Source: an uncultured Flavobacteriaceae bacterium (GTDB lineage Bacteria; Bacteroidota; Bacteroidia; Flavobacteriales; Flavobacteriaceae). From it: 64,000 nt of DNA. The translations under genes and the position numbers were made by a program. Below are positions 1 to 64,000 of the stretch, piece after piece. Position 1 is the first letter of the stretch, and every line of letters starts with the position of its first letter. The DNA lies in NCBI GenBank assembly GCA_905479095.1, contig CAJQLD010000006.1, forward strand, positions 1-64,000. The letters run 5' to 3'. The notes below the pieces were generated by a model. The model saw nothing but the letters and a program-made list of their open reading frames with translations. It was not told where the DNA came from and made no database searches.

Positions 1-46
1 TACTTTAAACTTTTTCTATATCTTCATAATTTGAGAGGCGAAATAC

Positions 47-784
47 TTATTTAAATAACTTCCATTTAATGACAAGTAGAATAAATTTTGCGTTTCCTGT
101 TAAGTAGCGTTTCCACATGCGTCTTGGCTCTTGAGTAAACCGATAAAACCATTCTAATCCGAAATTTTGCATCCATAAAGGTGCTCGTTTCACCTTTCCA
201 GAAACCACATCAAAGCTTCCTCCAACACCCATTACAAAGTTTACTTTTTCAAGGAGTTTTTTATTTTCATACAAAAAGTTCTCTTTTGCGGGAGAACTAA
301 TTGCAACAAACAGAATGTTTGCACCACTATTAGCTATTACCTTTGCAATACCTTGCTCTTCTTCTTTTTTAAAATATCCGTTTCGATACCCAGCTATGAT
401 ATTGGAAGAATATTGTTTTGTGTATTTATCTACAACAGATTTGACAACGTCTTCTTTTGCACCTAGAAAAAAAACTTTATAATCTTTTTTGTGAGCTAAC
501 TCGACGATTTTGATCATTAGGTCTATGCCTGCTACTCGTTCTTTCAATGGTTTTCCAAGTATTTTTGAAGCCCATATAACTCCGATACCATCGGGATTTA
601 TCAAATCAGAATGGTTTACGTATTCTCGCAATTGCAAATCCGTTTGCATTATTGCAATTTTTTCTGCGTTAACACCAACGTGATGAATATATTTATTTAA
701 TACAATAGACTCTTCCACAAATTGCAGTGTTTCTTTCATTGAATAATTATCAACGGATGTATTCAAAATATTTATTCTGTTCAT
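47..784 (-). CDS. WecG/TagA/CpsF family glycosyltransferase (candidate ManNAcA transferase)
   Basis: 245 aa ORF with family-like motifs (NPDGIGVIWASKILG, ERVAGIDLM, FFLGAKEDVV, GVGGSFDVVSGKVKRAP, GLEWFYRFTQEPRRMWKRY). Confidence 0.93.
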   Translation of the reverse strand: MNRINILNTSVDNYSMKETLQFVEESIVLNKYIHHVGVNAEKIAIMQTDLQLREYVNHSDLINPDGIGVIWASKILGKPLKERVAGIDLMIKIVELAHKKDYKVFFLGAKEDVVKSVVDKYTKQYSSNIIAGYRNGYFKKEEEQGIAKVIANSGANILFVAISSPAKENFLYENKKLLEKVNFVMGVGGSFDVVSGKVKRAPLWMQNFGLEWFYRFTQEPRRMWKRYLTGNAKFILLVIKWKLFK

Positions 785-937
785 TTTAATTAATTTGTTA
801 GTTTAGTTCTGCGCATTATTTTAAACAAAAAAATTGATAGTAGTATAATGCTAAAAATTAAATGTATTATTTGTTAAAGCATTTACTTGCGTAAACGAGT
901 AATGGTTTTACTATCATCTATTGTGTAAATACTATAC

Positions 938-2164
938 TCAATAACTAGTTTCGCATAAATGTTCATATTCTTTTTTATATTTGATAGCGTTTTGCAGCCA
1001 GCTTTTATTATTCCTAACATACTGCAAACCTTCCGTTCTAACTTTTTTTAATAATTGTTCATCTGACTCGTAAACCTTAATCATAAGATTTTCTAATGAT
1101 TTTTGATTTCCTGCTTCAAATAAAAAGCCATTTACGTTATCTTTTATTAGTTCCTTGATTCCTCCAACATCGCTTCCTATGAAAATCTTACTATAGGCTA
1201 ACGCTTCTAAGGGCTTTAGAGGCGTAACAGAATTCGTTAATTTATTTTTGTATCGTGGATTTACAATAATATCAATATTAGAAAAAGCTTGATAAACATG
1301 GTTAGGCTTGATGGGGCCGCAAAAATGAATGTTTTTATTCGTTTTCGACAATTCCATAATTTTATTTTCTTCAATTCCCTTCCCATAAATAAAAAGTTGT
1401 GAATTTGTAAAATTTTTATTGAACGAAAAAAAAGCATTTATTAGTAGTTCGAGACCTTCATACGATGTTAAAGTTCCAACATACCCAAAATTAAGCTCTC
1501 TTTTTGCCTTTTTCTTTAATTTATTTTTCAAACTATCAATTAGCGTTGTGTTAACAGCATTACCAACTACTTTTATTTTTTCTTCTGAAATATTACATTC
1601 AATTAAAAACAATTTAAGGTTTTCATTTATAGCAACAACAATATCTGATCTCCTCATTACGAATAACTCGATACCCAGTATTTGTTTTTCAATAAGTTTT
1701 GAAAACCAATTCTGTCTCTTACCATCCTTAGCCAACATCCAAAGAGATCTTACCTCATAAACAACAGGGATATTAAAATTTTTACCTAAATATAATGCAG
1801 GTAATCCGCAAAAAAACATAGCATGGGCATGAAGCACGTCCGGTTTTTCTAATAATATAATTTTTTTTATTTTTTTTGTGAAACTAACTATTTGAAAGAG
1901 TCTTAGTATTCTTTTAAATAATGATTTTCTAGAATCCGAAATAGAATCAATATTGTTTATTTTTGTCCTATAATACTTTATGTCATTAAAATACTCTATA
2001 AATTTAGAGCCTATTTGAAAAGGGGAGGAAATAGCAACAACTTCTAATCCAACCTCTTTTTGAGACATTAAGATATCTCTGCTTCTAATACTTGATCCTG
2101 AAACTTGAGGTAATGATTGATAAAGTATGTGTAAAACCTTCATAAATTTTTTATTGTGTAGCAA
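938..2164 (-). CDS. Glycosyltransferase family 4 (GT-B fold)
   Basis: 408 aa ORF; HAHAMF, GYVGTLTSYEGLELLINAF, PLKPLEALAYSKIFIGSDVGGIKELI typical of GT4. Confidence 0.9.
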   Translation of the reverse strand: MLHNKKFMKVLHILYQSLPQVSGSSIRSRDILMSQKEVGLEVVAISSPFQIGSKFIEYFNDIKYYRTKINNIDSISDSRKSLFKRILRLFQIVSFTKKIKKIILLEKPDVLHAHAMFFCGLPALYLGKNFNIPVVYEVRSLWMLAKDGKRQNWFSKLIEKQILGIELFVMRRSDIVVAINENLKLFLIECNISEEKIKVVGNAVNTTLIDSLKNKLKKKAKRELNFGYVGTLTSYEGLELLINAFFSFNKNFTNSQLFIYGKGIEENKIMELSKTNKNIHFCGPIKPNHVYQAFSNIDIIVNPRYKNKLTNSVTPLKPLEALAYSKIFIGSDVGGIKELIKDNVNGFLFEAGNQKSLENLMIKVYESDEQLLKKVRTEGLQYVRNNKSWLQNAIKYKKEYEHLCETSY

Positions 2165-2200
2165 AAGTACACTATTTTTGATTTTTTAAGAGTTTAATTT

Positions 2201-3442
2201 ATGTTTAAATCGATATACAAAAAAAGTGTCTTTACTGTGTTATTTGTTACATTATTTATAACACTTATTTTATTTAAAAATGACATTAATAGCAAGGTTA
2301 TTGTTCTAATGTTGGGGGTTTCCTTGTTTTATTTTAATAAAAAAAATATTAAAATAAGCATCCAACGACATTACCCTCTACTTGTATTTTTTTTATTTAT
2401 TACACTTAGTCTTTCCTACTCTAGTAATCTAATTTATGGTCTTAACAAAGTTGAAAGGTTGTTGTTAATTCCGGCTTCTATTTTAATGTTTTCGTCAATA
2501 AATAAAAAAGATATAAACTTTGAGTTCGTTTCAATTGGATACGTTATTGTTGTTTTATTTGCTGCTTTTTATTCTCATACAATCGTAATAATTGACTTTC
2601 TAAGTAACCATGAATCATCTTATAAGAGTTTCTTCAATTTAAATTACTCTTATAAGGCACTTGCAAACACTATCAACCTTCACACGACATATTACTCCTA
2701 TTATATTCTAACGGCAATTATACTTTTATTGCAATTTATTAAACAAAGGAAAGTGATTCTTCTCTCAAAAATAATAGCTCTTATATGTGTTTTATATTTA
2801 TCCTTTTTTATTGTCCACTTATCTTCAAGAATAGCCATAGCAATGTTGTATATTATTATAATGATAAACATAATTCAACATATGGTAAGCCATAAAAAAC
2901 TACTAAGAGGTATTGTTACCCTTACACTATTTCATGTTATATCTTTTATAATTATCATGAATGTGGGGGTTACTAAATATCGTTTTCAACATCTTTTAGG
3001 GTTTACTTATTATACGGGTTATACAGTAAACGATTCTGATCACAAGATTCAGCTTTGGTCAGCTGCAATTAATGCCAACGATAACGTTCTTTTAGGAAAT
3101 GGGGTTGGAGACATTCAATCTTCTCTAAATAAACAATATGTAATCTCTGATTTAAAAAAACCTTTAGAATTAGAGTATAATAGTCACAATCAATATCTTG
3201 AGTATTATGTGGGATATGGAATTATTGGATTGATACTATTTCTCTATATTTTTTATTATTATGGACGTTTTTTTATTCAACACAAAAATTTTATTGGGAT
3301 TCAGTTTTTGATAATCACTTTAATTATCAGTTTGACAGAGTGTCTTTGGAACAGACATAATGGTATTGTATTTATTGTTTTTGTGCTATTGCTGTTATAT
3401 AAATATAATTATGAGGTAGAAAACAATTTATCTTTGGAGTGA
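2201..3442 (+). CDS. O-antigen ligase/polymerase-like polytopic membrane protein
   Basis: 413 aa multi-TM ORF; 'GNGVGDIQ...YNSHNQYLEYYVGYGIIGL' resembles the WaaL/Wzy signature region. Confidence 0.8.
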   Translation: MFKSIYKKSVFTVLFVTLFITLILFKNDINSKVIVLMLGVSLFYFNKKNIKISIQRHYPLLVFFLFITLSLSYSSNLIYGLNKVERLLLIPASILMFSSINKKDINFEFVSIGYVIVVLFAAFYSHTIVIIDFLSNHESSYKSFFNLNYSYKALANTINLHTTYYSYYILTAIILLLQFIKQRKVILLSKIIALICVLYLSFFIVHLSSRIAIAMLYIIIMINIIQHMVSHKKLLRGIVTLTLFHVISFIIIMNVGVTKYRFQHLLGFTYYTGYTVNDSDHKIQLWSAAINANDNVLLGNGVGDIQSSLNKQYVISDLKKPLELEYNSHNQYLEYYVGYGIIGLILFLYIFYYYGRFFIQHKNFIGIQFLIITLIISLTECLWNRHNGIVFIVFVLLLLYKYNYEVENNLSLE

Positions 3443-4665
3443 TTCGTTAGTTTAAAAATTGTTAGCATAAGTATAATAAACAAGAAGGTGTTTTGATACA
3501 TGAAGGCAGTTGTTAATCCCATTATTACAAAATAAATGGTAATAAGAATTTTAAAACGACGATTTGTATTAGCTGAAAAAATAAAATTATATAGGAACAC
3601 CAATAATATAAAGAAGAATACTCCGTATTTGATATAAAGAGTGAAATAAAGGTTATCCATATAAATATTATTATTTTCAATATTTTCACGCCACACAAAC
3701 CAAGGTATAAAAAAAGTTTCTCCAATTCCTTTTCCAAAAATATAATTAAGGAAGTTAAAGGATTCAAGTTTTAGAATTACCGGCGCAAATCTATATTCAA
3801 AAAGTTGGTGAATAACGAGTTCAAAATCAAACATTGTCAAAATTCTTTCCTTCAAACGTGGGTTAAAATTTAATATTCCAAAAATTAAAACAGTTCCTGC
3901 AACAATGAACAGTCCAACTTTTTTAATAAAATCCTTGAGATTATTTATTGAAAGAAATAGATTAATTCCGTAAATCACCCCTATTGTGGCAAAAAAAGTC
4001 CTGTTTCCTGCTAAAAAGACTGGTAAAAGAATATATATAATTTCTGATACTTTAAACCTCTCATTTTGTGCTAGCTTAGCTATAAAATAAAAAACAGCAA
4101 AAAAGGTTCCTAGGGTTGAATATCTTGTATTTCCTAGCTTAAAAAAAGGGTCATCACCCACAAGATACAAAAGGTTAGTGTTGTTTAGAATAATAAAAAT
4201 TACTATTGTAATAACAAAATTGACCTTTAAAAGTCTTTTTGAAAATTTGCTAGTCCATTCTAATTGATGGTTTTTAAGAAGGTCAATAAACACATAGCCT
4301 ATCGCTAGTATTAATATTGGTTTTATATCTTTCAAAACATTAATTAAAGTAAAGTTTTCTCTGTTGAAAACAAAAGAATAAGCACATGAAAGAGCTATAA
4401 AAACACTTAAGTTAAGTATAGGGTGAAGAACTGACTCGGGTATTTTCGATGTTAGTAAACACCTATAAATATATGCAAGAATTGGGATGAGAACAAATCC
4501 ATAGTATGCACTAATTTGAAATTTAGTATGAATAATTATTAGTGCAGGGGTAAATGGCAATATTACTGCTAGTGTAACAAACTTTTTAGTGTTTTTGTCA
4601 ATGATAGATAACCCTCCTAGTGTGAAGAACAAAAATAAAAGACCTAAAAACATTAACATTTCCAT
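3409..4665 (-). CDS. Polytopic membrane protein, candidate polysaccharide polymerase (Wzy-like)
   Basis: 418 aa multi-TM ORF inside glycan cluster; 'FGKGIGETFF...NIYMDNLYFTLYIKYGVFFF'. Confidence 0.7.
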   Translation of the reverse strand: MEMLMFLGLLFLFFTLGGLSIIDKNTKKFVTLAVILPFTPALIIIHTKFQISAYYGFVLIPILAYIYRCLLTSKIPESVLHPILNLSVFIALSCAYSFVFNRENFTLINVLKDIKPILILAIGYVFIDLLKNHQLEWTSKFSKRLLKVNFVITIVIFIILNNTNLLYLVGDDPFFKLGNTRYSTLGTFFAVFYFIAKLAQNERFKVSEIIYILLPVFLAGNRTFFATIGVIYGINLFLSINNLKDFIKKVGLFIVAGTVLIFGILNFNPRLKERILTMFDFELVIHQLFEYRFAPVILKLESFNFLNYIFGKGIGETFFIPWFVWRENIENNNIYMDNLYFTLYIKYGVFFFILLVFLYNFIFSANTNRRFKILITIYFVIMGLTTAFMYQNTFLFIILMLTIFKLTNHSKDKLFSTS

Positions 4666-4671
4666 CTTGAG

Positions 4672-5943
4672 TTATTTATAAATTTTAATAATTGCCAATA
4701 AATATTCTTTAAAACTTATTCCTAATATTCTATAAACCAAAAACCTCCAACTTGGATAAAATAATAGTATCATGGCTACACATAATGACCAAGCGACTGC
4801 AACAATGCTTTTTTGTGAGGCGACTAACACAAATATTGGTGTTACTGTAAACGTGAAAAGATTCCAATAAAACTCCAAATTTGTTTTTCCAGTAGCAGTA
4901 ATCAAACTTCCAATAGGATTTCCAATAGCTCTAAACACCATGTATATAGATAAAATTTGAACCAAAGCAATTATTTCATCAAACCCTTCTCCATAAAAAA
5001 GAGCAACTATTCTGGTTGCAAAAACAATTGTTGTTACGTAAACAAAAAAATTCACTTTTGAAACAATACTTATCAGTTTTAAGTAATTGGTTTTTAACTC
5101 TATTAAATTATCCTGAATTTTCGCCAAGCCAGGTGAGGCTACTTTAACCAAAATTGGGTTAATAATTTGTGCAGGTCTAAAAACTAATTGTTTTGCCAAA
5201 CTATAACCTCCCAAAATGTCTTGACTAAAAAATTTACCGATTATTAAAATGTCTAAATCTCTGTTGAAATAATTAATTACCTGACCACCAATTTGATACA
5301 CACCTATTTTTAAAAAAGGTTTTGTTTCTTTAAAATTAAAATGAAAAAGTAAACCATATTTTTTTAAACCATAAATAAAATACATTGTATTCTGGAGGCT
5401 GTACTGAAGTAGTGCAGAGTATATAAGTGTAAACACCCCATATTCATTAATTGCTAAATAGATAGCAAATATTAAAGATATTACAGCCGCAACAACCTCG
5501 AAAATTGTTACTTGCTTAAATTTTAAATGCTTAGACTCTATTGTCTTAAACATCCTTCCAAGAGCTGATATTATCAGGTTTAATCCTAATAATGGAATTA
5601 ATATATTTAATTGTTGCTCATTATAAAATTCAGAAATAAAATGGGTAATAGCCAAAAGCAACACATATAATACTATACTAAAACCTAAATTTATCCAATA
5701 TAAACTCGCATACTCTTTCTCTGAAATGTTTTGTTTATGTAAAATCGCTGATGTTAAGCCCATATCGTTGAATAGGTTCATAAAACCCATTACAAATGTG
5801 ACTAAAGCCATTAAGCCAAAATCTGACTTGTCTAAATAACGAGCGAGGATCGATAGTTTTAAAAGCGCTACAAAGACAATTACTATAGTGCCTATAGTAG
5901 TCCACTTAAACCCTGTTAAAACTTGATTTTTAAAACTATTCAT
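4672..5943 (-). CDS. Wzx-type polysaccharide flippase (MATE/MVF superfamily)
   Basis: 423 aa; 'GFKWTTIGTIV...LARYLDKSDFGLMALV...LTSAILHKQNISEKEYASLYWINL'. Confidence 0.9.
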   Translation of the reverse strand: MNSFKNQVLTGFKWTTIGTIVIVFVALLKLSILARYLDKSDFGLMALVTFVMGFMNLFNDMGLTSAILHKQNISEKEYASLYWINLGFSIVLYVLLLAITHFISEFYNEQQLNILIPLLGLNLIISALGRMFKTIESKHLKFKQVTIFEVVAAVISLIFAIYLAINEYGVFTLIYSALLQYSLQNTMYFIYGLKKYGLLFHFNFKETKPFLKIGVYQIGGQVINYFNRDLDILIIGKFFSQDILGGYSLAKQLVFRPAQIINPILVKVASPGLAKIQDNLIELKTNYLKLISIVSKVNFFVYVTTIVFATRIVALFYGEGFDEIIALVQILSIYMVFRAIGNPIGSLITATGKTNLEFYWNLFTFTVTPIFVLVASQKSIVAVAWSLCVAMILLFYPSWRFLVYRILGISFKEYLLAIIKIYK

Positions 5944-7078
5944 TAAAAATTTCCAATACTTGTGCTTTAATCCTGCTTCGAACTACATTAGTAGAATATA
6001 GTTTTCTGATTAATTCACGATTATATTCTTGTATCTTTATATCTAACATTTCAATTTCAGTTGATTTACTCCAATCACTTTGAATTGAATAAACATAAAA
6101 ACCTTCTCTTTTAAGGAGTTTAAAAATTGTATTCTCTTCTCTTAAATATACTTTACAACCGTTTGCTATGGCTATCATTATAGTGTTGTATGCTTGCTGT
6201 CTTTTGTGATTCATAATTAAAACAGAGCAACTATCTATGATTTTTGAATACTCCTTGGTACTCAAAAAATCTACCAATGGTTCAGCCTTTTCTCCGAATA
6301 TGAAATCCGCTTCTTTTATTACTAACTCCCTATATTTATTGTCTCCATAGCTAAGTGGAATGTATATTTTTTTTCCTTGTATATTTTTTTCGTTGAATAA
6401 TTGAAACGCGTCAAAATGATTATTGGTTTCGGAACTTGAATTTCCAATTAATATATTTATTTTTTTTGAAGAGCCTCTTTCTAATTCCCTATTCATGTCA
6501 GAACTATAATAAGTAAACCACCCTCTCTTTGAATTGTTTTCTGTAAACTCATCAAGTAAGTCGATATCCTCCGTTACATTTGTAATTGTATAATCCACCT
6601 TGTCCTTAAGGGCTTTCTTGAAAAGGTCCCAGTAATATTGTTTTTTTAGCTGTGAAAATACCTTTTTTTTAATGTAAGTCCAAAAAGGTAGGTTTTTAAA
6701 ATATACTCTTTGAGTCAATGGTAATAGATTATTAATTTTCGGGTTTAGTCCGTATAACTCAGCCCCCCAAAAATACCAGGCAATTTTAATCTTAGCTTGA
6801 ATATTTGTTATTAATTTAAGTTTATATGTTTTGTGTAAGCTGTGAAAAATAACTAAAGTATTCTTATCTACGTTATAGTGAAATTTCTCATAATAATCCT
6901 TGCTATTAATTTCTACAAATTCGATAGAGGTTAGCTTAATTAATTCCTCCTTTTTGTTGTAAAACCCCATTTCCTCTTCTACTCCCACCAAAAAATAATT
7001 TTGATTAGGAAATATAGATTCAAATATTTCAATTGTTTTATTTAAAAATTTTTCGTCGTCAACTATATGTACAATCAT
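5936..7078 (-). CDS. wecF: WecF-like TDP-Fuc4NAc transferase
   Basis: 380 aa; 'AWYFWGAELYGL', 'ILIGNSSSETNNHFDAF', 'IIDSCSVLIMNHKRQQAYNTIMIAIANGCKVYL' match remembered E. coli WecF regions (HIWGADLYEL, ILVGNSGDRSNEH, FARQQGIGTL). Confidence 0.8.
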   Translation of the reverse strand: MIVHIVDDEKFLNKTIEIFESIFPNQNYFLVGVEEEMGFYNKKEELIKLTSIEFVEINSKDYYEKFHYNVDKNTLVIFHSLHKTYKLKLITNIQAKIKIAWYFWGAELYGLNPKINNLLPLTQRVYFKNLPFWTYIKKKVFSQLKKQYYWDLFKKALKDKVDYTITNVTEDIDLLDEFTENNSKRGWFTYYSSDMNRELERGSSKKINILIGNSSSETNNHFDAFQLFNEKNIQGKKIYIPLSYGDNKYRELVIKEADFIFGEKAEPLVDFLSTKEYSKIIDSCSVLIMNHKRQQAYNTIMIAIANGCKVYLREENTIFKLLKREGFYVYSIQSDWSKSTEIEMLDIKIQEYNRELIRKLYSTNVVRSRIKAQVLEIFNE

Positions 7079-8211
7079 TTAAAAAAACCATTAATTACAT
7101 TTATAATTTCATGAACTTCATCTAATTCTAGATCATAAAACATTGGGAGTCTTACTAGACAGTCTGTGTATAAATCCGCATTTGGTAAGTCTTGAATATC
7201 TTTTAAATCTTTTGTGTGAAATGAACTTTTATGAAGAGATAGATAATGAAATACTGCATGAATATTATTGTTTTTCAAAAATTTAATAATTGCATCTCTC
7301 TGCTCTAAATCTTTTGTAACCAAATAAAACATATGGGCGTTATTAGTTGCGCCACTGGGGATAACAGCCAATTTTAATTTGTTGTTGTTCTCTAACTCAA
7401 TTAAACCGTTGTAGTACGTCTTCCATAACAATTTTCGTTTATCTTGAATTTCTTTCAATTGTTCTAATTGTGCAAATAAAAACGCTGCAATCAGTTCTGA
7501 CGGTAAAAATGAAGAACCGGTGTCTACCCATCCGTACTTATTTACTTCACCCTTAAAAAATGCTGAACGATTTGTTCCTTTTTCCCATATAACTTCAGCC
7601 CTGTCAATAAAGCGGTCGTCATTGATAGTCAAAAGACCTCCTTCACCAGAAATGATGTTTTTAGTTTCATGAAAAGAAAAAACTCCAAAATGGCCAATGC
7701 TTCCCAAAGGCCTCCCATTGTAGTAGGAGTCTATGGATTGCGCTGCATCTTCGACAACTAATAAACTATGTTTGTTTGCAATTTGCATAATTATATCCAT
7801 TTCAACAGCAACCCCAGCATAATGAACAACGACTATTGCTTTCGTTTTGGATGTTATTAATTCCTCAACACTCCTTTCATCAATTCCGGGGTGGTCTGTC
7901 CTGCTATCTGCAAAAACAATTTTAGCGCCCTGTCGAACATAAGCAAGAGCAGAAGACACAAACGTGTATGAGGGCACTATGACCTCATCTCCTGGCTTTA
8001 TGTCCATTAACATTGCGGTCATCTCAAGTGCATCTGTGCAAGAAGTTGTCAGTAATGCTTTTTTGAATCCAAACTTTTCTTCAAAAAAAGTTTGACATTT
8101 TTTGGTAAACAACCCATTCCCAGAGATTTTACCTGAAAGAACAGATTCTTCAATATATTTAATTTCTTTTCCTACTAAAAAAGGCTTGTTAAATGGTATC
8201 ATAAGTTCCAA
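7075..8211 (-). CDS. wecE: dTDP-4-amino-4,6-dideoxygalactose transaminase (WecE/RffA)
   Basis: 378 aa; MIPFNKPFLVGKE, LLTTSCTDALEM, GDEVIVPSYTFVS, FSFHETKNIISGEGG, EKGTNRSAFFKGEVNKYGWVD, very close to E. coli WecE. Confidence 0.93.
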   Translation of the reverse strand: MELMIPFNKPFLVGKEIKYIEESVLSGKISGNGLFTKKCQTFFEEKFGFKKALLTTSCTDALEMTAMLMDIKPGDEVIVPSYTFVSSALAYVRQGAKIVFADSRTDHPGIDERSVEELITSKTKAIVVVHYAGVAVEMDIIMQIANKHSLLVVEDAAQSIDSYYNGRPLGSIGHFGVFSFHETKNIISGEGGLLTINDDRFIDRAEVIWEKGTNRSAFFKGEVNKYGWVDTGSSFLPSELIAAFLFAQLEQLKEIQDKRKLLWKTYYNGLIELENNNKLKLAVIPSGATNNAHMFYLVTKDLEQRDAIIKFLKNNNIHAVFHYLSLHKSSFHTKDLKDIQDLPNADLYTDCLVRLPMFYDLELDEVHEIINVINGFFK

Positions 8212-8894
8212 TAGTGATAGATGTACGTTATATCTTTGATTTTAAAATCACACTTTTCATAAAGCCTCATGGCAGGTATGTTTTCAAATTGAGTCGCTAC
8301 TTGAATTGTTTCAAACCCTAACTCAAAAGCTCTGTTTATTGAACTTTCAATTAACTTTGAAGCTATTCCTTTGCCTCTTTCTTGTTCACTTACTGCAACC
8401 AGCCCTATGATTGCAAGATACTTTGATTTTTTTTCTATTGTTGTAAATCCTAAAATTTCTTTTTCTCTGTATATAAGAATATCGAGAGCCATACCCTTAT
8501 AGACTGCATTGTTGATCCATTGATTGTACAATTTAGTATATTCGTTGTTTTTAAAATTTATGTCAATTTTAAATCTAGAATTTATGCCACTGGACAGCGC
8601 TAGCTTTTTTAAAGATTCATAGTCGTGAACTCCCTCACTAAAGGATTCAATTTTGGAACTGGGATTCTTATTTAAATCACCCTTAATTGATGTTTTTTGT
8701 TGAAATGTAACTTTTTTATCAACTAATTTTAGTCCATTTCCAGCAACTTTTTCAGAAGATAAAATATAAATAAGCTTGTAGTCGTTAACGTAGGTTTGAA
8801 ATGTAGAAGAACTAAATTTTTTATTTTTAGATATTATTAATTGTCCAACTTTATATCCAAAAAATTCAGTGTCCCAGTTTAGTTGTTTAATCAT
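8199..8894 (-). CDS. GNAT acetyltransferase, WecD-like (TDP-fucosamine acetyltransferase)
   Basis: 231 aa; N-term 'LNWDTEFFGYKVGQL', 'SRFKID...LYNQWINNAV', acetyl-CoA motif 'EQERGKGIASKLI'; next to wecE/wecF homologues. Confidence 0.82.
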   Translation of the reverse strand: MIKQLNWDTEFFGYKVGQLIISKNKKFSSSTFQTYVNDYKLIYILSSEKVAGNGLKLVDKKVTFQQKTSIKGDLNKNPSSKIESFSEGVHDYESLKKLALSSGINSRFKIDINFKNNEYTKLYNQWINNAVYKGMALDILIYREKEILGFTTIEKKSKYLAIIGLVAVSEQERGKGIASKLIESSINRAFELGFETIQVATQFENIPAMRLYEKCDFKIKDITYIYHYWNL

Positions 8895-8912
8895 AATTTT
8901 CTTAAATAAGAT

Positions 8913-10127
8913 CTACTTTCTTTTGGCCCCGCAAAAGTCTATTACTGTTTTATCTGAGGTTATTTCTAAATTTTTAAACTCTTTATGTGCTACTAAAAAA
9001 ACAATAATATCTGCCTTTTTCACAGCCTCTTTGTGATTTGTTAGCTTAAATACTTTATGCTCAGTAATATTAGGCTCAACAATATAATATTCTTCGTTGT
9101 TCGCATTTTGCAATACCTTTTGAGCAATATATTTAGCCGGAGACTCTCTTAAGTCATCAATATTAGGCTTAAAAGCGAGCCCCATTAAGGCAATGCTTGG
9201 CTTACGGCCGTGCTTTAATTGAAACTCTAATTTTGCCGTTTTTACTTTCTCTGCACACCAAAACGATTTATAGTTATTAACTTCTCTCGCCGTCCCAATA
9301 ATTTTAGACTCCATTGGATAATCAGATACAATAAAATAAGGATCTACTGCAATACAGTGTCCCCCTACCCCACAGCCTGGTTGTAGTATGTTTACCCTCG
9401 GGTGCTTGTTAGCTAATTCAATAAGCTCCCAAACATTGATTTCTGCCTTGTCACAAATCAATGATAATTCGTTCGCAAAGGCTATTTGTACATCTCTAGA
9501 TGAGTTTTCTACTAACTTACACATCTCCGCAGTACGCGCATTCGTCATGTGCAGATCACCCTCAATAAACTGTCTATAAAATGCCAGGGCTTTTTTTGTT
9601 GATTTTTCGTCTATGCCTCCAATCACTCGATCGTTATGAACCAACTCATGCATTACATTTCCTGGTAATACGCGCTCTGGGCAGTAGGCAATGTTCAACG
9701 CTCCTGTTAGTTCTGGTCTTTCAGAAAATATTAAATGCATCATTTTCTCCGTAGTCCCTACCGGTGAAGTCGATTCAATAATATATAAATCGTCTTTTTT
9801 TAATAAGGGCAATACCGCTCGTGTGGCTGCCTCCACAAATGAGATGTCCGGCTCATTTTTAGCCTTAAATGGCGTAGGCACTACAATTAAATAAGCATTC
9901 GCCTCCACAGGCGTTGTTCCTGCTTTCAGATACCCTTCACTAACAGCGCTTGCGACCGCTGTGTCCAACTCTGGTTCTACAATATGTATTTGGCCCTTGT
10001 TTATCGTTTCTACTACTTTAGGGTTGATGTCTACTCCATGGACATATACTTTATTAGATGCGATCAGTGCTGCTGTTGGCAAGCCGATATACCCTAATCC
10101 AATCATGACGACTTCTGGTTTGTTCAT
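8913..10127 (-). CDS. wecC: UDP-N-acetyl-D-mannosamine dehydrogenase
   Basis: 404 aa; 'MIGLGYIGLPTAALIASN', 'IVVPTPFK', 'ESTSPVGTTEKM', 'GCGVGGHCIAVDPYF'. Confidence 0.95.
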   Translation of the reverse strand: MNKPEVVMIGLGYIGLPTAALIASNKVYVHGVDINPKVVETINKGQIHIVEPELDTAVASAVSEGYLKAGTTPVEANAYLIVVPTPFKAKNEPDISFVEAATRAVLPLLKKDDLYIIESTSPVGTTEKMMHLIFSERPELTGALNIAYCPERVLPGNVMHELVHNDRVIGGIDEKSTKKALAFYRQFIEGDLHMTNARTAEMCKLVENSSRDVQIAFANELSLICDKAEINVWELIELANKHPRVNILQPGCGVGGHCIAVDPYFIVSDYPMESKIIGTAREVNNYKSFWCAEKVKTAKLEFQLKHGRKPSIALMGLAFKPNIDDLRESPAKYIAQKVLQNANNEEYYIVEPNITEHKVFKLTNHKEAVKKADIIVFLVAHKEFKNLEITSDKTVIDFCGAKRK

Positions 10128-10144
10128 TTGTTTGATGTTAGTTT

Positions 10145-11293
10145 TTAAACTATGTTTTTTGTGTTTTTTCTTTTGCCTTCTAATTTCGTAATAAAATCTA
10201 CAATGCGTTCACAAGCCTTACCGTCTCCATAAGGATTGTGTAGTTTACTCATATTTTCAAAACGCTTAGTATTGTTTAATAAGTCCAGTGTTTCATTTAC
10301 AATAACATCTTTATTTGTCCCTACAAGCACAACTGTTCCGGCTTCAACAGCTTCGGGGCGTTCGGTTGTATCCCGCATGACAAGTACCGGTTTACCTAAG
10401 CTTGGTGCCTCTTCCTGAACACCTCCACTGTCGGTAATTATGATTTTAGAGCGATTCATCATCCAGATAAAATCCTGATACGCCATTGGCTCGATCAACA
10501 AAACGTTTTCAATATTAGCTAAAATTCGATTTACAGGTTCCTGAACTTTTGGGTTCAAATGAACTGGGTAAACAATTATGCGATTTTTATTACCTATCGC
10601 AATTTCTTTTAAGGCTTCACAGATTCTGATAAAACCGTCGCCGTGGTTTTCTCTTCTGTGTCCCGTCACTAAAACCACTTCCTTATTGCCTAGTGTTTTT
10701 GATATCCCTTGAATAAGGGTGCTTGGTTCATGAATTACACGTTCAACGCTATGATGCAAGGCATCAATGACAGTATTTCCAGTTACAAGAATAGTGTCTT
10801 CTTTAATGTTTTCCTGAAGTAAATTTTGTTTTGAGGTCTTAGTGGGTGCAAAATGGTAGTCACAAATGCGCCCAGTAATTTGTCTATTTATTTCCTCTGG
10901 AAAAGGAGACCACTTATTATGGGTTCTTAAGCCCGCCTCTACGTGGCATACTTTAGCACCACTATAAAACGATGCAATGCTGCCTGCCATAGTGGTAGTC
11001 GTGTCTCCATGGACAAAAACATAGTCTGGTTGAAACGCTTCTAACACGGGTTTCATCCCAGTAATTATATTGGCCGTTAAAGTATATAAGTTTTGATCAG
11101 GCCTCATTAAGTCTAAATCGTAGTCAGCTGTAATCTCAAAAAAATTTAAAACCTGGTCCAACATTTCTCTATGTTGGGCTGTTACACATATTTTAACATC
11201 AAATAGCTCTGGATACTTTTGAAAAGCCTTTATTAAAGGAGCCATTTTAATAGCTTCTGGACGAGTTCCAAAAATGAAAAGATTTTTAGTCAT
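10145..11293 (-). CDS. wecB: UDP-N-acetylglucosamine 2-epimerase (non-hydrolysing)
   Basis: 382 aa; 'FGTRPEAIKMAPLI', 'VHGDTTTTMAGS', 'HVEAGLRT', 'TDSGGVQEEAPSLGKPVLVMRDTTERPE'. Confidence 0.97.
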   Translation of the reverse strand: MTKNLFIFGTRPEAIKMAPLIKAFQKYPELFDVKICVTAQHREMLDQVLNFFEITADYDLDLMRPDQNLYTLTANIITGMKPVLEAFQPDYVFVHGDTTTTMAGSIASFYSGAKVCHVEAGLRTHNKWSPFPEEINRQITGRICDYHFAPTKTSKQNLLQENIKEDTILVTGNTVIDALHHSVERVIHEPSTLIQGISKTLGNKEVVLVTGHRRENHGDGFIRICEALKEIAIGNKNRIIVYPVHLNPKVQEPVNRILANIENVLLIEPMAYQDFIWMMNRSKIIITDSGGVQEEAPSLGKPVLVMRDTTERPEAVEAGTVVLVGTNKDVIVNETLDLLNNTKRFENMSKLHNPYGDGKACERIVDFITKLEGKRKNTKNIV

Positions 11294-11294
11294 A

Positions 11295-12164
11295 TTATTT
11301 ATTTCTTAAAATGATAGCTTTTAAAGCTTTTAATAAACTTTCACTCCAATTTGGTGTTTCAATTCCCAAAATACTTTTTATTTTTGCTTTATCTATCACA
11401 CTATAAAAAGGTCGTTTTGCAGGAGTTGGGTAAGCTTCCGTTTTAATGGCGTTTAGCTTTATTTTTAAATTCGAGGCTTCAAAAATAGTTTTTGCAAAAT
11501 CATACCAGCTGGCCACCCCTTCGTTGCTGTAATGATAAAGTCCAAAATTAGTGTTTTTAGAACTTATGATTTTTAATATGACGTCTGCTAAGTCACCTGC
11601 ATAGGTTGGTGTTCCTATTTGATCTGATACCACGCTAATTTCATCACGTGTCTCGGCCAATTTTAGCATCGTTTTCATAAAATTAGCACCATGCTCGGAA
11701 TATAACCAAGACGTTCTAAGTATAAAATACGTTTCTAATGTTTGTTTAATTTCAATCTCCCCTTGCAGCTTTGACGCTCCATATACACTTATGGGTTTGG
11801 CGACATCTGTTTCGGTATAAGGCTCCTTTTTTTCTCCATCAAACACAAAATCGGTTGAAACCTGAATTAAAATTGTGTCAAATTTGTCGCAAACAATCGC
11901 TAAGTTTTTTGCCCCTGTTGCATTTATTTCAAATGCTTTATCTACTTCTGTTTCTGCTTTATCAACAGCGGTATAGGCTGCGCAGTTAATACAGTAATCA
12001 ATTTTTTTATTAGATTCGAAAAAAGTATTTACCTGGCTTAAATCACAAATATCTAATTCTTTGTAATCTGTATAAATAAAATTTAAACCGTCATACTGCT
12101 TTGCAAGGTCTTTAATACAACTTGCTAATTGCCCATTACTTCCCGTAACCAATACATTCATCAT
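11295..12164 (-). CDS. rfbD: dTDP-4-dehydrorhamnose reductase
   Basis: 289 aa; 'VTGSNGQLAS', 'CINCAAYTAVDKAE', 'STDFVFDG', 'VYGASKLQGE', 'LRTSWLYSEHGANFMKTM'. Confidence 0.96.
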   Translation of the reverse strand: MMNVLVTGSNGQLASCIKDLAKQYDGLNFIYTDYKELDICDLSQVNTFFESNKKIDYCINCAAYTAVDKAETEVDKAFEINATGAKNLAIVCDKFDTILIQVSTDFVFDGEKKEPYTETDVAKPISVYGASKLQGEIEIKQTLETYFILRTSWLYSEHGANFMKTMLKLAETRDEISVVSDQIGTPTYAGDLADVILKIISSKNTNFGLYHYSNEGVASWYDFAKTIFEASNLKIKLNAIKTEAYPTPAKRPFYSVIDKAKIKSILGIETPNWSESLLKALKAIILRNK

Positions 12165-12706
12165 AGAGTTATGTTTGAAAGGGTTGGCAATACTAAGTCT
12201 TTCTCTGAAATAATAAACTCACTGGCTGGTAGCATCCAGTCGATCCCCAGGGATGGATCATCATACCGAAGTCCTTGTTCTGAAGCATTGTTATAAAAAT
12301 TATCACATTTATAGGAAAAGATCGCGGTTTCGCTAAGGACTATAAACCCATGTGCAAACCCTCGCGGCACAAAAAATTGTCTTTTGTTGTCTTCAGATAG
12401 TTCAATTGAAAAATGTTTAGAAAATGTAGGTGAGTTTTTTCTCATATCTACGACCACATCTAAGACCGTTCCTTTTACAACTCTTACAAGTTTGGCCTGA
12501 GCATACTCCCCTGTTTGAAAATGTAACCCTCTTAAAACGCCTTTTGATGAAAAGGATTCGTTGTCTTGAACAAAATCAACAGTCTTTCCAATTAATTCAT
12601 TAAACGTATTTTGATTGAAACTCTCAAAAAAATAGCCTCGAGGGTCATTAAACACGGAAGGCTCAATTATAAAACACCCTTTGAGTTTTGTTTCTGTAGC
12701 TGTCAT
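12161..12706 (-). CDS. rfbC: dTDP-4-dehydrorhamnose 3,5-epimerase
   Basis: 181 aa; 'FIIEPSVFNDPRGYFFESFN', 'GVLRGLHFQ', 'VPRGFAHGF'. Confidence 0.97.
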   Translation of the reverse strand: MTATETKLKGCFIIEPSVFNDPRGYFFESFNQNTFNELIGKTVDFVQDNESFSSKGVLRGLHFQTGEYAQAKLVRVVKGTVLDVVVDMRKNSPTFSKHFSIELSEDNKRQFFVPRGFAHGFIVLSETAIFSYKCDNFYNNASEQGLRYDDPSLGIDWMLPASEFIISEKDLVLPTLSNITL

Positions 12707-12708
12707 TA

Positions 12709-13572
12709 TTATTTATTCAAAAGTTCCATTAAATTTTTACTATAGCCACTTTTTAATAAGGGCTCTGCCAATTTTCTGAGCTGAGTCTCGTCTATATATC
12801 CCATTTCAAAAGCAACCCATTCAATAGCGCCTACTTTTAATCCTTGACGTTGCTCTATGACTTCCACAAATTGCGAAGCTTGCATTAACGATTGAAAGGT
12901 CCCCGTATCCAACCATGCGGTTCCTCGGTCTAAAATACTGACACTAAGTTTCCCTTGTTTGAGGTATTCTTTATTAACATCGGTTATTTCTAATTCGCCT
13001 CTATGGCTTGGTTTGATGTTTTTCGCAATTTCGACGACCGTATTATCATAAAAATAAATCCCTGGAACGGCATAATTCGATTTTGGGTATTCTGGTTTTT
13101 CTTCAATAGATATCGCTTTGCCATCTTCATTAAATTCAACAACTCCATAACGTTCTGGGTCATTAACTCTATACGCATAAATAATGCCACCTTCAGGGTT
13201 ATTGTTAGCCTGCAAAAGTTTTTCTAAACCTGTCCCATAAAAAATATTATCTCCTAAAATTAGAGCGACCTTATCATTTCCAATAAACTCTTCGCCAATT
13301 AAAAAGGCCTCTGCTAAACCATTTGGATGTTCTTGTACGGCATATTCAAATGAACAACCGTATTTTTTACCATCTCCAAGTAAGTTTTGAAATAATGGCA
13401 AATCTTTGGGGGTTGAAATAATTAAAACCTCGTTGATCCCAGCATACATTAATGTAGACAACGGATAATAGATCATTGGCTTATCGTAAATAGGCATCAA
13501 TTGCTTACTTACGGAGAGTGTTAAAGGGTGAAGTCGAGTTCCAGACCCCCCTGCTAGGATTATTCCTTTCAT
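12709..13572 (-). CDS. rfbA: Glucose-1-phosphate thymidylyltransferase
   Basis: 287 aa; '[39 protein letters not shown]'. Confidence 0.98.
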
Positions 13573-14622
13573 TTAACCTTTATTATATTGGTTATTATAA
13601 TAAGACTGATATGCTCCGCTCGTAACACTCTTTAGCCAGACGTCATTATTTAAATACCAATCAATGGTGATTGCCAAGCCTTCTTCAAAAGTAACGGAGG
13701 GCTCCCAGCCTAATTCATTTTTTATTTTTGAGGCGTCAATCGCATAACGCAAATCATGCCCTGGACGGTCTTTTACAAAGCTTATTAGTTTTTCTGAATC
13801 GCCTTTCGGTCGACCGAGTTTAGCGTCCATTTGCTGACACAACACCCTTACTAGATCTATGTTTTTCCACTCGTTGAACCCACCAATATTGTAGGTTTCT
13901 TTATTTTTTCCTTTGTGAAACACTAAGTCAATAGCTATTGCATGGTCTTTGACATACAACCAATCCCTTGTGTAATCGCCATTTCCATAGACCGGAAGCG
14001 GCTCATTGTTTATAATATTATTAATAAATAGCGGGATTAATTTCTCTGGAAATTGATTCTGCCCATAATTATTGGAGCAGTTTGTAATTACGTACGGCAT
14101 ATTATATGTTTCTCCGTACGATCTTACAATGTGATCTGAGCTCGCTTTTGAAGCCGAATAAGGTGAGTTAGGGTCATAGGGAGTCGTTTCCGTAAACAAT
14201 CCTGTTTGTCCTAATGAACCGTAAACCTCATCGGTGCTTACATGATAAAATAATTTATCCTGAAAATCATCTTGCCAAGTGTTTTTAAAAGCATTTAATA
14301 GAATTGTGGTGCCAAGAATATTTGTTTTAATAAACGCTAAAGGATCTTTGATCGACCGATCGACGTGAGACTCGGCCGCTAAATGGATAACGCTGTCAAA
14401 CTTGTGTTTTTTAAACAGCTCATTTATGAAGCTCTCGTCCGTAATATCGCCTTTAATGAAGGTGTAGTTTGGATTGGATTCAATCGTTTTTAAGTTCTCT
14501 AGATTGCCCGCATAGGTTAATGCGTCTAAATTATAAACGTGATAATCTGGATACTTTTCTACAAATAAGGTTAGAACATGCGAGCCTATAAAGCCAGCAC
14601 CCCCCGTTATTAAAATAGTCAT
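13573..14622 (-). CDS. rfbB: dTDP-glucose 4,6-dehydratase
   Basis: 349 aa; 'ITGGAGFIGSHV', 'HLAAESHVDRSI', 'STDEVYGSLG', 'YSASKASSDHIVRSY'. Confidence 0.98.
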   Translation of the reverse strand: MTILITGGAGFIGSHVLTLFVEKYPDYHVYNLDALTYAGNLENLKTIESNPNYTFIKGDITDESFINELFKKHKFDSVIHLAAESHVDRSIKDPLAFIKTNILGTTILLNAFKNTWQDDFQDKLFYHVSTDEVYGSLGQTGLFTETTPYDPNSPYSASKASSDHIVRSYGETYNMPYVITNCSNNYGQNQFPEKLIPLFINNIINNEPLPVYGNGDYTRDWLYVKDHAIAIDLVFHKGKNKETYNIGGFNEWKNIDLVRVLCQQMDAKLGRPKGDSEKLISFVKDRPGHDLRYAIDASKIKNELGWEPSVTFEEGLAITIDWYLNNDVWLKSVTSGAYQSYYNNQYNKG

Positions 14623-15692
14623 ATAGTCGTTTTATATTTTTCTAAAAATTTAAAAAACTCAAGTCCCAATAAAACAATGAAGGCAAGTAAAAACAAGACG
14701 ATGGTATAATATAACTTGACACTAAGTTGTTTTCCAAAAAGGGTCTTGGAATTGCTCGCAAACCCGGAGTCTTGCTTATTAGAAATGGTTTCAATGATAA
14801 ATTGCTTATCGAGTAATTCTCTTTCTATTTCTACCAATTCACTCCTCAACACCAAATCACTTTTGTATAAATCGTATTCTTTGGTTTTATCGGTTTCGCC
14901 TGAGCCTTCAAAAGTGATGCCGATTTCAGAGGCTTTATCCGAACTCAGTCCTTGTTCTAAAACGCGTTTGTAAGTGCTTTGAAGCGAATCTGATTTAACC
15001 AATGCTAATTCCAAATCTTCCTTGGTTTTGTTGAGACCTGCAATGTCTTTGTTCTGCTCGTTTATAAAAAAAGGATTGGAGTTAATGGACTCAACAATAC
15101 TTTCAAAAACAGATTTAAAACTATTTCTTTGAGTCGAATTGATCTTTACTTGCTGATATTTGTGCGTGTAGTCTTCATTGTTTTGCAAGAAGTCTTCATA
15201 CTCAATTTTGGTTGCCGCCAAGGAGTCTAGTTTTTTAACGTAATTGTTAAACGCCAAAAGTTTGTCGTTTTCACTCACCACTGGTTCTACTTGAAATGAT
15301 ATAATCGATTCAGCCTTCTCTTCCTCTAAATTTAAAACTGATCCTAGAGTTTGATAATCCCCTTGTCTTACCAAATCGTTGTAGTAACTTACGGAGTTAT
15401 ATAGGTTTTCTCCTGTTGGATAATTTTGCACAACGGTCACCGAAGACTCATATTTAGGTGCTGCAGATTTACTGTTTAACACCCCATAGACAAATCCCAA
15501 AATCGCCGCTAATGCAAGAATAATAAGTCTTTTTTTTACGAAAAAAACAAGCCATACAAATGCTAAGAAAATGCTCTTAAAAATGTTGTATATAAAGTTA
15601 AAGAAACGATTAAAGGCATTTCCAATAAGCTTAAAAAGTTGCCCTAAATCAACTTCTTCTGAAGTGTTAGGTGTGTTCGAGTTTGTACTCAT
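14619..15692 (-). CDS. Wzz-like chain-length determinant / membrane protein
   Basis: 357 aa with TM segments near both ends and a central coiled region; adjacent to rfbB in the glycan locus. Confidence 0.65.
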   Translation of the reverse strand: MSTNSNTPNTSEEVDLGQLFKLIGNAFNRFFNFIYNIFKSIFLAFVWLVFFVKKRLIILALAAILGFVYGVLNSKSAAPKYESSVTVVQNYPTGENLYNSVSYYNDLVRQGDYQTLGSVLNLEEEKAESIISFQVEPVVSENDKLLAFNNYVKKLDSLAATKIEYEDFLQNNEDYTHKYQQVKINSTQRNSFKSVFESIVESINSNPFFINEQNKDIAGLNKTKEDLELALVKSDSLQSTYKRVLEQGLSSDKASEIGITFEGSGETDKTKEYDLYKSDLVLRSELVEIERELLDKQFIIETISNKQDSGFASNSKTLFGKQLSVKLYYTIVLFLLAFIVLLGLEFFKFLEKYKTTI

Positions 15693-15695
15693 AGT

Positions 15696-17384
15696 CTACG
15701 AATTAAAAATCTGTTGTAAAATTTGTTTGGTAATTAAATACGTTGGTTTGACACCACTTGAACCAAGACCTCCAGAGGCTAATGTACCTCCTGTTTCAAG
15801 AGGGTTATCACTCGCATAATAAGCGTACCGTACTTTGACATTAGGGTTGATACTATGTCTTACCTTAGAAGCTGCTTGTATCGCTTTTTGATAATGTGCG
15901 CCCTCCATCTCCAACCCAATAACATTCCACGTGGAGTCGTGGAAAAACTTTAAAAGATCTTTATTTTGAAGGGACGTGCCTAAAACGGTCACCATCGTGC
16001 CTTCAAATGCTCTTAAATCTTTGGTATCAAAATCTTTAAGGGCTAACTCATTTTTAAAAGGATAATTGTCTGCGGTGCCTTCAAAAATATGAGCCGATGG
16101 TATCATAATATCTCCTTTTGACCCTTCTAAAATCCCTGCCTTACCCATGATAGAAATAGAATCTACATTAAGGTGAATATCCCTATCAGCGGTTTTAAAC
16201 GGCTTTAACAGTTCGTCAATCGTTTCATAGGCTTGCTCCCCAAAGGCATAGTCCATTACGACAATAACAGGCGCATCCTTAGTCGGTTCAAACGCGAATG
16301 ACGTGTTTGAAAAATCGATCTTTGAAGTGTCAAATATTTGAACATCTATATTTGTCCCTGAAGTGTCTTTTATATATATCATACCTTCTTGCAACGCTAA
16401 TTGTTTTGTTTTGTTGCGAAGGACTTGATTTTCTTCTTTGCTCAATTGCTCATACACCGTAAAAATATCATGTTTAGCACATAATGATTTAAGGGCTTTA
16501 GGCGCATGAAGCGTATTCATTACACTGTGTAAGTTCGCCGAAATAATATGAATTGGACGATTGAGTAATTGGTGTTTCTGAAGCGTTTCTTTAATGGTGT
16601 TCGCCCAGACCTCTCCATGAATATGGTGTCCCAACCGCTCTCTTAGAACAGGACTAAAGCTGATCGTTCTTTTAGAATTATCAACGATTTCCTCAATCGC
16701 ACGCTTTCCAAGCCAATAAATAAGATGTAAAAAATGGTCTGGTTGAGAGGGTGTCGAAAACTGATCATAGACCTCTAAAATTTCTTCAAATGTTCGGCCT
16801 AAAATATTTCCAGTATGAGTAATGGCTAACTCACGTTCTTTTTGATTTAGTTTTTTCTTTGAAAGCACTGCCGTTTCCAGTTTAACCCAGTCTCTTGTGG
16901 TGGTTCCTTTGTCATCGATCACAACACGTTTGGCGATTTTATGAGACTCAATAAACATAAATGTTAAATGCGTCAATATATCATAAATCTCCGAACGTCC
17001 ACGAGTGATCTCTATGTTCATTTGTTCAAAGTCGATTCGATAACAATCTCGTCGCCTTTTAGAAGGAATAATTACTTCAAAATGTGAGTTTCCAAATCCT
17101 TCAGCACTCGTTAAGTTGATTAAAATGCACTCTTCGATGCCCAGAGGCAGTCGGTCAACAACATAAAGCAACCCTTCTAATTCTGTCTTATCGCCTGCAA
17201 TAGACCCATAGATTTCAGGTCGTAATTGAAGTAATGCTTGACGCAATGTTTCTCCTGAAACTCCCATTGGCTTATAGAACCCTCTGTTAAATAGGTGACG
17301 CATGGTCAAATACATGCGTTCAATCGCATGAGAGCTTTCTTGAGCTCTGGTACGTATGATGTTTTTAGTTTGATTTTGTTTCAT
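15696..17384 (-). CDS. Conserved Bacteroidota protein (DUF6909-like), possible nucleoside-phosphorylase-like C-terminal region
   Basis: 562 aa, next to GH3-family gene; C-term 'VIGLEMEGAHYQKAIQAASK'. Confidence 0.7.
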   Translation of the reverse strand: MKQNQTKNIIRTRAQESSHAIERMYLTMRHLFNRGFYKPMGVSGETLRQALLQLRPEIYGSIAGDKTELEGLLYVVDRLPLGIEECILINLTSAEGFGNSHFEVIIPSKRRRDCYRIDFEQMNIEITRGRSEIYDILTHLTFMFIESHKIAKRVVIDDKGTTTRDWVKLETAVLSKKKLNQKERELAITHTGNILGRTFEEILEVYDQFSTPSQPDHFLHLIYWLGKRAIEEIVDNSKRTISFSPVLRERLGHHIHGEVWANTIKETLQKHQLLNRPIHIISANLHSVMNTLHAPKALKSLCAKHDIFTVYEQLSKEENQVLRNKTKQLALQEGMIYIKDTSGTNIDVQIFDTSKIDFSNTSFAFEPTKDAPVIVVMDYAFGEQAYETIDELLKPFKTADRDIHLNVDSISIMGKAGILEGSKGDIMIPSAHIFEGTADNYPFKNELALKDFDTKDLRAFEGTMVTVLGTSLQNKDLLKFFHDSTWNVIGLEMEGAHYQKAIQAASKVRHSINPNVKVRYAYYASDNPLETGGTLASGGLGSSGVKPTYLITKQILQQIFNS

Positions 17385-17402
17385 TGGTCGTACAAATATA
17401 AG

Positions 17403-18905
17403 CTAAATAGTCTGATTATTTTTAATCAGAGTGTCCGCTATTTTTCGATCGTTGGATAATCGCGGTGTTTTGTTCTGCCCGCCTAGTTTGCCAATCGTCT
17501 TCATATAATTTTGAAAACCGTCTTTTTTTACCTGAGTGATTTTTAAAGGTTTTAAAACTTTTCCTTGAATCAGATCTAGGTAATAACTATTTTGAAGCTG
17601 TAGCGCTTGATCAATTTTAATCTCAAAATTCTCAATATCTGATGGCGGGTTTTCAAACTCAACAAACCATTCGTGATAGGGCAGCCCTTCAGAGGGCGCG
17701 ATCTGAGGTGCCACCGTAAATTCACTCACACTGATGTCCGTCGATTTCAGAGCACTTAAAAGCGATTGCTCAACTTCCTTTGCAATTACATGTTCTCCAA
17801 AAGCAGAGATAAAATGTTTAATGCGACCACTAACAATCACCTTAAATGGCGCCAAAGAGGTAAACTGAATTGTATCCCCAATATTATAAGCCCAGAGACC
17901 CGCATTTGTTGAGATAATCATCACATAATTAACACCTATTTGAACATCTATTAACGTCAAGCGTTTTGGTGCTGGATCAAAAAAGGAGTCTGCAACGATA
18001 AACTCATAAAACATTCCAGAGTCTAACTGAAGAAGCATTCCTGGGTCATTTTGTTGATCTTGAAATGCAAAAAAGCCTTCGCTGGCAGGGTAAAGCTCTA
18101 CACTGTCCACTTTTCGACCTATTAAGGTTTCAAATTTGGATCGGTAGGGTTCATAGTTAACGCCTCCGAAAATAAAAAGGCTAAGGTTTTTGAAAATATC
18201 TCCTACTTTTTGACCTTTTTCATCAATTAGTTTTTCAAAATACATTTGAACCCAAGAAGGGATGCCTGCAATTACAGACATGTCTTCACTAACGGTTTCT
18301 TGAACAATCGTATTGACTTTCGTTTCCCAGTCTTCAATACAGTTGGTTTCCCAAGAAGGAAGTCGGTTTTTTTGAAGGTATTTAGGGACATAGTGTGCTA
18401 CAATGCCTGATAACCGACCCAGTTGAATGCCGTTTTTGGTTTCAAGAACAGGACTTCCTTGTAAGAAAATCATTTTTTTTGTAACGATCTGAGTATTTCC
18501 TGTTTGATGAATGTATAATAAAATAGCACTTTTAGCCGCTTCTATATGGCCCGGCATACTTTCCTTGGTGATTGGAATGTATTTAGCGCCCGAAGTTGTT
18601 CCGGACGTTTTAGCAAAATACAGCGGTTTCCCCTTCCAAAGAATGTCTGATTCCCCCGCTACAACCTTTTCTACATAGGGTTTCAAGGCTTCATAATCAC
18701 GTACTGGTACACGCTTGACAAAATCTTCATGAGTGTTGATGTTGATGAAATCATGGTCCTTTCCAAATTGTGTTGAGCGCGCTTCTGAAGTCAAAGATTG
18801 AAACACTTTTTTTTGAGTTTCAATAGGGTTGGAGGCCCATTTATTGATTTTATTATAAGTTTTGGCCGCGTATAATTTTGCGAAGAACGCTTTAAGTGAT
18901 GGCAT
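17403..18905 (-). CDS. GH3 auxin-responsive-promoter family acyl-adenylating enzyme
   Basis: 500 aa; 'FAKTSGTTSGAKYIPIT', 'YPASEGFFAFQ', 'LWAYNIGDTIQFTSLAPFKVIVSGRIKHFISAFGEHVI' typical of GH3. Confidence 0.93.
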   Translation of the reverse strand: MPSLKAFFAKLYAAKTYNKINKWASNPIETQKKVFQSLTSEARSTQFGKDHDFININTHEDFVKRVPVRDYEALKPYVEKVVAGESDILWKGKPLYFAKTSGTTSGAKYIPITKESMPGHIEAAKSAILLYIHQTGNTQIVTKKMIFLQGSPVLETKNGIQLGRLSGIVAHYVPKYLQKNRLPSWETNCIEDWETKVNTIVQETVSEDMSVIAGIPSWVQMYFEKLIDEKGQKVGDIFKNLSLFIFGGVNYEPYRSKFETLIGRKVDSVELYPASEGFFAFQDQQNDPGMLLQLDSGMFYEFIVADSFFDPAPKRLTLIDVQIGVNYVMIISTNAGLWAYNIGDTIQFTSLAPFKVIVSGRIKHFISAFGEHVIAKEVEQSLLSALKSTDISVSEFTVAPQIAPSEGLPYHEWFVEFENPPSDIENFEIKIDQALQLQNSYYLDLIQGKVLKPLKITQVKKDGFQNYMKTIGKLGGQNKTPRLSNDRKIADTLIKNNQTI

Positions 18906-18916
18906 TTTGGTTGTCT

Positions 18917-19783
18917 TTAAAAATCAATAAAAGTTGAAGGGTTTAACGGGGTTCCATTATACCACAATTCGAAATGCAAATGGGGGCCTGTACTTAATTC
19001 TCCCGAGGCGCCAGAAACGGCAATAACCTCACGGGATTTCACAAAATCACCCTGTGTTTTTGTAAGTGACGAATTGTGCTTGTAAACTGAAATTAATTCA
19101 TCGCCATGATCAATAATAATGACGTATCCTGTATCTGAAGTCCAAGAAGAAAAAATCACTCGGCCATCCGCAGTGGCTTTTACAGGGGTGTTTTTAGGGA
19201 CAATTATATCAACCGCAAAATGTGTTTCATTAGGATCAAATACAGCACTCAAAGAGCCATTAACTGGCGGAAAAAAAACAAAGTTTGTAATTGACGTTGC
19301 AGTATCAAACAAGTTGTATTTATCTTCATTGTTTATTTTTTCTCTTAAAATTGAATCCGCCTGAGAAGGTTTTAAGTCCAAAATAGCGGCGTCTGATTGA
19401 GCAGCCTTATAAATAGAATCTTTATTAATCTCAACCGCACTAACTTCACCTCGCAAAACGCTTTTGACAGAATTAATATAAACATCGTTCCTATTAATTA
19501 CGTTTAACAAAGAATCAGTTTTAAAATCAAGAGTCATTGCTTGCTTTTGAAGAGACGTAGATGAATAGCCGGGTATGTACTCTCGAAGCGGCGTAAAAGC
19601 AATAATAACAGAGGTGATCGCGACTAGAAAAACGGCCACTAAAAAACTTATAACAAACACATTAAGACGAGTTAGCTTAACCGCTAATCGTTCTTCAAAA
19701 GTATCTTCATTTAAAACCACTAAGCGATACTTATGAAGAAGTTTTTTTTTGAATTTCTTTTTTTCTGAGTTTTTTCTACGCAT
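18917..19783 (-). CDS. M23 family murein metallopeptidase
   Basis: 288 aa; N-terminal TM, 'HFAVDIIVPKNTPVKATADGRVIFSSW', 'VSGASGELSTGPHLHFELWYNGTPLNPSTFI'. Confidence 0.95.
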   Translation of the reverse strand: MRRKNSEKKKFKKKLLHKYRLVVLNEDTFEERLAVKLTRLNVFVISFLVAVFLVAITSVIIAFTPLREYIPGYSSTSLQKQAMTLDFKTDSLLNVINRNDVYINSVKSVLRGEVSAVEINKDSIYKAAQSDAAILDLKPSQADSILREKINNEDKYNLFDTATSITNFVFFPPVNGSLSAVFDPNETHFAVDIIVPKNTPVKATADGRVIFSSWTSDTGYVIIIDHGDELISVYKHNSSLTKTQGDFVKSREVIAVSGASGELSTGPHLHFELWYNGTPLNPSTFIDF

Positions 19784-19872
19784 TTCACTACAAAATTAAA
19801 TAAAAATTAAGCGATTCTTGTATTTATAATTGACTAAAGTTTGAAATACCTCTATATTTAAAGGATAATTAT

Positions 19873-19880
19873 TAACTTTG
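19873..19880 (+). promoter_or_regulatory. Bacteroidota -7 promoter box (TAACTTTG) upstream of tatA
   Basis: TAnnTTTG match shortly upstream of the tatA ATG; no well-spaced -33 TTTG seen. Confidence 0.45.
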
Positions 19881-19900
19881 TAGTCTAAATTTATAGCAAT

Positions 19901-20086
19901 ATGAACACGAATATGTTACCTCTAGTTATCGGAGCACCGCAAATTATTTTGATTGTGGTTGTGGTTCTTTTGTTGTTTGGCGGCAAAAAAATTCCTGAAC
20001 TGATGAAAGGTTTAGGAGGTGGAATCAAAGAATTCAAAAAGGCCAGTCAAGAAGAAACAAAAGACGCTGAAGAAAAAAAAGACTAA
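19901..20086 (+). CDS. tatA: Sec-independent protein translocase TatA/E
   Basis: 61 aa; single N-terminal TM, '[26 protein letters not shown]'. Confidence 0.95.
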
Positions 20087-20114
20087 ATAAATCCCGGCTT
20101 AGCTGGGATTTATT
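20086..20114. terminator. Bidirectional terminator hairpin between convergent tatA and DUF4837 gene
   Basis: Inverted repeat AATAAATCCCGGC-tta-GCTGGGATTTATT overlapping both stop codons. Confidence 0.8.
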
Positions 20115-21087
20115 GTTTTATTCCGATCGATTGTATAATCGCTTCTAACTCAAAGACGTAATCGCGCTTTTGAACTGAAGGGGCAAACACAAACCCTTCA
20201 GCAACTAAATAGCGATTATTTAGGGTGTCTTGTATCCAGTAATTAATGAAGGGTCCAGACATAAAAGCATCTTTTACTTGCCAAATACTTTTTGTTTCAA
20301 AACTGTTTAGGTTTGCAACTTTAGCCTTCCCAAAGAAAGCTGTATATGCGTTTTCAGTTGTCATATAACTTCCCTCTACGGGTCCTTCAATATATTGTTT
20401 ACCAATCGAATCGCGTACTTTAATTACACGTTTTGCAAGCTCATCTTCTGTTAGACTTTTATCATAAGGAAGTGTATACAGCAATAAATTAACAGTGCCT
20501 GTTTTGATATCTCTTCGAATCCAGAAAAAGTCATTTTCTTGCTTAGCAATTCGATAAACAGAAGGAAACTGAATGTTTATCCCTAGTTGATTTGTGATCG
20601 ATTCGGAATTAAATAATGCTTTTTTGGAGCGCCGCTGCTTTTCCTGAATTTCTTGTACTTTAAAGGCTTTTTTTATTTTCGCCTGATTCGTATTAAGCTG
20701 GTCAACAATCTCTTCATTTGTCATTCCATTAACAACGACCATTTTTTGAGGTGAAGCATACGGGTTTGTATAAAATTTTGTAGAAGAGGCAACACCTTTC
20801 GTTATTTTTAAAACAAGTCGGGTGTTTTTCACAAAGCCCGAAAAAACAGAGGATGGTATTTGACGTAATGAAAATTGCGGCTCATCTTGAGGCAATCCAT
20901 ATAAAGGAGCTCCAACAGTCGACCTTATGGCTTCACCTACAGATGAATCCCATAAGCTATTATCAATCACTACCGATAAGTCGTTGATGTTTCCAGACGA
21001 TTGTGGTTTGTAAACTTTTTTTGAGCTTGTATCCTCACAAGCCGTAAACACTAAAAATAAACATAACGCTTTTGTACAAAGTCTCAT
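20110..21087 (-). CDS. DUF4837 family lipoprotein
   Basis: 325 aa; lipobox 'FLVFTAC'; conserved Bacteroidota neighbourhood. Confidence 0.85.
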   Translation of the reverse strand: MRLCTKALCLFLVFTACEDTSSKKVYKPQSSGNINDLSVVIDNSLWDSSVGEAIRSTVGAPLYGLPQDEPQFSLRQIPSSVFSGFVKNTRLVLKITKGVASSTKFYTNPYASPQKMVVVNGMTNEEIVDQLNTNQAKIKKAFKVQEIQEKQRRSKKALFNSESITNQLGINIQFPSVYRIAKQENDFFWIRRDIKTGTVNLLLYTLPYDKSLTEDELAKRVIKVRDSIGKQYIEGPVEGSYMTTENAYTAFFGKAKVANLNSFETKSIWQVKDAFMSGPFINYWIQDTLNNRYLVAEGFVFAPSVQKRDYVFELEAIIQSIGIKQ

Positions 21088-21098
21088 CGATTCGTTTT

Positions 21099-22574
21099 TT
21101 AATTAGAAATAATCAACGTCATTCCGGGTTTTAAATAACTGTCCCAAATATCGTTCCATTCTTTAAGGTTTTGAATAGAAACTCCAGATAATTTATTTGA
21201 AATACTCCAGAGTGAATCCCCTGCTTTCACCAAATATGTTGATTTATTGGGTTTGCTTTTGGATACTGACTTGGTAGTTTTTGAAAAACGATGCGCAGTA
21301 GGGTTGCGCGAATAAATCGTCAATCGTTGCCCTATTTTTAAATCATTTGATCGGAGTCCATTCCATTTTTTAATTTGACTAACTCTGACTTTAAAATTCC
21401 GTGCAATTTTCCCTAAAAAATCTCCAGATTTAACTTTATACCGTATTTTAGAATCAATCTCAAAAAATTGAGGTAACGGTTTCTCTCTCGCTTCATATTC
21501 AGCTTTGGAAAAAGCATAAATGTCTTGTTCATTTTGAACGAAATCTCCAATTTTAGTGAGCGGAAGTCTAAGCGTGTATGTTTTATCTTTTAATACAGGA
21601 ATAATATCCAGTTTGTAAGATGGATTTAAAAATTGAAGTCTTTCTATTTTAGTGTCTGTCAGCTCAGCAACATGGTCTAAAGAAATCATCTGCTTTACAT
21701 GAATCGTATCCGTTGAAATAATTGGAAATTGATTTTTATCAACTTTAAATCCGTGGGCGTCGGCATATTCAAAAAGATACATCGTCGCTAAAAACGCAGG
21801 GAGATACCCTGCTGTTTCACTTGGTAAAAAAGAACGAATATTCCAGTAATTTTGATAGCCCCCCGAGCGACGAATCGCTTTGGTAACGTTTCCAGGGCCC
21901 GAATTATAGGCTGCTAAGGCAAGATCCCAATCTCCAAAAATTTTGTATAATGATTCTAAATATTTGGCTGCAGCGTTAGTTGCTCTTAGGGGATCGCAGC
22001 GTTCATCCACGTAGCTGCTTACTTCAAGTCCATACTGCTTGCCTGTCGCGAACATAAACTGCCAGAGTCCAGTAGCGCCAACGCGCGATTTGGCACACGG
22101 TTTTAATGCCGATTCGACCACCGCTAAATATTTAATTTCTAAAGGAAGATTGTATTTGTCTAAAACCGCTTCAAACATTGGGAAATAATAATGACTCCGA
22201 CTTATAAGCGTTTCGGTCGAGCGTTTTCGGTTCTTTAAATAGCTCTTTATAACGCTTTCTAGTGAGGGATTATACTCAATATTAAAGGGTGTTTTAGCAT
22301 CTAAAATTGCCAATCGTTTTTTGAGGGTATCGGTTGGTAATTCTGGATAATAAATTGCTTCGTATGACTGGTTAGATACCGCTTTGCTAAGGGTGTCGTA
22401 CAAGGAGTTTTTATACAACTCGTTTAGCCACTTTTTTTCAATTTTCTGAACGTTTAGATTGACTGGAATAGAGTCTAATTTTGGTGCGTTTACAACGGCC
22501 GAACTATCGATGCTTTGACTCTGTAACTGACCAATTGTCAAGACTGCTAAAAACAAGAAACCTTTCATCATCAT
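21099..22574 (-). CDS. MltD-like lytic transglycosylase with two C-terminal LysM repeats
   Basis: 491 aa; SLT motif 'ESALKPCAKSRVGATGLWQFM', 'ALAAYNSGPGNVTKAI', LysM 'YKVKSGDFLGKIARNF' and 'YLVKAGDSLWSISNKL'. Confidence 0.95.
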   Translation of the reverse strand: MMMKGFLFLAVLTIGQLQSQSIDSSAVVNAPKLDSIPVNLNVQKIEKKWLNELYKNSLYDTLSKAVSNQSYEAIYYPELPTDTLKKRLAILDAKTPFNIEYNPSLESVIKSYLKNRKRSTETLISRSHYYFPMFEAVLDKYNLPLEIKYLAVVESALKPCAKSRVGATGLWQFMFATGKQYGLEVSSYVDERCDPLRATNAAAKYLESLYKIFGDWDLALAAYNSGPGNVTKAIRRSGGYQNYWNIRSFLPSETAGYLPAFLATMYLFEYADAHGFKVDKNQFPIISTDTIHVKQMISLDHVAELTDTKIERLQFLNPSYKLDIIPVLKDKTYTLRLPLTKIGDFVQNEQDIYAFSKAEYEAREKPLPQFFEIDSKIRYKVKSGDFLGKIARNFKVRVSQIKKWNGLRSNDLKIGQRLTIYSRNPTAHRFSKTTKSVSKSKPNKSTYLVKAGDSLWSISNKLSGVSIQNLKEWNDIWDSYLKPGMTLIISN

Positions 22575-22631
22575 TCTATAATATAACTGTTATTATGAAG
22601 CCCTATCCTATTAGTACTAAAAAAGTTCTTC

Positions 22632-23819
22632 TTATTCAGAGATTGCAGCAATCCCTGGTAGGGTTTTACCTTCTAAACTTTCTAACATTGCTCCGCCACC
22701 AGTACTCACATAACTCACTTTTTTCTCGAATCCAAATTGCTTTACCGCTGCTACCGAATCCCCTCCACCAACAAGTGAAAAAGCTCCTTTTTTAGTCGCT
22801 TCTGCTATTGAGTTTCCTAAGGCAATCGTACCGCTAGAAAAGGTGTCCATTTCAAAAACCCCTAAAGGACCGTTCCATAAGATAGTTTTACATTGCTGAA
22901 CGACGTCATGAAATATTGCTTTTGATTTTGGTCCGCAATCTAAGCCTTGCCAGTTCTCAGGAATTTCCCTGACATCGACAACCTGTGTGTTTGCGTTATT
23001 ACTAAAATCATCTGCCGCCAAAACATCAACTGGAATGTGGATTTGAACGTTTTTAGCTTTGGCTCTTTCTAGAATTTGAAGGGCAAGTTCCATTTTGTCG
23101 TCTTCACAAATTGAATCACCAACATGGCCGCCAAGAGCTTTCACAAACGTAAAAGTCATCCCACCGCCAATAATCAAATGATCTACTTTATCTAAAATAT
23201 TATCAATAATCGTTATCTTAGAAGAGACTTTAGCACCCCCTAAAATTGCCAAAACTGGCTTTTCGCCTGTTTTCATTACCTTATCGATACTTTCAATTTC
23301 TTGAGCCAATAGACTTCCAAAACATTTGTTTTCTGGGAAAAACTGAGCAATAATCGTTGTTGAGGCGTGGGCTCTATGAGCGGTCCCAAAAGCATCATTG
23401 ATATAAAAATCTCCTAGTTTAGACAGGGCTTCTGCAAAACCTATATCCCCTTTAGTTTCTTCTGAGTGGTATCTTAAATTTTCTAATAAAAGAACCTGAC
23501 CCGGTTGAAGACTTGCGGAAGCAGCTTGCGCTTCTTCACCAATACAATCACTGGAAAATAAAACTTCAACCCCTAAAATTGTTTCAAGTGTACTTACAAT
23601 ATGACGTAATGAAAATGCGGGCTCTTGCGCTTTTGGACGGCCCAAATGAGACATTAAAATACAACTTCCACCATCTTCTAAAACTTTCAAAATAGTTGGT
23701 TTTGCGGAGACCATTCGTGTGGAATCAGAGACTTCAAACAAATCGTTTAAAGGCACATTAAAATCAACTCGTATTAATGCTTTTGTGTTTTTAAAGTTTA
23801 CGTTCTGTATTGTTTTCAT
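22632..23819 (-). CDS. pgk: Phosphoglycerate kinase
   Basis: 395 aa; 'ALIRVDFNVPLN', 'LMSHLGRPK', 'LLLENLRYHSEE', 'ILGGAKVSSKI', 'VGGGDSVAAV'. Confidence 0.98.
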   Translation of the reverse strand: MKTIQNVNFKNTKALIRVDFNVPLNDLFEVSDSTRMVSAKPTILKVLEDGGSCILMSHLGRPKAQEPAFSLRHIVSTLETILGVEVLFSSDCIGEEAQAASASLQPGQVLLLENLRYHSEETKGDIGFAEALSKLGDFYINDAFGTAHRAHASTTIIAQFFPENKCFGSLLAQEIESIDKVMKTGEKPVLAILGGAKVSSKITIIDNILDKVDHLIIGGGMTFTFVKALGGHVGDSICEDDKMELALQILERAKAKNVQIHIPVDVLAADDFSNNANTQVVDVREIPENWQGLDCGPKSKAIFHDVVQQCKTILWNGPLGVFEMDTFSSGTIALGNSIAEATKKGAFSLVGGGDSVAAVKQFGFEKKVSYVSTGGGAMLESLEGKTLPGIAAISE

Positions 23820-23994
23820 TTCTTTGAAAAAATTTTGTTTAATTTATAAGATTTCAAAGGTAAGTATTTCTTTTAGCCTATGAAATATCAGCATAAGAAA
23901 GTTATGTGGAAACTCAAAAAATGAGAAAAACATAATTTATTGTTTAGAAACGTTTAGCATGTGTAGATAGTAAACAAGATTCAATTAAATCTTC

Positions 23995-24002
23995 TATCTT
24001 TG
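23995..24002 (+). promoter_or_regulatory. Bacteroidota -7 promoter box (TATCTTTG) just upstream of holB
   Basis: TATCTTTG ends 4 nt before the ATG at 24007. Confidence 0.5.
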
Positions 24003-24006
24003 TTTT

Positions 24007-25134
24007 ATGACTTTTGATGCTATTATAGGGCAGTCTTTTTTAAAAACCCACTTGAAACAAGGGGTGAGTTCTGGGCGAATTCCACATGCTCAGCTTTACG
24101 TTGGAAAACTAGGTGTGGGCGCACTGCCGATGGCGATTGCTTATGCCGATTATTTGATGACACAACAAGAAAGTGGCGTGGGAAAAATGAGCCCATTGAC
24201 ACATCCAAACATCCACTTTGCGTATCCTGTCACAACAAGTGATAAGGTTAAGTCCAAGCCTGTTTCTTCTAACTACCTTCCCGAATGGCGTTCATTTATT
24301 GAGTCAAACCCATATGGGTCTATCAACGATTGGTATGAGATGATTGGGGTTGGCAATAAACAAGGTAATATTGGAGTCGATGAAGCAACCGATATTGTCT
24401 CTAAAATGTCCTTAAAGGCATTTAACGGAGGCTACAAGGTCATGATTATTTGGATGGCCGAAAAAATGAATTCGATGTGTGCTAATAAACTTTTAAAGCT
24501 CATTGAAGAACCCGCAGATAAAACGGTATTTATCCTAGTGACAGAAGACGAAGAGCAGTTGATTAGCACCATTCGATCACGATGCCAAACGATTCATTTA
24601 AACCCACTTTCTGAGGACGCTATAAAAGAAGTCCTTGTAAATAAACATAGTACCGAAGCTAGCTTGGCGCAAAATATTGCTCACCAGTCAGAAGGGAGTT
24701 ATAGCAGAGCGATTGATTTACTAAGTCAAGAGCCTGAAGATCTTCAGTTTGAAACTTGGTTCATTGCATGGGTTCGAACTGCGTTTCAAGCTAAAAGCAA
24801 CAAACAATCCATTAATAGCTTAATGGCTTGGAGTGATGAGATCTCTAAAACCGGTCGAGAAATTCAAAAACAATTCTTGGACTATAGTTTACGGTTTTTC
24901 AGACAGGCGATGCTGTTTAATTATGACGCTAAATCTTTGGTTTTCATGAAGTTAAATGATAAAACATTTAAATTTGAGAACTTTGCGCCTTTCATTGATG
25001 CCTCAAATATTGTAGAAATTTCTAAAGAAATTGAACTCGCGAATTACCACATTGAGCGCAATGCAAATGCGAAGATTGTGTTAACTGATTTATCTATAAA
25101 ACTAACTCGTCTTTTACACCTTAAAAAAGCCTAA
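24007..25134 (+). CDS. holB: DNA polymerase III subunit delta'
   Basis: 375 aa; 'IIGQSFLKTHLKQGVSSGRIPHAQLYVG', 'NKLLKLIEEPADKTVFILVTEDEEQLISTIRSRCQ'. Confidence 0.93.
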   Translation: MTFDAIIGQSFLKTHLKQGVSSGRIPHAQLYVGKLGVGALPMAIAYADYLMTQQESGVGKMSPLTHPNIHFAYPVTTSDKVKSKPVSSNYLPEWRSFIESNPYGSINDWYEMIGVGNKQGNIGVDEATDIVSKMSLKAFNGGYKVMIIWMAEKMNSMCANKLLKLIEEPADKTVFILVTEDEEQLISTIRSRCQTIHLNPLSEDAIKEVLVNKHSTEASLAQNIAHQSEGSYSRAIDLLSQEPEDLQFETWFIAWVRTAFQAKSNKQSINSLMAWSDEISKTGREIQKQFLDYSLRFFRQAMLFNYDAKSLVFMKLNDKTFKFENFAPFIDASNIVEISKEIELANYHIERNANAKIVLTDLSIKLTRLLHLKKA

Positions 25135-25643
25135 TTTTTAGTGTAGCTTTTATTTAGGTCTTCTAATATTTGTTGAGTTAAATCAGAAGTATCTTCTCCA
25201 TATAATACACTTCCAGCTTCATTGCTTCCTAAGATGTAGTTATATCCGTTAGACTCTCCATAAGTTCTAACAAAGTCCTTTACTTTTGAAATAATAGAAT
25301 CGTTAAGGGTTTGGCTTTCTTGAGCAATTTGTTGTTGTTCAAATTGAACCCGTTGTGACAATAATTGTTCTTTTTGCTGAAGTTCTTGTGATAGTTTCTG
25401 AATTGCAGGTTGAGACAATTTACGTGCTTTTAATTCCGCTTCTTTAATTTCTAACTCAAATGCAGACCTCAAACTGTCCGTTCGAATTTTGAATGCTTCT
25501 ATCTTGATTTGAAGTTTCGCTTCAATATCGACACGTTCTTGGTAATCATTAATAAGGACGACATTATCTACAAAGCCAATTTTTTGTTGTTGACAAGCTG
25601 TGAAAGTAAGAATTGTTAAAAATGTAAGTGCTAATTTTTTCAT
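25131..25643 (-). CDS. OmpH/Skp family protein, predicted lipoprotein
   Basis: 170 aa; signal with lipobox 'LTFTAC', 'KIGFVDNVVLINDYQ', coiled-coil body. Confidence 0.82.
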   Translation of the reverse strand: MKKLALTFLTILTFTACQQQKIGFVDNVVLINDYQERVDIEAKLQIKIEAFKIRTDSLRSAFELEIKEAELKARKLSQPAIQKLSQELQQKEQLLSQRVQFEQQQIAQESQTLNDSIISKVKDFVRTYGESNGYNYILGSNEAGSVLYGEDTSDLTQQILEDLNKSYTKN

Positions 25644-25724
25644 AAGAATGTAATTTGTTTAATGCTGTAAAAGTAGAAAAGTTATTTCAATATTCTAAAA
25701 ATATAGTACCGGTTTTTAGTTATA

Positions 25725-25772
25725 GTAAAAAACTATCACATATATTTTGTTCGATTGTAAAAAACTATCACA
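25725..25772. repeat. Two copies of GTAAAAAACTATCACA, 32-nt period
   Basis: Identical 16-mers at 25725-25740 and 25757-25772. Confidence 0.9.
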
Positions 25773-25868
25773 AATAGCGGCCATAAAACGCCCTTGTAAG
25801 TGTTTACGAAAAATGCTAGTCAATTATAAGGAGTAAACGCTAAAACAGCCTCAGGACGCCTTAAAATA

Positions 25869-26723
25869 CTAATTCTTGTTTTTCAAGACATATATAAGCG
25901 AAGAATACTCACCAGACTTTAGCGCTTTTAGGTTTGAGAGAAAACCAATCCGCAAACTGCTTAACAACCGATGTGAGCCTGTCTTTAGTTTATTAGAAAG
26001 CAAACTAACATAATACGCATCCATCAAAAGTGGGTGTGTCGATTCTAATTTCATTTGAATTTCAGAAAACACGTTAGAAATCGACTGCTGAGAAAAATGC
26101 CACAAATGTCTTGGTACATCATACGCTGCCCAATAGTCATTAAAATAATGCGCATCAAAACTTTTAAAATTTGGAACCGCAATAATAATGCGTCCATTTG
26201 GCTTCAGAAGTTTTTTAAATAACTTAAGGTCGTTGTCAAGGTCGGGTAGGTGCTCTAGAACATGCCAAAGTGTTATAACATCAAACGAATGATGATCTAG
26301 GTTTTGCAAGGTTTGAGAATCAAAAACAGTGTTTGGTTCTTCTGAGTTAGCGAGGGTTCTTGCAGACGCATTAGGCTCGATCCCTGTAACATCCCAGCCA
26401 CTATTTTTGGCGGCTCTTAAAAAATATCCTGTGCCAGCCCCAACGTCCAAAAGAGTCCCTTCCGTGGGTTGAAATGGTTTTAAGAGTCGTAACTTTCGTT
26501 TCACAGAAACATACCGAACAAAATGATAAAGCACATCAAACAAAGAGCGACGCTGATTGGTGTGAGATATGTAATTTGTTTCTGGATAGTAGCTTGAAAG
26601 GGCAGAGGGTGTTGGTTTTGGATGCGTGTAAAGCAACGCTCTTAAGTCGTCATAGCGTAGCTCGAAAGCGTCTCCACTAACTGCATGATCTTTAAGCTTT
26701 AGATAAATTTGTTTTGTTTTCAT
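25869..26723 (-). CDS. Class I SAM-dependent methyltransferase
   Basis: 284 aa; 'GTLLDVGAGTGYFLRAAKNSGWDVTGIEPN', 'FDVITLWHVLEHLPDLD'. Confidence 0.93.
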   Translation of the reverse strand: MKTKQIYLKLKDHAVSGDAFELRYDDLRALLYTHPKPTPSALSSYYPETNYISHTNQRRSLFDVLYHFVRYVSVKRKLRLLKPFQPTEGTLLDVGAGTGYFLRAAKNSGWDVTGIEPNASARTLANSEEPNTVFDSQTLQNLDHHSFDVITLWHVLEHLPDLDNDLKLFKKLLKPNGRIIIAVPNFKSFDAHYFNDYWAAYDVPRHLWHFSQQSISNVFSEIQMKLESTHPLLMDAYYVSLLSNKLKTGSHRLLSSLRIGFLSNLKALKSGEYSSLIYVLKNKN

Positions 26724-26725
26724 AA

Positions 26726-26741
26726 CGTTCCACGTGGAACA
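26726..26741. promoter_or_regulatory. parS: parS-like ParB binding site (CGTTCCACGTGGAACA)
   Basis: 14-bp perfect palindrome GTTCCACGTGGAAC in intergenic DNA; matches the parS consensus type. Confidence 0.85.
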
Positions 26742-26752
26742 ATTGCAGTTAA

Positions 26753-28624
26753 TTAACGTCCCATATAGACTAACAAAACAGAGATGTCATTAGGAGACAC
26801 ACCGCTTATTCTAGAGGCTTGGGCAACGGTTACGGGTTGAATTTTCTTCAGCTTTTCACGTGCTTCATAACTCATGGATTTGATTTGAGAATAGTCATAA
26901 CCCACGGGGATTTTAACATATTCTAAACGTGTTAATTTGTCTGCATTGTTTTTTTCTTTAGCAATATAACCGGAATATTTAACCTGAATCTCCGTTTGTT
27001 CCATGACTTCGTTATCTAAATCATGGTCACGAATGTAAGATTCTACAGGTTCAAATTTACGCACATCTTCAATGCCGATATTTGGTCTGGAAAATATTTT
27101 AAATAGTTTATCGGATTGACGAATAGGAGCCGATTGCTTACTCTCTAGTATAGGGTTTGCGTCTTCGGGTTTGATACTTTGTGTTTTAAAAAACCCAACA
27201 AAAGCCTCCGCTTTGGAAAGTTTTTCTTCCATCCGTCTTAATCGTTTTTCACTTGAAATTCCTAGGTCATATCCTTTCGGCGTCAAACGAATGTCTGCAT
27301 TATCTTGCCTAAGAAGCGTTCTGTATTCAGCTCGTGACGTAAACATTCGGTAAGGCTCTTCCGTTCCTTTCGTAATTAAGTCATCAATCAAAACACCAAT
27401 ATAAGCTTCATTTCTTTTCAATATAAAAGACTCCTTTTCTTGAACTTTAAGACTCGCATTGATCCCAGCCATTAAACCTTGAGAGGCGGCCTCTTCATAC
27501 CCTGTAGTGCCGTTAATTTGTCCTGCAAAATAAAGCCCATTTATGATCTTTGTTTCCAAAGAATGAGTAAGTTGTGTAGGGGGAAAGTAATCATATTCAA
27601 TTGCGTAACCTGGTCTAAAAAACTTAACGTTCTCAAAACCTTTGACTGCACTTAAGGCCTTAAATTGAACATCTTCAGGAAGCGAGGTGGAAAACCCATT
27701 TACATAGTATTCAACGGTATTCCAACCTTCTGGCTCAACAAAAAGTTGATGGCTGTCCTTGTCTGCAAAGCGGTTAATTTTATCTTCAATGGAAGGACAG
27801 TAACGAGGCCCTAAACTTTGAATACGACCATTGAACATCGGAGATCGGTCAAAGCCTTCTCGTAATAAATTATGCACATCTAAACTCGTATGTGCCATAT
27901 GACAAGAACGCTGCGTTGTGAGTGACTTGGTCATATCAGAATATGAGAACTTTTCGGGGACTGCATCACCAGGTTGTTCGGACATTTTAGAAAAATCTAA
28001 GGAGCGACCATCAACTCTTGGAGGTGTACCAGTTTTCATTCGGCCAGACTCAAAACCTAAATCGATAAGTTGCTCAGTAATGCCTGTGGCAGCCTTTTCG
28101 CCTGCACGACCACCACCAAAATTTTTATCACCTATATGAATGAGTCCATTTAAAAAAGTTCCATTTGTCAATACAACAGACTTGCCTCGAATCTCAAGAC
28201 CGAGTGAGGTTCTAACACCCTTAACCACATCGCCTTCGACGACGAGACCAGTCACCATTTCTTGATAAAAATCCAAGTTTTTGGTTTGCTCTAGCATCAA
28301 CCGCCAATCTTCAGCAAAACGCATGCGATCACTTTGTACTCGTGGACTCCACATCGCTGGTCCTTTAGATTTGTTAAGCATTTTGAATTGAATTGCGGAA
28401 GTGTCACTTACGATTCCACTATAACCTCCAAGCGCATCAATTTCACGAACAATTTGCCCTTTAGCAATCCCACCCATTGCTGGGTTACAAGACATTTGAG
28501 CAATGTTTTGAAGGTTCATCGTTACAAGGAGCGTGCTACTGCCCATGTTGGCAGCAGCTGCGGCAGCTTCGCTTCCAGCGTGACCGCCTCCAACTACAAT
28601 TACATCGTAAATTTTATTAAACAT
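26753..28624 (-). CDS. mnmG: tRNA uridine-5-carboxymethylaminomethyl(34) synthesis enzyme MnmG (GidA)
   Basis: 623 aa; 'YDVIVVGGGHAGSEAAAAAANMGSSTLLVTMN', 'CNPAMGGIAKGQIVREIDALGG', 'FAGQINGTTGYEEAASQG'. Confidence 0.99.
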   Translation of the reverse strand: MFNKIYDVIVVGGGHAGSEAAAAAANMGSSTLLVTMNLQNIAQMSCNPAMGGIAKGQIVREIDALGGYSGIVSDTSAIQFKMLNKSKGPAMWSPRVQSDRMRFAEDWRLMLEQTKNLDFYQEMVTGLVVEGDVVKGVRTSLGLEIRGKSVVLTNGTFLNGLIHIGDKNFGGGRAGEKAATGITEQLIDLGFESGRMKTGTPPRVDGRSLDFSKMSEQPGDAVPEKFSYSDMTKSLTTQRSCHMAHTSLDVHNLLREGFDRSPMFNGRIQSLGPRYCPSIEDKINRFADKDSHQLFVEPEGWNTVEYYVNGFSTSLPEDVQFKALSAVKGFENVKFFRPGYAIEYDYFPPTQLTHSLETKIINGLYFAGQINGTTGYEEAASQGLMAGINASLKVQEKESFILKRNEAYIGVLIDDLITKGTEEPYRMFTSRAEYRTLLRQDNADIRLTPKGYDLGISSEKRLRRMEEKLSKAEAFVGFFKTQSIKPEDANPILESKQSAPIRQSDKLFKIFSRPNIGIEDVRKFEPVESYIRDHDLDNEVMEQTEIQVKYSGYIAKEKNNADKLTRLEYVKIPVGYDYSQIKSMSYEAREKLKKIQPVTVAQASRISGVSPNDISVLLVYMGR

Positions 28625-28640
28625 TAATAGCGTTGTTTAA

Positions 28641-28656
28641 TGTTCCACGTGGAACA
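28641..28656. promoter_or_regulatory. parS: parS-like ParB binding site (TGTTCCACGTGGAACA)
   Basis: Perfect 16-bp palindrome in intergenic DNA upstream of mnmG. Confidence 0.92.
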
Positions 28657-28694
28657 AATCGTTTGCAGTTGCAAATATAAGGGTTTAGAAAAAA

Positions 28695-29108
28695 TTAATC
28701 GATACGTTGTTGAAGATAGAAGTCTTCTTTTGTTCGCATCAATGTAGCATCGGGCTTGGATTTATCTTTATAACCACAATAATGTAGAACACCATGCGCC
28801 ATCACCCTTGAAAGCTCTGAGTCAAAAGATTGATTAAAATCGATGGCATTCTCACGAACTCGTTCGATAGAAATAAAGATCTCGCCATGGATCTCTTTTC
28901 CTACAGAATAATCAAAACTGATGACATCCGTTAAAGTATCATGATTCAAAAACTCTACGTTGAGATTGTGCAAAAAGGCATCATCACAAAACACAATTGA
29001 GACTTCGCCTTCATTATAATTTTCTTGAGAAATGATGGCGCTCAACCAAGCTGAGACAGCTGGTTGATTTGAAATTTCAAAAGAGGTTTCAGAGTGAAAA
29101 CTAATCAT
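28695..29108 (-). CDS. ybeY: Endoribonuclease YbeY (16S rRNA maturation)
   Basis: 137 aa; 'VIFSFDY'-type region 'TDVISFDYSVG', 'HGVLHYCGYKD' metal-binding motif. Confidence 0.94.
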   Translation of the reverse strand: MISFHSETSFEISNQPAVSAWLSAIISQENYNEGEVSIVFCDDAFLHNLNVEFLNHDTLTDVISFDYSVGKEIHGEIFISIERVRENAIDFNQSFDSELSRVMAHGVLHYCGYKDKSKPDATLMRTKEDFYLQQRID

Positions 29109-32100
29109 TTTTGTTCTTAAAATATTCTTGCACTTTTTGCTTGAATTCCTGTCGCAAAGGTAAGCTTTGTCGGTTCAAAATCTCTGTTGTATTAAAATAT
29201 TGTTTAATCATCTCTGGGCTTGGATCAGGAGATTGAAAGCGATCTGCTTTACTAGTGTCAGAAACACGCTTTGTATCTTCACCCTGTTTTAAGGCGGCCT
29301 TTTCAAATTTTAACAACTGATGCTTAAGCGCCTTCATGTCTTGTAAGGATTTTGATGTAACCCCTTGATTTATAAGGTTTTGTTCGATTTTCTCCATAGA
29401 CTTAAGAAGGTTTTGAGCGCTTTGGCCAATCCCTTTTTTGTCTAATAGGTCTTGTAGTGCGTTTCTTAATTCTTGTTGCTTTTTAAAAATCTCAAACAAC
29501 TCACCATTATCACCCTCTGAATCGCCGCCAAAACCGCTTGGTTTCCCGCTTTTACCCTGACCTTCGCCTCCTGGAGAGCCATCTTCACTAGGTTTTGAGC
29601 CAGAATCGCCTTCTTTGCCCGAATCCTTATTTGAGTCGCCTTCACCCTTCTCAGAACCTTCCTTTTCACCGTTTGGTTTTTCACCGTTTTCATTGAGCTG
29701 CTTTTCCATCTCTTTGTTTAAAGCCTCTTGACTCATAATAATATCCGGTAATTGCATCTCGCCTTCGCCTTCACCTGGTGAAAGCTGCATTTCCATTTGC
29801 ATGGAATTTAGCGTATTACTCAATAAGTCAGCTAATTTATTGGTCGAAGAAACCACAAATTGTTGAGCAGAAACCCCTTTTCGAGTATCGTTTTCTGAAA
29901 GTAAATCTAAACTTTTATCAATATTAAAAAATACATCCGTGATCTCAGAATTGACTGTCTCCGAAATCTTAGGCTGTCTTAATGAAAGCGCAAACAAACT
30001 ATCATCAACGTGCTCGAAATGCTCTCTAAGATTGCTTTGTTTCACGAGGCGTTGTGCATAGTCGTTATTATTAGACGGCGATGTTTTGAAACGATCCATT
30101 AAAGCCTCTTGCTCAAAAGAAAACAAAAGTAAGTTGTCTAAAATTTGACGTAACATCTCAACGTCTTCATTCATTTGCTCGGATGAACCACTGCCCATCT
30201 GACTCGACATTTTCTGGCCCATTTGAAGCATCTTTTGTGCCGCCTTACTTTGGCTTTTTTGAGCCTTTGAAAGTTGGCTTTTTTTATCTTGGGGGCTGGA
30301 TGACTTTTCTTTTTCGCCTAAGTCTTCACTCGCTTTATATTGATCTTTTTGAATCGATTTTTCTAGATTAGGGTCATCGGGAAGCGAAAGCGGTTTTGAC
30401 AGTTCCTCATTATCTTTCTTCAAATCTTCTAATTGCTTTAGAAGATCCTTGAAATCATCATTCAATTTATCTTGAGCGGATTTCGAGTTTTTCTCCGAAG
30501 ACTCTTTAGATAATTCAGATTGTACTTCAGATAATTTATTTAAGGATTCTTGAAGTTGTTCTGCTTTTTTGGTCACATAATAGCGTTTCGTAAGCTCTAG
30601 CAATTGTTCTAAACTACGCTGTTTATTTTTATTTTGTTTGGCCATTTTATCTAGTTTTTCGGCCAGTTGTTCCTTATTAATTTTGTCTGTAACTTTCTTG
30701 AGCTCTTCTAGGATTTTTTCATCCTTTTTAAGTCGTTCTTGCTGTGCGTCCAAGCGTTTTTCTAGCTGTTCCTTAAAAGGATCCTTTTCTTTGGATTTAT
30801 TAAACTGATTTAAGTTCTCCTTCATTTTATTGTTGAATTTCTTCAATATTTGATCTTGATTCTTCTGACGCTCCAAAAATGATTTTAATTTTTGTTGATC
30901 ACTATAGTTCAATTGAGGCGCTTCTTTTTGATTTTGAGATAACTCTTTAAGGGCTTTGTCTTGTTTAGACAGAGTATTTAACGCTTTTTGAAACGCCGTC
31001 GATAACTCGTTCTGTTCTTGAAGTTGAAGTTCTTCAAGTGTGTTTTCACTTTTGGAATTATAATTAAATACACGACTCCTAGCAGACTTATTTTGATGGA
31101 ATGGGTCATTGTCAAAAACCTCAAAGTAAAGGGCATAGGCAGTATCCTCAATTAATTCTAAATTAGATGGGAAAGCGTACGTGAATTCTTGAAACGTCTG
31201 CGCATCAGCTGGCAGTGAAAGTGATTTGGAATTTGTGGGGTCCTCAATTGGGTAATAATGCAGTTTTAAGGAATTGACCCCATAATCATCTGAAATTTGA
31301 CCGTAAAAATAGAGGGATTCCTGAAAGGTAGAATCCTGCTTCATCTCAACTTTAATCGTGGGAGATTGGTCTTTAATGGTTTGGATAGCAAATGCTAGAT
31401 TTTCATAATTTTTAAGTTGAGCATTGCTAGTTTGAATCGTATAACTTAACGACTCAAACAGTTGTTTGTTGAATTGAAATTTTTGGTTGTTGGACTCAAA
31501 AGAAAGCGACTTGTCTTTATAAGCAAAGACCACAGATTCCGTTGCCTTGGTGATTAACTCCCACCTCAGCTTTGTACCTTCGGGGATTATAGCATTACCG
31601 TTGTTCGCAATTATTTCATCTAATTTGCCAGTATATCTTGGGTAATCTAAGTGTAAATCAAAACGAAGCAAGACCGGTGTGTTTATAACCTCTAAATGGT
31701 ACGGTTTTGAAACAACGTCACCAGCAATTAAGTTAAAGTCAACGGCGGCGTTTAACTGCCGGAATTCATGTTCAAAAACGCCTAACTGCGTTTGATTTAA
31801 TATATAGGACTCGTCGTTATAAACAATTTGAACTTCTTCAGGAACGACAGAACCCACTGTTTTTACAACCAACGTAAAAGACGTGTTTTCAATGGCTTCA
31901 AGCGGGGTATTCATTACAAAAAATGCGAAAGGCGCCGGTGGATAATAGGTGGTTTGATAATTGACAACCCGTTTTAAACTGTCTGTAAACACCGCTTGCT
32001 TCCCAAATATAAAAAACATAAAAACAATAAGGAAGGGAACTACCGCATACTTAAGATATTTTAAATTATCCTTAAGGTTAACGGCACTCTTAAAAGGAAC

Positions 32101-32511
32101 TAAACTCAGGCTTTTAGACTTCTGTTCGATGCTGGCTAAAAGAAATTCAGTATGTTCGGATTGTTGCTTCAACTGGAGCACGTTTAGAAGTTTGTCCTTA
32201 ACTTCTGGAAAATGTTCGCCGACAATCTTGGAGGCTGTTTCATTGTTAATCCCTTTTTGAATCTTAAAATATTTTGCCAATGGAATGAAAATCAACCTAT
32301 AAAAAAGAACGACTTCAAAACCAATAACACACCAAAACAGGAGGCTTCTTCCAAAAGGGTTTAACCAAAAAAAGTGCTCAATTATCAACGTAAACAGCGC
32401 ATAAAGCAAACCGATAGCAAAAAACAGCAACAGCCCCTTCAGTAAAGCGCTGATATAATAGCGTCTGATAAATTGTTCTAATTTTTGTTCTATGTTGTGA
32501 AACCCGTCCAG
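29101..32511 (-). CDS. DUF4175 family large membrane/coiled-coil protein; N-terminus probably extends past the ORF-track start at 32430
   Basis: ORF track 29101..32430 (TTG start). In-frame upstream codons encode 'LDGFHNIEQKLEQFIRRYYISALLKGL', continuing the family-like N-terminus; candidate CTG start at 32511; in-frame stop just upstream. Confidence 0.75.
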   Translation of the reverse strand: MDGFHNIEQKLEQFIRRYYISALLKGLLLFFAIGLLYALFTLIIEHFFWLNPFGRSLLFWCVIGFEVVLFYRLIFIPLAKYFKIQKGINNETASKIVGEHFPEVKDKLLNVLQLKQQSEHTEFLLASIEQKSKSLSLVPFKSAVNLKDNLKYLKYAVVPFLIVFMFFIFGKQAVFTDSLKRVVNYQTTYYPPAPFAFFVMNTPLEAIENTSFTLVVKTVGSVVPEEVQIVYNDESYILNQTQLGVFEHEFRQLNAAVDFNLIAGDVVSKPYHLEVINTPVLLRFDLHLDYPRYTGKLDEIIANNGNAIIPEGTKLRWELITKATESVVFAYKDKSLSFESNNQKFQFNKQLFESLSYTIQTSNAQLKNYENLAFAIQTIKDQSPTIKVEMKQDSTFQESLYFYGQISDDYGVNSLKLHYYPIEDPTNSKSLSLPADAQTFQEFTYAFPSNLELIEDTAYALYFEVFDNDPFHQNKSARSRVFNYNSKSENTLEELQLQEQNELSTAFQKALNTLSKQDKALKELSQNQKEAPQLNYSDQQKLKSFLERQKNQDQILKKFNNKMKENLNQFNKSKEKDPFKEQLEKRLDAQQERLKKDEKILEELKKVTDKINKEQLAEKLDKMAKQNKNKQRSLEQLLELTKRYYVTKKAEQLQESLNKLSEVQSELSKESSEKNSKSAQDKLNDDFKDLLKQLEDLKKDNEELSKPLSLPDDPNLEKSIQKDQYKASEDLGEKEKSSSPQDKKSQLSKAQKSQSKAAQKMLQMGQKMSSQMGSGSSEQMNEDVEMLRQILDNLLLFSFEQEALMDRFKTSPSNNNDYAQRLVKQSNLREHFEHVDDSLFALSLRQPKISETVNSEITDVFFNIDKSLDLLSENDTRKGVSAQQFVVSSTNKLADLLSNTLNSMQMEMQLSPGEGEGEMQLPDIIMSQEALNKEMEKQLNENGEKPNGEKEGSEKGEGDSNKDSGKEGDSGSKPSEDGSPGGEGQGKSGKPSGFGGDSEGDNGELFEIFKKQQELRNALQDLLDKKGIGQSAQNLLKSMEKIEQNLINQGVTSKSLQDMKALKHQLLKFEKAALKQGEDTKRVSDTSKADRFQSPDPSPEMIKQYFNTTEILNRQSLPLRQEFKQKVQEYFKNKND

Positions 32512-32794
32512 TTGATCCTCTATTTAAAAAAATAAAATTACAATAATAATCCATATTCATGGTGGCTTTGTAATAATATGTGAAGAAAAACAAGGAATGG
32601 ATGAAAGACGCCATTGCAATGAGTGCTTGATTTAAAAAAAGAATGAAAAACTTCATTTTCTTTGGATACAGCTAATTTTTTATATAAGTTTAACTTTGAA
32701 TTTGACCCAAGTCTAAATCTTCATTAAGCAATTTAACCGAAGCTTAAGAAGAACTGAGCTAAAAAACAACTCTTTTCTTGATAAATTTTAGACA

Positions 32795-32833
32795 CTAGTA
32801 TGCCGCACTAGCGCGAGCATCTTTTGCTCGTGC
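32795..32833. repeat. GC-rich hairpin pair upstream of recQ
   Basis: CTAGT-n7-ACTAG (32795-32811) and GCGCGAGCA-tcttt-TGCTCGTGC (32811-32833). Confidence 0.75.
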
Positions 32834-32918
32834 CCAGCAAGAGAAATAAACGTAAAAAATAAATTTTGAGTAGAAATTATAATAAGATAACAAAGGTTGG
32901 AGATTGGTTAACGACACA

Positions 32919-32942
32919 CAAGCGTGACGCTTGCGCAAGCGT
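32919..32942. repeat. Overlapping inverted repeats with perfect palindrome ACGCTTGCGCAAGCGT
   Basis: CAAGCGTGACGCTTGCGCAAGCGT: CAAGCG/CGCTTG hairpin overlapping the 16-bp palindrome 32927-32942. Confidence 0.8.
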
Positions 32943-33001
32943 GGAGTTACCCACCATTGCAGAAAACGCTAACGAATAAAAAAATGAAGTAAAAGTAGAG
33001 A

Positions 33002-34804
33002 ATGGAAAGGAATCCACAAACACTATTAAATAATATATTTGGTTACGATAAATTTCGTCCTTTGCAACAAGAAATTATTGACCGCACTTTAGCTGGAAAC
33101 GATAGTTTTGTACTGATGCCAACTGGTGGAGGAAAATCGATGTGTTTTCAGATTCCAGCCTTGTGTTTTGATGGAATTACAATTGTGGTTTCACCTCTTA
33201 TTTCTTTAATGAAAGATCAGGTTCAGGCATTACAATCAAACGGAATAAAAGCAGATTTTTTTAATAGTTCTATTTCTCCACAAGAGGAAAATGACGTGAT
33301 TGCTCGAGCTACGAAAGGCGAAATTAAGTTGCTTTATTTATCGCCAGAGAAATTGATTTCGGTTAGTAACACTTGGCTGAAAAATTTGAATATAAAATTA
33401 GTAGCTATTGACGAAGCACATTGCGTAAGCATGTGGGGACACGATTTTAGACCAGAATATACTCAACTAAAAGTGTTTAGAAATTCATTTCCAGAGGTTC
33501 CGTTTATGGCTTTGACTGCCACCGCAGATAAATCTGCTAGAGCGGATATTGAAGAACAATTGGGATTGAAAAACTCCAAATTATTTGTTTCTTCTTTTGA
33601 TAGAAAAAACCTAAGTATTGAAGTAAGGGGACAAGTTCCTAAAAAGAAAAAATTGCAAGAAATTGGGCGGTTTGTGGAACGAAAAAAGAATGAAAGTGGA
33701 ATCATTTATTGCCTAAGCAGAAAGAATACTGAGGAAGTAGCCGATTATTTGAAAGAGGATGGACATTCGGTAGCGTTTTATCATGCAGGAATGAATCCCG
33801 AGGAAAGAGAACGGGTGCAAACGGAATTTATACATGACGACACCAAAATAATTGTGGCGACGATTGCTTTTGGGATGGGAATTGACAAATCGAATGTGCG
33901 TTGGGTGATTCATTATAATTTACCCAAAAACTTAGAGGGGTATTACCAGGAAATTGGAAGAGCTGGTCGTGACGGACTTCCTTCTGAAACAAGGTTGTAT
34001 TATAACATGCGAGATTTTGTGTTGTACAGTCAGTTTGCGGATGATGGAGCAAATTCAACTATGCAAAAAGACAAATTGAGCCGAATGTTGCAATTTGCTG
34101 AGGCAAAATCGTGTAGGAGAAAAATACTGCTTTCTTATTTTGGAGAACATTTAACCAACGGTTGCGGAAATTGTGACGTTTGTGACAACCCACCCAAGGA
34201 CTTTGACGGAACTTTGTTGGCCCAGAAAGCGCTTTCTGGAATTGTTAGAATGAAAGAGAAGGAAGGGATTACGATGTTAATTAATGTATTGAGAGGCTCC
34301 AATAATGCGGAGGTAAATGCGGCAGGTTATTTCCAACTCAAAACCTATGGGGTAGGGAAAGATATAAGTTTTTTTGATTGGCGAGATTATATCATTCAAT
34401 TGGCAAATCAAGGATTGATTGAGATTATGTATAGCGAAGGCTCTGCATTAAAGGTTTCACCAATTGGATGGAAAGTGCTAAAAGGCGCACAGTCCATAAA
34501 GCTGACTTTACCAATAACTGCTAAAGAGAAAAATAGGAGGAAGCCAAAGGTCGTGAAAATGACAGACGAGGGAGAAGTGAATACTGATTTATTTACTGAA
34601 TTAAAGAAGTTGAGATATTCCATTTCTCGAGAAGAAAATGTACCAGCTTACATTATTTTTAATGATAAATCATTGAAAGCAATGGCGAGTGATTTACCTG
34701 TTACAGAAAATCAGTTTTTGGCAATTTCTGGAGTAGGGATGAACAAAATGGAACGGTACGGAGAGGAATTTATGGCGGTAATTAGGAAGTTTAAAACTGT
34801 ATAA
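33002..34804 (+). CDS. recQ: ATP-dependent DNA helicase RecQ
   Basis: 600 aa; 'FRPLQQEIIDRTLAGNDSFVLMPTGGGKSMCFQIPAL', 'AIDEAHCVSMWGHDFRPEY', 'GYYQEIGRAGRDG', zinc motif 'CRRKILLSYFGE...CGNCDVCDNP', HRDC-like C-term. Confidence 0.97.
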   Translation: MERNPQTLLNNIFGYDKFRPLQQEIIDRTLAGNDSFVLMPTGGGKSMCFQIPALCFDGITIVVSPLISLMKDQVQALQSNGIKADFFNSSISPQEENDVIARATKGEIKLLYLSPEKLISVSNTWLKNLNIKLVAIDEAHCVSMWGHDFRPEYTQLKVFRNSFPEVPFMALTATADKSARADIEEQLGLKNSKLFVSSFDRKNLSIEVRGQVPKKKKLQEIGRFVERKKNESGIIYCLSRKNTEEVADYLKEDGHSVAFYHAGMNPEERERVQTEFIHDDTKIIVATIAFGMGIDKSNVRWVIHYNLPKNLEGYYQEIGRAGRDGLPSETRLYYNMRDFVLYSQFADDGANSTMQKDKLSRMLQFAEAKSCRRKILLSYFGEHLTNGCGNCDVCDNPPKDFDGTLLAQKALSGIVRMKEKEGITMLINVLRGSNNAEVNAAGYFQLKTYGVGKDISFFDWRDYIIQLANQGLIEIMYSEGSALKVSPIGWKVLKGAQSIKLTLPITAKEKNRRKPKVVKMTDEGEVNTDLFTELKKLRYSISREENVPAYIIFNDKSLKAMASDLPVTENQFLAISGVGMNKMERYGEEFMAVIRKFKTV

Positions 34805-35083
34805 AAACAAAAGACAGTCTTTTAAAAACCCATCAGGAGGAAGACACCGATTCTTTTGACAAGAACAATAAATCAAACTCTGAGACATCTAAGTGCATTA
34901 CAAATGAATAGATATAACAAAATGCCAATCCCACCACAAAGCCTCTGACTTCCCAGAACATAAAACAGCAAAAGGCAGGGCACGCCACTATCACAAGTGT
35001 GTGTTCATTTTCATAAGAAAAACGCCCAATTCCTCACCCTCTCCGCAATCCCATTTCACTTTCCTAAAAACACCGCCTATTTC

Positions 35084-35115
35084 TTTGGGGAATGCGTTCA
35101 GCAATTCTATCTTTG
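35084..35115 (+). promoter_or_regulatory. Bacteroidota-type promoter for gltX (TTTG - 20 nt - TATCTTTG)
   Basis: TTTG at 35084-35087 and TATCTTTG at 35108-35115, 18 nt before the gltX ATG. Confidence 0.6.
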
Positions 35116-35133
35116 TGGCACTAATTCAAGACC

Positions 35134-36651
35134 ATGAACACTCCTATTCGCGTACGATTTGCACCAAGCCCAACAGGGCCACTCCATATTGGAGGGGTGC
35201 GAACCGCTCTTTTTAATTATTTATTTGCCAAAAAACACGGGGGTACTTTTGTACTTCGTATCGAAGATACCGACCAAAAACGCTATGTTGAAGGCGCAGA
35301 AGATTATGTTGTAAACGCACTAGACTGGTGTAATATTCCTTTCGATGAAGGCCCCGGAAAAGACGGTGGTTTTGGTCCTTACAAACAAAGTGAACGCAAG
35401 CATTTGTACAAGCAGTATGTCGATTTACTGATAGAGAATAACAAAGCCTATTACGCCTTTGATACTGCTGAAGCCCTAGACGAAGAGCGTAAAAACCACG
35501 AAGCAAAAAGCAAAACATTTATCTACAATTGGCACAACAGAACAAAAGGCCGATTGGTTAATTCTTTGGTCTTATCCAAAGAAGAGGTGGCTAATAAAAT
35601 AGCGAAAGGAGATGCGTATGTGATTCGTTTTTTAGCCCCACAAGATGAAACTCTTGCGCTAACCGACCTCATTAGAGGGGATATAAAAATTGACACCAAT
35701 ACACTGGATGATAAAGTGTTGTTCAAGTCGGATGGCATGCCAACCTATCACTTGGCCAATGTGGTGGACGACTATTTAATGAAAATCACGCATGTGATTC
35801 GCGGAGAAGAATGGTTGCCGTCTTTGGCGTTGCATCAATTACTTTACACTGCTTTTGGCTGGGAGGCGCCCAAATTTGCGCATTTACCATTAATTTTAAA
35901 GCCAACAGGGAAAGGAAAGTTAAGTAAACGTGACGGAGACAAACTCGGGTTTCCGGTGTTTCCATTAAACTGGGAAGACCCCGCGTCTCAAAGCCTCTCA
36001 AAAGGCTATAAAGAAAGTGGCTACTTTTCAGGAGCGGTCATCAATTTCTTAGCGTTCTTAGGTTGGAACCCAGGCACAGAGCAAGAGATTTTCGATTTAG
36101 AAGAACTTGTAGAGTCCTTTGATTTAAAAAACGTGAATAAAGCGGGCGCACGCTTTGACCCAGACAAAACAAAGTGGTTCAATCACCAGTATATGCAAAA
36201 GGCGGATACTGAAGCCTTGGTAGCAACATTTATAAGCGCAACTCCAGAAATAACGTCTATAGATCCTGGCTATGTAGAGTTGGTCATAAAACACATTAAA
36301 GAGCGGGCAACGTTTCCTTCAGAATTTTGGGGATTAAGTCATTACTTTTTTAAAGCTCCTGAAAATTACGCAGAAGCAGCACTTAAGAAGGCCTGGAAAG
36401 AGCATTCTGAAGACCTAATGCTGCAATTGATTGCACAGCTTGAAACAGCCGATGACAGTTCTGTTGAAGCACTTCAAGCGGCTATTAAAGGATGGATCAC
36501 CGAAAACGAAATTGGTTTTGGGAAAATCATGATGCCTTTAAGAGTGGCGCTGGTTGGTGCGCTCGAAGGGGCAGATGTTTTTGATATCCTCTTTTTAATA
36601 GGAAAAGCCGAAGCAATTCAGCGGATTCAATCCCTGATAACCAGTCACTAA
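35134..36651 (+). CDS. gltX: Glutamyl-tRNA synthetase
   Basis: 505 aa; 'RVRFAPSPTGPLHIGGVRTALFNYLFAKKHGG', 'KLSKRDGD'. Confidence 0.98.
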   Translation: MNTPIRVRFAPSPTGPLHIGGVRTALFNYLFAKKHGGTFVLRIEDTDQKRYVEGAEDYVVNALDWCNIPFDEGPGKDGGFGPYKQSERKHLYKQYVDLLIENNKAYYAFDTAEALDEERKNHEAKSKTFIYNWHNRTKGRLVNSLVLSKEEVANKIAKGDAYVIRFLAPQDETLALTDLIRGDIKIDTNTLDDKVLFKSDGMPTYHLANVVDDYLMKITHVIRGEEWLPSLALHQLLYTAFGWEAPKFAHLPLILKPTGKGKLSKRDGDKLGFPVFPLNWEDPASQSLSKGYKESGYFSGAVINFLAFLGWNPGTEQEIFDLEELVESFDLKNVNKAGARFDPDKTKWFNHQYMQKADTEALVATFISATPEITSIDPGYVELVIKHIKERATFPSEFWGLSHYFFKAPENYAEAALKKAWKEHSEDLMLQLIAQLETADDSSVEALQAAIKGWITENEIGFGKIMMPLRVALVGALEGADVFDILFLIGKAEAIQRIQSLITSH

Positions 36652-36722
36652 TTAATCTAAATGTAGTGTGAGAAATTTCATTACTTTTGCCGTTGCATAC
36701 AACGCATCCTGAAATAGAGTAA

Positions 36723-38519
36723 ATGAAGTATATTAGAAACTTTTGTATCATCGCACATATTGACCACGGTAAAAGTACTTTGGCAGATCGATTATTGGAT
36801 TTTACAGGCGCCGTTACAGAGCGTGAAAAGCAAAGCCAACTCCTTGATAGTATGGATTTGGAGCGGGAACGTGGAATTACCATCAAGTCGCATGCGATTC
36901 AAATGGAGTACACACACCAAGGTCAAGAGTATATTTTAAACTTAATTGACACGCCTGGTCATGTCGATTTTAGTTACGAAGTGTCTCGGTCCATCGCCGC
37001 TTGTGAAGGCGCACTATTGATTGTGGACGCTGCACAAAGTATTCAAGCACAAACAATTTCAAATTTATACCTAGCACTCGAGAATGATTTAGAAATTATT
37101 CCTGTTTTAAATAAAGTTGATTTACCGAGCGCAAATCCAGAAGAAGTCACCGATGATATTGTCGAGCTACTTGGCTGTGACCCCTCAGAAGTAATTCCTG
37201 CAAGTGCGAAAACTGGTATTGGAATTGAAGCGATTCTAACCGCTATTATAGAAAACGTTCCACCGCCAAAAGGGGATCCAGAAGCGCCTTTGCAAGCGCT
37301 TGTTTTTGATTCCGTTTACAACTCTTTTAGAGGGGTTGAAACCTATTTTAAGATCAAAAATGGAAGCATTAAAAAAAACCAACAGGTTAAATTTATAGCC
37401 ACAGGAAAAACCTATGGCGCAGATGAGGTAGGAACCCTCAACCTGACTCAAACCCCTAAAAAAGAAATAAGAACAGGCGATGTTGGCTACTTAATTACAG
37501 GCATAAAAGATGCGCGCGATGTCAAAGTAGGCGACACCATTACAGATGCAAATTTTCCAACAACCGAAGCGGTTGAAGGGTTTGAAGATGTAAAACCAAT
37601 GGTTTTTGCAGGACTCTATCCTGTAGATACTGAAGAGTATGAAGAGCTGCGCGCTTCAATGGAAAAACTACAATTGAATGATGCCTCTTTAGTCTTTCAA
37701 GCTGAAAGCTCTGCGGCTTTAGGATTTGGATTTCGATGTGGATTTTTAGGGATGTTGCACTTAGAAATCATACAAGAACGTTTAGAGCGCGAGTTTAATA
37801 TGACCGTAATAACAACGGTCCCCAATGTATCTTACCACGCTTTTACGCGTAAGGATCCAGATGCGATTGTGACCCTGAACAACCCAACAGATTTGCCTGA
37901 TCCTTCTGGATTGGACCGTGTTGAAGAACCTTATATAAAAGCGTCCATCATTACGAAATCTGATTTTGTTGGAAACGTCATGTCCTTGTGTATTGAAAAA
38001 CGTGGGCAAATTACAAGTCAAAACTATTTAACTCCTGAGCGAGTAGAATTAACATTTGATATGCCATTAGCAGAAATTGTATTTGACTTTTATGACCGAT
38101 TAAAAACCGTATCTAAAGGCTATGCCTCGTTCGATTATTCGCCAATTGGGATGCGTGTTTCAAAATTAGTACGCGTCGATATATTACTAAACGGACAAAC
38201 CGTCGATGCACTATCTGCGTTAATCCACGTGGATAACTCGGTGAATATTGGTAAAAAAATGTGTGCCAAACTAAAAGAACTGATTCCTCGTCAGCAATTT
38301 GATATTCCAATTCAGGCTGCTATTGGAGCGAAAATCATTTCCAGAGAAACTGTAAAAGCAGTCCGTAAAGATGTAACTGCCAAGTGTTATGGTGGCGATA
38401 TTTCTAGAAAAAGAAAGCTTTTAGAAAATCAGAAAAAAGGTAAAAAACGAATGCGTCAGGTAGGAAGCGTTGAGATTCCTCAAGAGGCATTTATGGCTGT
38501 TTTGAAACTGAATGATTAA
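36723..38519 (+). CDS. lepA: Translation elongation factor 4 (LepA)
   Basis: 598 aa; '[22 protein letters not shown]', '[19 protein letters not shown]', C-term '[43 protein letters not shown]'. Confidence 0.99.
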
Positions 38520-38589
38520 TCTAATTTCTGATTTTTATATTTTTAAAGAAAGTCTTATATTTCAGGATAATCTTTAAACAAAAAACTGA

Positions 38590-39438
38590 TTGAGTGCGAT
38601 TGCTTACAAAACAATTGGAATTGGGGTTACGTTTTCCCCTAACCTAGAGGCTAATATTAATGAAGCGGCTCGTTTAGCTTTGTTTTTTGAAGCCAAATTG
38701 GTCTTAATTCATGTTGGAGAACCCTCCGATAAAAAATCAAATACATTTTTAAGTTTTTTAAATCCTTTTGAGTCTGAAGGCCTTGAGTTTGAGGTGATAT
38801 TTCAATCTGGGGATCCCGTGGATGTTATACTAACCTCAACAGTAGAAAAAAACATAGATCTACTCATCATTGGGGCTCTTAAAAAGGAGAATTTTCTAAA
38901 ATACTACTTGGGCTCTATTGCGCGAAAGATTACACGAAAAGCGAACTGTTCGGTTTTGCTTTTGATTAACCCCTCTAAAGAGCGAGCGCCATGTAACCAC
39001 ATTGTGGTCAATGGTTTAAAAGATCCAAAAACCGAAGAAACCGTTACAACCGCATTCTTTGTTGGTCATAAATTAGGCGCTAAAAAAATTACGGTCGTTG
39101 AAGAAGTGGATCAGGACGAAGTGAGCGTCAAGGTTGACGATGACAAATCACTTAGGAGGTCTACAATTGTTAAAGAACGTTTACGATTGAGAGAAGAAAC
39201 TCGAGTTAAAAAAATATTAAAGACCATTCCTGCAGATTACACTGAAGATATTGTAATCAAATCACAACCAATTTTTGGGAAACGTGGCTATTCAATAGGG
39301 CATTATGCTCAAGTAGCACGTGCCGATTTATTAGTCATGAATGCCCCGGCCAAAATGACCTTTTGGGACCGGTTATTTCCTCATGATATCGAACATATTT
39401 TAACTGAATTACCAACCGATGTATTAATTGTACAATGA
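38590..39438 (+). CDS. Tandem universal stress protein (two Usp-like halves), TTG start
   Basis: 282 aa; Usp motif 'GSIARKITRKANCSVLLL' in the N-half and 'ADLLVMNAP...FPHDIEHILTELPTDVLIV' in the C-half. Confidence 0.85.
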   Translation: MSAIAYKTIGIGVTFSPNLEANINEAARLALFFEAKLVLIHVGEPSDKKSNTFLSFLNPFESEGLEFEVIFQSGDPVDVILTSTVEKNIDLLIIGALKKENFLKYYLGSIARKITRKANCSVLLLINPSKERAPCNHIVVNGLKDPKTEETVTTAFFVGHKLGAKKITVVEEVDQDEVSVKVDDDKSLRRSTIVKERLRLREETRVKKILKTIPADYTEDIVIKSQPIFGKRGYSIGHYAQVARADLLVMNAPAKMTFWDRLFPHDIEHILTELPTDVLIVQ

Positions 39439-41630
39439 AAACAAAAGAATCTACATTTGTTGGGTTTATAAAAGCATTACCTAAAAATATTTTTTCCGGC
39501 TTAGTGGTAAGTCTTATTGCATTACCATTAGGTTTAGGTTTGGCAATGGCAAGTGAGGCACCCCCAATTGCAGGAGTGATCACAGCAATCGTTGGAGGTA
39601 TTCTTGTCTCTATTTTAGGAGGAAGCTTTGTAACCATTTCTGGTCCAGGTAATGGATTGGTTGGAGTGGTTTTAATTGCGATTACAACCCTAGGGCTTAC
39701 CGCAACCTATGCTGCAATTATTTGCTCTGGGATTTTGTTGGTGATTCTTGGGTTTTTAAGACTCGGAAAATTAGCTGACTATTTTCCTTCCTCAGCGATT
39801 CAAGGCATGTTGGCGGCGATTGGGCTTATTATTTTAGGGAAGCAGTTTCATATCATGCTTGGAAATAAAATCGTTCAAGACAGTGGGATTGACTACTTGT
39901 TGGAAATCCCAAACACACTCGTTACGGTAGCTAATTTTCAAGATGAAGGATTAATTTATGCCGCTGTTGCAGGAGTGATGAGTTTGGCTATTATGGTCTT
40001 TTACTCCAAAGTACGGAACAAATATTTACAGCTGATTCCGGCGCCCATGTGGATTGTGATTGTTTCTGTCGGATTTAGTTACTACTATGAGCTCGTGCTA
40101 AAATTGCCCAATCCAATTTCGGGGGATTATATGATTCCAGCGATTCCGAATATTCAAGAAATTGTAACCGATATTCCGTCTCCCAACTTTGAAATGGTAG
40201 GAACACTTTCTTTTTGGTCGAGTGTCATCGCACTGACATTAATTGCAAGTATTGAGTCGTTATTAAGCATTAAGGCCGTTGATAAATTAGACGTCTTCAA
40301 GCGACGATCGAATGTAAATAAGGACATTAAGGCCCTTGGGCTGGCAACAGTTGTTAGCGGTTTTCTTGGTGGATTAAATGTGGTAACAGTCATCGCAAGG
40401 AGCTCCGTAAACGTTAACAATGGCGGTAGTAATCGGTCTTCAAATTTATTTCATGCACTATTTTTGGTCGTTTTTATTGTGCTTTTCAGTACAGAACTCA
40501 CTCGCATTCCATTATCTGCACTTATGGCAATTCTGGTTTATACAGGATATAAACTGGCGTCACCCAATATTGTTCGCCAGATTTTCACCATTGGAAAAGA
40601 ACAGCTTATTATCTTCTTTGCAACCTTGTTTGTAACCTTAAAAGTGGGATTGATTTCGGGAATTGTTGCTGGACTAATTGCTACGTTTATTATTCATGTT
40701 GTGATTACTAGAAGTGTTAGTTTGTTTGTGAAAAACATCCTAAAACCAAATGTTTTAATGTTCAAAGAGGAAGATGGAAGCTATTTTCTGAGCGTAAAAC
40801 ATTTTTGTAGTTTTTTAAACTTTAATATCCTCAAAAATAGTCTGGAAGCAATTCCGGAGCAAAACGATGTGATTATCGATTTTTCTTTGTGCGGCTTTGT
40901 AGACCATTCGGTGATGGAAAGTGTACATGATTATCAAGAGCTGTTTCATAAAAAAGGCGGAAATATTGGAGTGATTGGATTGGATATCTTAGGAACAAAA
41001 TCAGAACATCCTTTTGCGTTAAGACGCTTATTGCCGCTTCAAAAAATTATACCCGACAACAAAACAAAACGTCAAAATAGTCTTGAGCTTGTTGCGAGTG
41101 ATTTTGAATTATCCTACAGCGCCGAGAAAACCACAAAAAGTGGATTCTTGGAGGACTTTATCTATTTTAAAACAAAAAAAATTAAGCATTTATTTAATCA
41201 ACTATCCGTAAAAAAAGGACCCTATCGTTTGTTTGACATCACCTATTCGGAAGGGGAATTTATTGCCAAAGAAGTGGTCAGGTCCACAATGCTGTATATT
41301 AAAACCTCGAAAGATATTCCTGTATTTACGCTAGACCGTGAAGGGTTGTTAGAACGATTTTACGCCTTGGCTGGATATAAAGATATCGCGATTGACAACC
41401 ATACAGACTTTTCAAAACGATTTTATTTAAGAGGCGAAAATTCTAAAGGAATTAAAACACTGTTCACAGATGAACTTGTCCGGTTTTTTGAAAGCAATGC
41501 CTACTACCATATAGAGTCCAGCAAAGACGGGGTGTTAATCTATAGTAAAGAACGCGTGGCGAGTATTAAGGAAATCAAGGCGTTGCTAGATTTTGGCATC
41601 AGGCTAAATGCCATTATAAACAAAGTTTAA
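39435..41630 (+). CDS. SulP family anion transporter with C-terminal extension
   Basis: 731 aa; 'LVVSLIALPLGLGLAMASEAPPIAGVITAIVGGILVSILGGSFVTISGPGNGL', STAS-like segment 'DVIIDFSLCGFVDHSVMESV', then about 200 aa extra. Confidence 0.93.
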   Translation: MKTKESTFVGFIKALPKNIFSGLVVSLIALPLGLGLAMASEAPPIAGVITAIVGGILVSILGGSFVTISGPGNGLVGVVLIAITTLGLTATYAAIICSGILLVILGFLRLGKLADYFPSSAIQGMLAAIGLIILGKQFHIMLGNKIVQDSGIDYLLEIPNTLVTVANFQDEGLIYAAVAGVMSLAIMVFYSKVRNKYLQLIPAPMWIVIVSVGFSYYYELVLKLPNPISGDYMIPAIPNIQEIVTDIPSPNFEMVGTLSFWSSVIALTLIASIESLLSIKAVDKLDVFKRRSNVNKDIKALGLATVVSGFLGGLNVVTVIARSSVNVNNGGSNRSSNLFHALFLVVFIVLFSTELTRIPLSALMAILVYTGYKLASPNIVRQIFTIGKEQLIIFFATLFVTLKVGLISGIVAGLIATFIIHVVITRSVSLFVKNILKPNVLMFKEEDGSYFLSVKHFCSFLNFNILKNSLEAIPEQNDVIIDFSLCGFVDHSVMESVHDYQELFHKKGGNIGVIGLDILGTKSEHPFALRRLLPLQKIIPDNKTKRQNSLELVASDFELSYSAEKTTKSGFLEDFIYFKTKKIKHLFNQLSVKKGPYRLFDITYSEGEFIAKEVVRSTMLYIKTSKDIPVFTLDREGLLERFYALAGYKDIAIDNHTDFSKRFYLRGENSKGIKTLFTDELVRFFESNAYYHIESSKDGVLIYSKERVASIKEIKALLDFGIRLNAIINKV

Positions 41631-41631
41631 A

Positions 41632-42489
41632 ATGAAGTTATATCCTATAAATGTTGGTAATTTCAAATTAGATGGAGGCGCAATGTTTGGAGTTGTGCCA
41701 AAAACAATCTGGAATAAAACAAATCCTGCCGACCAAAATAATAGGATTGATATTGCTTCACGATGCCTACTCATTGAGGACAGGGATCGTTTAATCCTTG
41801 TGGATACCGGTATGGGAAAAAAACAAAGTGATAAATTCTTTAGCTACTACAATCGCTGGGGAAACCATTCTATGGATGGAGCCCTCGCGGCACATGGGTT
41901 TTCTAGAGCAGATGTCACAGATGTGTTTCTAACCCATTTACATTTTGACCATTGTGGGGGTTGTGTACAATGGAATAAAGATAAAACTGGCTATGAAATT
42001 GCGTTTAAAAATGCAATATTTTGGAGTAATCAAAACCACTGGGAATGGGCGACTAAACCGAATAAGCGCGAACAAGCTTCGTTTCTCACTGAAAACATTA
42101 AGCCTATAGAGGCCTCTGGACAATTAAAACATATTTCGGTGCCAGAAGTAGATATTTTACATGGAACAAATTTAGGGTTTGATGTTTTTTTTGCGAATGG
42201 ACATACAGATAAACAAATGATTCCAATGATTAAGTATAAAGGAGAAACAATTTGTTTTATGGCCGATTTACTTCCGACAGTTGGACATATTTCACTCCCT
42301 TTTGTGATGGGATATGATACCAGACCGTTATTGACCTTAGACGAAAAAGATCGTTTTTTAAAACTTGCTGCGGATCAAAATTATTTTTTACTTTTGGAGC
42401 ATGACGCCCATAACGAACTCATCACGGTGAAACACACTGAAAAAGGAGTTCGACTGAACGAAACTTATAAATTCAATACTATATTTTAA
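41632..42489 (+). CDS. MBL-fold metallohydrolase
   Basis: 285 aa; 'LTHLHFDHCGGC', 'NGHTDKQMIP', 'LLLEHDAHNEL'. Confidence 0.94.
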   Translation: MKLYPINVGNFKLDGGAMFGVVPKTIWNKTNPADQNNRIDIASRCLLIEDRDRLILVDTGMGKKQSDKFFSYYNRWGNHSMDGALAAHGFSRADVTDVFLTHLHFDHCGGCVQWNKDKTGYEIAFKNAIFWSNQNHWEWATKPNKREQASFLTENIKPIEASGQLKHISVPEVDILHGTNLGFDVFFANGHTDKQMIPMIKYKGETICFMADLLPTVGHISLPFVMGYDTRPLLTLDEKDRFLKLAADQNYFLLLEHDAHNELITVKHTEKGVRLNETYKFNTIF

Positions 42490-42502
42490 ACCCTATCCTA
42501 CT

Positions 42503-44113
42503 ATGAAAAATTTACTTACCAACATGTATTCAATCCGTTTATTGGCTTGTTTATTTATCTTAAATAGCTGTGGCTCGACGGCTACAATTATATCGACCCC
42601 TGTTGAAAACATTGATTTGGTTCCTCTTAAAACTGTTGATCTTACAGATAAAGAAGAAAAAGAATGGAGTCATTTAGACCTCACAACCGACACCATCCCG
42701 GGCGTTAGTTTAAATAGAGCTTACAAAGAATTAGTTAAATCAAAAAGTAAAACGATTATTGTAGCGGTGATTGATTCTGGAATTGATATTGGTCATGAGG
42801 ATCTAAAAGGAAAAATCTGGGTCAATAAAGGTGAAATTCCGAACAATGGAAAAGACGACGACAACAATGGGTATATTGATGATATAAACGGCTGGAATTT
42901 CCTCGGAGCTTCCGACAAAGAACAGTTAGAGTATGTACGATTAGTAGCGAGTGGAGACACGGCTAATCCACGCTATACAGAAGCAAAAGAATTTATAGCG
43001 AAAGAAAGAGAGAAAACGAGGCAATCAAAAGAGCAATACGAAGGAATTAAGGCCCAAGTTACAGCTTCAGATGCAGCAATCACCGAGTTTTTAAAAAAGG
43101 AAACATATACAAAAAAGGAAGTTTCAAAAATAGAAACAACGGATGAGGAATTACTTAAACACGTGAGTGTAATCAAACAATCCTTTGGTTTTGGTTTTGA
43201 TAGCATCGCAGATTTACTGAAAGAATTGAATGCGGGACTTAAGTCCTTTAATGAACGTTTAGAATATAACCTAAATGTCGATTTTGATGGGCGGAAACTT
43301 GTAGGAGATAACCCCGATGATTTTAAAGATCGTTCGTATGGTGATAATGATGTGAGAGCAAAAAATGGTCGGAGTCACGGAACCCATGTGTCAGGAATTA
43401 TCGCCGCTAAACGCAATAATGGAATTGGCATGAATGGTGCCGCTAATAATGTAAAAATAATGGCAATCCGTAACACGCCTAATGGCGATGAATATGATAA
43501 AGATGTTGCTTTAGGCGTTTATTATGCGGTTGACAACGGAGCTAAGGTCATTAATATGAGCTTTGGAAAACAGTTTTCACCTCACAGCGACTGGGTCAGA
43601 GATGCAATCGCCTATGCAGCAGAAAAAGATGTTTTGATCGTCGCAGCCGCTGGAAATGATGGTAAAAACACGGATCAAGTTAATTACTTTCCTAATGACC
43701 AAATAAATAATGGCTCCGAAGTGTCTAATACGTTTTTAAAAGTTGGGGCAAACGAACCTAGGTACGGTTCAACGTTAGTGGCTGGATATTCAAATTATGG
43801 TCAAAATACCGTTGATGTTTTTGCACCTGGGTCACAAATTTATTCGACCTATCCCAAAAACACCTACGAGTTTGCACAAGGGACCTCAATGGCTTCGCCC
43901 TTAGTGGCTGGAGTAGCCGCTTTGATTTTTTCGCAATATCCCAAGCTAAGTGCTGCACAGGTAAAACAAATACTGATGGAGTCTGGGCTATCCATAAATA
44001 AAAAAGTTACCTTGGAAAACGGAGAGGTCATATCGTTTTCTGAACTCTCTAAATCTGGTAAAATAGTGAACGCTTATAATGCATTAATAATGGCATCCAA
44101 AATGTCCAAATAA
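42503..44113 (+). CDS. S8 (subtilisin-like) serine peptidase, predicted lipoprotein
   Basis: 536 aa; 'VAVIDSGIDIGHEDL', 'GRSHGTHVSGIIAA', 'AQGTSMASPLVAGVAAL'; lipobox 'FILNSC'. Confidence 0.96.
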   Translation: MKNLLTNMYSIRLLACLFILNSCGSTATIISTPVENIDLVPLKTVDLTDKEEKEWSHLDLTTDTIPGVSLNRAYKELVKSKSKTIIVAVIDSGIDIGHEDLKGKIWVNKGEIPNNGKDDDNNGYIDDINGWNFLGASDKEQLEYVRLVASGDTANPRYTEAKEFIAKEREKTRQSKEQYEGIKAQVTASDAAITEFLKKETYTKKEVSKIETTDEELLKHVSVIKQSFGFGFDSIADLLKELNAGLKSFNERLEYNLNVDFDGRKLVGDNPDDFKDRSYGDNDVRAKNGRSHGTHVSGIIAAKRNNGIGMNGAANNVKIMAIRNTPNGDEYDKDVALGVYYAVDNGAKVINMSFGKQFSPHSDWVRDAIAYAAEKDVLIVAAAGNDGKNTDQVNYFPNDQINNGSEVSNTFLKVGANEPRYGSTLVAGYSNYGQNTVDVFAPGSQIYSTYPKNTYEFAQGTSMASPLVAGVAALIFSQYPKLSAAQVKQILMESGLSINKKVTLENGEVISFSELSKSGKIVNAYNALIMASKMSK

Positions 44114-44124
44114 CAATTACAACT

Positions 44125-45951
44125 ATGAAATACGCTTCTTTTTTACTTGTTTTTTTGATGGGAATGATGGCTGTGTTTAGCCAAAACAATTTTGAGTATT
44201 GGCAACAACATGTGGATTACGACATGGATATTAAAATGGATGTAAACACTTTTAAGTATGGTGGGACACAGAAACTAATTTATACCAATAACTCTCCAGA
44301 TAGTTTGGATAAAGTGTTTTATCATTTATTTTATAATGCCTTCCAGCCTGGAAGCGAAATGGATGTGCGCTCAATTACAATTTCTGATCCAGACTCTAGA
44401 GTAGATGATCGAATTAGTAAGCTTAGCAAAGAAGATATCGGGTTTTTAAATGTAATACGTTTGACTCAAAATAACACGCCTTTGACTTACGAGGTCGTTG
44501 GGACCGTGTTAGAAGTGGAATTAAACACACCAATAAAGTCAGGAGAAAAAGTTGTTTTTGATATGTTATTTGAAGGCCAAGTACCTCCTGTAATTCGTCG
44601 AGCAGGAAAAAATAGTAAAGAAAATGTAGCGCTATCCATGGCGCAATGGTATCCCAAAATGGCAGAGTACGATTTTGAGGGCTGGCATGCTGACCCATAT
44701 ATTAGTAGAGAATTTCATGGCGTATGGGGAGATTTTGAGGTCAAATTAACCATTGATAAGGACTATGTGGTTGGAGGAACAGGATACCTTCAAAACCCAA
44801 CGGAGGTTGGGCACGGATATGGAACCCAAGAAATAAAAAACGATTCTGATCTATTAACTTGGCATTTTGTGGCGCCAAATGTGCATGATTTCACCTGGGC
44901 TGCAGATCCTAATTTTATTCATGATACGTTGCAAGTTCCCGAAGGTCCGATGTTACATTTCTTATATAAAAAATCATTAAAAAGTAAATACAAAAAAAGA
45001 TGGAGAGACTTACAAGTCCCAACAAGTGAGATTATTCAATACTACAGTAGCACCGTTGGAAAATACCCTTATGAACAATACTCCGTAATTCAGGGTGGCG
45101 ATGGTGGTATGGAATATGGAATGTGTACCCTGATCACTGGTGAACGAAGTTTTGAAAGCTTGGTAGGAGTTACTGCGCACGAAATTGGACATACTTGGTT
45201 TCAGTTTTTAATGGCTTCAAACGAAAGTAAACACCCTTGGTTAGATGAGGGTTTTGCTGAATACACCTGTACATTTATTGAAAACACCATATTTGATGTA
45301 AAGCCTGTTCAACCTCTTAAGCGTCACTACGATCGCTATTTTAAACTTGCCTTGAGTGGGAATGAACAACCAATGTCGACTCATGGAGACCGCTTTAAAT
45401 ACAATAGCTCATATAGTATTTCAACGTATAGTAAAGGAGCCTTAGTTTTAGCACAATTGAAGTATGTAATTGGAGATAGTGCTTTCAATAAAACCTTAAA
45501 AGATTACTATAACAACTGGGCGTTTAAACACCCAACGCCAAACGATTTTATACGCTGTGCCGAAAAAGCATCTGGCTTAGAACTGGAATGGTTTTTGACA
45601 GATTGGACGCAAACCACAAACACCATTGATTATGGGGTTAAAACGATTGCAACCATAAACGATAAAACTCAAATAACTTTGGAGCGAATTGGATTGATGC
45701 CGATGCCAACTGAGGTTCTGATACGTTTCAAAGACGGAAGAACAACCACTTATTACATTCCGTTACGGGAAATGCGAGGTGAAAAACCAGTTAAAAAAGA
45801 AGTCGTTTTATTAAAAGATTGGACATGGGCCTATCCTGAATATCGTTTTGATATTGATATCGATCGATCCGAAATTGAATCTGTTACAATAGATGTTCAT
45901 AACGAAGTAGCGGACGTCAATAAAGACAACAATAAGATAATCGTATTATAA
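44125..45951 (+). CDS. M1 family metallopeptidase
   Basis: 608 aa; 'GGMEYGMCTLI', 'TAHEIGHTWFQFLMASNESKHPWLDEGFAEY' (HExxH...E). Confidence 0.96.
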   Translation: MKYASFLLVFLMGMMAVFSQNNFEYWQQHVDYDMDIKMDVNTFKYGGTQKLIYTNNSPDSLDKVFYHLFYNAFQPGSEMDVRSITISDPDSRVDDRISKLSKEDIGFLNVIRLTQNNTPLTYEVVGTVLEVELNTPIKSGEKVVFDMLFEGQVPPVIRRAGKNSKENVALSMAQWYPKMAEYDFEGWHADPYISREFHGVWGDFEVKLTIDKDYVVGGTGYLQNPTEVGHGYGTQEIKNDSDLLTWHFVAPNVHDFTWAADPNFIHDTLQVPEGPMLHFLYKKSLKSKYKKRWRDLQVPTSEIIQYYSSTVGKYPYEQYSVIQGGDGGMEYGMCTLITGERSFESLVGVTAHEIGHTWFQFLMASNESKHPWLDEGFAEYTCTFIENTIFDVKPVQPLKRHYDRYFKLALSGNEQPMSTHGDRFKYNSSYSISTYSKGALVLAQLKYVIGDSAFNKTLKDYYNNWAFKHPTPNDFIRCAEKASGLELEWFLTDWTQTTNTIDYGVKTIATINDKTQITLERIGLMPMPTEVLIRFKDGRTTTYYIPLREMRGEKPVKKEVVLLKDWTWAYPEYRFDIDIDRSEIESVTIDVHNEVADVNKDNNKIIVL

Positions 45952-45953
45952 TT

Positions 45954-46307
45954 ATGGAGCGTCTAAAAGGAAAAAAACAGATTGAAGAGTTGTTCACTTC
46001 GGGACATTCGGTCGGAGCATTTCCTTTAAGGTTGGTTTACTTAGAGTCCGATTCGACGCATAAAATAGGGGTTTCAGTTAGTAAAAAACACTTCAAAAAT
46101 GCGGTCGACCGAAACCGAATTAAGCGCCTTTTAAGAGTGGCTGTGGAAGGTTCGCTTACCGAAATTTTAGAGGGCTTGGACTTTAAATACGCTGTAATGG
46201 TTTTGTATGTTGGAAAAGAAATGCCAACGACCCCTGGCCTAAAACCACAATTTGAGTCCTTAATAAAACGTTTTAACAAAAAACAATCAAATGAAGTTTC
46301 ATCTTAA
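45954..46307 (+). CDS. rnpA: Ribonuclease P protein component
   Basis: 117 aa; 'VSKKHFKNAVDRNRIKRLLR'. Confidence 0.96.
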   Translation: MERLKGKKQIEELFTSGHSVGAFPLRLVYLESDSTHKIGVSVSKKHFKNAVDRNRIKRLLRVAVEGSLTEILEGLDFKYAVMVLYVGKEMPTTPGLKPQFESLIKRFNKKQSNEVSS

Positions 46308-47922
46308 CAAAAGAAGTCTTTTTATTGGAATGCTCGCTGTGATATTTTTATTTACAACTGCTTATAAAAATGATTATTTCGAAATTGCTAAACAGTTAGA
46401 CATCTTCACAACACTTTTTAAAGAAGTTAATATGAATTATGTTGACGAGACAAACCCTGCTGAGTTGATGCAGAAAAGTGTCAAACACATGCTAAAAGAA
46501 CTTGATCCCTACACCAGCTATATGAACGAGCAGGATGTTGAAAAAGCACGTATTTATCAATCGGGAGCTTATGTTGGAATCGGAGCAAGTATTAATTCTC
46601 AAAAAAATAAATTAGTCATTGTTGAGGTTTATAAAAACTTAGCAGCGGATAAAGCAGGATTGAAATCGGGAGACGAAATTATAAAAATTGAGGGGCTTGA
46701 AGTGAGTGCCTTAAAAGAAAGTGCAACCCAATTTTTGAACGGTAAAAAAAATACGAACGTCGCGTTGACGTATCGACGAAATGGAGAAGATAAAGAGATC
46801 GTAGTTACCAGAGGTGATATCACGCCAAAAGCGGTACCAGTCTCTAAATTATTAGAAAATGGGGTGGGATATATCGCTTTGGATCGTTTTTCAAAAACCG
46901 CATCTTCTGAAGTTAAAAGTGCTCTTAAATTGATGCTTATTGATGAAGCAAAAGGGATAATCTTAGATTTAAGAAACAATCCAGGAGGTCTGCTTCATGA
47001 AGCCGTTAAAATAGTTAACCTTTTTGTTCCGAAAGGACAGCTTGTTGTCTCTACGAAGTCAAACATAGAAACCTATAACCAAACGTTTGTAACAAAAGAC
47101 CAACCCTTGAGTTTGGACATTCCTTTGGTAATTTTAATAAATCAAAAAAGTGCTTCAGCCAGTGAGATTGTAGCGGGAGCTCTTCAAGATTTAGACCGTG
47201 CTGTCATTGTGGGAAAGAGGAGTTTTGGAAAAGGATTGGTACAGAAACCCACGAAACTTCCTTATGGGTCACAATTGAAGGTAACAATATCACGATACTA
47301 CACGCCATCTGGACGCTGTATTCAAGCATTGAACTACAGAAATAGAAAAGAGGATGGTTCTGCGATTCGTGTTAAGGAGAATGAGTACAAAGCATTTAAG
47401 ACAAAGAATAGGCGTACGGTATACGATGGTGGCGGAATTAACCCTGACATAGTGATTGGGTCTGAGTTCTCCAACAAGTACATCGAAAGTGTCTTAAATA
47501 GCTCTATGGTGTTTGATTATTCAAACCACTATTACCACAATAATACGCTTGATTCATTTGAAGAGTTTCATTTAAGTACAAAAGATTTTGAGGAATTTAA
47601 AGAGCTAAGCCTTGAAGAGAAGTACAATGCAGACGATAAAATTCAATCAGAAATAAATCAATTAAAAAAAGTAACAAACAAAGAGGGTTTTATAGAAATG
47701 GATGCTAGTTTTGATGTTTTAAAAACAGCATTACATCAATCAAAACTAAAACTGATCGACGAGTTTAAAAATGAGATCGTTCAAGTTTTGGAGGGTGAAA
47801 TTATAAAACGTTATTTTTACCGTGAAGGAATGTACGCCTATTTTATTGCAACAAATGAGGACGTATTTGAAGCGCAAGAAATTTTAAATGACCAGAACAA
47901 ATATCAAAAAATATTAAAATAG
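46291..47922 (+). CDS. S41 family C-terminal processing peptidase (PDZ)
   Basis: 543 aa; 'YVGIGASI', 'GIILDLRNNPGGLLHEAVKI', 'LINQKSASASEIVAGALQDLDRAVIVGKRSFGKGLVQ'. Confidence 0.97.
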   Translation: MKFHLNKRSLFIGMLAVIFLFTTAYKNDYFEIAKQLDIFTTLFKEVNMNYVDETNPAELMQKSVKHMLKELDPYTSYMNEQDVEKARIYQSGAYVGIGASINSQKNKLVIVEVYKNLAADKAGLKSGDEIIKIEGLEVSALKESATQFLNGKKNTNVALTYRRNGEDKEIVVTRGDITPKAVPVSKLLENGVGYIALDRFSKTASSEVKSALKLMLIDEAKGIILDLRNNPGGLLHEAVKIVNLFVPKGQLVVSTKSNIETYNQTFVTKDQPLSLDIPLVILINQKSASASEIVAGALQDLDRAVIVGKRSFGKGLVQKPTKLPYGSQLKVTISRYYTPSGRCIQALNYRNRKEDGSAIRVKENEYKAFKTKNRRTVYDGGGINPDIVIGSEFSNKYIESVLNSSMVFDYSNHYYHNNTLDSFEEFHLSTKDFEEFKELSLEEKYNADDKIQSEINQLKKVTNKEGFIEMDASFDVLKTALHQSKLKLIDEFKNEIVQVLEGEIIKRYFYREGMYAYFIATNEDVFEAQEILNDQNKYQKILK

Positions 47923-47931
47923 GAAAACACG

Positions 47932-48780
47932 ATGCGTAAAATTATTTTTTTATTCGTTTTATTAGTCAACACGCTACAAGCGCAGACCTCTAATACGCAT
48001 GTGGTCTATTTTGAAACAGGAAAGTTTAATGTGACAGAAATTGAAGTCAATCGACTTGTGTTGTTTATACAAAGTTTAAAAGATATTGAAGTTGAACGAA
48101 TTTCAATTTATGGGTTTTGCGATGATCGTGGAACTGATTCTTATAATTTAAAACTCTCTCAAAATAGAGCCGATGCAATAAAAAAAATATTTTCTGGACT
48201 TGATATGGATGAAAACCTCATAACCAACGTAGATGGAAAAGGAGAAGTTTTATTGCGTGTTATTTCATCTGACAACTTAAATATAATTCGTGGGCTGAAT
48301 CGTAAAGTTGAGGTCCGTGTTGACTTTAAAAAACCAATAATTCCAGCGGAGATTGAAACAGATGAAGTTGAAAAACCAGTCGAGGATAATCAACTTATAA
48401 AAGAAAATATCGCCGTTGGTGATAAAATAATTTTAGATAATATTTTATTCAAAACAGGGTATAGTTATATTGAAGAAGAATCGGTTCCAGTACTAGAAAT
48501 GTTAGCAATAGCGTTAAGAGGAAGACCAGAACTTAACTTCACAATTGAGGGTCATATTTGTTGTACTAGAAACTCTAGAGATTCAATTGATAAAAGGACA
48601 GGCAAACGTAATTTATCTTTGGCGAGGGCTCGGTTTATTTATGATTATTTAGTTGATAAAGGCATCAACAGAAACCGAATGCGGTATGTCGGTTTGAAAA
48701 ATAAATATCCTTTAGGAAAAGATCCGAAATTTGATAGACGGGTAGAAATTAAGATCACCTATATTTATAATAAAAACTAA
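47932..48780 (+). CDS. OmpA-family protein with two OmpA-like domains
   Basis: 282 aa; 'ISIYGFCDDRGTDSYNLKLSQNRADAIKKIF' and 'FTIEGHICCTRNSRDS...RNLSLARARFIYDYLVDKGINRNRMRYVG'. Confidence 0.88.
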   Translation: MRKIIFLFVLLVNTLQAQTSNTHVVYFETGKFNVTEIEVNRLVLFIQSLKDIEVERISIYGFCDDRGTDSYNLKLSQNRADAIKKIFSGLDMDENLITNVDGKGEVLLRVISSDNLNIIRGLNRKVEVRVDFKKPIIPAEIETDEVEKPVEDNQLIKENIAVGDKIILDNILFKTGYSYIEEESVPVLEMLAIALRGRPELNFTIEGHICCTRNSRDSIDKRTGKRNLSLARARFIYDYLVDKGINRNRMRYVGLKNKYPLGKDPKFDRRVEIKITYIYNKN

Positions 48781-49220
48781 CTTTTTAACATTCCTATATG
48801 GGGAATACCATCTTCTAAATAAGGCTCTCCTAGAGTATTAAACCCTAAATTGTTATAGAATTTTTCTAAATATTTCTGAGCCGAAATTTTAATTTCTGTA
48901 GTTTGGTAGTTGTTTTTAATCGCTACTATGGAAGCCTCCATTATTTGTTGGCCATAATTTAAATGGCGTTCCTTTAGCGAAACAACAACCCTTCCGATGC
49001 TCGCTTCTTTAAAATAATCTCCACCTTTGAAAACACGTGTATAAGCAATAATTTTATTTTTATTTTTTCCAATAATATGGAGTGCAGATTGATCTTTTGA
49101 ATCGATATCTTGATACACACAGTCTTGTTCTACGACAAAAACTTCACTTCTTAATTGTAATAATGAATAGAGCTCTTCTAATGAGAGCTGCTCAAAGGTT
49201 TTAATATAAATGTCTAACAT
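48777..49220 (-). CDS. GNAT acetyltransferase (ElaA-like)
   Basis: 147 aa; 'LYSLLQLRSEVFVVEQDCVYQDID', 'ASIGRVVVSLKERHLNYGQQIM'. Confidence 0.9.
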   Translation of the reverse strand: MLDIYIKTFEQLSLEELYSLLQLRSEVFVVEQDCVYQDIDSKDQSALHIIGKNKNKIIAYTRVFKGGDYFKEASIGRVVVSLKERHLNYGQQIMEASIVAIKNNYQTTEIKISAQKYLEKFYNNLGFNTLGEPYLEDGIPHIGMLKS

Positions 49221-49223
49221 AAT

Positions 49224-50126
49224 TTAATCTTGAATAATGATCGCTTTAGAATCGGTAGTGCCGTATTCTGGTTGAATATTAAAATGGTTTATTTTGAATT
49301 TTTCGTAAAGGGTAGATTCTAGTAATTTAAGAATCGTATTAAATTCCGAAAACTTTAAATCGTCGTTAAAATCAATATGGGCTTCTAAGTGTATTTCTGA
49401 TTCATTTAATTGCCAAATATGGATGTGATGAATATTATTTATTTTATCCGTTTTTATAACCTCTTTTACCACATCCTCAATCCGAATTTCTTTAGGGGTA
49501 AATAACATAAGAATATTAAAAGATTCTTTAAGTAAACTAAAACCGACGATAATAAGGTACACTGCAATGGCCACGGTTAGCGCAGCATCGACCCAAAAAA
49601 CTTGATAGAATTTCATTAAAAGACCGCCTATCAAAACCGCAATACTTGCCAGCATATCTGTAAGTAGATGAATATAGGCTGATCTAATATTTATATTATT
49701 AGCGCTGTCTTTTTTTAATAACAAAACACTTAATCCATTGAATAAAATTCCTAAAATAGATAACCATATAACTAATTCAGCTTCAATTTTTTGAGGATTA
49801 AAAAAGCGATTGATGGCTTCAAATACTAAATAAATAGCAATCACAATTAACGATGAAGCATTGATAAATGCAGCTATAATTTCAGCGCGCTTATATCCAA
49901 ACGTTCGCGTATTGGTGGCTTTTTTTTTGGATAAAATAGACGCTATATAAGAAATAATAAGAGAGAAAACGTCTGTTAAATTATGTAATGCATCACTTAA
50001 TAAAGCAAGACTTCCTGATAAAAATCCGCCAATAATTTGAGCAATCGTAATCATACTATTTAATAAAATAGAGATTAGAAGATTTCTATCTTTATGATTA
50101 GTGGAATGATTATGAGAATGACCCAT
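49224..50126 (-). CDS. Cation diffusion facilitator transporter
   Basis: 'MGHSHNHSTNHKDRNLL...GGFLSGSLALLSDALHNLTDVFSLIISYIA'; start placed at the internal ATG at 50126 rather than the ORF-track start at 50183. Confidence 0.92.
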   Translation of the reverse strand: MGHSHNHSTNHKDRNLLISILLNSMITIAQIIGGFLSGSLALLSDALHNLTDVFSLIISYIASILSKKKATNTRTFGYKRAEIIAAFINASSLIVIAIYLVFEAINRFFNPQKIEAELVIWLSILGILFNGLSVLLLKKDSANNINIRSAYIHLLTDMLASIAVLIGGLLMKFYQVFWVDAALTVAIAVYLIIVGFSLLKESFNILMLFTPKEIRIEDVVKEVIKTDKINNIHHIHIWQLNESEIHLEAHIDFNDDLKFSEFNTILKLLESTLYEKFKINHFNIQPEYGTTDSKAIIIQD

Positions 50127-50133
50127 TATAATT

Positions 50134-50565
50134 TTAACAAGGTTGAATTTTATTAATTCTATTTTGATGACGTCCCCCTTCAAATTCTGTATTTAAAAAT
50201 GTTTCAACCATTTCTAAAACAGCGTCTATTTCGGTAAAACGAGCAGGAATGCAAAGTATATTTGCATTATTATGTAGCCGTATTAACGACACAATTTCAT
50301 TGTTCCAACATATACCCGCTCTTATGCTTGAATATTTATTTGCGGTCATTGCAACACCATTAGCGCTGCCACATATTAAAATTCCAAAGGTTGCTTTTTT
50401 ACTTTCGACATCTTGAGCTACAGGATGTACAAAATCTGGGTAATCGACACTCGAATCCGAATCTGTTCCATAATTTACAACTTGAATATTTCTAGATTTT
50501 AAAAATTCTACAATTTTGAATTTATAATCTGTTCCTGCGTGATCGTTTCCGATAGATATGTTCAT
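50134..50565 (-). CDS. rpiB: Ribose 5-phosphate isomerase B
   Basis: 143 aa; 'ISIGNDHAGTDYKFKIVEFL', 'GILICGSANGVAMTANKYSSIRAGICWN'. Confidence 0.96.
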   Translation of the reverse strand: MNISIGNDHAGTDYKFKIVEFLKSRNIQVVNYGTDSDSSVDYPDFVHPVAQDVESKKATFGILICGSANGVAMTANKYSSIRAGICWNNEIVSLIRLHNNANILCIPARFTEIDAVLEMVETFLNTEFEGGRHQNRINKIQPC

Positions 50566-51080
50566 TTGTTAAAACTTAAATTATTAGTAAATTTACAAAA
50601 AAGAGTTTTATATAATTTAAATTGTTCATAGCCTTTTTAATTAGTTGTTAATAATTAATGAACGAATATGAAAACTAAATTTTTTAATATCAATTAATTT
50701 TATCAACCGGCTGTATGAAATTATAAAACTAATTAAGTTATCTTTTTTAGTTGTTTACTTATGAATATTGAAAGGGTGCTTGTAAACAAAAAAAACTAAA
50801 TTACTTATAAGCTATTCTATGTGAGTAGAGGTTATCAACAATGTATAATAGGTATAACTAAATATTTATAAATCAAATAATTAACTAAATAATTAGTTGT
50901 TAAGTAATTGTTTATAATATGTATATAAGTGATAAAACAAAGGAATACAAAAAAACTTATAGTACCTATTCACAGACTATAATAAACACCATTAGTTTTT
51001 AAATAATTTAATAAAAAATTAATATGATTATATTAAATGTGGATAAAGTTAAAAAGAGATGACTTTTGGTTGAATTAAAG
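50566..51080. other. Candidate chromosomal replication origin (oriC-like AT-rich intergenic region)
   Basis: About 540 bp non-coding gap between divergent rpiB and rnr; TGTGGATAA (51039-51047, exact DnaA box on minus), TTATCAACA (50833-50841), CTATTCACA (50967-50975); repeated AACTAAAT and TTAGTTGTT words. Confidence 0.45.
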
Positions 51081-51109
51081 TAGTAGCTTTGCTTAATTAG
51101 ATACCTTAA

Positions 51110-53278
51110 ATGAAACGAAAAAAGAATAACAAGCAATCTATTGAAAATTATAGTCAAAGTATATTAACTATTCTTAAAGCAGATAGAAAAAAAACATTCA
51201 ATCATAAGCAAATAGCAGCACAACTTGGTGTAAATGATGCGAGTAGCCGTAACCAGATTATAAAAAATCTTCACAAACTTGCAGGTCAAAAAGAAATAGA
51301 AGAAATAGAACGTGGTAAATTTCAAATAGTCACCTCAACAGAATACTATATTGGCACTGTAGATATGGCCTCTAGAGGCAATGCATATATTGTATGTGAT
51401 GATTTAGAAGACGATGTTTTTATAGCAGCTAATAAGATGCAAAAAGCACTTCATGGGGATACCGTTGAGTTATATGTTTATAACCGAAAAAAGAATGGAA
51501 AACAAGAAGGAGAAATAACTCAAATAATTAAACGATCACGAACAGACTATGTTGGAATTGTACAATTAAATGAAAAGTTTGCATTTGTAGTTCCGGATAG
51601 TAATAAGATGCCCGTTGATGTTTTTGTTCCACTTTCTAAAACTTTAAAAGCTGAAGATGGCGATAAAGTATTGGTAAGTTTAGAAGAATGGCCTGATAAA
51701 GCAGAGTGCCCTAATGGAAAAATAATTAAAATCTTAGGAAAACCAGGCGATCATAATACAGAAATTCATTCCATATTAGCTGAATATGGATTGCCTTATG
51801 AATTTCCAACTGAAGTTGAAACGTTTGCAAACAATATAGACACCTCTATCACAGAAGGCGAAATATCTAAACGTCGCGACATGCGATCAACACTCACCTT
51901 TACAATAGATCCAAAGGATGCAAAAGATTTTGATGATGCCTTATCATTTAAACAACTTCCTAATGGCAACTTCGAAATAGGAATTCATATAGCCGATGTT
52001 TCTCATTACTTACAAGAGGGGACTGTTTTAGATGACGAAGCTTACGAGCGAGCAACTTCTGTTTATTTAGTTGATAGAGTCGTTCCAATGCTTCCTGAAG
52101 TATTATCTAACAATGCGTGCTCTTTACGTCCAAACGAAGAAAAATATACGTTCTCAGCAGTTTTTGAAATTAATAATAAAGCACTTATAGAAAACCAATG
52201 GTTTGGAAGAACAGTTACTTACAGTGATGCTCGTTTTGCGTATGAGGAGGCACAGCATATTATAGAAACAGAAGCTTGTGAAATTCCAGAAGAAATTTCA
52301 ATAACAGGTGAAGCTTATACTGCAGATACTGCAATTAAAGAAGCCATCTTAAAATTAGATGAACTTGCGAAAATAATGCGTCAAAAACGCATGAAAGACG
52401 GCGCTATCTCTTTTGATAAAGCAGAAGTTAAATTTAATCTTGACGAAGCGAATAACCCTGTAGGCGTGTTTTTTAAAACATCTAAAGATGCAAATAAACT
52501 AATTGAAGAGTTTATGCTATTAGCAAACAGAAAAGTATCTGAGTTTATAGGAAAACAATCCCCACAAAAAACATTTATTTATAGAACTCATGATGAACCT
52601 GATGACCAAAAATTAGCCGGTCTTCAAAGAATTGTATCTCAATTTGGCCACCAATTAAATTTTAAAAATAGAGAAACTACGACACAATCTTTAAATACTC
52701 TTCTTAAAAATGTAAAAGGGACTAAAGAACAAAATTTAGTTGATACATTGACCATTCGTTGCATGAGTAAAGCAGCCTATTCTACTAAAAACATTGGCCA
52801 TTACGGCCTTGCTTTTGATTATTACAGTCATTTTACATCGCCAATTAGAAGATACCCTGATGTTATGGCACATCGTTTGCTACAACATTATCTCGACGGA
52901 AATAAAACAACAAACGAAGGGGTTTATGAAGAAAAGTGTAAACACGCTTCTAATATGGAATATCTTGCGACAAAAGCAGAACGTGATTCTATAAAATATA
53001 TGCAAGTCAAGTACATGCAAGACCACAAAGAAGATACTTTTTTAGGAGTTATTTCTGGAGTAACCGAATGGGGAATGTATGTAGAAATTATAGAAAACAA
53101 ATGTGAGGGTATGATAAGAATTAGAGATATTAAAGGCGATTTCTATAGGTTTGATGCTGAGGAATTTGCTTTAATAGGAGAAAAAACAAAAACAAAATAC
53201 CAGTTAGGTGATGAAATTGAGGTCCGCGTCAAACAAGCCGATTTGGTTAAAAAACACTTAGACTTTAGTTTAGCTTAA
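51110..53278 (+). CDS. rnr: Ribonuclease R
   Basis: 722 aa; 'TIDPKDAKDFDDALSF', 'GIHIADVSHYL', 'HYGLAFDYYSHFTSPIRRYPDVMAHRLL', C-term S1 domain. Confidence 0.98.
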   Translation: MKRKKNNKQSIENYSQSILTILKADRKKTFNHKQIAAQLGVNDASSRNQIIKNLHKLAGQKEIEEIERGKFQIVTSTEYYIGTVDMASRGNAYIVCDDLEDDVFIAANKMQKALHGDTVELYVYNRKKNGKQEGEITQIIKRSRTDYVGIVQLNEKFAFVVPDSNKMPVDVFVPLSKTLKAEDGDKVLVSLEEWPDKAECPNGKIIKILGKPGDHNTEIHSILAEYGLPYEFPTEVETFANNIDTSITEGEISKRRDMRSTLTFTIDPKDAKDFDDALSFKQLPNGNFEIGIHIADVSHYLQEGTVLDDEAYERATSVYLVDRVVPMLPEVLSNNACSLRPNEEKYTFSAVFEINNKALIENQWFGRTVTYSDARFAYEEAQHIIETEACEIPEEISITGEAYTADTAIKEAILKLDELAKIMRQKRMKDGAISFDKAEVKFNLDEANNPVGVFFKTSKDANKLIEEFMLLANRKVSEFIGKQSPQKTFIYRTHDEPDDQKLAGLQRIVSQFGHQLNFKNRETTTQSLNTLLKNVKGTKEQNLVDTLTIRCMSKAAYSTKNIGHYGLAFDYYSHFTSPIRRYPDVMAHRLLQHYLDGNKTTNEGVYEEKCKHASNMEYLATKAERDSIKYMQVKYMQDHKEDTFLGVISGVTEWGMYVEIIENKCEGMIRIRDIKGDFYRFDAEEFALIGEKTKTKYQLGDEIEVRVKQADLVKKHLDFSLA

Positions 53279-53299
53279 TTTTACTTAAATTTTTACACA

Positions 53300-53971
53300 A
53301 TGAAACCTTATACACTATTACTCTTACTTTTTAATTTTTTAGTCTTTTCTCAAACCCCAATTAGTAAGTCATTAGGAGAGTTTTCTGAACTCAAAATCTA
53401 TGATTTAATCAATGTAGAACTCATTGAGTCTACCGAAAACAAAATTGAAATAACTGGAGCTAATACTACAGATGTAATAGTTATTCAAAAAAATGATGTG
53501 CTTAGAATAAGAATGGCGCTTCATAAATCATTTAATGGAAGTAAAACATTTATAAAATTATTTTACACTAAAATTCATACCATCGATGTTAATGAAGGTG
53601 CTAAAGTCGCTTCAGAATCTACTTTTAAACAATATGAGTTAGAATTAAAAGCACAAGAAGGTGGTACAATATCTGTTAAGACGGATACAAAAATATTAAC
53701 GATTAAGAGTGTAACAGGTGGGGCTATTGAAACAAGTGGCACCACAGAATCACAAAACTTAAACATAAGAACTGGAGGCATTTATAATGGATCACAATTA
53801 AAAGCTCTAAATTCTAAAATAAAAATTAAGGCTGGCGGGGATGTCGATGTTAATAGTTCTGATCTTATTGAAGTTAGAATTATTGCAGGTGGCAACTTAA
53901 CTATTCATGGAACCACAAAACACTTAAAGGAAACCAATAGGATTGGTGGAACTATTAGTTTTAAGGACTAA
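53300..53971 (+). CDS. GIN domain (DUF2807) secreted protein
   Basis: 223 aa; signal peptide, repetitive beta-rich 'VNEGAKVASEST...KAQEGGTISVKTDT...IKAGGDVDVNSSD'. Confidence 0.88.
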   Translation: MKPYTLLLLLFNFLVFSQTPISKSLGEFSELKIYDLINVELIESTENKIEITGANTTDVIVIQKNDVLRIRMALHKSFNGSKTFIKLFYTKIHTIDVNEGAKVASESTFKQYELELKAQEGGTISVKTDTKILTIKSVTGGAIETSGTTESQNLNIRTGGIYNGSQLKALNSKIKIKAGGDVDVNSSDLIEVRIIAGGNLTIHGTTKHLKETNRIGGTISFKD

Positions 53972-54011
53972 TTATTATTTATTTTAAATTAATTAATTTT
54001 ATAATACAATC

Positions 54012-54683
54012 ATGATCGAAGATATTCAAGCTGCGATTCCTCTTGGCTTTTTTTTAGCTTTTATGATTGGCCCTGTTTTTTTTGTACTCATTGAAACAAG
54101 TATCACAAAAGGAATTAGAGCTGCCATTGCTTTTGATGCGGGCGTTATTATTGCAGATATTATTTTCATTTCAGTGGCATATTTTAGTAGCTTTCAACTA
54201 TTAGAAAATTTAAGTAATCAACCAGGTTTGTATGTCTTTGGTGGAACCATCTTAGCGATCTACGGGTTAATCATTTTTATTAAAAAGCCCAACCTAAAAG
54301 AAATTAAAAATCAATTTAATAATTCATTTAAAGCTAATTATATAGAGCTATTCATTAAAGGGTTTTTATTAAACTTTATAAATATTGGTGTTTTACTATT
54401 TTGGTTAGGAGTGGTCATTGTTACAGGTCCAAATTTTGAGAACGACATCAATCGTTTTATGGTATTTTTTGGAACATTAATGCTAGCTTATTTTATAACA
54501 GATTTGATTAAAATTGTGTTGGCAAAACAATTAAAGAAAAAATTAACCCCTGGAATCATTATAAAAACAAAGAAAATTCTTGGGGCACTTTTAATAATTT
54601 GTGGATTAACACTCATAACCAAAGGATTTTTACCAAAAGACAAATTAAACCCACAAACGATTATTGAAGATATAAGAGAATAA
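54012..54683 (+). CDS. LysE/RhtB family transporter
   Basis: 223 aa; 'IPLGFFLAFMIGPVFFVLIETSITKGIRAAIAFDAGVIIADI'. Confidence 0.93.
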   Translation: MIEDIQAAIPLGFFLAFMIGPVFFVLIETSITKGIRAAIAFDAGVIIADIIFISVAYFSSFQLLENLSNQPGLYVFGGTILAIYGLIIFIKKPNLKEIKNQFNNSFKANYIELFIKGFLLNFINIGVLLFWLGVVIVTGPNFENDINRFMVFFGTLMLAYFITDLIKIVLAKQLKKKLTPGIIIKTKKILGALLIICGLTLITKGFLPKDKLNPQTIIEDIRE

Positions 54684-54686
54684 AAA

Positions 54687-54712
54687 AACCACATCAGTGA
54701 TGATGTGGTTTA
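54687..54712. terminator. Intrinsic terminator hairpin between lysE-type gene (+) and tRNA-Cys (-)
   Basis: AAACCACATCA-gtga-TGATGTGGTTT perfect 11-bp stem, flanked by an A-run on the left. Confidence 0.85.
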
Positions 54713-54721
54713 AGTAAGTTG

Positions 54722-54792
54722 AGGCGTCTAGCGGATTCGAACCGCTGTAGAAGGTTTTGCAGACCTCTGCCTAGCCACTCGGCCAAGACGCC
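54722..54792 (-). tRNA. tRNA-Cys (GCA anticodon)
   Basis: Reverse complement GGCGTCTTGGCCGAGTGGCTAGGCAGAGGTCTGCAAAACCTTCTACAGCGGTTCGAATCCGCTAGACGCCT: 7-bp acceptor, CTGCAAA anticodon loop, GGTTCGAATCC T-arm; CCA not encoded. Confidence 0.95.
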
Positions 54793-54889
54793 AAAAACGA
54801 ACGCAAATTTAAGCAAATTTAAACATTACACAAGATAAAAGAAATATATCAGTAAAAACAAGATAACCTTTACAAAAGAAAAAATAAAG

Positions 54890-55783
54890 TTGCACGCCAT
54901 TACAACCATACATTTTATTGTGAATCCTATTTCTGGAAAAGGAAAAAACAGCCTAGACCCAGCAATGGTCTTAAGGGTTTTTAATCCAAAGACGTTCAAA
55001 GTAGAAATTACAGAAACTCTTAAGCCATCCCACGCCATTGAGCTTTCTTTAGAATCGATTAAAAAAGGAGTTGATATTATTGTCGCCTGTGGAGGCGACG
55101 GCACGATAAACGAAGTTGCGGGATGTTTAATTGGTACCAGAGTTAAACTTGGTATTATCAAATTTGGATCAGGAAACGGTTTAGCAACCACCCTTAATAT
55201 ACCCAAAAATAGTGAAGACGCCTTAAGGGTGATTAAACAAGGCATCACTACCAAAATTGATGCAGGCGAAATAAACAATCATTATTTTTTCAGCAACTCT
55301 GGCATTGGTTTCGACGCCAACGTTATAAATAATTATTCAAACACAAAAAAAAGACAGTTAGCCTCCTATTTGAAAGCATCGCTTTCCACGTTTTTTTCTA
55401 AACCACCTCCGCTTTCAATTGAAATAGCGATTAACTCTGAACTTTTTTCGTTAAAACCCTTTATGGTATTTGTTTCAAATTCTAATGAGATGGGGTATGA
55501 CATCTCTCTAACTCCAAAAGCATCTATTCAAGATGGCATGCTTGACGTTATTATTGTGGAGACCCTTAATAAATTAGAAATTATTTATTTTGCTTTTTTA
55601 CTACTGATAAAAAAACCGCAAAAATTTAAAAAAGCACACTATTTCTTAACTAAAAACATAGAAATAACCAATCTTCTAAGTGGAGGAGTTTTAACCCAAA
55701 TCGATGGGGAATCAAGGCAAATTGATTCCAACACACTTAAGATCAGTATTAAAAAAGCCGCACTTTCAGTTATTATTCCCTAA
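54890..55783 (+). CDS. Diacylglycerol/lipid kinase family protein, non-ATG start
   Basis: 297 aa; 'IVNPISGKGKN', 'IIVACGGDGTINEVAGCL', 'GSGNGLATTLNIP'. Confidence 0.94.
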   Translation: MHAITTIHFIVNPISGKGKNSLDPAMVLRVFNPKTFKVEITETLKPSHAIELSLESIKKGVDIIVACGGDGTINEVAGCLIGTRVKLGIIKFGSGNGLATTLNIPKNSEDALRVIKQGITTKIDAGEINNHYFFSNSGIGFDANVINNYSNTKKRQLASYLKASLSTFFSKPPPLSIEIAINSELFSLKPFMVFVSNSNEMGYDISLTPKASIQDGMLDVIIVETLNKLEIIYFAFLLLIKKPQKFKKAHYFLTKNIEITNLLSGGVLTQIDGESRQIDSNTLKISIKKAALSVIIP

Positions 55784-55785
55784 AG

Positions 55786-56145
55786 TTAATCCCGGTTTTC
55801 ACTCAACACAATCGTTACTTTTTCGACATCTCCCCCTAATGGTGGGTTGATTTTTGAAACCGAAACAGTCGTGGCGGTTACCGTGGGGCATTTATCAAAG
55901 ATTTGGTGGATGATTCGTTTTGCAACCGCCTCCAACAGCTTCGCTGGAACGCTCATCTCTTCAACGACAATCGCATTTAATGTTACATAGTCAACCGTGT
56001 CGTTTAAAGCGTCTGTCACAGACGATTTTTCTAAATCAGCATTAACACTTACATCTACCCTGTAGTCACTCCCAATCGTTGTTTCCTCGCTCATACACCC
56101 ATGATACGCATACACTCGAATGTTTTCAACCTTAATTACTCCCAT
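55786..56145 (-). CDS. folB: Dihydroneopterin aldolase
   Basis: 119 aa; 'IRVYAYHGCMSEETTIGSDYRVDVSV', 'LLEAVAKRII'. Confidence 0.95.
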   Translation of the reverse strand: MGVIKVENIRVYAYHGCMSEETTIGSDYRVDVSVNADLEKSSVTDALNDTVDYVTLNAIVVEEMSVPAKLLEAVAKRIIHQIFDKCPTVTATTVSVSKINPPLGGDVEKVTIVLSENRD

Positions 56146-56253
56146 TTTATAGTTTTTTATTTTGATAAAAATAATAATTATACCGAAGATATATCTATAA
56201 ACTTTTTATTTGATTAATTTTGCTGCGTATTTATTCAAGAAATACATAGCATT

Positions 56254-58284
56254 ATGTCAGACACCCACAAACCGCTCAACTTTTTAGAGCAAATAGTAGA
56301 AGAAGATTTAAAGAACGGCTTGCCACAAAACAAACTACGCTTTCGATTTCCCCCAGAACCGAATGGCTACCTCCATATTGGTCATACAAAAGCGATTGGT
56401 ATTAGTTTTGGTTTAGGTGAAACCTATAACGCACCAGTTAATTTGCGTTTTGATGATACGAACCCCACGAAGGAAGATCAGGAATATGTAGATGCAATCA
56501 AAGAAGACATCACTTGGTTAGGGTATCAATGGGACAAAGAGTTATACTCCTCGGACTATTTTGAGCAATTACACGTTTGGGCATTAGAAATGATAAAAGA
56601 TGGCAAAGCCTATGTAGACTCTCAATCTAGTGAAGCCATGGCTGTTCAAAAAGGAACGCCGACGCAACCAGGGGTAGATGGGCCATTTAGAAACCGCTCT
56701 GTAGAAGAAAATCTAGCCCTTTTCAATCAAATGAAAAACGGAGAATTCAAGGCAGGTACACATGTTTTAAGAGCTAAAATAGACATGAAGCATGTGAATA
56801 TGTTGATGCGCGACCCGTTAATGTATCGCATCTTACATGCGGATCACCACCGAACCGGATCGACCTGGTGTATTTATCCCATGTATGACTGGACTCATGG
56901 CGAGAGTGATTATTTAGAACAGGTTTCACACTCCCTCTGTTCCTTAGAGTTTAAGCCTCACAGAGATTTATACGATTGGTTTAAAACAATGGTTTCTAAT
57001 TATACGAAAGAATCCCTCCCTATAATTCCAAAACAACGCGAATTTGCACGATTAAACTTAAGCTATACGATTATGAGTAAGCGAAAGTTATTAAAATTGG
57101 TTGAGGACAACATTGTGAGCGGTTGGGACGACCCTCGAATGCCAACAATCTCTGGACTTAGACGTCGAGGTTACACCCCCACTTCCATTCGTAAGTTCAT
57201 AGATACCGTCGGGGTTGCAAAGCGCGATAACATAATAGACGTCTCTCTTTTAGAGTTTTGTGTTCGAGAAGATCTCAACAAAAAAGCCGCTCGGATTATG
57301 GCTGTTTTAGATCCTGTAAAACTTGTGATTAAAAACTATCCCAAAGAAAAAGAGGAGTGGTTAGAGGCTGAAAACAACCCAGAAGATGAAACGAGTGGTT
57401 CGAGAACGGTTCCGTTTTCTAAAGATCTTTATATAGAACGCGATGATTTTAAAGAAGACGCTAATAGTAAGTATTTTAGACTCTCACTTGGGAAAGAAGT
57501 ACGACTCAAAAATGCTTTTATTATCAAAGCAGAAAGTGTCGTAAAAGATGCTAGTGGGAAAATTTTAGAAATTCACTGTAGTTATGACCCAAAAAGTTTA
57601 AGCGGCAGCGGAACCCCCGAAAGCCTTCGAAAAGTAAAAGGAACTTTGCATTGGGTTTCTATAGCGCACGCCATTGAAGCAGAAGTTAGAGAATATGACC
57701 GTTTGTTTGTACACGCAGAACCAGACAATCAAACAGAAAACTTTTTGACATTTGTAAATCCAAAATCATTAAACGTTAGAAAAGCGTTCATTGAGCCACA
57801 CATTAAAAATGCAAGTATTGGTGAACAATTTCAATTTCAACGCATCGGATATTTCAATCTAGATAAAGACACAAGTGAACACAACTTAGTGTTCAATAAA
57901 ACAGTTGGATTACGAGATACTTGGGTAAAACAAGCTCCTAAACAAACGCCTAACCAATCTAAACCAAATCCAACACAACAATCACAAAGAAAACCGATTG
58001 ACGTTATTAAACAACTTGGAAAAAAATACACGAACCTTCCTGAAGAAAAGCAGCTCAAAGTCAAAACGGAGATTCAAGCTTTAGCCAAAGACGTCTCTTA
58101 TGAAGATTTAGAACCGTTATTTAATACCGCCGCCAAAAAAGTGGGGACACGCATCGCTACCGTCATCACCCTAAATGAACTATTAAAAAACGGGTTAAAA
58201 CGCACCGAACAGATCGACATTTTTGTAGCAACGGCTAAATCGGATGATCATCCCTTGTTAAACGAGGAAGCGAGCCGTATTTAA
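56254..58284 (+). CDS. glnS: Glutaminyl-tRNA synthetase with C-terminal extension
   Basis: 676 aa; 'RFPPEPNGYLHIGHTKAIGISFGLGE', 'FARLNLSYTIMSKRKL'; about 110-aa C-terminal appendage after an N/P/Q-rich linker. Confidence 0.97.
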   Translation: MSDTHKPLNFLEQIVEEDLKNGLPQNKLRFRFPPEPNGYLHIGHTKAIGISFGLGETYNAPVNLRFDDTNPTKEDQEYVDAIKEDITWLGYQWDKELYSSDYFEQLHVWALEMIKDGKAYVDSQSSEAMAVQKGTPTQPGVDGPFRNRSVEENLALFNQMKNGEFKAGTHVLRAKIDMKHVNMLMRDPLMYRILHADHHRTGSTWCIYPMYDWTHGESDYLEQVSHSLCSLEFKPHRDLYDWFKTMVSNYTKESLPIIPKQREFARLNLSYTIMSKRKLLKLVEDNIVSGWDDPRMPTISGLRRRGYTPTSIRKFIDTVGVAKRDNIIDVSLLEFCVREDLNKKAARIMAVLDPVKLVIKNYPKEKEEWLEAENNPEDETSGSRTVPFSKDLYIERDDFKEDANSKYFRLSLGKEVRLKNAFIIKAESVVKDASGKILEIHCSYDPKSLSGSGTPESLRKVKGTLHWVSIAHAIEAEVREYDRLFVHAEPDNQTENFLTFVNPKSLNVRKAFIEPHIKNASIGEQFQFQRIGYFNLDKDTSEHNLVFNKTVGLRDTWVKQAPKQTPNQSKPNPTQQSQRKPIDVIKQLGKKYTNLPEEKQLKVKTEIQALAKDVSYEDLEPLFNTAAKKVGTRIATVITLNELLKNGLKRTEQIDIFVATAKSDDHPLLNEEASRI

Positions 58285-58285
58285 G

Positions 58286-59209
58286 TTATTTTTTTAATTT
58301 TTTAGGACCGTTTTTCATCGCCTCTCCAATCTGATTACTTGCGGTAAAACTAGCCACCATGTCGTTTAGCATTGTACTGCCTGCCTGCGGTGAATTAGGC
58401 AATAGAATAAGATTACTATTTGTTTCTTGCCCAATAGATTGAAGGGTATCGTAGTGTTGTGTCACTACAATTAATGCCGAAGCTTCTTGAGAGTTAATCC
58501 CCACCTTATTTAGCACTTCTACAGACTCCTCAAGGCCACGAGCAATTTCACGACGTTGATCGGCAATACCTTGCCCTTGCAGGCGTTTACTTTCTGCTTC
58601 AGCCTTCGCTTTTTCTACAATCAGAATTCGCGCAGCATCTCCCTCAAATTGTGCCGCAATTTTTTCACGTTCAGAGGCATTAATTCGGTTCATCGCCTCT
58701 TTAACTTGTGAGTCTGGATCTATATCTGTCACCAAGGTTTTTATGATGTCATATCCATAATCCATCATGGCCTGGTTTAACTCCGACTTGACAGCAATAG
58801 CAATATCATCTTTTTTAACAAAAACATCATCAAGCTTCATCTTTGGTACTTCAGCTCGTACCACATCAAACACATATGAGGTGATCTGATCGTGTGCATA
58901 GTCTAATTTATAAAAGGCATCATAAACCTTGTCTTTAATCACCTTAAACTGAACAGATACTTTTAAACGAACAAAAACATCATCCAGTGTTTTGGTTTCA
59001 ATTAAGACATCTAACTGTTGGATTTTTAAACTTAAACGACCCGAAATACGATCGACTAAAGGAATTTTGAAATGAAGCCCAGACTGACGAATGCTTTGAA
59101 ATTTCCCAAAACGCTCAATAATAGCGGCGGTTTGTTGCTTGACTGTAAAAAGTGCAGCAAAAATAATAATCAATCCAAAAATAATAAAGAGTATTAAAAA
59201 AAATGACAT
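58286..59209 (-). CDS. SPFH/Band 7 (stomatin-like) protein
   Basis: 307 aa; N-terminal TM, 'AAIIERFGKFQSIRQSGLHFKIPLVDRI', 'KAEAESKRLQGQGIADQRREIARG'. Confidence 0.95.
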   Translation of the reverse strand: MSFFLILFIIFGLIIIFAALFTVKQQTAAIIERFGKFQSIRQSGLHFKIPLVDRISGRLSLKIQQLDVLIETKTLDDVFVRLKVSVQFKVIKDKVYDAFYKLDYAHDQITSYVFDVVRAEVPKMKLDDVFVKKDDIAIAVKSELNQAMMDYGYDIIKTLVTDIDPDSQVKEAMNRINASEREKIAAQFEGDAARILIVEKAKAEAESKRLQGQGIADQRREIARGLEESVEVLNKVGINSQEASALIVVTQHYDTLQSIGQETNSNLILLPNSPQAGSTMLNDMVASFTASNQIGEAMKNGPKKLKK

Positions 59210-59293
59210 AGTAATAAGATTTAAATTAGAGTTAGATATTTGTAATTTAGTATTTTATATTGAAAAAACGAAACGAACCAGAGAAAAAAAACA

Positions 59294-60205
59294 TTAACGG
59301 CTTAGTTCTAACGAAACCACAGAATTTTCTTTCAGCGCATTCGCATTTGTAAAACGAATAACCGTTCCGTTGAGGTCTGCTTCAATCAAATAAAAAGCTC
59401 CCTTATAGAAATTATGCTTGATAACCGCTTTGAGCAAACCGTCTTCTATTAAATTAATTTCATGCGCATAATAGTAGTGACCATCAATAACGCTGTATTC
59501 ACTAAAAAAGGCAGCGACAAGCGAATGCCTCGGATTTAAGTAGATATCCCTAGGGGTATCCGTGACCAAAACAGTCCCGTTGTGTAGTACCATCATTTGG
59601 TCCGCAAAAGACAGAACATCATCTTTGTCATGAGTTGCCAACACACAGGCGATGTTATTTGTTTTTAAATACGCAAATAAATTACGTCTCAAAGATTGTT
59701 TTTTGAAGTTATCGATATGGCTAAAAGGTTCATCCAGAAGAATTATTTCAGGACGTCTTGCAATTGCTCGCGCCAAGGCCACACGTTGCTTTTGACCCCC
59801 GCTTAAGAATTGTATTTTAGTGTTTTCAAAGCCTTCTAATTCCACAACCTCAATGAGCTCTTTAACGCGTGCTTTTTTTTTGTCGGGATAAAAATTAGAG
59901 AGATGATCTCCAATGTTTTCGGAAACACTGGTATAGGGCATCAAATCAAATTCTTGCGCCACATATTTCATAAAATCATGACCCACTACAAGTTTGTTTT
60001 TTGGCCCTAAAATAGGCTGATCTTTCCAGGATATTGATCCGTTATCAACATCCATTTGTCCAAAAATTAGTTTTAGAAGTGTACTTTTTCCAGAACCACT
60101 TTCTCCAACAATCGCCAAACAATCGCCACTTTTAACGACCGCAGAAACCGCCCTTAATACGGAGCGTTCATTGTAATTAAAAGAAACATTTTTTATTAAA
60201 AGCAT
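59294..60205 (-). CDS. ABC transporter ATP-binding protein
   Basis: 303 aa; Walker A 'GESGSGKST', signature 'LSGGQKQRVALARAIARRPEIILLDEPF'. Confidence 0.95.
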   Translation of the reverse strand: MLLIKNVSFNYNERSVLRAVSAVVKSGDCLAIVGESGSGKSTLLKLIFGQMDVDNGSISWKDQPILGPKNKLVVGHDFMKYVAQEFDLMPYTSVSENIGDHLSNFYPDKKKARVKELIEVVELEGFENTKIQFLSGGQKQRVALARAIARRPEIILLDEPFSHIDNFKKQSLRRNLFAYLKTNNIACVLATHDKDDVLSFADQMMVLHNGTVLVTDTPRDIYLNPRHSLVAAFFSEYSVIDGHYYYAHEINLIEDGLLKAVIKHNFYKGAFYLIEADLNGTVIRFTNANALKENSVVSLELSR

Positions 60206-60212
60206 CTATTGA

Positions 60213-61199
60213 CTACAAAATATTTGCAACCAGATATTCTGCAATTTGAATTGCATTGGTAGCCGCCCCTTTACGTAAGTTGTCAGAAACAATCCACATA
60301 TTTAAAGTATTTGGTTGGGTTTCATCTCTTCGAATACGACCTACAAAAACATCATCTTTTCCATGCGCATAAATTGGCATTGGATAGGTGTTTGTATCGG
60401 TGTTGTCTTGGACGGTGACTCCATCAAATTGACTTAATATAGTGCGGACTTCAGCGAGATCAAAATCGTTTTCAAATTGCACATTTACAGATTCAGAATG
60501 ACCACCTGCAGTTGGAATTCTAACGGCAGTCGCGGTAATTGAAAATGAACGATCATTTAATATTTTTTGTGGCTCTCTTGCTAATTTCATTTCTTCTTTA
60601 GTGTACCCGTTTTCAAGGAACACATCACAATGCGGTAAGGCATTTCGGCCTATTGGGTAAGGGTAGGCCATTTCGCCTTTAACCCCATTAATTTCGTTTT
60701 CTAATTGTTGAACTGCTTTGACACCGGTTCCAGAAACAGATTGATACGTTGAAATAACCACACGTTTCATTTTATATTTCTCGTGTAATGGCGATAGCGC
60801 CATGACTAATTGAATTGTGGAGCAGTTTGGATTGGCGATAATTTTATCATCAACCGTCAGTTCAGAAGCATTAATTTCAGGAACGACTAGTTTTTTTGTG
60901 GGATCCATTCGCCAAGCAGAAGAATTGTCAATTACAATCGTTCCAGCATCCGCAAATTTTGGAGCCCACTCAAGAGAGGTGTCTCCACCAGCAGAAAAAA
61001 TAGCAATATCAGCTTTCATTTCGACCGCTGTGGCCAGGCCAACAATGGTATAATCAACCCCTTTATACGCCACTTTTTTACCCACACTTCGTTCTGAAGC
61101 GACAGGAATAAGTTCTGTGATTGGAAATTGACGCTCTTCGAGTAACTTTAACATGACGGTCCCAACCATTCCGGTAGCACCTACAACTGCAATTTTCAT
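60213..61199 (-). CDS. asd: Aspartate-semialdehyde dehydrogenase
   Basis: 'MKIAVVGATGMVGTVMLKLLEER', 'NPNCSTIQLVMAL'; ORF track begins at 61250, but family-like N-terminus starts at 61199 (or 61208). Confidence 0.95.
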   Translation of the reverse strand: MKIAVVGATGMVGTVMLKLLEERQFPITELIPVASERSVGKKVAYKGVDYTIVGLATAVEMKADIAIFSAGGDTSLEWAPKFADAGTIVIDNSSAWRMDPTKKLVVPEINASELTVDDKIIANPNCSTIQLVMALSPLHEKYKMKRVVISTYQSVSGTGVKAVQQLENEINGVKGEMAYPYPIGRNALPHCDVFLENGYTKEEMKLAREPQKILNDRSFSITATAVRIPTAGGHSESVNVQFENDFDLAEVRTILSQFDGVTVQDNTDTNTYPMPIYAHGKDDVFVGRIRRDETQPNTLNMWIVSDNLRKGAATNAIQIAEYLVANIL

Positions 61200-61266
61200 T
61201 TTTTTCATCTTTAATTCAGTCTGTAAAATTAATAAATAAACTGAAAACAACCTCTGTAAAACAAAA

Positions 61267-61292
61267 AAAGACGAACCTCTTGGTTCGTCTTT
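61267..61292 (-). terminator. Intrinsic terminator downstream of mscL
   Basis: AAAGACGAACC-tctt-GGTTCGTCTTT perfect 11-bp stem followed on minus by a T-run. Confidence 0.88.
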
Positions 61293-61312
61293 ATGAATCT
61301 CACTAAAAAAGG

Positions 61313-61714
61313 CTATTTTTTTAGCAAATCCCTAATGTCTGATAATAGCTCGTTGTCTGACGGACCAGTAGGGGCTGCTACGACAACTTCTTCTTCTTTT
61401 TTAAATTTGTTAACCCCTTTTACAAGAAGGAACATAAAGAAAGCAACAATAATAAAGTCAATTGTGTGAGTTAAAAACTGCCCCCACATCAACGCGGACT
61501 CCCCTTCTAAAACACCTTGAGCATTTAAACTGCCTTCAGATAAAATGTATTTTAAATTTTTTAGATCCGTTTTAAATACTAATCCAACAAGTGGCGAAAT
61601 AATTCCTCCTGTAAAGCTAGTAACGACTTCTTTGAAAGCTGCGCCCATCACAAAGCCAACTGCAATATCGATGAGGCTGCCTTTCATGGCAAATTCTTTA
61701 AATTCTTTGAACAT
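61313..61714 (-). CDS. mscL: Large-conductance mechanosensitive channel
   Basis: 133 aa; 'FKEFAMKGSLIDIAVGFVMGAAFKEVVTSF'. Confidence 0.97.
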   Translation of the reverse strand: MFKEFKEFAMKGSLIDIAVGFVMGAAFKEVVTSFTGGIISPLVGLVFKTDLKNLKYILSEGSLNAQGVLEGESALMWGQFLTHTIDFIIVAFFMFLLVKGVNKFKKEEEVVVAAPTGPSDNELLSDIRDLLKK

Positions 61715-61793
61715 AATTAAGTAGGTTTTGAGTTAATATTTCCCACTAAATTAATAAAAAAAAAGTTGTAAAAGGTTTTTTTTCGAGTTTTAA

Positions 61794-62903
61794 CTAAGTT
61801 GTCACGATCTTACGTTTTACTCGTTGTGAGATTCCTGTGATGAGTTCGTAAGAAATTGTACTGGCATTGGTGGCGGCTTTTTCTGCAGAATGGCTCGCAT
61901 CAAAAAACACGACTTCATCCCCCTCTTTACAATCGATATTAGTGACGTCGACCATAATCATATCCATACATACATTTCCTACAATAGGTGCTTTTTTTCC
62001 GTGAATCATTACAAACCCAACGCCATTACCAAAGTGGCGACCAATTCCGTCAGCATGACCAATTGGAAGCGTAGCAGTTTCAATATCAGAGATACTTTTA
62101 AAAGCCCGATTATATCCAACACTTGCGCCTTTTTTTATTTGGTGAATTTGCGAAATAATAGATTTTAAACAAGCGACAGGAATCAAGTTTTTAGTTTCTT
62201 TTTCAGAGTTTCCAAACCCATATAAACCAATTCCACATCGTACCATATCAAAATGAGCTTCAGGATAATTTAGCACTCCCGAAGTATTGCACAAGTGTTT
62301 GATAATGGGATAGCCCAAGCCATTAATAAAGGTCTCGGTAAGCGATTTATAGAGATTAATTTGAGCAAATGTAAATTCTTGTTCTTCAAAATCTTCACTT
62401 GCTGCTAAATGCGAAAACACAGATTTTACTTTTAAGGACGATGCTTCCTTTAAAGATTCTAGAACCAAATCAAGTTCTTCTGGTTCAAACCCTAAGCGAT
62501 TCAAGCCGGTATTAAACTTTATATGAATTGGATAGTTGTTTTGATTTAGATTTTTTGCAATCCCCTCAAATTCCTGTAAAAGTTTTAAGCTGTATATACT
62601 TGGCTCCAAACAGTGCTCAATTGCTAAGCCTAAATTTTTAACTAAGGGGTGCAGCACTAAAATAGGTTTTGTGACCCCGGCTTTTCGAAGTGCAACTCCT
62701 TCGGCGACATAAGCAACAGCAAAATAGTCCACTCCAAGTTGCTGCAAATAATTAGAAACAACGTCTGCATCACTTCCGTATGCAAAAGCTTTCACGACTG
62801 CTAAAAAAAGGGTGTCAGTATTTAATTTTGCTTTTAAAACCTCAAAATTGTGTTTTAAAGCAGGGAGATTAATTTCTAAAGTTGTTTCGAACACTTTAGG
62901 CAT
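61794..62903 (-). CDS. alr: Alanine racemase
   Basis: 369 aa; '[17 protein letters not shown]', '[11 protein letters not shown]', '[14 protein letters not shown]'. Confidence 0.97.
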
Positions 62904-63537
62904 TTGATTTCTTTTTATTGACTTCTATTGGATTAATCACATCCATATCACTCAATTTATCTTTGGTGATGGCCTTATAATAGGCCGATCTACTAAGCGG
63001 CTCATACTCGTCGACTTCTCCTAAAAGCACCAGAGAGTCGTTTTTAGATTTTCGATGACTGTATTGAGCTAAATTTCCTGTATGTGTACACACAGCGTGA
63101 ACCTTGGTAACGTACTCGGCGGTTGCCATTAGATTTGGCATGGGCCCAAAAGGATTCCCTTTAAAGTCCATATCAAGTCCTGCGACAATCACTCGAACGC
63201 CTTTATTCGCTAGATCATTACAAACGTTTACAATTTCATCATCAAAAAACTGTGCCTCATCAATTCCAACAACCTCACATCCATCTGCTAAAAGAGGGAT
63301 GTTAGAAGCGGACGGAACAGGGGTTGAGCGAATTTCGTTTGCATCATGTGAAACGACCATTTCGTCATCATACCGAACATCAATAGCAGGTTTAAAAATC
63401 TCTACTTTTTGTTTTGCAAATTGTGCACGTCTCAACCGTCGAATCAACTCTTCTGTTTTTCCAGAAAACATAGATCCGCAGATCACTTCGATCCAACCAA
63501 ATTGTTCTTTAGGGTTTACTGTATTTTCGAGAAACAT
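62896..63537 (-). CDS. tdk: Thymidine kinase
   Basis: 213 aa; '[25 protein letters not shown]', '[12 protein letters not shown]'. Confidence 0.97.
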
Positions 63538-63695
63538 TTTGTAATTTTAACACCAAACGAAATTTATATTCGTTTTTTATAAAGGTCACGTAAATTTATT
63601 AAAAATCAAAAGTATAAATTTAAAAGTTATAAAAAGACATTATTATAAAGTTTGCAGTCGCCTTAAAATGGATATCAATTAATTAACAACACACA

Positions 63696-64000
63696 ATGAA
63701 AAAGCAATTAGAGTCGGAATTAGTAAGTATCGCTCATAGAATTCTTAAACTTACAGGGAGAGAAGATCTTAACAAAATGCAAACCGAGATTGCGTTGCTT
63801 TATCAAAAAATAACGGTTTTGAGGTTTTTGGAAAGTAATAATGACGGACAAATTCCAGAGACGTCTGGAATGGATGCCTCTTTCTTTAATTCGCTTGACG
63901 GTGCTTTCAACAATACTGTGACGGACGCCGTAGAAGTGGAAGACAAAACGTTTGTAAATATAGACACCGAAGATACCGAGGCAATTATGGAACCAGCGAT
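63696..64000 (+). CDS. Hypothetical protein, truncated by window edge
   Basis: ATG at 63696 opens a frame without stop to 64000: MKKQLESELVSIAHRILKLTGREDLNKMQTEIALLYQKITVLRFLE...; absent from the ORF track because there is no stop inside the window. Confidence 0.75.
   Translation, partial: MKKQLESELVSIAHRILKLTGREDLNKMQTEIALLYQKITVLRFLESNNDGQIPETSGMDASFFNSLDGAFNNTVTDAVEVEDKTFVNIDTEDTEAIMEPA

Follow-up and report, generated by a model that had tools for sequence, protein, structure and literature searches.

Bacterial replication origins generally combine DnaA boxes with a DNA unwinding element, and the oriC of Escherichia coli lies between gidA (mnmG) and mioC. A DnaA-box array need not initiate replication, as datA and DARS of E. 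coli illustrate, and nearness to parS is not a strict requirement of an origin. A basal unwinding system (BUS) has been described that consists of a DnaA box, a spacer and DnaA-trios (PMC8287927), and in gut bacteria, Bacteroidetes included, origins have been reported near parS and not always at dnaA (PMC10197239). Within the Flavobacteriaceae, Ori-Finder 2022 has placed oriC at or adjoining mnmG in Mariniflexile litorale and Algorimicrobium (PMC11278836, PMC12843772), and dnaA does not fit the skew in the Flavobacteriaceae genome of PMC11278836. In the open literature we did not find the rpiB-rnr intergenic region named as an origin; automatic predictions at the site may exist.

The window that we analyzed is a 64-kb stretch of DNA from a 102-contig Flavobacteriaceae MAG, and the 544-bp rpiB-rnr intergenic region within it (50566 to 51109) is, judging from its sequence and that of its relatives, very probably oriC, an origin of chromosome replication that is unlinked to dnaA. 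The region is the most AT-rich among the long gaps of the window (19.3% GC) and contains no open reading frame of at least 60 aa, so that its description as an ORF-free, AT-rich gap is borne out. It is flanked by divergent genes that are both kept in relatives and whose names we carry over from the original prediction, an rpiB-like gene of the ribose-5-phosphate isomerase B family (50134 to 50565, minus strand) and an rnr-like gene for ribonuclease R (51110 to 53278, plus strand). An Rfam search of the window returned a single tRNA and nothing else.

Taken alone, the E. coli box statistics of the gap are a modest signal and thin evidence. When the gap is shuffled with its dinucleotide composition kept, the exact box TTATCCACA appears in 8 of 2,000 shuffles and two boxes with at most one mismatch to it in 4 of 500; sites of the latter quality show no enrichment across the whole 64-kb window (23 observed, 18.8 expected). 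Two repeats had also been singled out, AACTAAAT in four copies and TTAGTTGTT in three; both are present, with true starts at 50673, 50794, 50856 and 50883 and at 50641, 50747 and 50893 in place of the coordinates first given, and both look like chance. A fourfold 8-mer like AACTAAAT arises in 417 of 2,000 shuffles of the gap, as expected at such composition, and a functional role for either repeat is unsupported. A related repeat of the relatives' gaps, CAGTTGTTA, contains the TGTTA end of overlapping boxes.

The evidence for oriC is strong rather than thin because comparison with relatives was added. The divergent rpiB-rnr pair with its long AT-rich gap recurs throughout the Flavobacteriaceae, and rnr is 65 to 96% identical in named relatives that include Lacinutrix, Winogradskyella, Aquimarina, Flavobacterium, Zobellia and others. 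From a comparison set of 72 rpiB-rnr gaps (68.4 kb in total) we derived a degenerate DnaA-type box form, YTRTNMACA, which, with overlapping palindromic sites scored on both strands, is counted 424 times against 46.5 ± 8.8 in shuffles, a roughly 9-fold excess, and is present in 71 of the 72 gaps. Exact TTATCCACA is found 16 times in the same gaps against 0.7 in shuffles, and CTATTAACA 61 times against 1.9. The arrangement recurs as well: an inward-facing box pair at 70 to 74 bp is present in 45 of the 72, further boxes return at fixed offsets from the last box (-72 on the plus strand, about -129 and -194 on the minus strand, -205, -218 and -257 on the plus strand, and -380 to -392 on the minus strand), and the interior of the pair is a conserved A/T block that runs from the first box through nnCTATAATAAnCAnCATTTTTTTTTT and on in A/T up to the second. 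In many relatives the boxes at about -205 and -194, offset by 11 bp (25 such pairs; L005-L111 gaps), together make up a palindrome of 20 bp, YTATTAACANNTGTTAATAR, the full form of which is absent from the window.

The gap in the window carries seven non-overlapping YTRTNMACA boxes over ∼430 bp where 0.44 are expected, a number reached in none of 2,000 shuffles of the gap (mean 0.44, maximum 4). The outermost is a degenerate box of the family-derived form, CTATGAACA (50623 to 50631, minus strand), followed by TTATTAACA (50646 to 50654, minus strand) at the family-conserved position -380 to -392 from the last box, TTGTAAACA (50780 to 50788, plus strand) at about -257, TTATCAACA (50832 to 50840, plus strand) at about -206 and TTATAAACA (50909 to 50917, minus strand) at -129. 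The inward-facing pair closes the array, with CTATTCACA on its left (50966 to 50974, plus strand, -72) and the exact box TTATCCACA on its right (51038 to 51046, minus strand, position 0). Three of these sites had been recognized before, together with a weaker box, TTATCAACC, and all four exist, at positions one base below those first given, as is also true of the repeats: the exact box TGTGGATAA lies at 51038 to 51046, TTATCAACA and CTATTCACA lie at the positions above and TTATCAACC at 50700 to 50708, and CTATTCACA, which had been taken for a one-mismatch box, has two mismatches to TTATCCACA. Box density in the gap is 7 per 500 bp, compared with 3 at the next-best place in the window, and when 2.76 Mb of DNA from relatives is ranked by box count per 500 bp, the top nine places all fall in the rpiB-rnr gap.

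Nearest-neighbour energies put the 60-bp stability minimum of the whole 64 kb at 50978 to 51037, between the inward-facing boxes, which are 72 bp apart, and the least stable 300 bp end at the same place (50738 to 51037). This, together with the conserved block, suggests that the 63-bp A/T-rich stretch enclosed by the pair (50975 to 51037) acts as the unwinding element. We hypothesize that DnaA-ATP would fill the box array and that the inward-facing pair would nucleate opening of the enclosed stretch; helicase could then be loaded at the opened stretch and two forks depart in opposite directions, after which ParB at parS beside mnmG, 22 to 24 kb off, would segregate the copied origins.

We built a sequence-only model of the core, R1, which has 122 positions and was trained on family members; its E-values are rough, and its family matches are partly by construction, which does not apply to genome-wide uniqueness, sister-family matches or parS linkage. 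The match in the window spans 50934 to 51049 on the plus strand (E 7.8e-17 when the window is searched and 3.2e-15 over the genome, where it is the only strong one). Across 39 family genomes (38 single-contig genomes and the MAG), R1 finds one strong site per genome, beside rpiB, in 38 (E 1e-4 to 4e-21) and no match in the remaining one, G017, while the best match away from the element in the 39 has an E-value of 0.0076. In an order-wide sample 24 family members were matched, and sites were also found in relatives from other Flavobacteriales families (E 5e-4 to 3e-7). Of 12 genomes from these sister families, 10 keep the R1 site 356 to 426 bp from rpiB, with rnr 15 to 180 kb off or on another contig; in G202 and G255 rpiB is also on another contig, and parS remains 20 and 6 kb from the R1 site. 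In the family genomes the element lies 61 bp to 46 kb from rnr and 357 to 2085 bp from rpiB.

These distances bear on the possibility that the gap does no more than hold divergent promoters for rpiB and rnr and is AT-rich in the way of Bacteroidota promoters. The Bacteroidetes -7 promoter element is TAnnTTTG, and the flanking genes are indeed divergent, with a similar element, TAGCTTTG, starting 26 bp before rnr (51084 to 51091, plus strand); its enrichment in the rpiB-rnr gaps of the family (22 observed, 1.9 expected) suggests that it is the probable -7 element of the rnr promoter. As an account of the whole gap, however, we regard a promoter function as extremely improbable, given that gene insertions leave the array as it is, whether they separate it from rnr (by 61 bp to 46 kb) or from rpiB (by up to 2.1 kb), and that the core persists in sister families without rnr adjacent and in G202 and G255 without rpiB. 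By these comparisons the element behaves as a module and not as a promoter. In one genome, G198 (C1:2938597-2985566), 46 kb that include parS separate the element and rpiB from rnr, and the orientation is inverted; the arrangement looks like the outcome of an inversion of the rnr-mnmG segment beside the origin.

The window contains only two parS sites, the exact TGTTCCACGTGGAACA (28641 to 28656) and CGTTCCACGTGGAACA with one mismatch (26726 to 26741), and their predicted placement 22 to 24 kb from the gap proved correct. They lie 1.9 kb apart on either side of mnmG (gidA; 26753 to 28624, minus strand; TIGR00136, 840 bits). Family genomes have about two parS sites each, and nearly all of those searched share this bracketing of mnmG. 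The distance from parS to the element has a median of 18.6 kb and a maximum of 54.6 kb in all 35 family genomes with parS; the sites are to the right of the element in 33 of them and to the left only in the window and G098. Among sister-family genomes, 8 that have both on one contig place parS within ∼40 kb of the element. In G100, a genome of the same genus as the window (one contig, 2,735,158 bp), no parS was found within two mismatches, and part of the sampled G100 sequence reads N. The predicted separation from dnaA is supported throughout: dnaA is always far from the element, at 0.19 to 0.48 of the genome (median 0.37; n = 36 single-contig family genomes). It lies mostly in the terminus-side half; were dnaA placed uniformly, the median would be 0.25 and short distances would be frequent.

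Conservation of a DnaA-box array does not by itself prove initiation, and the element could instead be a noninitiating, datA- or DARS-like locus that binds DnaA to titrate or recharge it. We consider this very improbable, as the array is the only strong one of its kind per genome according to R1 and the densest in the 2.76 Mb examined, and the element contains the DNA of lowest stability, has parS nearby and coincides with the skew switch in some relatives. Inserted genes separate rnr from the element by 3.1 kb in G127 and 5.0 kb in G098, and over the 200 and 80 kb examined in these genomes the minimum of cumulative GC skew falls about 0.4 to 0.6 kb from the element. Samples taken over the G101 genome show skew that is mostly negative before and positive after about 1.64 to 1.69 Mb; the element is located at 1.646 Mb and parS ∼50 kb inside the negative-skew arm. 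Over 12 relatives the mean skew is about -0.02 to the left and +0.08 to the right, with the step at rnr; for most of them the local minimum falls either at the region edge or over 5 kb away from the element. Fourfold-site skew gives a weak step, and its orientation-balanced version is too noisy to locate the origin. Much of the relatives' skew change tracks gene orientation, which shows that skew is confounded. The skew minimum had been proposed as a check on the origin candidate, and it is inapplicable to the genus of the window, where skew is scrambled, the genome-wide GC skew of G100 being weak and disordered.

In the window itself, the GC-skew minimum and a gene-strand switch are at 32.4 to 33.0 kb and not at 51 kb. 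The switch, a sharp one from minus- to plus-strand genes, falls at 32431 to 33001 between a DUF4175 gene and recQ. An origin at mnmG/parS or at this strand switch upstream of recQ, with the rpiB-rnr gap merely nearby, would account for the local skew minimum and the switch, for the bracketing of mnmG by parS and for the mnmG-adjacent oriC given in PMC12843772 and PMC11278836 by Ori-Finder 2022. We nevertheless give such an origin very little credence. There are 0 DnaA boxes in 32431 to 33001 and at most 3 degenerate boxes per 500 bp anywhere in the window outside the rpiB-rnr gap; mnmG/parS lies ∼50 kb inside one arm in G101, G127, G048 and G056, with no skew sign change there in G101 and G127 (where covered); and in G098 parS is on the opposite side of the element, yet the skew minimum is still at the element. 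The switch in the window is, moreover, explicable by an inversion: 32431 to 33001 is probably an inversion boundary, and we infer that the 33- to 49-kb block is a recent inversion because parS is on the unusual side in the window, to the left as elsewhere only in G098 and to the right in 33 of 35 genomes.

We therefore retain the rpiB-rnr gap as the very probable oriC. In its favor are the family footprint with its fixed geometry, a single R1 site per genome, parS linkage, the least stable DNA and the densest box cluster; against it stand the skew minimum of the window at 32.4 to 33.0 kb, the scrambled skew of G100, the confounding of skew by gene orientation and the lack of an R1 match in G017. 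The original prediction of a strong origin candidate is thus supported by the conserved, spaced array in 72 relatives, the single model match per genome and the nearness of parS, and also by the skew switch at the element in some relatives. More tentatively, and with slightly less than even confidence, we propose that the element represents a distinct Flavobacteriales layout, in which degenerate YTATYAACA boxes at fixed spacing end in an inward-facing pair that encloses the unwinding element, ∼0.4 kb from rpiB in a large part of the order, and dnaA stays in the terminus-side half.

Such an element would define the origin at sequence level in a family that is large and of environmental importance, and in which published genomes start at dnaA or have the origin assigned to mnmG. 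The short model locates it in draft and metagenome assemblies, making read-depth growth rates, chromosome re-orientation, studies of replication-linked mutation and shuttle-vector design directly testable, and the boxes around the unwinding stretch offer a concrete hypothesis for how DnaA opens DNA in Bacteroidota.

An oriC is a known kind of element, and the one described here is like bacterial origins in general in its box cluster, in the very unstable A/T-rich DNA that adjoins it, in its lack of linkage to dnaA, in having mnmG within tens of kilobases and, as in many bacteria, in having parS nearby. Unlike the E. coli oriC, it has rpiB and rnr as neighbors, its boxes are mostly YTATYAACA-like and not TTATCCACA, and its least stable DNA lies between inward-facing boxes and not beside the array. 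It resembles the BUS in that boxes directly flank the A/T-rich stretch, but the canonical 3'-GAT-5' repeat of that system is not conserved in the family elements; the right box of the window is followed by a 6-bp spacer and six triplets of a loose.A. pattern, a kind of run nearly as common in shuffles, and runs of at least three trios, the number called for within 16 bp of a box in a BUS-type origin, are found in 84% of the stretches against 75% when shuffled (43 sequences), little above chance. Compared with the Flavobacteriaceae origins assigned by Ori-Finder, which name mnmG as the origin or its indicator, the box array here adjoins rpiB and can be as far as 55 kb from mnmG; like them, it is not at dnaA and belongs to the same neighborhood of tens of kilobases, with mnmG/parS at a median of 19 kb from the element.
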